Shown: positions 1 to 32,081 of the stretch, piece by piece
How positions within the stretch are numbered: position 1 is the stretch's first letter
Layout: the number at the start of each line of letters is the position of its first letter
Position numbers and translations under genes: made by a program
Source: Candidatus Calescibacterium sp.
GTDB lineage: Bacteria; Calescibacteriota; Calescibacteriia; Calescibacteriales; Calescibacteriaceae
Direction of reading: 5' to 3'
DNA length: 32,081 nt
Assembly: GCA_025060505.1 (NCBI GenBank)
Contig: JANXBU010000020.1
Coordinates: 1-32,081, forward strand
Notes under the pieces: model-generated
The model's input: the letters and a program-made list of their open reading frames with translations, nothing else
What the model was told of the DNA's origin: nothing
The model's database searches: none

Positions 1-1
1 A

Positions 2-73
2 AAAGTAATAGCGAAGAAAATCCAAAAAGCAAAGACATTGAAGGATATTGACAAGATATTAAATTCAAATTAG
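2..73 (+). CDS. C-terminal end of an Rpn/PDDEXK-family transposase-like protein (partial)
   Basis: Frame 2 is open from the window edge to TAG at 71-73 and gives 23 residues ending KAKTLKDIDKILNSN. This closely resembles the tail of the minus-strand gene at the right edge (LLKAKTLKEFERKL), which has the helical C-terminus seen after the nuclease domain of Rpn (recombination-promoting nuclease / PDDEXK_2, DUF4351-like) proteins. Only the tail lies in the window, so the catalytic domain cannot be judged. The call rests on similarity between the two window ends and on family knowledge; the fragment is short. Confidence 0.5.
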   Translation, partial: KVIAKKIQKAKTLKDIDKILNSN

Positions 74-494
74 TCAGTGTTCAATCAAATCAATAAATTG
101 ACCATTGATTTTTTGGACAATTTGGTTTTGCTGTAATCGTTGGATCTTATGAGCAAACTCTATATCATTGTGCTCAATTGTTTGCAAAAGATCGAAAATT
201 TCAGAGAAAAGTAAACGTGATATCTTACAATCACAACAGATCTTTATTCAATTTGACCTGTTGTAAGTATTTGGTTACTTTATTATCGATATTGAAACAT
301 GCGAAACAGATATTTATGGTTTTAAAAGGGAGATAATAGTTGTTGATGAACTCTGGTGATTTAGAAAGTGATAGAGTTTATAGAGAAAGTTTTATGTAAA
401 ACTTTATCCGAAAGTTTGTTTATTTTTTAAAAATATAAGAGATCAAAGATTTGCCATTGAAATATTTGTGTTCGCTTCTGATTAAGATTTTCGG
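74..494. other. Intergenic stretch, no gene recognised
   Basis: About 420 bases between the partial gene at the left edge and tsaB. No open frame longer than a few dozen codons, no tRNA and no convincing terminator was seen. The region is AT-rich and could contain remnants of a decayed gene, but no protein motif is readable in any frame. The tsaB promoter should lie near its right end. Confidence 0.5.
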
Positions 495-1106
495 ATGGCA
501 GATGGAGTAGAATTATTTATTGACTTTACGTTCTCTAAATCTCTTTCTGTCTTGGTTTCAAAGGATGATAGTGTAAAGCATTTTATATCTGTTGCCAGTT
601 CTGAACATGTAAGCAAACTTTTACCATTGATTGTAGAAGATTGTATTAGAAACTCTGGACAAAATTTTTCATCTCTTTCAGGAATTTATATAGCAAATGG
701 TCCCGGTTCATTTACCGCTTTGAGAATTCTTGTGAGCTATATAAAAGGAATATATACAGCTTTATCTGTTCCGGTATATATATACAATTCAACTGATTGG
801 ATGGCTTACTATATACTGAAAAACAGAAAGAATCCGAAACAGAGTTTCACAATTGGTTTTTACTCTGGAGCTAAAAACTTCTATTATTTGTCAGAGTATA
901 TAGTAAAAGATGGTGTTCCTAAAATACAAAACAGTAGAGTTGTGGAATGTGGAGACAATATAGATTTTTCAGATAACGATATAGAAAAGGAGCTTGGGGC
1001 TAAATACCTTTTTTATCTGCATCTTGTAAAGGCTCCGGAGTCTGTGGATGTTGAAAAGCTCCAACCAAATTATCTTTTTTCAGAGATTTTGCAGATAAGT
1101 AAATGA
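495..1106 (+). CDS. tsaB: tRNA threonylcarbamoyladenosine biosynthesis protein TsaB
   Basis: Predicted TsaB (YeaZ), the ASKHA-fold partner of TsaD in the complex that adds threonylcarbamoyl to A37 of ANN-decoding tRNAs. The family signature GPGSF-T-LRI is present at residues 69-78 (GPGSFTALRI), preceded by the typical strand LSGIYIANG. At 203 residues it is slightly short for the family, and the C-terminal half is divergent. The ATG at 495 has no clear Shine-Dalgarno. The stop TGA at 1104-1106 overlaps the ATG of a short ORF (ATGA). tsaD, tsaE and rimI are not nearby. Confidence 0.85.
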   Translation: MADGVELFIDFTFSKSLSVLVSKDDSVKHFISVASSEHVSKLLPLIVEDCIRNSGQNFSSLSGIYIANGPGSFTALRILVSYIKGIYTALSVPVYIYNSTDWMAYYILKNRKNPKQSFTIGFYSGAKNFYYLSEYIVKDGVPKIQNSRVVECGDNIDFSDNDIEKELGAKYLFYLHLVKAPESVDVEKLQPNYLFSEILQISK

Positions 1107-1222
1107 AAATAGGGATTTGCCATTTGTTTGGATTTTTGTTTGCTATGCTCTTTTACCAAGGAGAACCCACGGTGTTTGAGACAGAGTATTATATTTCTTA
1201 TCATCTATATTATCTGTGCTGA
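1103..1222 (+). CDS. Possible 39-residue hydrophobic small protein coupled to tsaB
   Basis: The ATG overlaps the tsaB stop in an ATGA arrangement, typical of translational coupling. The frame runs 39 codons to TGA at 1220-1222. The N-terminus is hydrophobic (ICHLFGFLFAMLF), as in a signal anchor or signal peptide, and is followed by a tyrosine-rich tail. No family is recognised. It could be a chance frame; the overlap is the main argument for translation. Confidence 0.3.
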   Translation: MKIGICHLFGFLFAMLFYQGEPTVFETEYYISYHLYYLC

Positions 1223-1258
1223 TAAATATCATTCTTGAGATTGTGTGTAAAAAAGGAT

Positions 1259-2206
1259 TTATCTTATATAATACCTGAGCGTCATTTCTTTTCCCATTCT
1301 TTCTATCTTTATTTCGAACTGAGTTTCGTTCTGTATATCTGTGAAGATTTTCATTATTGTCTGTGGATTTGATATAGGGATTCCGTTTATGTTCTTTATG
1401 ACATCTCCGTCTTGTATGCCGATTGTTTTGTAGAAGCTTCCGGGAGATATATTCACTAACCTGAAACCTTTTATTTCCCCATCTTTTATGTAAGGTATTG
1501 CTCTTGCGTTTGTAAGAAGTGCTCCCATATCAGATAGGCTTGATTGAACGTATTCTCTGCGTATCTCGAATGTATTTTCTCCAACTTGTCTGAGATCTGG
1601 TCTGGATTCTTGTTGCATGGGCAGATTGGCGAAAGAAGGTATGCCCGGATTCTGTGGCAGGGAAACTTCTGGGGTCTGCTGCTGTTGTTGGGCGAATTTC
1701 TCTTTATCTTTTTCAAAGAGAAATATCAGCTCTTTTATATTTCCGCGAGTTATTTCGATCATATCATCTTTGATTGATGATATAATTGCTCCGGGCATAA
1801 TTTCTTCTCCCTGCTTTTTGACTATTATGTTTCCGCCAGCACGTGGTGCCAAAAATGCGTACTTTTGTGTTCTACCAACTATGGTACCAACTAATCTGTA
1901 AGTATCAGATAAAGGAGATATTATTGGTTGTATCTGCTCCGGCTCCACGGGCTTTGGTTGTTCTTTCGGTACATCTTTTCCTAAGATTCCGTTCTCCCAC
2001 AGAAAGCTTATATTATCTGGATTATATCCGTTTGTTTGGGCAATTTTTTTTTGTGTTTCTTCTTTTCTTTCAACAGGTTTTTTTTCTTGTATTCTGTCGC
2101 CTATGGTTAGGGATATTATTTTTAATGCTCCACCTGATACTTCAGCACCTATTATGAAAATAAGGGCGGGGATTATTAAATTTGTTAAGCTTATTTTTCT
2201 TAGCAT
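1259..2206 (-). CDS. gspC: Type II secretion system protein GspC-like (HR and PDZ domains)
   Basis: Inner-membrane component that links the outer-membrane secretin to the type II secretion platform. Residues ~8-32 form one hydrophobic membrane segment. A proline-rich linker follows, then a homology-region (HR) domain at ~100-165 that begins YRLVGTIVG and includes a strand-rich MPGAIISSIKDDMIEI segment. A glutamine-rich linker leads to a C-terminal PDZ domain (~215-315) with GFRLVNISPGSFYKTIG and DGDVIKNINGIPI, the typical GspC PDZ pattern. No other gsp genes are adjacent. The ATG directly follows a TATATATA run, so a leaderless transcript is possible. It converges on tsaB and diverges from thrS. 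Confidence 0.85.
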   Translation of the reverse strand: MLRKISLTNLIIPALIFIIGAEVSGGALKIISLTIGDRIQEKKPVERKEETQKKIAQTNGYNPDNISFLWENGILGKDVPKEQPKPVEPEQIQPIISPLSDTYRLVGTIVGRTQKYAFLAPRAGGNIIVKKQGEEIMPGAIISSIKDDMIEITRGNIKELIFLFEKDKEKFAQQQQQTPEVSLPQNPGIPSFANLPMQQESRPDLRQVGENTFEIRREYVQSSLSDMGALLTNARAIPYIKDGEIKGFRLVNISPGSFYKTIGIQDGDVIKNINGIPISNPQTIMKIFTDIQNETQFEIKIERMGKEMTLRYYIR

Positions 2207-2290
2207 TATATATATAAAACAATAGGAATTGGGCTCTAAATTTTTAACTTTTTCAAATTCGGCTCTTGAATAATTAAACTTTTGCTCTTT
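2207..2290. promoter_or_regulatory. Divergent promoter region of gspC and thrS
   Basis: This 84-base AT-rich gap separates two divergent genes. On the minus strand TTTTATATATATA runs directly into the gspC ATG. On the plus strand TTGAATAATTAAACT lies 11-25 bases before the thrS ATG at 2291. Neither gene has a Shine-Dalgarno. Promoter positions are inferred from base composition and gene arrangement only. Confidence 0.45.
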
Positions 2291-4219
2291 ATGAAAACAG
2301 GGCTTGAGATACTCAAAGAAAGAAATATTAATGATCCTTCAATAGCGGGTATAAAGCAAAGGGGTAAGGTTTATGATCTGCACACTCAGATTGATGAGAA
2401 CGAGCAATTTGAATTTATAAAGTATAGCTCGCCAGATGGATTGGATATAATGAGACACACATCTGCGCATGTTCTTGCTCAAGCTGTAAAACGTCTGTTT
2501 CCAGAAACTCTTCTTTCTGTTGGCCCAACAACAGAGGTTGGGTTCTTCTACGACTTCTATAGACCGGAAGGTTTTACCGAAGAAGATCTGAAAAAAATAG
2601 ATCAGGAAATGCAGAAGATAAAAAAGGAAAATCTCATAATTCAGAAGTTTGTAATGAAAAGAGAGGATGCTATTAGGTTCTATGAAGAAAGAGGTGAAAA
2701 ATTCAAAGTAGAGATTTTGAAAGATATAAAAGATGAGTATGTTTCTTTCTACAAACAGGGAGAGTTTGTTGATCTTTGCAGAGGTCCGCATCTTATCTCA
2801 ACAGGTAATGTTGGTGCAGTGAAACTTATAGGTTTATCTGCTGTTCACTTTAAAGGTAATGAAAACTTCCCAATGCTAACACGAATTTATGGAGTTGCCT
2901 TTGCAACTGAACAAGATCTTGAAAACTACTTCAAAATGCAGGAAGAGCTCAAAAAGAGAGATCACAGAAAACTCGGAAGAGAGCTTGATCTTTTCCTTAT
3001 AGATGAGGAAAATATTGGAGCTGGTTTGGTTGTATGGCTCCAAAAGGGTGCAAAGGTCAGAAGACTTATAGAGGATCTGTGGCTCAAGATACACGAGCAA
3101 AACGGCTATCAGCTGGTATATACACCACATGTTGCAAACGAAAAACTCTGGAAGATATCAGGTCACCTTGAACTTTACTCAAAGTTTATGTTTCCTTCTA
3201 TGTCGTTTGATACAAAAGAACAGGAGGAGGAAAAAGATGACTTTGAAAGAAAAGTGGGATATCAAGAAAAAATTTCTTATAGGCTCAAACCTATGAATTG
3301 CCCTTTTCACATTACAATATTCAAATCAAAAACAAGGTCTTATAGAGATCTACCGATGAGATTATGTGAGTTTGGTACGGTCTACAGGTATGAAAAAAGC
3401 GGTGTTCTTCACGGGCTTTTGCGAGTCAGAGGTTTCACACAAGATGATGCTCATATATTTCTGAAACTCGATCAGCTTGAGGATGAAGTTATCTCAGTTA
3501 TAGATATAATGAAGAGATTTCTTTCTGTTTTTGGATTCAAAGACTTTTTTGTTTTCCTTTCGACAAGACCGGAAAAAAGAGTAGGAACAGATGATGAATG
3601 GGATTTTGCTGAAAATGCTTTGAGAAAAGCATTAGATAAAAGTGGGTTTCAATATTCTATAGATCCTGGTGAAGGAGTTTTTTATGGACCAAAAATAGAT
3701 GTCAAGATAAAGGATGTTCTGGGAAGAGTTTGGCAATGCTCTACTATTCAGCTTGATTTCAACCTTCCTCGAAAATTCTCAGCTTTTTATGTTGATTCAG
3801 ATAACACAAGAAAGCAGGTTTATATAATACACAGAGCTATTTTGGGTTCTTTTGAAAGGTTCTTTGGAATACTTATTGAGCATACCGCTGGAAATCTACC
3901 TCACTACTTTGCACCTACGCAGTGTGTTGTTATAAGCGTTAAAGATACCGTAAATGACTACGCCGAGTTTATATATGATCTTTTGAGTAAATCTGGTTTG
4001 AGAGTCGAACTAGATCTGAATACTGGTCAGAGGCTCTCAAAGAGAATAAGAGATTGTGAGATCAGAAAAATTCCTTTTATGATTGTTCTTGGAGAAAAGG
4101 AAAAAAATGAAAAGGTTATTACAATAAGAGAAAAAGGTAAAGACGATATTAAAAAACTTTCGATACAGGAGGGAATAAATTATTTATTAGAACTATGCAC
4201 AAGAGTTTCTGGAGAGTAG
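2291..4219 (+). CDS. thrS: Threonine--tRNA ligase
   Basis: Class II synthetase charging tRNA-Thr. The N-terminus is short with a reduced TGS-like segment (SIAGIKQRGKVYDL). The second (editing) domain carries HTSAH at about residue 56. The catalytic core shows ENIGAGLVVWLQKGA (motif 1 region), MNCPFH with the zinc-ligand cysteine, motif 2 around RVRGFTQDDAHIF and motif 3 HRAILGSFERFFGILIEH. A C-terminal anticodon-binding domain follows (PTQCVVISV to the end). Total is 642 residues from the ATG, normal for the family. A TTG nine bases upstream is also in frame, but ATG at 2291 is preferred. The 3' end overlaps infC by 25 bases. Confidence 0.96.
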   Translation: MKTGLEILKERNINDPSIAGIKQRGKVYDLHTQIDENEQFEFIKYSSPDGLDIMRHTSAHVLAQAVKRLFPETLLSVGPTTEVGFFYDFYRPEGFTEEDLKKIDQEMQKIKKENLIIQKFVMKREDAIRFYEERGEKFKVEILKDIKDEYVSFYKQGEFVDLCRGPHLISTGNVGAVKLIGLSAVHFKGNENFPMLTRIYGVAFATEQDLENYFKMQEELKKRDHRKLGRELDLFLIDEENIGAGLVVWLQKGAKVRRLIEDLWLKIHEQNGYQLVYTPHVANEKLWKISGHLELYSKFMFPSMSFDTKEQEEEKDDFERKVGYQEKISYRLKPMNCPFHITIFKSKTRSYRDLPMRLCEFGTVYRYEKSGVLHGLLRVRGFTQDDAHIFLKLDQLEDEVISVIDIMKRFLSVFGFKDFFVFLSTRPEKRVGTDDEWDFAENALRKALDKSGFQYSIDPGEGVFYGPKIDVKIKDVLGRVWQCSTIQLDFNLPRKFSAFYVDSDNTRKQVYIIHRAILGSFERFFGILIEHTAGNLPHYFAPTQCVVISVKDTVNDYAEFIYDLLSKSGLRVELDLNTGQRLSKRIRDCEIRKIPFMIVLGEKEKNEKVITIREKGKDDIKKLSIQEGINYLLELCTRVSGE

Positions 4220-4725
4220 GGAGACAAATAAGAGCGGAACAAGTAAGGGTAATAGATGAAGAGGGGAGACAAATAGGGGTATTCCCGATCTATCAGGCTC
4301 TGAAGCTCGCGGAGGAAAAAGGACTGGACCTTGTTGAGGTTGCTCCTGATGCAAATCCTCCGGTCTGCAAAATTGTCGATTTTGGAAAGTTTTTGTACGA
4401 GCAAAAGAAGAAAGAAAAAGAAGCGAAAAAGAAACAGAAGGTTATAGAAGTGAAAGAGATTCAATTTTCTCCAACCATTCAAGATCATGATATTGAGATA
4501 AAGGTAAAAAAAATAAAGGAATGGCTTTCAGATAGCTCAAAGGTAAAAATCAACATAAGAGGTGTTGGAAGAGAAGGTATGCACGAAGAAGTTCTCAGAT
4601 CTGTTATGGATAAAGTTATAACAGCAATCGGTGATGTTGGAGTTTTAGAGAAACAGCCTTATAAAGAAGGAAGAAATCTTGTATGTATTGTTGCTCCTAA
4701 TCCAAAAAGGAGGAAAGCAGAATAA
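4195..4725 (+). CDS. infC: Translation initiation factor IF-3
   Basis: IF-3 binds the 30S subunit and checks start-codon and initiator tRNA pairing. The N-terminal domain (IRAEQVRVIDEEGRQIGV, then LDLVEVAPDANPPVCKIVDFGKF) and the lysine-rich interdomain helix (residues ~65-85) are textbook. The C-terminal domain has KEIQFSPTIQDHDIEIKVKK and ends in the conserved MDKVITAIGDVG-like segment. 176 residues, typical length. The ATG at 4195 lies inside the end of thrS and has no good Shine-Dalgarno, which fits translational coupling. The usual rpmI-rplT genes do not follow. Confidence 0.96.
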   Translation: MHKSFWRVGRQIRAEQVRVIDEEGRQIGVFPIYQALKLAEEKGLDLVEVAPDANPPVCKIVDFGKFLYEQKKKEKEAKKKQKVIEVKEIQFSPTIQDHDIEIKVKKIKEWLSDSSKVKINIRGVGREGMHEEVLRSVMDKVITAIGDVGVLEKQPYKEGRNLVCIVAPNPKRRKAE

Positions 4726-4745
4726 ATTCATTTGTTTTCTGTTTA

Positions 4746-4771
4746 ATTTATTATTTTTATTTATTATTTTT
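4746..4771 (+). repeat. 13-base tandem duplication after infC
   Basis: The AT-only unit ATTTATTATTTTT occurs twice in tandem at 4746-4758 and 4759-4771, starting 20 bases after the infC stop. It may be simple low-complexity slippage. It resembles in position the longer duplications after hslU, galU and the malic enzyme gene. Confidence 0.6.
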
Positions 4772-4896
4772 GATGCATCTTCCAGAGAGTTCTGCAAAAA
4801 TTCGGTAAATAAACAAAAATTGTCAAAACATTTAAAAGTTTAGAACAACTGTTCGAAAAGTGAATTAAACAAAAAGGAGATAAGGAGTTTTTAGTT

Positions 4897-6012
4897 ATGC
4901 AGGAGAGAAAGAAAAAGATAAGTCCTGAGAATAGAGACCGAAGAGAAGAAGTTCGGGGTGGCAAAAAATCAAAGAAATTTAAGTGTCTTGTAACGGGCGC
5001 TTGCGGGTTTTCTGGATCGTATATGGTTGATATACTCTTGAAAAGCGGATACGAAGTTATTGCAACAGATAGAGAAGATGCTCCAAGAAAATGGCTTAAT
5101 CCAGAAGCAAAATTTATCCCATCTGATCTTACAGATAAGAAAACTCTTGAGGGAGTTATGGATTCTGTTGAGGTTATATTTCATCCAGCTGCTGTGTTCA
5201 ATTATTCTGCACCACTTGATCTTCTAGTAAAAGTAAATGTTTATGGAACAAAGAATTTACTTGATGTAGCAATTCACAGAGGTGTGAGAAAGATTGTGGT
5301 CTGGAGTACGGCCGGAGTTTATGATGTAAGCAAATCAGAAGGAATTCCAATTTCGGAAGAAGGTCCAATAGGTCCTTCTAACAATTATGAATATTCTAAG
5401 CTTAAGCAAGAAGAGTTAGCTATGGAGTATTACGCTTCGGGAAAAATAGATGTATCTATAATAAGACCTGCTCCTATATATGGTCCGAGAAATATTTATG
5501 GGTTTGCCAACATAGTCTTTGGAGTAGCAAAAACTAAATTACCTATTTTGCCAATTCCAAGAATAAATAACAAGGCGGTTTCTGTTCATGTTGAAGATGT
5601 TTGTGAATCTGCACTGTTTTTAGCTAACAGCGAAGTTTCTTCCGGTCAAATTTATACAATTGTAGATGATTCTGACTACACCTTTTCTGAAATTGTTTCT
5701 ATTGTTGGTAAACTCACAGATAAAACTGTTATGGAATTGCCCATAGTTGTGAATGCAAAAGCTTTATCTTTTGTTTCTCTTCAAATAGCTCGTTTTTCTT
5801 CTCTGTTGAGAAAATATTTTCCTTTAATACTAAATAATCCGTATCTTGAAGTTCTTAAATATCTTGAGGAAGATACTGCAAGGTATATAGCTCACTCTTT
5901 TAGGTTCTCTAACTCAAAACTCAAATCTACTGGTTATAAATTGAAGTATCCAGATTTGAAAGACGGTTTGCCGATGACAATCAAGTGGTATAAGGAATAT
6001 GGTTATTTGTAG
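4897..6012 (+). CDS. NAD(P)-dependent epimerase/dehydratase (extended SDR)
   Basis: Extended short-chain dehydrogenase of the NAD-dependent epimerase / 3-beta-HSD type, acting on a nucleotide sugar or a sterol/terpenoid-like substrate; the substrate cannot be read from sequence. The Rossmann glycine motif TGACGFSGSY is at about residue 33, after an unusual, highly charged N-terminal extension of ~28 residues. FHPAAVFNY, the STAGVYD strand and the catalytic Y-x3-K in YEYSKLK are present, then RPAPIYGPRN and the substrate-domain sequence VHVEDV. 371 residues. A strong Shine-Dalgarno (AGGAGATAAGGAG) lies ~10 bases upstream of the ATG. Confidence 0.85.
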   Translation: MQERKKKISPENRDRREEVRGGKKSKKFKCLVTGACGFSGSYMVDILLKSGYEVIATDREDAPRKWLNPEAKFIPSDLTDKKTLEGVMDSVEVIFHPAAVFNYSAPLDLLVKVNVYGTKNLLDVAIHRGVRKIVVWSTAGVYDVSKSEGIPISEEGPIGPSNNYEYSKLKQEELAMEYYASGKIDVSIIRPAPIYGPRNIYGFANIVFGVAKTKLPILPIPRINNKAVSVHVEDVCESALFLANSEVSSGQIYTIVDDSDYTFSEIVSIVGKLTDKTVMELPIVVNAKALSFVSLQIARFSSLLRKYFPLILNNPYLEVLKYLEEDTARYIAHSFRFSNSKLKSTGYKLKYPDLKDGLPMTIKWYKEYGYL

Positions 6013-6071
6013 TTGAGGATTTGGAGTAGAAAGAAGTTTGCATTACCATAAAAATAAAGGGAGGTTGTAAT

Positions 6072-6158
6072 ATGGAGTATTTTTCTTATGTCTTTGGTGC
6101 ATATTTGATTTTTTGGATTTTTCTGATAGTTTTGGTGATATATGTATTGAGAAAATAG
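6072..6158 (+). CDS. CcmD-like small membrane protein (28 residues)
   Basis: ATG at 6072 follows GGGAGGTT at 6060-6067, a good Shine-Dalgarno at normal spacing. The 28-codon frame ends in TAG at 6156-6158. The peptide begins MEYFSYVFGAYLIFW, continues as one hydrophobic helix and ends VLRK. This is the layout of CcmD/CcmD-family proteins: aromatic S/F-Y-x-F-x-A-Y start, one transmembrane helix, basic end. CcmD helps release holo-CcmE from the CcmABC haem exporter in cytochrome c maturation. No other ccm genes lie in this window. It follows the epimerase gene by 59 bases, in front of a terminator. Confidence 0.65.
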   Translation: MEYFSYVFGAYLIFWIFLIVLVIYVLRK

Positions 6159-6182
6159 TTTGTTTTGAAGAGAAAGCTTATC

Positions 6183-6236
6183 ACCAATTATATTACTTCA
6201 ATATTCTGATATTTTCTGAAGTAATTGGTCTTTTTT
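6183..6236 (+). terminator. Intrinsic terminator after the epimerase / CcmD-like unit
   Basis: The left arm ACCAATTA..ACTTCA (6183-6200, interrupted by about five extra bases) pairs with TGAAGTAATTGGT (6217-6229). A run of T follows at 6231-6236. The stem is AT-rich with a bulge, but the symmetry and U-tract are clear. Confidence 0.7.
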
Positions 6237-6392
6237 GATTTGGTTGGATTTGGTCTGGGATATTTGCAGGATTTTGTTTCTCGGGAATTCTCTTGGGATA
6301 ACAGTCTGAGATATTATTTAGATGCTTGCTGAAAGTTATTGCAACGATTCGGAGTTGAACTGAATTTAAAGGCTTTTGGTACTCTTGGAATG

Positions 6393-6464
6393 AGCGGGCG
6401 ACGGGACTTGAACCCGCGACCTACAGCATGGCAAGCTGTCGCTCTACCACTGAGCTACGCCCGC
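6393..6464 (-). tRNA. tRNA-Gly (GCC)
   Basis: The minus strand reads GCGGGCG (acceptor), TAGCTCAGTGGTAGAGC (D arm), ACAGC-TTGCCAT-GCTGT (anticodon arm, anticodon GCC) and GCGGGTTCAAGTCCCGT (T arm), closing with CGCCCGC and discriminator T. The 3' CCA is not encoded. A TAATAT box lies ~10 bases upstream of the 5' end, at about 6470-6480 on the plus strand, as a likely promoter element. Confidence 0.97.
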
Positions 6465-6575
6465 AGAGACTTAATATTATCAATAATCATTTCCTAATTT
6501 TTTTGTGATTATTTTCAAAAGCTTTTGATTTTTCATTCAGTTTGTATTCAGACAGAATTATTATATCAGGTCTAT

Positions 6576-7250
6576 ATGGATCTGAAAGTAGTTGGAGTTC
6601 TTTCTTACTTTCCGCTTGAATCAGCTTATATAAGAGGATGCAAAAAGTACAACGATATTATTGAAGTAAGGGCTGATCTAATAGGAGAAAAATATCAGGA
6701 GGCAATTGAGAAGTTTACCAAAATAAAACCTATATTGCTTACGGTAAGATCTGAAAAAGAAGGTGGAGTATATGTACCTTCAAGGAAGGAAATATATATT
6801 CGTAACATAGACAAAGTTGAGTTTATAGATATTGAGTTATCCTCTATTCATGAGATGCAATTCGTTGTCCATCATGCGCGAGCCAAAAAAAAGAAAGTGA
6901 TTTTGTCATATCATTCTTTTGACTCAATTCCCAAGGAAAGAGAACTAGATAAATTGGTTCAGAGAGCTGAACTTGCAAACGCAGATATGTTCAAGGCCGC
7001 TATATTTACTTTATCTCATAGAACAATTGTTGAGCTATGCTTATGGCTCAGAAAGATTACATTTAAAAAAACTCTGGATCTGTGCGTTATGTGTATGGGA
7101 AGTCCGAAAATATCTTTGATTTCAAGGATTGTTTTTCCTGTTTTTGGATCAAAGCTGGTTTACGGAAAGCTTGGAAAAGCTTCCGCAGCTCCGGGACAGC
7201 CCGACTCGTTTCTTCTCTACAAAATACTGAAAGAAGAAAGATATTCTTGA
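6576..7250 (+). CDS. aroD: 3-dehydroquinate dehydratase, type I
   Basis: Shikimate-pathway enzyme converting 3-dehydroquinate to 3-dehydroshikimate through a Schiff base. Residues typical of type I are visible: IIEVRADL, ILLTVR, the catalytic histidine in SYHSF, the Schiff-base lysine in MFKAA, and the C-terminal substrate-binding block MGSPKISLISR ... SAAPGQ. The ATG at 6576 (MDLKVVGVLSYFP) gives 224 residues, the normal family length. An in-frame TTG at 6525 would add 17 residues without homology, so 6576 is preferred. No Shine-Dalgarno is evident; TTATAT lies ~11 bases upstream. Confidence 0.92.
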   Translation: MDLKVVGVLSYFPLESAYIRGCKKYNDIIEVRADLIGEKYQEAIEKFTKIKPILLTVRSEKEGGVYVPSRKEIYIRNIDKVEFIDIELSSIHEMQFVVHHARAKKKKVILSYHSFDSIPKERELDKLVQRAELANADMFKAAIFTLSHRTIVELCLWLRKITFKKTLDLCVMCMGSPKISLISRIVFPVFGSKLVYGKLGKASAAPGQPDSFLLYKILKEERYS

Positions 7251-7308
7251 ATCATCAGAAGTTCTGAAATCTCATAAAATTTAAAAATTCTCGTAATTGT
7301 TTTGAATT

Positions 7309-8475
7309 ATGAGTTTGGATGACCTTTTCCTGAACACATATCAGAGATTCGACTTTGTTGTCGACAAAGCTTTGGGTTCTTATATATATTCAAGCGGTAA
7401 AAAATATCTTGATATGATAAGCGGTATCGGAGTGAATTCTCTTGGCCATCTTGATAGGGATGTAGTATCTGGTATCAGAAAACAACTTTCAAAACATCTT
7501 CATCTTTCAAATCTTTTCTGGCAGGAGGTACAGATAAATTTTGCGAGGGAGTTTTTGAAGACCATTGATGGCAAGTATAGGATTTTCCTTTCAAACTCGG
7601 GGGCGGAAGCTACAGAATGTGCGCTGAAGATCTCAAAACTCCCGTATCAAGGAAAGCGTAAAAAGACTTTGTGCTTTGTTGGGGCTTTTCATGGTAGAAC
7701 CTATGGAGCTCTTTCGGCAACATATAAGGAGGAGTTCAAAAAGCCGTTTGAACCGCTTCTTGAGGGTTTCAAATTCGTTCCTTTCGGTGATATTGAATCT
7801 GTAAGGAGTGAGCTTGCAAGTCGTGAGTATGCTATGGTTCTTCTTGAGCCTATTCAAGGTGAGGGTGGTGTTATGACTCCTCCGAAGGATTTTATAAAGG
7901 AGCTCAGAAAGGTGTGTGATGAAACAGATACTATTCTTGTGGTTGATGAAATACAGACAGGTGTTGGTAAGACTGGAAAGTTCTGGTGCTATGAATGGGA
8001 GGAAATAAAGCCAGATGTTTTGCTATCTTCTAAGGCCATTGGCGGGGGAATACCATTGGGAGTTACTGCGTTTTCTGAGAAATTGGCGGATTTTGTAAAA
8101 CCAGGTATGCATGCTTCAACTTTTGGAGGTAATCCTTTGGCTTGCGCCGCGGGTCAGGTGGTGATAAGAAAAATCAGAAACAAAAAGTTTCTCAGATCTG
8201 TTGTTCAGAAAGGAGAATATCTGAAAAGGCAGATACAAAATATGGGTTTTGATGTTCAGGGGCGTGGTCTGATGATTGGTATAATTGTAGATAGCTCAGG
8301 CAAAACCGAGCCAAAATCTATAAATGAGTTTTTTATCAAACGAGGAATTGTTATCAACTCTATGAGAACATACAAGGGAGATACTCGTATAAGAATTCTT
8401 CCTCCACTTTCCATACAGAAGAAAGATCTTGATTTCTTTCTCAATGTCCTTGAAGATTTTAAGAAGTCGCTATAA
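7309..8475 (+). CDS. argD: Acetylornithine/succinyldiaminopimelate-type aminotransferase
   Basis: Class III PLP aminotransferase, most like ArgD (N-acetylornithine to N-acetylglutamate semialdehyde, arginine synthesis). Visible are SGIGVNSLGH, NSGAEATECALK (residues 96-107), AFHGRTYGALSAT (126-138), LEPIQGEGGV (179-188), VVDEIQTGVGKTG (211-223) with the PLP-binding aspartate, and the Schiff-base lysine K242 in SSKAIGGGIPLG. 388 residues, normal for ArgD. It starts 58 bases after aroD. Related enzymes (LysJ, AstC, gabT) share these motifs, so the exact substrate is a family-level inference. Confidence 0.88.
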   Translation: MSLDDLFLNTYQRFDFVVDKALGSYIYSSGKKYLDMISGIGVNSLGHLDRDVVSGIRKQLSKHLHLSNLFWQEVQINFAREFLKTIDGKYRIFLSNSGAEATECALKISKLPYQGKRKKTLCFVGAFHGRTYGALSATYKEEFKKPFEPLLEGFKFVPFGDIESVRSELASREYAMVLLEPIQGEGGVMTPPKDFIKELRKVCDETDTILVVDEIQTGVGKTGKFWCYEWEEIKPDVLLSSKAIGGGIPLGVTAFSEKLADFVKPGMHASTFGGNPLACAAGQVVIRKIRNKKFLRSVVQKGEYLKRQIQNMGFDVQGRGLMIGIIVDSSGKTEPKSINEFFIKRGIVINSMRTYKGDTRIRILPPLSIQKKDLDFFLNVLEDFKKSL

Positions 8476-8524
8476 ACAATCAGAGATTTGAAAATGTAAT
8501 TTTTTTCTTTTTAAACTCAAATTT

Positions 8525-9880
8525 ATGGAAAACCTTGCTTTGAACAAGGAGGATGAAATTCAAAAGGTAGACATAGAAGAGCTAACTCCTCGGGAGATAG
8601 TGGAATATCTTTCTCGGTATATAGTTGGGCAAGATGAAGCTAAAAAGGCAATAGCAATAGCCCTGCGGAACAGAGTAAGAAGAATGAAGCTTCCGGAGGA
8701 TCTCAGAGAAGAGATTACTCCAAAAAATCTTCTTATGATAGGTCCAACTGGTGTTGGAAAGACAGAAATTTCAAGGAGAATAGCTCGTCTTATAAATGCT
8801 CCATTTATAAAAGTTGAGGCAACAAAATACACGGAGGTTGGATATGTTGGGAGAGACGTTGAGTCTATAATAAAGGATCTTGTAAACGTTGCTGTTTCGG
8901 AGGAAAAGGCAAGGGCAAGAAAGATGGTTTCAGACAAAGCGAAAAGATCAGCTGTTGAAAGGCTGGCTTCGGAGTTCATAAAACAAAGGGGGCTACCAGA
9001 TGAGAACAAGTATGATATAATTCAGAAATTGAATCAAGGTTTGCTTGATGATGAAGAAATAATAATTGATGTGAAAGAACCTCATTCTGTTGATGTCGTT
9101 GCAGCTTCTATAATACCCGGAATGGAACATATAGAAGAACAGATAAGAAATGCTCTTTCTTCTATAATGCCGGGGAGATTATCAAAAAAGAGGGTGAAAA
9201 TAAAAGAAGCTCTGAAAATTCTTGAAGGAAGGATTGCAGATGAGCTTGTGAATATGGACGAAATTATTAGAAAAGCTCTGTGGAAAGTTGAAAATACTGG
9301 TATAGTTTTTATAGATGAAGTAGACAAACTTATCAATCCTCGCGGAGGACATGGTCCAGATGTTTCTGGTGAGGGTGTCCAAAGAGATCTTCTGCCCATA
9401 ATAGAAGGTACTACTGTCAATACAAGATACGGTTCTGTGAGAACAGATTTTATATTGTTCATAGCAGCCGGAGCTTTTCATCATGCAAAACCATCTGAAC
9501 TTATTCCAGAGCTTCAAGGAAGGCTACCAATAAGAGTCGAACTCAAACCACTTAAAAAAGATGATTTTGTGAGAATATTGAAATTCACAGATAACTCCCC
9601 CACAAGGCATTATCAAATACTTCTGAAAACAGAATCAGTTGAATTGAATTTCACAGATGAAGCAATAGATAAGATTGCAGAGTATGCTTTTTATCTAAAT
9701 GAAACACAGGAAAACATAGGAGCAAGAAGACTTTACACCATTGTTGAGAACATCATGGCAGATATATCATTTGACGCTCCATATTTGAGGGGACAGAAAA
9801 TAAACATAACATCCCAGTATGTTGAGGAGAAAATATCTCCTCTTATCAAAGATGAAAATCTCGCAAACTATATACTGTAG
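8525..9880 (+). CDS. hslU: ATP-dependent protease ATPase subunit HslU (ClpY)
   Basis: AAA+ unfoldase of the HslVU protease. It has the start signature TPREIVEYLSRYIVGQ, Walker A GPTGVGKT at residues 73-80, the pore loop EVGYVGRD, Walker B IVFIDEVDKL, the intermediate I-domain between them (~110-230) and the HslU-specific FIAAGAFH and GRLPIRVEL blocks. It ends in LANYIL, comparable to the C-terminal tail that docks into HslV. 451 residues, normal. hslV, which usually precedes hslU, is not in this window; argD lies upstream instead. Confidence 0.96.
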   Translation: MENLALNKEDEIQKVDIEELTPREIVEYLSRYIVGQDEAKKAIAIALRNRVRRMKLPEDLREEITPKNLLMIGPTGVGKTEISRRIARLINAPFIKVEATKYTEVGYVGRDVESIIKDLVNVAVSEEKARARKMVSDKAKRSAVERLASEFIKQRGLPDENKYDIIQKLNQGLLDDEEIIIDVKEPHSVDVVAASIIPGMEHIEEQIRNALSSIMPGRLSKKRVKIKEALKILEGRIADELVNMDEIIRKALWKVENTGIVFIDEVDKLINPRGGHGPDVSGEGVQRDLLPIIEGTTVNTRYGSVRTDFILFIAAGAFHHAKPSELIPELQGRLPIRVELKPLKKDDFVRILKFTDNSPTRHYQILLKTESVELNFTDEAIDKIAEYAFYLNETQENIGARRLYTIVENIMADISFDAPYLRGQKINITSQYVEEKISPLIKDENLANYIL

Positions 9881-9913
9881 TAGTTATTGTTAGTAATCTG
9901 TTCGTGAATCATA

Positions 9914-9979
9914 TGTCTGTAAATCAAGAAGATTTCTTTTTTTCAGTGTCTGTAAATCAAGAAGATTTCTTTTTTTCAG
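9914..9979 (+). repeat. Perfect 33-base tandem duplication after hslU
   Basis: Two identical 33-base units at 9914-9946 and 9947-9979, each beginning TGTCTGTAAATCAAG and ending TTTTTTTCAG. Each unit holds an AAGAAGATTTCTT mini-hairpin followed by a T run, so each might work as a weak terminator, and the copy doubles it. It lies in the convergent gap between hslU (plus) and the 998-residue gene (minus). Confidence 0.9.
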
Positions 9980-10011
9980 GAAAATTTTAATGAAGAAGAA
10001 CAGTTCCCGTA

Positions 10012-13008
10012 TTACCTCAGAAAGCTTGCGAATATTCCGCGAGAAAAAAGATCTGCAAAGAAAATCAGGTTTTTGCTACCTCTGAAATATTTTACATCAG
10101 AAGTTGCTATTCCAAAATTTGGAGATATACCGAGAATTTCTATATCTTCTCCGGAGTTAAGGAAATCTGTCAGATGGAAGATTATCATTGCTGAAACTTT
10201 CATCTGTTTAGTGGGAGAAGCAAGTGCAACTATAGCTATATCTATATCTCTTCCGGTTCCAAATATTTCATCAATAGCTTTTGTTATTTGAACTTTTGAA
10301 ATTAAAGGATATATTCCAAAGTATATTGATTGTTCTTTTATTTTGTTAAGCTCTCCATCGAAAACTTTTATTTTGATGTATGGTCCTTGTGTTAGGAACT
10401 CAAAGATGTATCCCTGATAGATTTCAAGTATTCCACCACCTTCACCTGTTGCTACTGTTCTGATTTGTCCGTTTTGTATCTTTATTATATTTGTTGCTGT
10501 GCTGAGATAAACAAGGTCACTGGAATATGTCAAGATATCAATTGTTGGTTCCTGAATTTTTAATCTAAATCGCTCTTTCATTACAAAGTTATCTATTTCA
10601 AATGATACAATATCTACTATTGGATCCTGACACCTTGATCCAACGAGGTCTATTATGTATTTTCCAGAAAATTTTTTTATATCTACCTTAGAGATTGAGT
10701 GTATGCCTATATCGTTGTATCTTTTGTATATTTTATATTTTCTCTGCTTCAAGCTTTGTTGGTCTTGCATGTCGTAAGCAAATATTCCAGAAACATTGAA
10801 ATCCTCACCGCATCCGGGTCTTTGTAGTATTGCAACGAGGGTTTTTCCGTCGTATAGGTGCTCTATGACCGAGTATTCCGGGTGTATAACAAGATCGTAA
10901 GTTAATCCTGGTATGTCTTTGGCATCTGGTTTTACAAACAGGTGAAATGTTGTTCCCTCAAGGGCTCCGTCGTTTGAGAATTTGAGAAATTTTATTCCTT
11001 CTTTCCCAGCTGCTGAAATAAATATTCCTTCATTTGTTTGGTATCCAGATATATTGCTTGGTTGGACGTTGAAGGATTCTGAATCAATTATCTCAAGTTT
11101 GTTTCTCGAGATTTTAGAGCTAAGAATGAATCTTCCTGAGTGTATAATTAAGTTGTCAAAGTTAGCACTCAGGATATTTTTTGCATCTGTTTCTGTTAAT
11201 ATACAGTTTGTTTTCAGATTTCTTTTGATGTTTCCTGACGAAAAAATGAAAGGGTAGTAAGATATTCTTCTGCACTTTGTACCACCTACTTCGTCAAGGC
11301 AGAGTGAAGAGACAAGGCAAATTTCTCCAGTATCACATAGAGATATGTTGTTTCCTAATGTTGCATCAAATGCGTTCAGAGTGTAGGATTTCTGGGTATC
11401 TGTTAGTGTGCAGATTTCTAAATCTGGTATATCTCTTATGACCTCTGGCATATTTATATTGGTTTTAGATAATGGTGAGCAGTTACCAGATATGCAAGGC
11501 TGTACTTCAAATATGTATGTTCTGTAACTTGCTCCTCTACTGAAATCTGTTGTTGGTATCAGGAGATATATTTTCCCATCTGTATCTTTAAAAAAAAGGA
11601 ATTTTTGAGGAAGATTGTTTATTTGTATCTCAGAATTAGTTGAGCTGTTTTGATCTACTAACCATATTTTTACTGTATTGTCGTATATTATGTTGAAGGA
11701 ATGAAGCGAGATTTTGAATAGTGTATTTCTTTGGTAATGTGCAAGATATATTTTGTTGTTCTGTTCATCTGCGTAAAGACCGTATGTTCCAGAGAATTCT
11801 GACGGCATTTCAAAGGTAGAGCAACCTGTATCTCCTGGGAAGTCCGGTGGTTTGTATGGACAGAAGAAAACAAATTTTCCAAAAAAGAATACAAAGAATG
11901 TTGCTTTGTTTTGAAATGTTATAGAATCTATTTTTTCAGAGAGCCTTGTTATTTCGTTATAAGTGTTCCAGTTTATTCCAGATGCTGTTATTGGGAATAT
12001 TTTTACATTGGAGCCAGAGCCAGCGAGTAAAAATTTATCTCCTATACTTATATCCACAGATGTAAGTGTTATTATGTTTTGAAATTTGAGTCTTCCATCT
12101 TTTTCTACTTCGTATTCAGTTATTTCGTAATCTGGTTTTGATATGATTATTACGGTTGTTGGATTGAGGAATTTTGTTTGTATTTTTGGTATTGAGATTT
12201 CCATTGGTATGAATGTGAATTTTTCGAACTTCCTGAGCACGTATACAGGTTCTATGTTTTGATTCTCACATAGATTTCCTCCGTCGTCTATGACTTTTAA
12301 TCTTGGGGTATATATACCAAGTTCTTGATATGTAAAGTTGAAAGATGGTTGATCTGTTTCTCCATCTTGCGAGAATTCTCCTCCTTTATTATCTGCGTCC
12401 CATATAAATTTGAATTTACAGTTTGTTCCGGAGAGGTGGTTGAAGTTTCCGCATCTGTCATCTGTTACATCTGCTCCGAGCTGAACTGAAAATGGTGGGA
12501 GTTCTATTGGAGCTCCAGCTGGTGAGGCGATATATATTCTTACGGAGCAAGGCTGGTTACTGTATACTATTACATCTGTTTTTCCCTCTCCTTTCCCTTT
12601 TTCTTCTGTTTCAGCTGATGCTACGAACGAAAAGATTTTTGCTGGTTCTCCGGCAAATGTTATTCTCTCATTGAACGATATGGATACATTTTTTCCACCA
12701 GATGTTATTGATATAGAGTATTTATCTTCTGTAAGATTAGTATCTTGAATTTTTTCTTCTTTTTTAATTTCTCTTCTGAATATTTCTTGGTCTTCAAATT
12801 TTATGGTCACATTTTTTATTGGAGATATTGAGTATATTGATACTTGTATTGAGAAGTCGGCTGGTGATATACCGGAAAGAGGGTTTGCGAACACTTTTAC
12901 ATCTACTGGTGCAAAGTTTGCGGATTTTGATCCACATATAGCGAGTATTGTGGAGAGCGAGAAAATTGCGAGAGATGATATTATTGCGACGAGAGTTTTT
13001 GAGTCCAA
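10012..13008 (-). CDS. Large exported protein, possible lipoprotein, with PKD-like domain
   Basis: 998 residues of unknown function. An N-terminal hydrophobic segment (residues ~6-24) ends in ILAICGSKS. Cys25 could be lipidated, although isoleucine at -1 is unusual for a lipobox. Residues ~198-260 look like a PKD/Ig-type domain (FTYQELGIYTPRLKVIDDGG). The remainder is beta-rich with scattered cysteines (a cluster near LCDTGEICLVSSLCLDE) and repeated strand patterns suggestive of beta-propeller or adhesin-like folds. The start is TTG at 13008, only six bases after the CCA of tRNA-Pro; no ATG fits before the signal segment. The gene follows the HEAT gene and the tRNA on the same strand. Confidence 0.75.
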   Translation of the reverse strand: MDSKTLVAIISSLAIFSLSTILAICGSKSANFAPVDVKVFANPLSGISPADFSIQVSIYSISPIKNVTIKFEDQEIFRREIKKEEKIQDTNLTEDKYSISITSGGKNVSISFNERITFAGEPAKIFSFVASAETEEKGKGEGKTDVIVYSNQPCSVRIYIASPAGAPIELPPFSVQLGADVTDDRCGNFNHLSGTNCKFKFIWDADNKGGEFSQDGETDQPSFNFTYQELGIYTPRLKVIDDGGNLCENQNIEPVYVLRKFEKFTFIPMEISIPKIQTKFLNPTTVIIISKPDYEITEYEVEKDGRLKFQNIITLTSVDISIGDKFLLAGSGSNVKIFPITASGINWNTYNEITRLSEKIDSITFQNKATFFVFFFGKFVFFCPYKPPDFPGDTGCSTFEMPSEFSGTYGLYADEQNNKIYLAHYQRNTLFKISLHSFNIIYDNTVKIWLVDQNSSTNSEIQINNLPQKFLFFKDTDGKIYLLIPTTDFSRGASYRTYIFEVQPCISGNCSPLSKTNINMPEVIRDIPDLEICTLTDTQKSYTLNAFDATLGNNISLCDTGEICLVSSLCLDEVGGTKCRRISYYPFIFSSGNIKRNLKTNCILTETDAKNILSANFDNLIIHSGRFILSSKISRNKLEIIDSESFNVQPSNISGYQTNEGIFISAAGKEGIKFLKFSNDGALEGTTFHLFVKPDAKDIPGLTYDLVIHPEYSVIEHLYDGKTLVAILQRPGCGEDFNVSGIFAYDMQDQQSLKQRKYKIYKRYNDIGIHSISKVDIKKFSGKYIIDLVGSRCQDPIVDIVSFEIDNFVMKERFRLKIQEPTIDILTYSSDLVYLSTATNIIKIQNGQIRTVATGEGGGILEIYQGYIFEFLTQGPYIKIKVFDGELNKIKEQSIYFGIYPLISKVQITKAIDEIFGTGRDIDIAIVALASPTKQMKVSAMIIFHLTDFLNSGEDIEILGISPNFGIATSDVKYFRGSKNLIFFADLFSRGIFASFLR

Positions 13009-13014
13009 GTTACT

Positions 13015-13090
13015 TGGTCGGGGCAGCCGGATTTGAACCGGCGACCTCTGGCTCCCAAGGCCAGCGCTCTTGCCCCTGAGCTATGCCCCG
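13015..13090 (-). tRNA. tRNA-Pro (UGG), CCA encoded
   Basis: The minus strand starts CGGGGCA (acceptor), then TAGCTCAGGGGCAAGAGC (D arm), CTGGC-CTTGGGA-GCCAG (anticodon arm, anticodon TGG) and GCCGGTTCAAATCCGGC (T arm), and closes TGCCCCG-A-CCA. The mature body is 13018-13090 and the encoded CCA is 13015-13017. The 3' end is six bases from the TTG start of the next gene on the same strand. Confidence 0.97.
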
Positions 13091-13162
13091 AAATTCTGAC
13101 CCAATTTTATAAATATAATTATCAAAAATCTTATATAATAAAACTTCAAAATATCATTTCAG

Positions 13163-14035
13163 CTATAACATGTTTTGTATCTTCTTGATCATCTCAAGTT
13201 CAGATGGTGTCATATTTGGAATAACGCTTTCTATTACAGATTTTATCTCATCTTTTTTATCTTGAGGAATTTTTGCATCTCTCAGAAGTATAACGAGGGA
13301 ATCAATGGCATTCTTTCTTGTATCTGGATCGTTCTTCAGAGCATCTAGTATATCTTTGATGTATTTTGGATCTCTGCTTATTCCACAAGCTGAAATATAG
13401 TAAGGCTTTATTATAGGATCGTTTACATCAAATTTGTTCTTTATTAGTTCCGCTGTTTTCTGATATTCAAGATTTATGAGAGACTGAATAAGAAATATAG
13501 ATTCATATATTTCGTCTTTTGATAATCTTTTTAGTTTCTCCTCTATTTTGTTTATTGCTGAGTTGTCTCCAAGACGGGATAAGTATTCGGCAGCAGATAT
13601 CATAACATTTACGTCAGGGTCATCAAGTCCAAGCTTTAAAAATTCTGGAAAAGTTATTTCATAAGCTATATCAAGAGCGAATTTTCTTATGTCTCTATCT
13701 TTATCTTTAATGAGTGTGTAAAGGATTTCTTTATCTTTATTTTCTGCTATTATTTTTAGTCCAGTGTTTCTTATGTGAGGATCGTCTGACCAGAGCATTG
13801 ATACTATTCTTGTTTTCAATTTGCTGTAAGCGGCAGATAATGTTTCAACTGCTTTTTTCCCTGCTACGCCTCTTTTTAGTCCTATTATTTTGATTGCTAT
13901 ATCAAAAAAGTTATCAAGTTCTTGTTTTCCATAGTTGTGAATTCTGGTGCGAACCACATCTATAAGATCTGATATTTCTTCTGGGTCAGCTGATTTCAGA
14001 TCCATCTTTTTGAGCTTCTCAAGTTCTTCAAACAT
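13163..14035 (-). CDS. HEAT-repeat protein, function unknown
   Basis: 290 residues, almost entirely helical. Several HEAT-like units are visible: DDPHIRNTGLKIIAENKDK, KDRDIRKFALDIAYEITFPE, DDPDVNVMISAAEYLSRLGD and NDPDTRKNAIDSLVILLRDA. Such alpha-solenoids usually act as protein-binding scaffolds. No signal peptide or membrane segment is seen, so it is probably cytoplasmic. The ATG at 14035 has no Shine-Dalgarno. tRNA-Pro follows 72 bases downstream on the same strand. Confidence 0.75.
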   Translation of the reverse strand: MFEELEKLKKMDLKSADPEEISDLIDVVRTRIHNYGKQELDNFFDIAIKIIGLKRGVAGKKAVETLSAAYSKLKTRIVSMLWSDDPHIRNTGLKIIAENKDKEILYTLIKDKDRDIRKFALDIAYEITFPEFLKLGLDDPDVNVMISAAEYLSRLGDNSAINKIEEKLKRLSKDEIYESIFLIQSLINLEYQKTAELIKNKFDVNDPIIKPYYISACGISRDPKYIKDILDALKNDPDTRKNAIDSLVILLRDAKIPQDKKDEIKSVIESVIPNMTPSELEMIKKIQNML

Positions 14036-14161
14036 AGTAAAGATTTTTAAGAATAAACAAATCTTTTTATTTTTTGTAAGATTTTTAATCTCTTCTATTT
14101 TGTTTTTTGTGTTTTTGAATTGTAGATTTTTGCTGTAAACTGTTCAATTCTATTGTAAGGG

Positions 14162-15961
14162 ATGAAAAAGGAAAATCCTTTTTGGAAGAATTTGAGACCA
14201 GTTGGTGTTGTTTTCGGAGATATAGGAACAAGTCCGATTTATGCTTTGGCAATAACTTTCTCTTTTATAGATATTAATCCTGAGAACATTGCAGGAGTTC
14301 TCTCTCTTATTTTTTGGTCTCTGATAATAATTCCTTCTTTGCAATATGCATTTTTAGCTATGAATTTGAGCTTGCGAGGTGAGGGTGGTGAGATAGTTCT
14401 TTCACAAATATTGATTTCAAAGATCAAAAACAAAAAGTTAATTCCTTTTATAATTTTTCTTTCATTTATCGCTATTTCGTTCTTCATAGGTGATGCTGTT
14501 ATAACTCCATCTATTTCCATAGTTTCTGCGTATGAAGGTTTGCATCTTCTGTATGACATAACACAAGACAAGATTGTTTTATTTTCTTCTTTAACTGCTC
14601 TTCTTTTGTTTGTGGTGCAAAAGGGAGGAGCTGGTAGAGTATCCTCTCTTTTCACTCCGATTATGGTCATTTGGTTTCTGTTTCTTGCCTTTTTCGGTTT
14701 GATCTGGATTGTTGAGAATCCATCTGTTTTGCTTTACATAAATCCATACTATGCTGTAGAATTTATTTTAAGCCACCCTCGTGAAGCTTTTTTGTCTCTT
14801 TCTGGTATAATACTCTGTGTCACAGGTTCGGAGGCACTTTACACTGATATAGGACATCTCGGGAAGGATCCTATAAGGAAAAGTTGGTTCTTTTTTGTTC
14901 TACCTTCTCTGGTTATAAGCTATTTTGGTCAGGGAGCATTCCTTATTTCACAAGGTGAGGGGAATCCATATTTTGAACACATAAAGTCTGTTTCGGATGT
15001 GATATATATACCTGCTGTTATTCTAACAACTGCTGCAACAATTATTGCATCTCAAGCTGTTATAAGTGGGCTTTTTTCTATATTTTATCAAGGAATGAAC
15101 ATCGGAATTTTTCCAAGACTCAAAGTTGAACATAGGTCGGGTGAGTTTCACGGGCAGATATACATAAGCTTTGTAAATTGGGTTGCTTTTCTGTTTGTTT
15201 TGTTTATGATAAATTTTTTCAGAACTTCCGAAAAAATAGGTCATGCATATGGACTTGCTGTAAATATAGTTATGGTTATAGGTGCTTTGTTTCTTGTTTT
15301 TGTATATTCTGGAAGAAAAGAGTTTCTGCTTGTTTTACTTGCACTTTTTATACTTGCTGTTGACATTGTTTTCCTCTCATCAAATTTGCATAAGATAAAG
15401 GAAGGTGGATATGTTTCAATGATAATTGCTACAATTCCATTTTTGATTCTCGCTGTTTTCAGGGTTGGACAGACAAAAGTATATTCTGTTCTGAAATCTA
15501 TTAACTTTGACGATTTTTTTGAGCAATACAGAAAACTATATAAAAATTCAAACAAGATTTCGGGTAAAGCAGTGTTTTTGGTTAGAGATACCAGAAGAAT
15601 TCCTCCGTATGTCATGACTATATTGAGTGATATGGGAATTGTTTATGAAGAAAATATTCTGATGACTATAATTCAGACTATGAGTCCTTTTGGGCTTAAC
15701 TTTGCTATATTTGATCACGGTTCTAACCTGAAAATTTTGAGAATTGAAATGGGGTATATGGAAGTTCTGAACATAACAGAGATATTCAGAAAGCTCGATA
15801 TAGAGCCGCGCGCTATATTCTATGGTATGGAAGATATACTGACCAAGAATCCGATTTTAAAGATCTACTCAGTTGTCAAAAAGCTTGCTCCATCGTTTGA
15901 GTCATTTTATAATTTTCCAACAGCAAACATTCATGGAGTTGTAACAAAGGTTCAGGTCTGA
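14162..15961 (+). CDS. kup: KUP-family potassium uptake protein
   Basis: Potassium/proton symporter of the HAK/KUP/KT family in the cytoplasmic membrane. The signature GVVFGDIGTSPIYAL is at residues 15-29, and RGEGGEIVLSQIL follows the second membrane segment. About twelve hydrophobic segments fill residues 15-430, and a soluble C-terminal domain (~435-599) follows. 599 residues, near the usual ~620. A short GTAAGGG precedes the ATG. It diverges from the HEAT gene with a ~126-base AT-rich gap between them. Confidence 0.93.
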   Translation: MKKENPFWKNLRPVGVVFGDIGTSPIYALAITFSFIDINPENIAGVLSLIFWSLIIIPSLQYAFLAMNLSLRGEGGEIVLSQILISKIKNKKLIPFIIFLSFIAISFFIGDAVITPSISIVSAYEGLHLLYDITQDKIVLFSSLTALLLFVVQKGGAGRVSSLFTPIMVIWFLFLAFFGLIWIVENPSVLLYINPYYAVEFILSHPREAFLSLSGIILCVTGSEALYTDIGHLGKDPIRKSWFFFVLPSLVISYFGQGAFLISQGEGNPYFEHIKSVSDVIYIPAVILTTAATIIASQAVISGLFSIFYQGMNIGIFPRLKVEHRSGEFHGQIYISFVNWVAFLFVLFMINFFRTSEKIGHAYGLAVNIVMVIGALFLVFVYSGRKEFLLVLLALFILAVDIVFLSSNLHKIKEGGYVSMIIATIPFLILAVFRVGQTKVYSVLKSINFDDFFEQYRKLYKNSNKISGKAVFLVRDTRRIPPYVMTILSDMGIVYEENILMTIIQTMSPFGLNFAIFDHGSNLKILRIEMGYMEVLNITEIFRKLDIEPRAIFYGMEDILTKNPILKIYSVVKKLAPSFESFYNFPTANIHGVVTKVQV

Positions 15962-16049
15962 TTATTTTGAGTTTTTCAGGCTTCAGTTTCAATTTCTCTA
16001 TTCTTTTTCTGATTTTCATATTCTAAATCTGGATTTTATATTTTAGTTT

Positions 16050-16883
16050 ATGGTTGATGTTGCAGTTATTCCGGCGGCTGGATTTGGAACGAGGGTTCTT
16101 CCCGCATCAAAGGTTGTTTCAAAGGAGCTTTTTCCCATATACAACAAACCTGCTATACACTACATAGTTTTGGAATGTGTTAGGGCTGGAATAAAAGAAG
16201 TCATCCTTGTTCTTTCAAAAAGGAAGATGGATATACTCAAATATTTTGAACCGGATCCGGAGCTTGAGAGATTTCTTGAAGTCAAAGGAAAACTGAGCCT
16301 GATACAGGAATTGAAGGTTTTTGAGAAAATAAAGATAGACTACGCAATTCAGGAAAAACAACTTGGTTTGGGACATGCTATTTTGTGTGCAAAAGATAAA
16401 GTAAAAGATAGAAATTTTGCTGTTTTGCTTCCAGATGATATTTACATTGCAGAAGGTAAAATAGGAGTTATTGAAAAGCTTATTGAAGTTTTTGAATCAG
16501 AAAAGCCAGATGGCGGAGTTGTTCTTGTGAAGAAGGTTCCAAAAGATAAAGTAAGTAAATACGGAATAATAGTTCCATCAAGAAAGCACAAGAACTTAAT
16601 ATACATTTCCGGTGTTGTTGAGAAACCGAGTTCTTCCGAAGCTCCATCTTTATATGCTGTGGTTGGAAGGTATGTCTTTACTCCAAAGATATTCGATTGG
16701 ATTGAATCAGAGAAATTTGATAGAGCGGGGGAGATTCAGCTTGCTGGTGCATTCGGGAGATTTTCAAAAGAAATTTCCGGCTCAGTTATAGCATGTCAGA
16801 TTCAGGGTAAGTGGCTTGATATAGGTTCTCCAGATGGATATATAACGGCTTTCAAGGAAATAGCTAGAATGAAAATTGTTTGA
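16050..16883 (+). CDS. galU: UTP--glucose-1-phosphate uridylyltransferase
   Basis: Makes UDP-glucose from UTP and glucose-1-phosphate for surface polysaccharides. The nucleotide-binding signature IPAAGFGTRVLPASKVVSKEL (residues 7-27) is followed by IQEKQLGLGHAILCAK, LLPDDIYI with the metal-binding aspartate, the VVEKPSSSEAPS segment and GEIQLAGA. 277 residues, normal for bacterial GalU. No Shine-Dalgarno: TATTTT ends six bases before the ATG, suggesting a leaderless start. A duplication starts inside its last codons. Confidence 0.94.
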   Translation: MVDVAVIPAAGFGTRVLPASKVVSKELFPIYNKPAIHYIVLECVRAGIKEVILVLSKRKMDILKYFEPDPELERFLEVKGKLSLIQELKVFEKIKIDYAIQEKQLGLGHAILCAKDKVKDRNFAVLLPDDIYIAEGKIGVIEKLIEVFESEKPDGGVVLVKKVPKDKVSKYGIIVPSRKHKNLIYISGVVEKPSSSEAPSLYAVVGRYVFTPKIFDWIESEKFDRAGEIQLAGAFGRFSKEISGSVIACQIQGKWLDIGSPDGYITAFKEIARMKIV

Positions 16884-16909
16884 GATAAGAATGAAAATTG
16901 TTTGAGATA
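16866..16909 (+). repeat. Perfect 22-base tandem duplication across the galU stop
   Basis: AGAATGAAAATTGTTTGAGATA occurs at 16866-16887 and again at 16888-16909. The first copy contains the last galU codons (MKIV) and the stop; the second repeats them outside the gene. Confidence 0.9.
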
Positions 16910-17115
16910 AAGTTTTGGAACTAAGATTATAGCAACGAGTCCAAAAAAGCCTATTTATATTTTGGATAAAATGAATGAATAATTTGTTGAGTTTTTGATT
17001 GCTATTGCTTTGATTCTTGATTTGTTTGCGTTTTTCAGACGGATTGTCAAAAAGATTGGCTCTATTCGTTTGGTGTCTATCAAAATGGACGAATTCTTAT
17101 TAAGATATAAATACT

Positions 17116-18351
17116 ATGTTGAGAGCCATGGTTATTTCTGTTGGGACTGGTAGAGATAGGCAAGACATAGCATCGGCTATAGTTGGACTTATAAAACGGC
17201 ATAGACCTGAGTATGTTATGTTTATTGCAACGCAGAAGTCAAAGGATGAAACTATTCCTATTATAACCGAGTCAATAGAATCAGAAAAAATAACTTATGA
17301 AATTAAGCTGATATCTGATGAAAATGATTTTGAGAAGATTTTTGGTGAATGTGTTGAATATCTTAAAGATCTCTTATCTAATTTCGAAGCTGATGAGATA
17401 CAGGTTGATTATACTTCTGGTACGAAAGCTATGTCTGTTGGTCTTGTTCTTTCCGCATTGGAACTTGAAGTGGGAGGATTATCCTATATTCACGGTCAAA
17501 GAGATCAAACAGGTAGAGTCCAGACTGGTACAGAGCGGTATCTTTCTTTTCCTCCAAACAGAATATATTCTTCAAGAATATTCAGAGAAGCCAAGCGCTT
17601 TTTCAATATTTACAGATATGATTCAGCTTATGAGCTAGCTGAGAAATTAAAAATTTCCAATCAGAATGAAGTAACTATTTTCAAAAAGCTTTGCGAAGCA
17701 TACTCTGGTTGGGATAAGTTTAATTTAAAGAAGTCTTTTGAGATTCTCAAGGAAATTACAGAGTCAGACAAAGACGATGTTCTTTCCAAGTGGAATATAA
17801 AGCAAAAGTTGGAGAAACACAAACAAATTCTCTACAAAGAATTGAAAAATCCGTTTTGTGAGGAGAAGATGGTAGACCTATTTGCCAATGCTAAAAGAAG
17901 ATATGAAGAGGGAAAATATGACGATTCAGTTGCAAGGCTATACAGACTTATTGAGTATATAGCACAGTTTCGTATAAGTCAGAAAGGACTTTACTACCAG
18001 TCAAATGGGAGACCAGATACAAGTCGTATAGATATTTCAAAGCTCAGTCCTGAAATTCAGGAAAAATACAGGTCAGAGAGACTTGCGCTTACTCGTTCTT
18101 ATGAACTCCTGAGCGATGTTGGGGATGAATTAGGAAAGAAGATTTACTCCGATATTCAGGATAAAGATGGAAAATTGAAAGCTCTTTTGGGTATAAGAAA
18201 TAAGTCTATTCTTGCCCACGGCTTTGATCCGATAGAAAAAGATACATGCTCAGATATGATGAGTTACGTTGAAGATATTCTTATAAAAGATATTGGTATA
18301 AACAAGAGTTTGTTTTCAGAAATAGAATTTCCAAAATTAGAGGTGATATGA
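17116..18351 (+). CDS. CRISPR-associated CARF-HEPN ribonuclease, Cas02710 (Csm6/Csx1-like) family
   Basis: 411 residues. The N-terminal CARF domain (~1-150) has the first strand MVISVGTGRD and the family motif DYTSGTKAMSVGL at 98-110, which in this family helps bind cyclic oligoadenylate. The C-terminal helical domain carries R361-NKSILA-H368, an R-x6-H motif as in HEPN ribonucleases. Family knowledge: type III CRISPR Cas10 makes cyclic oligoadenylate that activates such RNases. Cas10 and all other cas genes are missing here, but a CRISPR array lies 247 bases downstream. TATAAAT ends three bases before the ATG, so the transcript may be leaderless. Confidence 0.85.
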   Translation: MLRAMVISVGTGRDRQDIASAIVGLIKRHRPEYVMFIATQKSKDETIPIITESIESEKITYEIKLISDENDFEKIFGECVEYLKDLLSNFEADEIQVDYTSGTKAMSVGLVLSALELEVGGLSYIHGQRDQTGRVQTGTERYLSFPPNRIYSSRIFREAKRFFNIYRYDSAYELAEKLKISNQNEVTIFKKLCEAYSGWDKFNLKKSFEILKEITESDKDDVLSKWNIKQKLEKHKQILYKELKNPFCEEKMVDLFANAKRRYEEGKYDDSVARLYRLIEYIAQFRISQKGLYYQSNGRPDTSRIDISKLSPEIQEKYRSERLALTRSYELLSDVGDELGKKIYSDIQDKDGKLKALLGIRNKSILAHGFDPIEKDTCSDMMSYVEDILIKDIGINKSLFSEIEFPKLEVI

Positions 18352-18597
18352 GTCCAGATGAATTTATTCTGAAAGGGTAAATCTTCTGATTTGGTAAGAA
18401 AGGAATTGGAGAGAATACTTTCCAGCAGGGTTCATCAAAGTTTTGTTTATTGTCATACTATTTTATTTTTTAATCATATTTTTTAATGATGAGCGAAGAA
18501 TTGAGGTAGGGGGAGGGGGTAGGCGATTTTTTGAGGGGGGCTGCCAAAATTGGCTCTGGACCCATTGAAAATCAAGGGCTCCGGAGGGTAGCTCTCA
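18352..18597. other. Region between the CARF gene and the CRISPR array, with a G-rich block
   Basis: The left part is AT-rich (ATTTTATTTTTTAATCATAT at about 18460-18480), like a CRISPR leader. The right part is unusually G-rich for this genome: five-G runs at 18509-18513 and 18515-18519, short GG pairs on both sides and a six-G run at 18535-18540. The last ~50 bases (GGCTCTGGACCC, ATTGAAAATC) weakly recall the repeat that follows and may be an eroded repeat. No coding region is seen. Confidence 0.4.
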
Positions 18598-18840
18598 GAA
18601 ACCAGACCCGTACATAAGGGGATTGCGACACATCAGATAAATCAAGATACTCTAATTGAACTCTACACCAGACCCGTACATAAGGGGATTGCGACCCCAT
18701 GAATCTTGTCTGGAAAGCATTTGGCAATTCAAGAAACCAGACCCGTACATAAGGGATTGCGACCTGGGGTCAAACACTCTTATCAATATGAATGACCCAT
18801 CCGGCTCAGAAACCAGACCCGTACATAAGGGGATTGCGAC
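18598..18840 (+). CRISPR. Short degenerate CRISPR array (four repeats, three spacers)
   Basis: Repeats are at 18598-18629, 18664-18695, 18733-18763 and 18809-18840. The 32-base consensus begins GAAACCAGACCCGTAC and ends AAGGGGATTGCGAC. Repeat 2 differs in its first three bases and repeat 3 has lost one G. Copies 1 and 4 also share the preceding bases CTCA, so the true repeat may be ~36 bases. Spacers are 34, 37 and 45 bases and unrelated. The ATTGCGAC end resembles the ATTGAAAC 5' handle of many type I-B/III repeats, so plus is the likely transcribed strand. CCC and GGG around GTACATAA can form a weak hairpin. No Cas1/Cas2 in the window. Confidence 0.9.
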
Positions 18841-18844
18841 ATGT

Positions 18845-19484
18845 ATGGGAGATACACAAGTTTTATGTAAAGCAACTATACAACAGGGGCAAACCACCAC
18901 ACCTTAAAGGGACAAATTTTGGCTGTATCACTGCGGAATACTTTATGTTACCACAAGCGTCATCACAACAACGTAATCCAAGGCAACAACAACTTACAAG
19001 TGGCCTTAGTAAAGAAATTTCCAGAATCATTGTTAGGTCATTACGCGCAGTAGTAAACCTTGACCTACTTGAACCTAACTATAATTGTTGACTGTGATGT
19101 GCTTCAAGCTGACGGTGGTACAAGAACATCAGCTATAAACGATGCATTTGTTACACTTTATGATCTTTTTCAAAAGTTAGTTATTGGATGCAAACTCACA
19201 CAAGATCCTATAACAAAATTTATAGGTAGCATTTCTGTTGGTATGGTTTGTGGTAAAAAAATTGCTGACTTATCACAAAAAGAAGATAATGAAGCAGAAG
19301 TTGATATGACACTTGCTATGACTGAAGATAAAGAACTTGTTGAACTACAATTTACTGCAGAGAAAAATTGTATGATTTAAAACTACTAAATGAACTTATA
19401 AATCTTGGTTGGAGAAGTTTAGCAAAAATTATTCGTCTTGAAAAAGGATGTTTAATCATAACAAAACTTGTTATAACATTATGA
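18845..19484 (+). pseudogene. rph: rph pseudogene (RNase PH), N-terminus missing, frameshifted
   Basis: RNase PH trims tRNA 3' ends with phosphate. The homology is split over three frames: MGDTQVLCKATIQQG (from 18845), then KPPHLKGTNFGCITAEYFML and ISRIIVRSLRAVVNLDLL, then IIVDCDVLQADGGTRTSAI, SVGMVCGKKIADL, EAEVDMTLAMT and VELQFTAEK, and finally LKLLNELINLGWRSLAKI. Shifts fall near 18890, 19080 and 19367. About 33 N-terminal residues expected before MGDT are absent; instead a CRISPR repeat ends four bases upstream. The reconstructed stop overlaps the pyrF ATG (ATGA), so the donor had an rph-pyrF operon. Confidence 0.88.
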
Positions 19485-20118
19485 GTACAAAACTTGTAAT
19501 TGCACTTGATACAGAAATAAAAAAAGCTAAAGAAATTGTCAAGCAGGCAGTAGAGTATAAATTTAACCTATTCAAAATAGGACACTTATTGTTTGATACT
19601 CAACCACAAATTATTGATTATATTTCCAGCTTAGGTGGCAATGTTATACTTGGTTTAAAATTTCATCATATACCTTCAGTGATAGGGAAAGCTGTGAAAG
19701 AAATTTTAAATAAATATAAAATCTTTGGTTTAACTGTGCATAGTTTAGGTAGAAAAAATTGTTAGAAGAAGTAGTAGCCACAGTTTCACAATTTAAACCG
19801 AAACCTTTAGTTTTTGTAGTAACAATACTTACAAGTATAAACCAACACGAACTTGAAAAACTTGGGTTTAAAAATAAACTTATTGATTGTTGTGTTTAAC
19901 CTTGCAAAACTTGCAAAACAGTGTAGGACAGACGGTATTGTATTTTCACCAGTTGAAGTTATTAAGAAAACTTTAGGAAAGAAATTTCTAAAATTAGTCC
20001 CAGGCGTAAGTATAAAAATAAAAATATTGACCAAAACAGGACTACCACAATTGAGAAAGTAATCTCGTCAGGTGCAGATTGTTATATGAAGAAGTATTTA
20101 CGAAACTCAAAATTTTAA
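19481..20118 (+). pseudogene. pyrF: pyrF pseudogene (orotidine-5'-phosphate decarboxylase), frameshifted
   Basis: Starts MSTKLVIALDTEIKKAKEI with the KIGHLLFDTQP strand and LGLKFHHIPSVIGKA, equivalent to the catalytic DLKFHDIP block. The frame breaks near 19750 at an A run. It resumes as LLEEVVATVSQFKPKPLVF and VTILTSINQHELEKLG, breaks near 19890, and continues FNLAKLAKQCRTDGIVFSP and LVPGVSIK. After a third break near 20020 it ends IDQNRTTTIEKVISSGADCY, the phosphate-binding end of the enzyme. At least three frameshifts, plus H for D in the catalytic block, show it is dead unless the shifts are sequencing errors. Confidence 0.87.
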
Positions 20119-20141
20119 AAATACATTATAAAAATACATTA
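20117..20141 (+). repeat. 13-base-period tandem repeat before the methyltransferase gene
   Basis: AAAAATACATTA occurs at 20117-20128 and 20130-20141, just after the pyrF remnant and 30 bases before the methyltransferase ATG. It may mark the left border of the restriction-modification pair or be AT-rich slippage. Confidence 0.6.
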
Positions 20142-20170
20142 AAAATTTAAAGTTTAATAAAAGATAACTT

Positions 20171-21304
20171 ATGAACAAAGAACTTCAATTGTTGTTATTA
20201 CCAGAAAAAAAAGAAGTTCCTCTGGTGAAACAGGTTATATTAAATAAAGATAAATTTATACAAATATTAAATAAAATTCTACACATTAACGATCTGGTGG
20301 ATATAACAAAAGAGATTGCTGTGCTTAGGGATATTATAGGAGATTATAAAAAAGACAATATAGGGATTTTGAATATTACCAATGATGGAAATACAGTTGT
20401 TCTAAGGCAAGACGTGTTGATTTCAGAATTAACAAAAATAATTGAAGCACAAACGATAGAACGTGCAAAATATTATATAAAAAGGTTAAAAGAAGGTGTA
20501 GAAAAAGTAAAAACAACAAAAATAAATGATATAAACCTTTTAAGATGGAAAGAATACGACGAAATAATCACAGATAGTCTATGGATACTTAAAAAACGAG
20601 ATTCTTCTGGCGCACATCTTGGATGGTACTGGGGTAATTTTATACCACAAATACCACACCAGATGATGTTAAGATATACTAAAAAAGACGAGTGGGTACT
20701 AGACCCTTTTGTGGGAAGTGGAACTACATTGATAGAATGCAGACGATTAGGCAGAAATGGTATTGGAATAGAACTTAATCCAGAAGTAGCTGAAAAAGCA
20801 AAACGGTTAGTTGAAAAAGAAGAAAATAAATATCAGGTCATCACAGAGATAATTGTAGGAGATAGTAGAACTATCGGAATGAAACAAATTCTTGATAAAC
20901 ATAAAATAAATAAAGTTCAACTATTAATTATGCATCCTCCATATCACGATATTATAAAATTCTCAAAAGACCCAAGAGACCTTTCAAACGCGAGAAATTT
21001 AGGAAAATTTTTAAAAATGTTTAATGAAGTACTGCAAAATACAATACCTTTTTTAGAAAAAGACCGATATTTTGTATTAGTAATAGGAGATAAATATTCA
21101 AAAGGTGAATGGATACCCTTAGGATTTTATTGTATGCAGGAAGTCTTAAACACAAAAGAATTTATATTAAAAAGTATAATAGTAAAAAATTTCGAGGAAA
21201 CAAGGGGTAAAAGAAATCAGAAAGAACTTTGGCGGTACCGTGCATTAGTTGGTGGATTTTATGTATTTAAGCACGAGTATATAATGGTTTTTAAGAAAAA
21301 ATAA
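20171..21304 (+). CDS. DNA adenine/cytosine-N4 methyltransferase of a type II restriction-modification pair
   Basis: 377 residues. The AdoMet-binding motif I DPFVGSGTTLIEC is at 178-190, followed by GIGIELNP. The catalytic motif IV is HPPYHDI at 255-261, where most relatives have N/S/D-PPY. Motif I precedes motif IV by ~75 residues, unlike the IV-then-I order of the common beta-class N6_N4 enzymes. The N-terminal ~130 residues show no known motif and may recognise DNA. The stop lies five bases before the endonuclease-like gene. Codon use (TTA, ATA, AGA, AAA) is more AT-rich than the host genes. No Shine-Dalgarno. Confidence 0.82.
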   Translation: MNKELQLLLLPEKKEVPLVKQVILNKDKFIQILNKILHINDLVDITKEIAVLRDIIGDYKKDNIGILNITNDGNTVVLRQDVLISELTKIIEAQTIERAKYYIKRLKEGVEKVKTTKINDINLLRWKEYDEIITDSLWILKKRDSSGAHLGWYWGNFIPQIPHQMMLRYTKKDEWVLDPFVGSGTTLIECRRLGRNGIGIELNPEVAEKAKRLVEKEENKYQVITEIIVGDSRTIGMKQILDKHKINKVQLLIMHPPYHDIIKFSKDPRDLSNARNLGKFLKMFNEVLQNTIPFLEKDRYFVLVIGDKYSKGEWIPLGFYCMQEVLNTKEFILKSIIVKNFEETRGKRNQKELWRYRALVGGFYVFKHEYIMVFKKK

Positions 21305-21309
21305 CTTAT

Positions 21310-22143
21310 ATGCCTTTATTTAGTGAAAAAGAAATATTAAATCTAAAGTTAAATTCATTATATCTAACTGATTTGAAGGAGTTAGCTTTATTATATAACA
21401 TAAGAAAATCTTCTTCCGCAAGCGAAATCATAAAAAGTATTTTAGAGAAAAATATCTCAGAAAAAGATTTAGACGATTTTATTAAACAAAAGTATGCCAC
21501 TAAAATTGCTGAAAGAAGAAAAATTATCTCAGATACAGAATTAAAAAGAGAGTTATTAAAAGTACAAACTTTTTCTTGGGGAGTAATCCAAGGACAATTA
21601 GACTGGAAAATACAAACTGAATATGTACGCAAAATAGTACGATATGATGAATTATTAAAATCTGTAAAATCAAATCTTTATAATGATATAACAAATTATG
21701 TAATATGTACTTGGTTTAACCATTGGACAACAGTTCTTATTGAAGAACATATTTCTTTACATCCAAAAGTAATTCCTACAATAAAAAATGTAAAGGGGAT
21801 AGATATATTCTTTGACAACCAACCTTTTGATTTAAAAATAACATATTTACCTCGTGGATATAACCCTGATGATGCAGTTAAAAATCCTAAACAATTAGCT
21901 ATATGGTTATATGAGAATCAGGGTGAACAAAGGTTTGGTTCTGACAACAGATTATTTGTTGTGGTATTAGACAAAGAAAATATAGATGAAAGTTGGAAGT
22001 TAAAAAGAGATTTTGATTTTGTATTTCAAAAAATCGATGAGTTTTTAGATAAAGAAAAAGTGTCAAAAAATGATGAAATAGTTTTTTCTTATAAAAGAAA
22101 AACTTATACTGCAATTACAAAAATTTTAATGATAACAAAATAA
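21310..22143 (+). CDS. Putative type II restriction endonuclease (PD-(D/E)xK fold)
   Basis: 277 residues. Residues ~12-46 form a small helical, SAP/HeH-like segment (LKLNSLYLTDLKELALLY). A PD-(D/E)xK-type active site is plausible at GID165 ... D174-L-K176 (KGIDIFFDNQPFDLKITYLP). A long charged helical region precedes it, and the C-terminus is a strand-helix mix with no signal peptide. Pairing with the methyltransferase (same strand, five-base gap) and matching codon use support a restriction-modification system. The recognition site and subfamily are unknown, and the endonuclease role is inferred from the motif and the partner gene. Confidence 0.68.
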   Translation: MPLFSEKEILNLKLNSLYLTDLKELALLYNIRKSSSASEIIKSILEKNISEKDLDDFIKQKYATKIAERRKIISDTELKRELLKVQTFSWGVIQGQLDWKIQTEYVRKIVRYDELLKSVKSNLYNDITNYVICTWFNHWTTVLIEEHISLHPKVIPTIKNVKGIDIFFDNQPFDLKITYLPRGYNPDDAVKNPKQLAIWLYENQGEQRFGSDNRLFVVVLDKENIDESWKLKRDFDFVFQKIDEFLDKEKVSKNDEIVFSYKRKTYTAITKILMITK

Positions 22144-22152
22144 ATATAAATC

Positions 22153-22338
22153 ACGAGCTACTTGGTTTTAGCACGAAAATATGGTCTACAAACATTCTCA
22201 CAAATTATAGGATAAGAACATATTATTACTACACTTAAAAACGCACTAAAGTCAGGTATAGTATGGTACGCACATATTTTTTCAGGTATGCGCGGAACAG
22301 GTAAAACTACTACTGCTCGTGTATTAGCAAAAGCAGTG
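22153..22338 (+). pseudogene. dnaX: dnaX fragment (DNA polymerase III gamma/tau N-terminus)
   Basis: The plus strand encodes SYLVLARKYGLQTFSQIIG, an in-frame TAA where DnaX normally has Q, then [14 protein letters not shown] and [19 protein letters not shown] with the Walker A motif. It matches the DnaX N-terminus (Y-x-VLARKYRPQTF-x-x-IGQEH). The start codon appears as ACG at 22153 and homology stops after AKAV at ~22338. Only ~60 of several hundred codons remain, cut off at the right border of the foreign block. Confidence 0.88.
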
Positions 22339-22577
22339 TTTCCTTGTTTCCGACTCTTACTTAAACTTGCTCTTTGTAAATTCTTCTGTGAGATTGGAAA
22401 CTTTTGTTATACTGAATTCTCCAACTCACAAATCAATTGAATCAAACAATTCAGAAAACATATGATCTTGCTTTTTGAATTCTCGGTCGTTTTTTCAGGT
22501 TAGTTTCTTTCTTTGAGTTCAGGTAAAAACCTGCAAAATCATAAAGCAAAATTTTCGCTGAAAATTTATTTTGAAAT
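22339..22577. other. Gap between the foreign block and the FNR gene
   Basis: No coding region is seen. A perfect small hairpin CAGGT-AAAA-ACCTG lies at 22520-22533, and TATTTT ends five bases before the FNR start, a likely promoter element. The composition returns to that of the host. Confidence 0.45.
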
Positions 22578-23324
22578 ATGAGTCAATTCCCGCAAGCAGA
22601 GCTTATAGAAAGAATTGATTTCTCGGAAGATCTCGGAATGTTCAAGTTTCGTCCCATTGATATGCAAAAACCTAACTTCATTCCAGGTCAATATGCTACA
22701 ATAGGTCTTGAGGGAGACGATGGTAAAATAATATGGCGACCGTATTCGATTGTCTCTTCTCCCTACGAAGATTTCATTGAATTTTACATTGAGCTTGTTC
22801 CAAATGGAAAACTTACTCCACGAATCTGGAAACTCAAAGTTGGAGATAAAGTATGGATAAGACCAAGAATAGTCGGAAAGTTCAATCTGGTTCAAGAAGT
22901 AAAAAAACATATATTTGCTGCTACTGTTACTGGTGCTGCTCCATTCATAAGTATGATAAGAACTCAGATATATGACCTTGAAGCTGGAAGACTCAAAGAA
23001 CCTCACAGATTCCTTTTTATTCATGGAGCCTCCAGATCAAAAGAGCTCGGAATATACAGAAATGAACTCACTGAAATCTCAAAAAAATTTGACTGGTTGA
23101 TCTATATCCCAACTGTGTCGCGTCCGTGGGAAGACCCCGAATGGACTGGTGAAACTGGTAGAGTAGAGGATGTAATAAGAAAGTACTCAGATATGTACTT
23201 ATTCAGTTATAAGGATTCTGTTGTGTATGCGTGTGGAAATCCAGATATGATACAGAATGTCAAAGGAGTTATGAAAAGAGCAAAGTTCCCAGAAGACAAA
23301 ATAGAAGAGGAGAAATATTATTGA
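22578..23324 (+). CDS. Ferredoxin--NADP+ reductase-type flavoprotein
   Basis: 248 residues, FAD/NAD(P)-binding oxidoreductase. FAD is held by RPYSIVSSPYE (residues ~54-64), after PGQYATIGL. The NAD(P) domain starts at about 110 with FAATVTGAAPFISM and includes LFIHGASRSKELGY-like sequence, a YIPTVSRPW strand and VYACGNPDMIQNVK near the end. It resembles bacterial Fpr/FNR enzymes that exchange electrons between NADPH and ferredoxin or flavodoxin. The stop overlaps the adk start (TGATG), so the two form an operon. No Shine-Dalgarno at the ATG. Confidence 0.88.
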   Translation: MSQFPQAELIERIDFSEDLGMFKFRPIDMQKPNFIPGQYATIGLEGDDGKIIWRPYSIVSSPYEDFIEFYIELVPNGKLTPRIWKLKVGDKVWIRPRIVGKFNLVQEVKKHIFAATVTGAAPFISMIRTQIYDLEAGRLKEPHRFLFIHGASRSKELGIYRNELTEISKKFDWLIYIPTVSRPWEDPEWTGETGRVEDVIRKYSDMYLFSYKDSVVYACGNPDMIQNVKGVMKRAKFPEDKIEEEKYY

Positions 23325-23974
23325 TGCAAGATAAAATTGTTCTGATATTTTTTGGTCCTCCCGGAAGTGGTAAGGGAACACAAGGCAAGATAATATCTCA
23401 GAGGTTGGGTATACCACATATCGCAACGGGAGACATAATGCGAGAGGCTGTCGCAAATGAAACAGAACTCGGAAAAAAAGTCAAAGATTATCTTGGTAGA
23501 GGTCTCCTTGTTCCAGATGAAATTGTCATTCAAATTATAGAAGAAAGACTTAAAAGAGATGATGTGAAAAAAGGTTTTATTTTAGATGGTTTTCCAAGAA
23601 CCGTTGAGCAAGCCAGAGCCCTTGAAGGTCTCTTCAAAAAGCTTTCAATACAAAATTACATGGTTTTATACTTTGATGTTCCAGATGAGGATATAATCAA
23701 AAGGATTTCTGGTAGAAGGTCTTGTGTTAAGTGTGGCTCAGTTTACAATGTCTTTTTCGGACCTCCCAAAACCCCGAACAAATGTGATTCCTGTGGATCT
23801 GATCTTATTGTCAGAGAAGATGACACTGAGGAAAAAGTAAAAAAGAGATTAGATGTATATAAACAAAGTACATTGCCAGTTCTTGATTTTTATTCATCAA
23901 AGGTCAAGAAAATAAGCGCAGTTGGAAAGATTGAAGAAATAACCGAAAGTATTGTCAAAATTATACAGAATTGA
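23324..23974 (+). CDS. adk: Adenylate kinase
   Basis: Interconverts ATP + AMP and 2 ADP. The P-loop GPPGSGKGTQ is at residues 10-19, the AMP site is GDIMREAV, and DGFPRT precedes the CORE helix. The long-form LID (~125-160) carries SCVKCG and KCDSCG, a four-cysteine zinc site. 216 residues, normal length. The ATG at 23324 overlaps the FNR stop as TGATG and is preceded by GAAGAGGAG, a good Shine-Dalgarno; an upstream in-frame ATG inside FNR would add residues lacking homology. Confidence 0.96.
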   Translation: MQDKIVLIFFGPPGSGKGTQGKIISQRLGIPHIATGDIMREAVANETELGKKVKDYLGRGLLVPDEIVIQIIEERLKRDDVKKGFILDGFPRTVEQARALEGLFKKLSIQNYMVLYFDVPDEDIIKRISGRRSCVKCGSVYNVFFGPPKTPNKCDSCGSDLIVREDDTEEKVKKRLDVYKQSTLPVLDFYSSKVKKISAVGKIEEITESIVKIIQN

Positions 23975-24043
23975 GTTTCTTCGGAATAGAATTTTTGTTT
24001 TTGCAAGATATATTTCTGTATAGGTAAAATTAAATATGTATTT

Positions 24044-25480
24044 ATGCTTTTTAGTTCTTCGCCAGCTTACACGATTCTAATAAGATTGAAGTTCAAAAAC
24101 AGAGTTGGAATGCTCGGACTTGTGACTTCTGTAATTAACAATGCCGGTGGAGAGGTCAGAGGAATAATGCTTGTTGAGTCTGCGAGAGATTGGATAACCC
24201 GCGAGATACATGTAAATGTCAGAGATGGTGCTCATGCAAAAGAAGTAATCAAAAGTATTTCTCAAATTGAAGGTGTTATTGTTGAATCGGTTTCAGACAG
24301 AACATTCATCTCTCATATTGGAGGTAAGCTTGAAGTCATTTCAAAAAGAAAAATTTCAACATCAGAAGATCTTTCACGCATTTATACACCGGGAGTTGGC
24401 AGAGTTGTGAAAGCAATAGAGATGTATCCAGATACTGTTTTTACCCACACAATAAAATCAAACACTGTTGCTATTCTTACAGATGGTTCTGCAGTTCTTG
24501 GCTTTGGTAATGTTGGTCCTTACCCAGCTATACCAGTTATGGAAGGAAAAGCCGCTATAATGAAAGAATTCGCTGGAATAAATGGCTTTCCAATTTGTCT
24601 TGCAACGCAAGATGTTGATGAGATTGTATCAATTGTTCAGAAGATCTCACCGGTTTTTGGTGCTTTCAATCTTGAAGATATTGCAGCCCCAAGATGCTTT
24701 GAGATTGAAAGGAGACTCAGTGAAACCTTGGATGTTCCAGTTATGCACGATGATCAGCATGCGACAGCTATTGTGATTCTCGCCGCTCTTTTGAACTCTC
24801 TGAAAGTTGTTGGTAAGAATCTTTTTGATATAAAAATAGTCATAAACGGAATCGGTGCTGCTGGATATGCTACCGCTTCTTTGCTTTTAAAACTCGGTAT
24901 CAAAAACATGATTCTTTGCGACAAAAATGGAGCAATCGGTAGGAATGGAGAAAATGCTCTGAACGAATATCAGGTAAGTGTAGCTCAGTATACCAATGAA
25001 GAAAACTATCTTGGCGACCTAAAAGGTGCTCTCAAAGGTGCTGATGTGTTTATTGGACTCTCCGTTGGAAATATACTGAAGGCTGAGGATCTGAAAGTTA
25101 TGAACAAAGATGCTATTGTCTTTGCTCTCGCCAATCCTATCCCAGAGGTAAACCCCATTGAAGCAGAAAAGTATGTTAGGATCGTTGCTACTGGAAGATC
25201 GGATTTCCCAAATCAGATAAACAACGCAATAGTTTATCCCGGTTTCTTCAAAGGATTACTTCAATCAAGAGCTACAAAAATAAGCGATGATATGAAAATT
25301 GCTGCTGCGTATGCCATCTCACACCTTATAGATGACTCGGAACTTTATGAAGAGTACATAATACCTTCTATTTTTGATCTCAGAGTTGTAGATACAATTG
25401 CGGAAGCTGTTTCAGCAATAGCAATACGAGATGGCCTTGTAAGAAAAATAAACCCTGTCAAAGACATAGTTGAAATATAA
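24044..25480 (+). CDS. NAD(P)-dependent malic enzyme with N-terminal ACT domain
   Basis: Oxidatively decarboxylates malate to pyruvate. Residues ~8-90 form an ACT domain (ILIRLKFKNRVGMLGLVTSV), usually an amino-acid-sensing allosteric module. The malic domain has YTPGVGRVVKAI, the lysine region TIKSNTVAILTDGSAVLGFG, MEGKAAIMKEFA, DIAAPRCFEIE with metal ligands and DDQHATAIV. The NAD domain has GIGAAGYA. 478 residues. A short leader is likely, as AAATATGTATTT precedes the ATG. ACT-malic enzymes are known in several bacteria; the effector here is not evident. Confidence 0.92.
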   Translation: MLFSSSPAYTILIRLKFKNRVGMLGLVTSVINNAGGEVRGIMLVESARDWITREIHVNVRDGAHAKEVIKSISQIEGVIVESVSDRTFISHIGGKLEVISKRKISTSEDLSRIYTPGVGRVVKAIEMYPDTVFTHTIKSNTVAILTDGSAVLGFGNVGPYPAIPVMEGKAAIMKEFAGINGFPICLATQDVDEIVSIVQKISPVFGAFNLEDIAAPRCFEIERRLSETLDVPVMHDDQHATAIVILAALLNSLKVVGKNLFDIKIVINGIGAAGYATASLLLKLGIKNMILCDKNGAIGRNGENALNEYQVSVAQYTNEENYLGDLKGALKGADVFIGLSVGNILKAEDLKVMNKDAIVFALANPIPEVNPIEAEKYVRIVATGRSDFPNQINNAIVYPGFFKGLLQSRATKISDDMKIAAAYAISHLIDDSELYEEYIIPSIFDLRVVDTIAEAVSAIAIRDGLVRKINPVKDIVEI

Positions 25481-25526
25481 GTTTTAAGAAGAAGGATGAA
25501 AAAGCTTTAAGAAGAAAGATGAAAGA
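25481..25526 (+). repeat. Imperfect 23-base tandem duplication after the malic enzyme gene
   Basis: Units at 25481-25503 and 25504-25526 share TTTAAGAAGAA-GATGAAA and differ at three positions. The array starts immediately after the TAA of the malic enzyme gene and ends seven bases before the next ATG. Confidence 0.8.
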
Positions 25527-25532
25527 TTATGT

Positions 25533-26252
25533 ATGCTTGCAGATTTCATAGGAAAAAGAATCAGGGAACTCATATACGATCCTGAGCTCAAATATGAATT
25601 TCCGAAGTTCGTTTTTGATAGAATAATACAAAATGTAAGTGGCAATATACTAGATATAGGAACAGGCGATGGAATAAAGCTTAGGAATATTCTGAATTCC
25701 GTTCAGAATGTAAAACAAGTTTTTGCCACAGAAATAAATCCAAAAATGTATGAGATTGCAAAATCAAATCTCAATCAGTTCAATGTTTTGAAGGGCGATA
25801 TAAGAGACATAAACTTCCCAATCAAGTTTGATACCATTCTTATTTTTGAAGTTATTGAGCATGTTCACAATCCAGAATCTTTTTTGAAAAGAGCTGTTGA
25901 ACTTCTTGCTCCTGATGGAACTATGATTATTTCAACTCCGAACAGTTTTATTTATGATATATTTGACCAAACATATATTTGGCTTTACAAAACATTTGTA
26001 AATAGGAAATTTAAATATGAACAAGATGAAAACTCGTTAGGTCAAGCGCATGTTTGTGAAATGAACTTTATTCAACTCAATTACCTTCTCAGAAAATTCT
26101 TCCGCTCGTTTGAGGTGATTGGAATTTACCCACTTCATGGTGTTTTCAGAAAAATTTTCAGATCAGATCTTCTTGAGTATATAAACAAGAAGATAAATTT
26201 CATTCCTATATCATCAAGATTGTTAGCTATATGCAAACAACCAAAGATTTAA
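25533..26252 (+). CDS. Class I SAM-dependent methyltransferase
   Basis: 239 residues. Motif I NILDIGTGDGIKLRNIL is at about 37-53, an acidic strand end VFATEIN follows, and LIFEVIEHVHNPESFLKRAV (about 105-125) plus PDGTMIISTPN form motifs post-II and III. The pattern resembles UbiE/Methyltransf_11 and _23 enzymes, often acting on lipids or glycans. The substrate is unknown. The C-terminal part has basic, amphipathic stretches. It lies directly after the duplication and has no clear Shine-Dalgarno. Confidence 0.82.
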   Translation: MLADFIGKRIRELIYDPELKYEFPKFVFDRIIQNVSGNILDIGTGDGIKLRNILNSVQNVKQVFATEINPKMYEIAKSNLNQFNVLKGDIRDINFPIKFDTILIFEVIEHVHNPESFLKRAVELLAPDGTMIISTPNSFIYDIFDQTYIWLYKTFVNRKFKYEQDENSLGQAHVCEMNFIQLNYLLRKFFRSFEVIGIYPLHGVFRKIFRSDLLEYINKKINFIPISSRLLAICKQPKI

Positions 26253-26811
26253 GTTAAAGATTTTTGTAATTTCATTGATTTGTTTTATATGATCTCTTGA
26301 TTTCTTTTTGATGCTTGCTGTTTGCTTTGTCTAATATCTGATAGCCTAATAAGTGTTTTTGTCTTTGACTTGCAAAAAGTTTTATAAACTTAAAGTCGGA
26401 CACAAATTCTGAATGAATATCAAACATCAGAAGGTATTTTTGTACACAGCACCTGTTGTTGGTCTGGATGATTTTTCTTTCTTTAGATACGGATATTGAT
26501 TTGTCTTAATTACGCATGACCATGAACAGATACAAAAACAAAGTTGTAAAATCTCATATATTAGTCTTAATTATACACGACCATAATTACGCGACCGTTT
26601 GCAGAGATTTTTGGCTTTCATACTTTTCAAAAGATTACATATTTTTGCGATACAGATGAACAAATTGTTTTTTATTGTTTTGCAAGATTCTCTGGTAAGA
26701 AGTTCAAATAATAAAATCGTTGATAGATCTGTGTAATTCAAGAATAATTTTCTGTTTATGTGATATACCTTGAGCAAAGTTTAAGCGGAGTATTGGAACG
26801 GTTTGTTAAGA
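26253..26811. other. Intergenic region with repeated TAATTA..CGACC elements
   Basis: About 560 bases between convergent genes, without a recognised gene. Related 21-base copies starting GTCTTAATTA lie at 26503-26523 and 26564-26584 (three differences), and a shorter third copy, TAATTACGCGACC, at 26584-26596. A 28-codon frame at 26414-26500 and a 68-codon minus frame at 26571-26777 look non-coding: no family match and no ribosome-binding site. Confidence 0.5.
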
Positions 26812-28044
26812 TTACAAGAACCTTAGGATTGTCAATTCAAATGCTCTGACTGCTGAGATCATAGAGGCTTGCAGAACGCTTTCTTTCAATGTGAGCTCCA
26901 CAGAAGCTTGTGGCATATCTATATCTTCTATTTCAGATTTTCGTATTGTCTCCTCGGCTTTGATATTGCTCAGAAGATCGAATCTTTTTTCTATAAAGTT
27001 TATTTTTTCTCCGATTTTTGCTCTGAGTGAGCTTACGAGCTCATATGTTTTTTCTATTTCAAGAACTGCTGATCTGAGAAGATCCTGAGTGTTTCCTTCC
27101 CTTCTGAATCTCAGAATGTCTATCAGATCTTTCAATGTTGTTAGGACTCCGCCTTTTCCTTCTTTTATGTCTCCGAAAATTTCTCTTCCGTCAGATGTTA
27201 TTTCAACCAGAGCTGACTGAACCTCTATTGAAAGATTTGATCCATTGCCTTGATATTCTGGAATTCCATCTCCTCCGAGCTCTGATATGAGCCCCATGTT
27301 ATCTTGAACTATGGAAAATTTGAAACCGGGATTTGGAGAAAAAACTCTTAATTTTCCGTCGGAAGATGTTGAAGCAAGAACAAGTCCTCCCCCAGCAGTA
27401 TTTATTTTGTTTGCCACATCAGATATTGTATCGCTCCCAAGATACTGAACTTCTGTTGAAAATATCTGATTTCCAAGATTATCATACACAAGAATTTTGA
27501 ATCTTCCTTCTTTTATTTTAAGTGTTTCTTCTATTTTTCCGGTTATTCCTTTTTGTGATTCCCAGCTTTCTTGTTTTTCAACTTCGTTATCGTAATATGG
27601 TTTTCTGTAAGATGTTCCTATTGGAACTGTTCTGCTTCCTCCAAATATAAATCTTCCTCTTACAGATGTATTTGAAAGTTCTACTGCTTGATTGAAAAGC
27701 TCTTCAACAGCGCTGGCAAGAGAACCGAATTCTTCGTTCGTTGAAGAGTCAAGACCTCTTTCTGCGTGAAGTTTTGCTTTTGCAAGAATATTCGATATTT
27801 TATCTAAAACATCTTCTTTTGCTCTCAGAAAATGTAAAACTTCGTTTGCATCTGAAATATCTCTTGAAAGCTTTGATATTCTTATCTCAATGCTCCTTGA
27901 TGTGGAGTATTCAGATGGACTATCAGACGGCTTGAGAATTCTAATACCAGATGATATTCTCTTTTGAAGCTCAAGAACAGAAGTTTGATTTTTAGCTATG
28001 TCTTCTTTTCTTGTTTCGAAAACAAATCTTGTAGGAACTCTCAT
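26812..28044 (-). CDS. flgL: Flagellar hook-associated protein 3, FlgL
   Basis: 410-residue junction protein between hook and filament. The flagellin-like N-terminal coiled coil includes LQKRISSGIRILKPSDSPSE and a helix containing RDISDANEVLHFLRAKEDVLDKI, then GRFIFGGSRT, typical of FlgL. The C-terminal helix ends ISAVRAFELTILRFL, the D0 domain. The middle (~150-290) is strand-rich and variable. The ATG at 28044 has a strong Shine-Dalgarno AAGGAGGAAAAG and overlaps the stop of a small ORF, which follows flgK. Confidence 0.92.
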   Translation of the reverse strand: MRVPTRFVFETRKEDIAKNQTSVLELQKRISSGIRILKPSDSPSEYSTSRSIEIRISKLSRDISDANEVLHFLRAKEDVLDKISNILAKAKLHAERGLDSSTNEEFGSLASAVEELFNQAVELSNTSVRGRFIFGGSRTVPIGTSYRKPYYDNEVEKQESWESQKGITGKIEETLKIKEGRFKILVYDNLGNQIFSTEVQYLGSDTISDVANKINTAGGGLVLASTSSDGKLRVFSPNPGFKFSIVQDNMGLISELGGDGIPEYQGNGSNLSIEVQSALVEITSDGREIFGDIKEGKGGVLTTLKDLIDILRFRREGNTQDLLRSAVLEIEKTYELVSSLRAKIGEKINFIEKRFDLLSNIKAEETIRKSEIEDIDMPQASVELTLKESVLQASMISAVRAFELTILRFL

Positions 28045-28130
28045 TTCTTTTCCTCCTTTTGTTTCAGGTTTTCCTTTTTGTCTTCCTCTGCTGTTTTTGT
28101 TGCTATCATGTATCTATTTTCATGTTTCAT
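28041..28130 (-). CDS. 29-residue charged small protein between flgK and flgL
   Basis: An AGGAGGTTAGCT Shine-Dalgarno, formed by the end of flgK, precedes an ATG at 28130 with ideal spacing. The 29-codon frame ends at TGA (28041-28043), which overlaps the flgL ATG (ATGA). The product begins MKHENRYMIATKTAEEDKK and is strongly charged, lysine/glutamate-rich, without a hydrophobic segment. It could be a small protein or a coupling leader that brings ribosomes to flgL. No family is recognised. Confidence 0.6.
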   Translation of the reverse strand: MKHENRYMIATKTAEEDKKENLKQKEEKK

Positions 28131-28134
28131 AGAG

Positions 28135-29850
28135 CTAACCTCCTGCCAAGTTCAATATGGTTATAAGCATTTCGTCTGCTATTCTCACAACTCTTGAGGA
28201 AGCTTCAAAGGCTCTTTGGAACTGAATTGTTCTTATGAATTCTTCATCAAGGGAGACTCCGGATCTCTGCTGTATTTCCCTTTCAAGTGTGTCAACTGCA
28301 AGTTTTCGTGCTGAGAACTCAACATCAACAAAGGAAACAGAGTTAGCAATTTCGCTTTGTATATCTATATATATATCAGAAAATGTTCTTGTTCCGTCAA
28401 CTTTCTTGGTTTTCAATGCAGCAAATTCCAAAGCTAAATCATTTAGATAAGGTGAAGATGGATCGGATGACGAAGCTACAAGTCTTGGGTCTTCTTTGAA
28501 TATGCTCTCTACATCTATGTCAAATACGTTTTTCCCAACAAGCAGTGTATCGATTCCGAGAGCAACAGAAAGTCCGCCAGTGTCTTCAAATATATCAAAT
28601 CTATATCCGTTTTGTGCTTGGAGGTTTAGTTTGTAGTCAGGTGTTATTGTTGCGTTTACGTAGCCGTTATTTCCGGAAGCACTATTTATCAGGGAAGCTA
28701 TGTTTGCTATTCCGTCTACATCTGGGTCATAATTTACAGTAAATATTGTTGCAAGGTTTCCGGATTCATCATACACGGCAATTGAAATTTTTCCAGCTTG
28801 AGCGTTGTAGGGAAGACCTGCGGAATTTATAGGTGTGAATGAATCAGAAGCTGAGTAGGTTGATGTTGCGGATTTAATATGAGATATTCCAACTCCTCTT
28901 GCTTGAATTGAGCCAATCATCTGAACTATTTGCCTTGCGAACGCATTTAGTTTTATTATTATGTCTGGTAAAACCTTGTCTCTGATCTTTATTGTTCCGC
29001 CAATTGCACCGCTTGTTATGAAGGGGGTTATGTTCCATATATGTCCTTTCCCATCAACATAGCTAACCTTGTACAGAGCTTCTGAATCTTGTACAACTTT
29101 TGCTTTGTTATTCGGGTCAACCTCAACTCTGAGTTCGAAGTTTCTATCTCTATCAACAAGAACGTGTCCTCCACCTTTGATATAAACATTTATCATTCCA
29201 TTTTCTGTCTCAAAGGTGTTTATGTCTATAAGTTCGGAAAGTTTTCTTATGAGTAGATCTCTTTTGTCTTTGAGTTCGTTGGCGTTTTCCTTTGCTGCTT
29301 CGAACTCTGCTATTTTTTTGTTCAACAAAGCTATGTCTTTTATTATAGAGTTTATCTCTTTGACATACTGAGATATCGATTTGTTTGCATCAAGGCGAAT
29401 TGATGCTAAGTTTTCTGCGGTTTCCCTTAATCTGAAAGTGAAAGCTTGTGCTTTGAGAACAACGTTCTGTCTTAGAGCAGGGGCTTCTGGGTTTGTTGAG
29501 AGTTCTTCAAATGCGTTCAGAAATTCATCAAGCTCGTTGAGCAACCCAGATCCTTCTGTGTCTGAAAACAAAGATTCTATTCTTTTCAGTAAATCTCTTT
29601 GGGTTTCAAAATCTTTTAGGATCTGCATTTCAAAATGCATCCTTCTTTCAAGGAAAAAATACCTTTCTCTTTTTGCTCCCTCAAAAAGAACTCCAACCTG
29701 ACTTGGCGGAAGAGGACTCAGTAGCGGAGTTTGTCTTGTATATCCCTCTGTTTCAGCATTGTTTATATTGCGGGACGTTATCTCCAGCGCTGATCTTGAA
29801 GCAAAAAGTCCATTCTTCCCGCCAAGAAGTATTTCTCTTATAGTAGCCAC
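28135..29850 (-). CDS. flgK: Flagellar hook-associated protein 1, FlgK
   Basis: 571 residues, normal for FlgK, which caps the hook and joins it to FlgL. The N-terminal signature is ILLGGKNGLFASRSALEITSRNINNAETEGYTRQ in the D0/D1 region, split here as LLGGKNGLFASRSALEI and SRNINNAETEGYTRQ. The C-terminal helix has SGVSLDEEFIRTIQFQRAFE and ends ADEMLITILNLAGG, as in other FlgK proteins. The start is GTG at 29850; no ATG fits. A TATAAAAGA lies directly before the GTG with no Shine-Dalgarno, suggesting leaderless translation from a sigma-28-like promoter. Confidence 0.93.
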   Translation of the reverse strand: MATIREILLGGKNGLFASRSALEITSRNINNAETEGYTRQTPLLSPLPPSQVGVLFEGAKRERYFFLERRMHFEMQILKDFETQRDLLKRIESLFSDTEGSGLLNELDEFLNAFEELSTNPEAPALRQNVVLKAQAFTFRLRETAENLASIRLDANKSISQYVKEINSIIKDIALLNKKIAEFEAAKENANELKDKRDLLIRKLSELIDINTFETENGMINVYIKGGGHVLVDRDRNFELRVEVDPNNKAKVVQDSEALYKVSYVDGKGHIWNITPFITSGAIGGTIKIRDKVLPDIIIKLNAFARQIVQMIGSIQARGVGISHIKSATSTYSASDSFTPINSAGLPYNAQAGKISIAVYDESGNLATIFTVNYDPDVDGIANIASLINSASGNNGYVNATITPDYKLNLQAQNGYRFDIFEDTGGLSVALGIDTLLVGKNVFDIDVESIFKEDPRLVASSSDPSSPYLNDLALEFAALKTKKVDGTRTFSDIYIDIQSEIANSVSFVDVEFSARKLAVDTLEREIQQRSGVSLDEEFIRTIQFQRAFEASSRVVRIADEMLITILNLAGG

Positions 29851-29860
29851 TCTTTTATAT

Positions 29861-29888
29861 AAATCGGAATAAATTCGTTTTTGTTTTA
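29861..29888 (-). promoter_or_regulatory. Sigma-28 (FliA)-like promoter of flgK
   Basis: On the minus strand TAAA (29885-29888), a 16-base spacer and TCCGATTT (29861-29868) resemble the flagellar sigma-28 consensus TAAA-N15-GCCGATAA, matching CCGAT and TAAA. It ends ten bases before the flgK GTG, so the leader would be very short. flgKL are class III-type genes in many bacteria, which fits. Confidence 0.5.
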
Positions 29889-29933
29889 CTAAACTGAACG
29901 CATTTGATTTCTATGAGCTCTGTTTTTACTATA

Positions 29934-30290
29934 TTATGATTTTCCATCAGCTGTTAAAATTTCAAGCTCTTTTATAAAATGCTCAACTTTTTTTATCATC
30001 TCATCAAAATAATTGATCTGATATGTGATATTTTTTATGTTGTTGAGGATGGAGTTGATTTGTTTTATCTCCTCATTTATTTTGATTTCATTTGGTTTCC
30101 ATATATATGGTTCTCCTATCTTCAGCTGTCCGCTTTCAAATCTTTTCCTGTAATCTTCAAACATCTCTGGTATTTCTTTCTTAAACTCCAGTGCGAGTCC
30201 AGCACCCATAACTCCATGAGTGTTGATTGTATTGACTACCGTTTCACAATCTGTTTCAAATATACTACCTTTTTTGAATATAACTTCCAT
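29934..30290 (-). CDS. Truncated macro-domain (ADP-ribose-binding) protein, DarG-like N-terminus
   Basis: 118 residues. The first ~65 match the N-terminal half of DarG-type macro domains: KKGSIFETDCETVVNTINTHGVMGAGLALEFKK with the ADP-ribose loop NTHGVMGAGLA, then MFEDYRKRFESGQLKIGEPYIW. After this the expected second half (another loop and the ribose-binding helix) is replaced by ~50 residues of helical sequence, mostly isoleucine, asparagine and lysine. It may be a degraded gene, an internal deletion or a fusion. Macro domains of this type reverse DNA ADP-ribosylation by DarT. A DarT toxin is not adjacent. TATAAT lies ~25 bases upstream of the ATG. Confidence 0.7.
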   Translation of the reverse strand: MEVIFKKGSIFETDCETVVNTINTHGVMGAGLALEFKKEIPEMFEDYRKRFESGQLKIGEPYIWKPNEIKINEEIKQINSILNNIKNITYQINYFDEMIKKVEHFIKELEILTADGKS

Positions 30291-30642
30291 CTGTTTTTCT
30301 GTTTATGATATATTATACAATATTTTATGATTCTTTTTGCTTCGTTGAAACTATATGAATTGCAAGTAATCTTTGATTTTCTTATCACTCCATCTGAGTA
30401 TTTGAAACTGAGCGATTCTTTTTATGCGGCTCACATATGATTTTTGTTAGATTTTAGACTATGCTCGTATCCGTAAGAAATTTTCTATTGAGAAATAACG
30501 AATTTGTTTGGCTGCCTCTGAAAGAGTACCTTACAAAAATCACCAAGAATCCTTTAGAGCGTATTTTTGACATACCGAGGCATTACCGAGATGGAAACTT
30601 TTGGTAAAGCATTTAAATAACAAAAATTTTTATGTGTTTAAT
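30291..30642. other. Intergenic region with one possible short plus-strand ORF
   Basis: About 350 bases between the macro-domain gene and the HhH gene. A plus-strand frame at 30461-30607 encodes 48 residues, including PLKEYLTKITKNPLERIF and DIPRHYRDGNFW, which look protein-like. No ribosome-binding site is seen and the peptide stops abruptly, so it may be a fragment of a decayed gene. A promoter for the minus-strand macro gene (TATAAT) lies at its left edge. Confidence 0.4.
30461..30607 (+). CDS. Possible 48-residue ORF or gene fragment
   Basis: ATG at 30461, TAA at 30605-30607. The residue composition is protein-like, with a basic N-terminus (VRNFLLRNNEFVWLPL) and a C-terminus ending DGNFW. 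No family is recognised and no Shine-Dalgarno is present. Kept because neither strand offers another explanation for the region. Confidence 0.25.
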   Translation: MLVSVRNFLLRNNEFVWLPLKEYLTKITKNPLERIFDIPRHYRDGNFW

Positions 30643-31002
30643 TCAATCACAGTACTTGCTTACTGTAAAGACATTGGAAATTTTGTTTAAGGTAGCAGGT
30701 CCAACACCTTCTACGGAATCAAGTTCTTCTATGGACTCAATCCCGTAATTTCTGATATAATCATAGACTTTTTCTGCTGTTTTCCTTTGAATCACTATCT
30801 GCAAGACACCGATTAGATATTCTTCATCAATACAGTTCAGGGGAACTTTTTGCTGATAACAAAAGAAATGTGTGGTATGCTTATCTGGAAGACTTACAGG
30901 ACATTTATGACTTATCATATTTGGTAAAACGAAAAATAAAAGGGATAGGATGCTTAGTGCAAAGAAACCAATAAAGTAGTTAGTATTTTGTATGATCTTC
31001 AT
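30643..31002 (-). CDS. Membrane-anchored helix-hairpin-helix protein (ComEA-like)
   Basis: 119 residues from the ATG at 31002 (a TTG four codons upstream is also in frame). Residues ~9-30 form one hydrophobic helix (FIGFFALSILSLLFFVLP). The C-terminal half resembles ComEA-type tandem helix-hairpin-helix domains, with NCIDEEYLIGVLQIVI and then IESIEELDSVEGVGPATLNK, where GVG is the hairpin. ComEA-type proteins bind incoming DNA at the membrane during transformation. The gene follows ruvC by only 21 bases (9 from the TTG), so the two are probably co-transcribed. Short for ComEA and lacking the linker, so the role is tentative. Confidence 0.55.
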   Translation of the reverse strand: MKIIQNTNYFIGFFALSILSLLFFVLPNMISHKCPVSLPDKHTTHFFCYQQKVPLNCIDEEYLIGVLQIVIQRKTAEKVYDYIRNYGIESIEELDSVEGVGPATLNKISNVFTVSKYCD

Positions 31003-31023
31003 TGAGTTGAGCAATCTACAAAT

Positions 31024-31551
31024 TTACTTGTAGAATGAACTTAGTGCTATTGCTATTGCATCTGTTATGTGGTGCGGTATGTTGCCATTGAGCTTCTTAC
31101 CACTGCTCAAAGATAGCTTTTTGAGTACATACTTACCAATTTTGTCTTTGTCTGCGTATCTGTCTCCGGATATTTTGCTTTTTATAAAAAGAGGTGAGAG
31201 TATGTCAACAGTAACTTTTTTCCGTCTAGATACTTCAATACATGTTCCTATGACCATTCCTAATTTGAGGGCAGCAGATGGATCTTTCCATACAAAAACA
31301 GATTCCATAGCGCATAAGTCTGGTTTGAATTTATTCAGTATTTTTTGTACCTCGCAGCTTATTTCAGACAATCTTTGAGATACATCTTTATCATCGGATG
31401 TTGTTATGAGACCAAAAGAAATCAGGGTGTATTTTTGGCTTTTTGGATGCTTTTTACCGTTTTTATTGCTGTTTGTTTCTTTCCCATTTTTGCTTTCCAA
31501 AACAGCCCATCCTAGTTCTCTTAGTCCAGGATCTATTCCTAAAACTCTCAT
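31024..31551 (-). CDS. ruvC: Crossover junction endodeoxyribonuclease RuvC
   Basis: Holliday-junction resolvase. Starting at ATG 31551 puts the first catalytic aspartate at D7 (GIDPG), as in E. coli; a TTG at 31557 would add two residues and is not preferred. E83 in CAMESVFVW is the second metal ligand, and HHITDAIAIA at 160-169 holds the third and fourth. KLGMVIGTCIEV matches the dimer helix. 175 residues. A lysine/asparagine-rich insert of about 18 residues (~21-40) in the first hairpin is unusual. TAAAAT ends seven bases before the ATG. ruvA and ruvB are not adjacent. Confidence 0.94.
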   Translation of the reverse strand: MRVLGIDPGLRELGWAVLESKNGKETNSNKNGKKHPKSQKYTLISFGLITTSDDKDVSQRLSEISCEVQKILNKFKPDLCAMESVFVWKDPSAALKLGMVIGTCIEVSRRKKVTVDILSPLFIKSKISGDRYADKDKIGKYVLKKLSLSSGKKLNGNIPHHITDAIAIALSSFYK

Positions 31552-31898
31552 ATACAAAATTTTAAAATTTCTGTTCCGTGTTTCTTGTTGTAAAGTTTTT
31601 TCTGATGCGTAGATTTGATGCTTTGTTGGTATTAACGGAAGTATATTTTAGAAGTTTTTGATTGTTATTGATCTGTTGCAATCATGCGATACCATCAGGC
31701 TAAAAAATATCGGGTTCTGAAAATTAAAGACGTTTCATTCTTCCAACAAGGCAGATGTTGATGTCTTGTACAGTATTTTCTGTTTGATGCGGGTATGAAT
31801 TTTGTAGATTTACTATGAATTTTTGCTATGACAGGATAAAATCTTAGAATATCGGAACTGAAACGAATTCTGTCTAATATAACAAAGGTTTGATTTGA
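31552..31898. other. Intergenic region, no gene recognised
   Basis: About 350 bases between ruvC and the Rpn-type gene tail, both on the minus strand. Only very short frames occur, such as one of 25 codons from 31684. No tRNA, strong hairpin or repeat is seen. The ruvC promoter (TAAAAT at about 31559-31564, minus strand) lies at its left edge. Confidence 0.5.
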
Positions 31899-32081
31899 TT
31901 ATCTGTTGTTGTTTGTAGATCTTAGTTTTCTCTCAAATTCTTTCAGGGTTTTTGCTTTCAATAGCTCTTTCTTCAAACTTCTAAGTTTATCAATATCATC
32001 AGTGTGCATTATCACCTTCCTAATTGATGACGGTGTTTTGCCAAATTTTACTTCTATAGCGGAAAGTAGCCCTTCCTTCAA
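31899..32081 (-). CDS. C-terminal part of an Rpn/PDDEXK-family transposase-like protein (partial)
   Basis: The minus frame is open from the right window edge to the stop at 31899 and gives 60 residues. EGLLSAIEVKFGKTPSSIRK followed by IDKLRSLKKELLKAKTLKEF is the tail found after the nuclease domain of Rpn proteins (PDDEXK_2 transposase family, DUF4351-like end). Rpn proteins are DNA endonucleases that promote recA-independent recombination and spread as large paralogous families. The 5' part is outside the window. Its tail resembles the partial gene at 2-73. Confidence 0.7.
   Translation of the reverse strand: MKEGLLSAIEVKFGKTPSSIRKVIMHTDDIDKLRSLKKELLKAKTLKEFERKLRSTNNNR

Follow-up and report, generated by a model that had tools for sequence, protein, structure and literature searches.

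A CARF-HEPN effector beside one of three dispersed type III CRISPR arrays in Candidatus Calescibacterium

Introduction

A gene for a CARF-HEPN protein that is followed by a short CRISPR array raises the question of whether the two form a unit of their own, are left over from a decaying system, or serve CRISPR modules encoded elsewhere in the genome. We investigated such a locus in Candidatus Calescibacterium sp. The sequence analysed (the window) is the entire contig C28, 32,081 bases with no flanking sequence beyond, from a 2.28-Mb draft genome estimated to be 86% complete. The reading that we consider probable is that the protein is a cA4-activated type III ancillary RNase of the TTHB144 kind that acts in trans, its gene lying beside an array that has two dispersed counterparts elsewhere in the genome.

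An earlier note, made from the window alone, had reported that Cas10, Csm/Cmr, Cas6, Cas1 and Cas2 are missing from the 32 kb. A family-wide search upheld this for the RAMP, Cas1, Cas10 and Cas6 families. Elsewhere on the contig, a type II DNA methyltransferase gene adjoins a gene for a 277-aa protein without a family match (20171-22143), perhaps a restriction-modification pair, and the minus strand encodes a 998-aa protein that matches no Pfam, NCBIfam or PADLOC family (10012-13008). A 77% match of the stretch L019 to the window consists of tRNA genes.

Results

The window protein belongs to the TIGR02710 family of CARF-HEPN effectors

The gene and its two characteristic motifs are located as follows:

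17116-18351, plus strand: CARF-HEPN effector, TIGR02710/Cas_Cas02710 (Csx1/Csm6 type), 411 aa, a single uninterrupted frame
17407-17427, plus strand: CARF ligand motif D98-YTSGT-K104, in which K104 pairs with K94 of TTHB144 in the alignment
18196-18219, plus strand: HEPN catalytic motif R361-x6-H368 (RNKSILAH, residues 361-368), which aligns with H368 of TTHB144

The protein scored 195.4 bits against TIGR02710 (cut-off 83.9) and 100.7 bits against PF09670, the Csm6 HEPN family (cut-off 27), and matched the PADLOC CARF_HEPN family with an E value of 2e-89, which groups it with CARF_HEPN/Csx1 proteins. It also contains a 6H domain and a Card1-type CARF match. The two hallmarks of the Csx1-Csm6 family, a CARF ligand motif and an HEPN R-x4-6-H motif, are thus both present, and the earlier identification of a Cas02710-type effector with DYTSGTK (residues 98-104) and R-x6-H (residues 361-368) was correct. 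When the protein is aligned with six relatives, D98, T100, G102, T103, R361 and H368 are among the positions that never vary; K104 is conserved in all except the Rubrobacter protein, which has a Thr at that position. A seven-relative profile matched TtCsm6 at an E value of 6e-81; its match to Sso2081, a ring nuclease, had an E value of 1e-7. An AlphaFold2 model made without an alignment had a pLDDT of 35 and was uninformative.

Among the known systems closest to it is TTHB144 of Thermus thermophilus HB8, a member of the same NCBIfam family with 26% identity over the full length. TTHB144 is a cA4-activated RNase whose CARF domain in addition breaks down cA4; the K94A mutant loses both activities and the H368A mutant loses the RNase activity (PMC6599890). 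Both the CARF lysine (K94/K104) and the HEPN R..H motif (H368/H368) are shared. Of T10 and T11 of TTHB144, which like K94 serve cA4 binding and cleavage, T10 is conserved in the window protein, whereas T11 is replaced by Gly.

The window protein is the sole PF09670 member in the whole draft genome, and a scan of genome contigs with it returned no relatives. None were detected in the viral contigs or phages searched, and both the protein and the repeat of its array are absent from the other four genomes of the phylum collection (five genomes in total). Plasmid-borne relatives in Thermus, Thermomicrobium, Synechocystis and Rubrobacter adjoin csm, cmr, cas1 or cas6.

The array next to the effector has regular spacers and an intact leader

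Downstream of the effector gene we located a leader and four repeats, followed by a pair of pseudogenes:

18438-18593, plus strand: CRISPR leader, 95-98% identical to the leaders on contigs C11 and C60
18594-18629, plus strand: repeat 1, with the 29-base core at 18601-18629 and CTCAGAA in front
18630-18666, plus strand: spacer 1, the newest, 37 bases
18667-18695, plus strand: repeat 2, 29-base form with a perfect core
18696-18735, plus strand: spacer 2, 40 bases
18736-18763, plus strand: repeat 3, 29-base form minus one G
18764-18804, plus strand: spacer 3, the oldest, 41 bases
18805-18840, plus strand: repeat 4, 36-base form (CTCAGAA plus core), the same as repeat 1
18841-20100, plus strand: decayed rph-pyrF pseudogene pair (RNase PH, OMP decarboxylase), with rph lacking its 5' part at the array end

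The four-repeat array that the earlier note had placed beside the effector is therefore real, and the distance of 247 bases given there is close to what we measured from the effector stop codon (249 bases to the 29-base core, 242 bases to the 36-base form). The description of the array as degenerate did not survive, however. Repeat 2 is a perfect 29-base core and repeat 3 is short of one G only, so that they are not the mutated copies they were taken for. The spacers do not range from 34 to 45 bases; they are 37, 40 and 41 bases long, and the apparent variation arises because the repeats come in two lengths, 29 and 36 bases. Irregular spacers and degenerate repeats had been read as signs of a remnant, but the leader is intact and the units at the leader end are regular. 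An active array would be expected to have an intact leader and unique newest spacers, and here the leader is 95-98% identical to its counterparts and no spacer is common to two arrays.

The three window spacers had no match among viral contigs when 23-base cores were used, and their matches to phages had E values of 0.5 or weaker, which we read as chance, so that no convincing target emerged from either set. The hairpin potential of the repeat is no stronger than that of shuffled sequences (z −0.3). A relic of cas1 or cas2 between effector and leader, of the kind described upstream of Thermus arrays, was sought and not found (P 0.41 and 0.06). The decayed rph starts directly after the last repeat and runs into the decayed pyrF; an intact pyrF adjoins the III-A operon on contig C22.

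Three arrays in the genome have one leader and one repeat

A 27-base core of the repeat, allowing at most one mismatch, has 14 copies in the genome, distributed over three contigs, and the reversed control pattern has none, so the repeat is not a chance pattern. A leader search of the genome returned exactly three copies (C28, C11 and C60), each extending about 160 bases before the first repeat. On C11 the leader is preceded by cas2 and a 3' fragment of a cas1, and on C60 it stands alone beside ligA without a cas2. The sequence preceding cas2 on C11 (L010, 440-601) is 92% identical to that preceding the leader on C60 (L011, 1122-1282); cas2 is nevertheless absent at C60, pointing to a clean loss or gain of this gene. 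No match to the repeat pattern was obtained in other genomes.

Because the same repeat and a near-identical leader occur at three genome sites, the window array is not isolated but belongs to a set of three dispersed type III arrays. The earlier note had suggested looking for a main array with this repeat, and a family of such arrays is present, with further members on C11 and C60. The type III assignment is based on regular repeats, a leader and the presence of the same repeat at cas genes, the last of these provided by the cas1 fragment and cas2 on C11. In T. thermophilus HB8 a gene of the same family as the effector precedes cas1 and an array whose repeats match the window repeats in their last 14 bases, AAGGGGATTGCGAC. 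The 3' end of the repeat is thus that of T. thermophilus type III arrays, and the I-B repeat of the same Calescibacterium genome differs.

These findings bear on the possibility that effector and array constitute a self-contained satellite, independent of the type III modules. The two adjoin each other and the contig has no further cas gene, as such a unit would have it, but the same leader and repeat accompany cas1-cas2 on C11 and stand alone on C60, and a CARF-HEPN protein needs a cyclase, which the window contig does not encode. Judged from the common leader and repeats, the satellite explanation appears largely refuted, and we consider it very improbable.

Type III modules are encoded on other contigs

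The earlier note had suggested that the effector may respond to a signal from a type III system encoded at another site, and the genome indeed has two such systems. Contig C22 carries a III-A operon composed of cas10 with a GGDD motif, csm2, csm3, csm4 and csm5, with no effector gene beside it. Contig C115 ends inside a III-B operon that comprises cmr4, cmr5, cmr6 and a gene for a TIGR02619-type CARF protein. This CARF protein, encoded after cmr6 (L020, 8395-9219), has a weak ring-nuclease match and is a possible cA4 off-switch. A direct-repeat array was found neither on the assembled 16 kb around the III-A operon nor on the 11 kb of the III-B contig, and the three dispersed arrays are for this reason candidates to serve the type III modules, as far as the assembled sequence goes.

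Contig C38 has a complete I-B system, cas6b-cas8b-cas7-cas5-cas3-cas4-cas1, followed by a short cas2-like frame (L021, 10154-10417, read from the sequence). Upstream of its cas6b another 29-base repeat, distinct from that of the three arrays, occurs twice at a distance of 64 bases (L021, 1189-1281) and nowhere else in the genome; the two copies are probably what is left of a nearly lost I-B array. A stand-alone PF10040 cas6 lies between gatB and gyrA on C27 (L046, 7500-8498), with its N-terminal part in another frame.

We propose that a dimer of the CARF domains would bind a cyclic oligoadenylate, most likely cA4, and thereby switch on the HEPN RNase, and that the CARF domain may slowly destroy its activator. 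The activator would be made in trans by Cas10, either that of the III-A module on C22 or that of the III-B module on C115, for which the assembly contains no cas10. The window array would be transcribed and would supply crRNAs to the III-A and III-B modules; those from 18594-18840 are expected to have a 5' ATTGCGAC handle. Its spacers would have been gained by an integrase acting in trans. We infer the activator, the RNase activity, the crRNA use and a present-day function of the locus.

Genes of the III-A pathway are frameshifted in the assembly

What speaks against this proposal is a III-A cyclase source that is possibly dead, the absence of a III-B cas10 from the 86%-complete assembly, and the lack of a convincing spacer target. 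In the III-A module the GGDD motif and csm3-5 are present, yet cas10 (between its HD and palm parts) and csm2 are frameshifted, as possibly is the start of csm3; the stand-alone cas6 and the cas1 on C11 are frameshifted as well. Since cas10, csm2, cas6 and, less surely, csm3 are affected, the III-A module may no longer be able to provide the signal. Four or five of the seven type III-A, Cas6 and Cas1 genes are visibly broken, compared to none of 22 other conserved genes examined (eight I-B genes, nine housekeeping genes, cmr5, cmr6, cas2 on C11 and both CARF genes). Fisher's test gave P values of 0.0002 with csm3 counted and 0.0015 without it, for gene sets that were picked after seeing the data.

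With frameshifts in cas10, csm2, cas6 and cas1, the type III pathway may be decaying, and loss of the III-A pathway, leaving the CARF-HEPN gene and the three arrays as stranded survivors without a signal, is a serious rival that we regard as possible rather than probable. The excess of frameshifts is consistent with it, as is the decayed rph-pyrF pair that borders the array. However, the CARF-HEPN gene is wholly intact with both motifs kept, and the assembled portions of cmr4-6 and of the III-B CARF gene are likewise unbroken. In addition, two of the frameshifts are at A5/A7 runs and one is just after T5, so that sequencing or assembly error, or slippage, could account for them, and the gene groups were chosen post hoc.

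Repeat units shortened from 36 to 29 bases in all three arrays

Measured from the 29-base core ACCAGACCCGTACATAAGGGGATTGCGAC, the unit spacings of the three arrays fall into two classes, short units of 65-69 bases and long units of 74-76 bases. The long units have CTCAGAA before the core (exact in four, with two mismatches in one), which makes a 36-base repeat. Long and short units number one and two in C28, one and two in C11, and three and four in C60. In all three arrays the 36-base units occupy the old end and the 29-base units the leader end, a perfect sorting with a chance probability of 1/315 (0.003) for 13 units in total. Spacers are 36-41 bases long in both unit classes. The leader-repeat junction is CTCAGAAACC in all three arrays, as it is in the old repeats, and the DNA site is therefore unaltered, which places the change in trans. 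A changed integrase is the simplest account of the shift from 36 to 29 bases.

One tentative explanation, which would add to the trans-acting effector reading and not replace it, is that the array-linked type III Cas1 failed and that the intact I-B Cas1-Cas2-Cas4 complex then inserted spacers into the three type III arrays, with its 29-base ruler making each new repeat 29 instead of 36 bases long. The crRNA 5' handle would, if so, have remained undisturbed and the arrays would be stratified by repeat length. The perfect age order of the two unit classes, spacers that differ between arrays and keep one length range, and the identical junction, which places the change in trans, all fit this scenario; so do the intact cas4-cas1-cas2 and the 29-base repeat pair of the I-B locus, and the frameshift near the 3' end of the C11 cas1. 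On the other hand, the units number only 13 and just two copies define the I-B repeat length. An assembly error could have produced the cas1 frameshift, in a gene that is also cut by the contig start, and the same shift could follow from mutation of the type III integrase or of a host factor.

Discussion

The placement of an effector and an array apart from the interference genes is an arrangement of a known kind, because Thermus has a same-family effector, cas1 and arrays in a similar layout. The TTHB144 gene in Thermus likewise has an adaptation gene and a type III array as neighbors, although in the window no cas1 follows the effector. The arrangement comes closest to that of T. thermophilus HB27c, where the CARF3-cas1-4-CRISPR-11 island combines a CARF gene, cas1 and a type III array and the genome has seven dispersed arrays with identical repeats (PMC7515739). 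In both organisms one repeat and related leaders recur at several arrays, there is a TIGR02710-type neighbor, and adaptation and interference genes lie elsewhere. Calescibacterium differs in having only three arrays, in belonging to an unrelated phylum, in that cas1-cas2 are at a different array (C11), and in its two repeat lengths.

Statistical evidence has led to the proposal that type III loci share effectors (PMC11229360). The Calescibacterium genome resembles the proposed cases of inter-locus cOA signaling in having a III-A module without an effector gene beside it and an effector elsewhere in the genome. Adaptation in trans between CRISPR types has been described in Flavobacterium, in a study that left unequal repeat lengths as a question to be solved (PMC8092290). 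If the I-B complex did serve the type III arrays, the Cas1-Cas2 of one type would likewise have acted on the array of another; in Flavobacterium, by contrast, both repeats are 36 bases long, and a change in length after such a takeover was not described (PMC8092290).

The step from 36 to 29 bases is relevant to that question, namely in what way adaptation proteins whose ruler is fixed could serve arrays of another repeat length (PMC8092290). For the phylum, which is poorly sampled with five genomes in the collection, the locus represents an ordinary type III arrangement. The effector-less III-A module together with a lone PF09670 protein on another contig makes this genome a tangible example to set beside the proposal of cOA signaling between loci.

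Follow-up and report, generated by a model that had tools for sequence, protein, structure and literature searches.

The window analysed here, a DNA stretch of 32,081 nt, corresponds to contig C28 in a Calescibacterium-family genome bin (115 contigs, 86% complete); Candidatus Calescibacterium nevadense belongs to the same family. Between positions 18841 and 22338 it carries, in this order and all on one strand, a remnant of rph, a broken pyrF, a predicted DNA methyltransferase gene (M), a predicted restriction endonuclease gene (R) and the beginning of dnaX (Table 1). On the host side of this segment, the upstream neighbour is a Csm6/Csx1-type gene, for which the four family relatives gave no match, followed by a leader and a CRISPR array; the first host gene to the right encodes an FAD/NAD(P) oxidoreductase. 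The anatomy of the segment agreed with the initial annotation, whereas the CRISPR array at its left border had been overlooked.

Table 1 Features in and around the segment at 18841–22338 of the window.
Feature	Position	Strand	Evidence and remarks
Csm6/Csx1-type CARF-HEPN protein gene	17116..18351	+	TIGR02710 1.4e-57 (NCBIfam); Cas_Cas02710 8.7e-29 (Pfam)
CRISPR leader, running into first repeat	18441..18601	+	common to arrays on C11 and C60
CRISPR array, four repeats CCAGACCCGTACATAAGGGGATTGCGAC, three spacers	18602..18840	+	repeats spaced, near-identical
rph (RNase PH) pseudogene	18841..19447	+	first ~30 codons missing; three frameshifts; TIGR01966
pyrF pseudogene	19481..20120	+	two frameshifts detected, one more likely; C-terminus doubtful; NF001273
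M, predicted amino-type (N6-adenine or N4-cytosine) DNA methyltransferase, intact	20171..21304	+	N6_N4_Mtase, MTase_II
R, predicted restriction endonuclease, intact	21310..22143	+	SAP-like N-terminus, PD-(D/E)xK-like core
dnaX 5' fragment	22153..22338	+	ACG at the start position; stop codon TAA in frame; truncated after ~60 codons; TIGR02397
Host FAD/NAD(P) oxidoreductase gene	22578..23324	+	all four family relatives match at 71–75% protein identity

When read through their lesions, the three housekeeping genes matched the expected protein families: rph matched RNase PH (E value 2e-53, model positions 31–233 of 236), pyrF its NF001273 model (3e-31), and the dnaX fragment the DnaX N-terminus (9e-20, positions 1–60). 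Frameshift-aware protein-to-DNA alignment placed shifts at about 18888, 19071 and 19366 in rph and at about 19751 and 19888 in pyrF, with placements that agreed across several homologues, and detected none in M or R. A sixth, likely shift near the pyrF C-terminus (~20020) was read by eye, as was the in-frame TAA within dnaX. At the dnaX start position (22153), where relatives often read MSYLVLARKYRP, the sequence is ACG, and DnaX homology ends near 22338. Both ends of the segment cut genes: the first ~30 codons of rph are missing, and of dnaX nothing is present beyond ~60 codons. The RNase PH and PyrF homology scattered over several frames and the interrupted DnaX N-terminus described in the initial annotation were borne out by these matches; where it counted three frameshifts, five were found by alignment, with one more likely.

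Homopolymers (runs of G4, A5, A6 and T3) contain four of the five detected shifts, so that the shifts alone would not settle whether these genes have decayed or have been misread. Their placement speaks for a reading in which rph, pyrF and dnaX are alive and the shifts are homopolymer sequencing errors. We nevertheless consider this highly improbable, as the dead genes have also lost conserved residues by missense change. Of 62 rph residues shared by 90% or more of 29 homologues (chosen as best matches, which introduces a mild bias), the rph remnant had lost 14; the loss of conserved residues was 6 of 26 in pyrF and 0 of 107 in M, compared with leave-one-out maxima of 7.7% for rph and 14% for pyrF. 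Also against misreading are the fifth shift, which involves two bases and lies outside homopolymers, the stop and lost start of dnaX, the truncation of both end genes, and the nearby host genes, which are long and open. Homopolymers are as frequent in the M-R pair as in the dead genes, and shifts per homopolymer of at least 3 nt numbered 5/105 in the dead genes vs 0/159 in M-R (Fisher p 0.009). Judged by disabling lesions and by conserved-residue loss relative to intact homologues, rph, pyrF and dnaX classify as pseudogenes, as had been proposed earlier, and their changes reflect decay beyond homopolymer error alone.

The same comparison sets the M-R pair apart. If M were decaying like rph, the probability of keeping all 107 sites would be near 1e-12, and that of M-R showing no lesion over its 1968 bp, given the rate in its neighbours (taken as 8 lesions in 1465 bp), would be about 2e-5. 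Loss of conserved residues in R amounted to 2/35 for a wide set of homologues and 16/137 for a close set, the latter being above the figure for most members but within the span of the two most distant. The dN/dS ratio of M-R was uninformative, with synonymous sites near saturation.

M matched Pfam N6_N4_Mtase (6.3e-22) and, over the whole protein, the PADLOC model MTase_II PDLC03351 (2.9e-146). It contains the motif DPFVGSGTT and has both the SAM-binding and the catalytic motifs of a Type II methyltransferase. The usual motif IV in such methylases is (D/N/S)PP(Y/F/W), and in M it reads HPPY, as in nearly all aligned family members; a reading of HPPY as the mark of a dead methylase was dropped, given this family-wide occurrence.

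R begins 5 bp after M and ends 9 bp before the lost start of dnaX. The earlier description of an open methyltransferase gene and an open PD-(D/E)xK gene five bases apart holds for the open frames and the spacing. The predicted core of R, in which E145, D165, D174 and K176 are invariant, would be compatible with PD-(D/E)xK, and the N-terminus is predicted to be SAP-like. The AlphaFold model of R had a mean pLDDT of 78 and was poor around residues 87–135. Fold matches to restriction enzymes exist, all of them weak, and no Foldseek match reached E 0.001, a result that excludes no fold. No named family model matched R, and a sequence search among solved structures found no relative. R was likewise not found in plasmid records, phage records or viral contigs, searches that recovered one full-length M relative on a viral-collection contig.

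The M-R pair recurs in metagenome-assembled genomes labelled Caldiserica, Atribacteria, Omnitrophota, Elusimicrobia, Dehalococcoidia, Altarchaeum and others. R directly follows M in nine of ten other genomes; in the tenth, Altarchaeum (L029), R lies nearby, separated from M by a second M fragment. The neighbours differ in each of the ten genomes and are often housekeeping genes, sometimes 1–60 bp away. They include a GH57 branching enzyme (L010) and a penicillin-binding protein (L023), each 1 bp upstream of the pair, a kdotransferase 60 bp upstream (L011), a glutamyl/glutaminyl-tRNA synthetase 15 bp downstream (L014), and an adenosine-specific kinase and an aminotransferase at 33 and 30 bp (L029). 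In L007 and L009 the pair stands beside defence-type genes. By analogy, a donor order of pyrF-M-R-dnaX would fit this pattern of varied neighbours. Inspection by eye of the gaps beside the pair in L005, L006, L008, L009 and L014 revealed no housekeeping remnants; the gap in L006 contains the remains of a RhuM/Fic gene and that in L014 an RDD-like frame. Members of the M family also occur with other partners. In Ca. Calescibacterium nevadense (L004:7929-10188) the downstream gene is unrelated to R, and on a viral-collection contig (L091:3541-5846) it is again not R and is related to its counterpart in L004. These substitute genes encode 365 and 387 aa with no Pfam match and would represent partner exchange between M and nuclease genes.

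DNA comparison with four family relatives indicates that both contig flanks belong to the host. The left flank (16052–16849) and the right flank (22578–25480), together with flagellar genes beyond it, have ~65–75% DNA identity to these relatives. The flank matches are scattered across the relatives' genomes and gene order is not kept, so that no syntenic empty site is available. Outside M, the segment has no substantial DNA match in the four relatives; the family match of M is to G004, besides weaker methylase matches. No further copy of the segment was found elsewhere in the bin. The segment is AT-richer than the host, with a GC3 of 0.21 for M and 0.16 for R vs 0.26–0.36 for host genes in the window. 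Many other bacterial families outscore the host relatives for both rph and pyrF, and the host's own uninterrupted pyrF frame lies on contig C22. Foreign origin and decay of the segment are well supported, and the AT-richness, the host flanks and the lack of a DNA match in relatives apart from M agree with the foreign chromosomal fragment proposed in the initial annotation.

The initial annotation suggested looking for a genome with rph-pyrF and dnaX in this order; searches of 386 genomes with rph and with pyrF did not find the donor. The best matches in that set had 46% identity for the rph read-through and 45% for pyrF, and no pyrF or dnaX occurred in the fetched flanks (≤1.5 kb) of the 29 best foreign rph matches. 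A search of 19 genomes of one phylum with rph and pyrF gave neither adjacency nor better identity. Atribacteria contig L009, which has pyrF as well as M-R, was discarded as a donor candidate because this pyrF sits among pyr genes ~4.4 kb away on the other strand. Octopus Spring harbours a Calescamantes population together with a lineage of 29% G+C, 'Pyropristinus' type 2 (PMC4791363), which serves as a literature lead only.

The segment begins at 18841, immediately behind the fourth CRISPR repeat, and no more than a few bases separate that repeat from renewed rph homology. The repeats (18602–18629, 18668–18695, 18737–18763 and 18813–18840) are near-identical and separated by unlike spacers, and they follow a leader, as in a CRISPR array. 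Window positions 18438–18835 match C11:900–1298 at 81% and C60:712–1082 at 79%; these two contigs carry the other arrays with this leader, which are no more than about 1.1 kb from contig ends. This border may result from integration at the trailing end, from an array copy arriving beside the fragment, or from a misjoin at the repeat. The right border at 22338 displays no repeat, target duplication or mobile gene, and the junctions have no word longer than 5 bp in common. In and around 18841–22338 there was neither a transposase, in line with the earlier statement on this point, nor any terminal or flanking repeat or target duplication; the segment is neither IS-flanked nor bounded by a long target duplication, as a mobile restriction-modification (R-M) unit would be. 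Side by side, the arrays at 18602–18840, L073:1065-1298 and L074:422-938 have one common leader and are all short. Their oldest repeats bear an extra CTCAGAAA at the 5' side that most middle repeats are without, as if a duplicated unit had shortened. C11 begins, as read by eye, with frames resembling the end of cas1 and cas2.

Taken jointly, the anatomy, the decay, the intactness of M and R, the host genes on both sides and the absence of mobile-element hallmarks are probably explained by a donor chromosomal chunk that held M-R between pyrF and dnaX and was joined at the CRISPR array, with the pair under selection. A Type II-like R-M pair would have settled between pyrF and dnaX in an AT-rich donor bacterium, and ~3.5 kb of the donor chromosome, with one break in rph and the other in dnaX, would have entered a Calescibacterium-family genome. 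Illegitimate recombination may then have joined it at the far end of the array, after which the redundant housekeeping pieces would have decayed by frameshift, stop and missense changes, with M and R staying functional under purifying selection. We infer a single donor, a single transfer, the way in which the piece was joined, and selection after transfer together with its route, defence or killing on loss. A chromosomal chunk with the pair between donor pyrF and dnaX is the most likely source because M-R elsewhere recurs beside different, often housekeeping, genes. Against this explanation weigh the donor searches, which yielded no donor, the position of most detected shifts in homopolymers, the loss of 16/137 residues in R and the lack of a syntenic empty site.

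An assembly chimera, in which the segment came from another organism in the sample and was misjoined at a CRISPR repeat, is unlikely. Repeats can mislead an assembler, and here the border falls exactly at a repeat end, the two other arrays lie close to contig ends and the bin is fragmented; yet such a misjoin requires the segment to follow a repeat of this kind somewhere, the right border without a repeat needs a second error, and a piece of a living genome should hold working rph, pyrF and dnaX rather than decayed ones. It is very unlikely that M-R arrived later, in an already dead rph-pyrF-dnaX fragment, and is intact through youth rather than retention. The spacing of 1–60 bp to unrelated genes in other lineages implies that the pair inserts neatly, but the common strand and the 9 bp to dnaX resemble a former operon and M-R is similarly AT-rich, neither point being decisive. 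The sequence would look alike under selection after transfer and selection in the donor, and toxic loss, a phage-defence benefit and later arrival of the pair would all predict the same sequence. That the locus is an intermediate of selfish retention, with donor DNA at the trailing edge of the array and the R-M pair alone kept since its loss kills the cell, is a tentative and rather doubtful reading.

Type II R-M complexes are known to move between genomes and to resist loss (Kobayashi and colleagues; PMC3031569, PMC3874152), and cells losing such pairs were killed in laboratory work, a process termed post-segregational killing (PMC3031569). Like these mobile complexes, M-R is compact, spans distant lineages and has different neighbours each time; unlike them, it is flanked here by dead donor housekeeping genes, with no IS, long target duplication or vector visible. 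The decay of redundant foreign housekeeping genes by frameshift, stop and missense changes resembles that of acquired pseudogene fragments, which differ in having no intact defence gene pair mid-piece. With a CRISPR array and a Csm6/Csx1 gene next to it, the R-M pair also recalls a defence island, but M-R is embedded in dead housekeeping DNA, and for this reason the defence-gene neighbourhood may be chance. The segment is a tidy example of a known process, not a new kind of system. R-M genes spread across distant lineages, often without a visible vector. That dead donor genes still surround this copy suggests that such genes can travel on plain chromosomal fragments, for which the habit of M-R of adjoining unrelated and often housekeeping genes would provide a natural route. 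Selfish retention, if true, would provide a natural case for an argument resting mainly on laboratory plasmids.

No Rfam match was found in 16000–24000. Elsewhere in the window, a 998-aa open frame on the minus strand (10012–13008) had no match in Pfam or NCBIfam. A stretch of ~75–130 bp at 26322–26451 is a dispersed repeat: it recurs at 72–78% identity on a minimum of seven further contigs from this genome.
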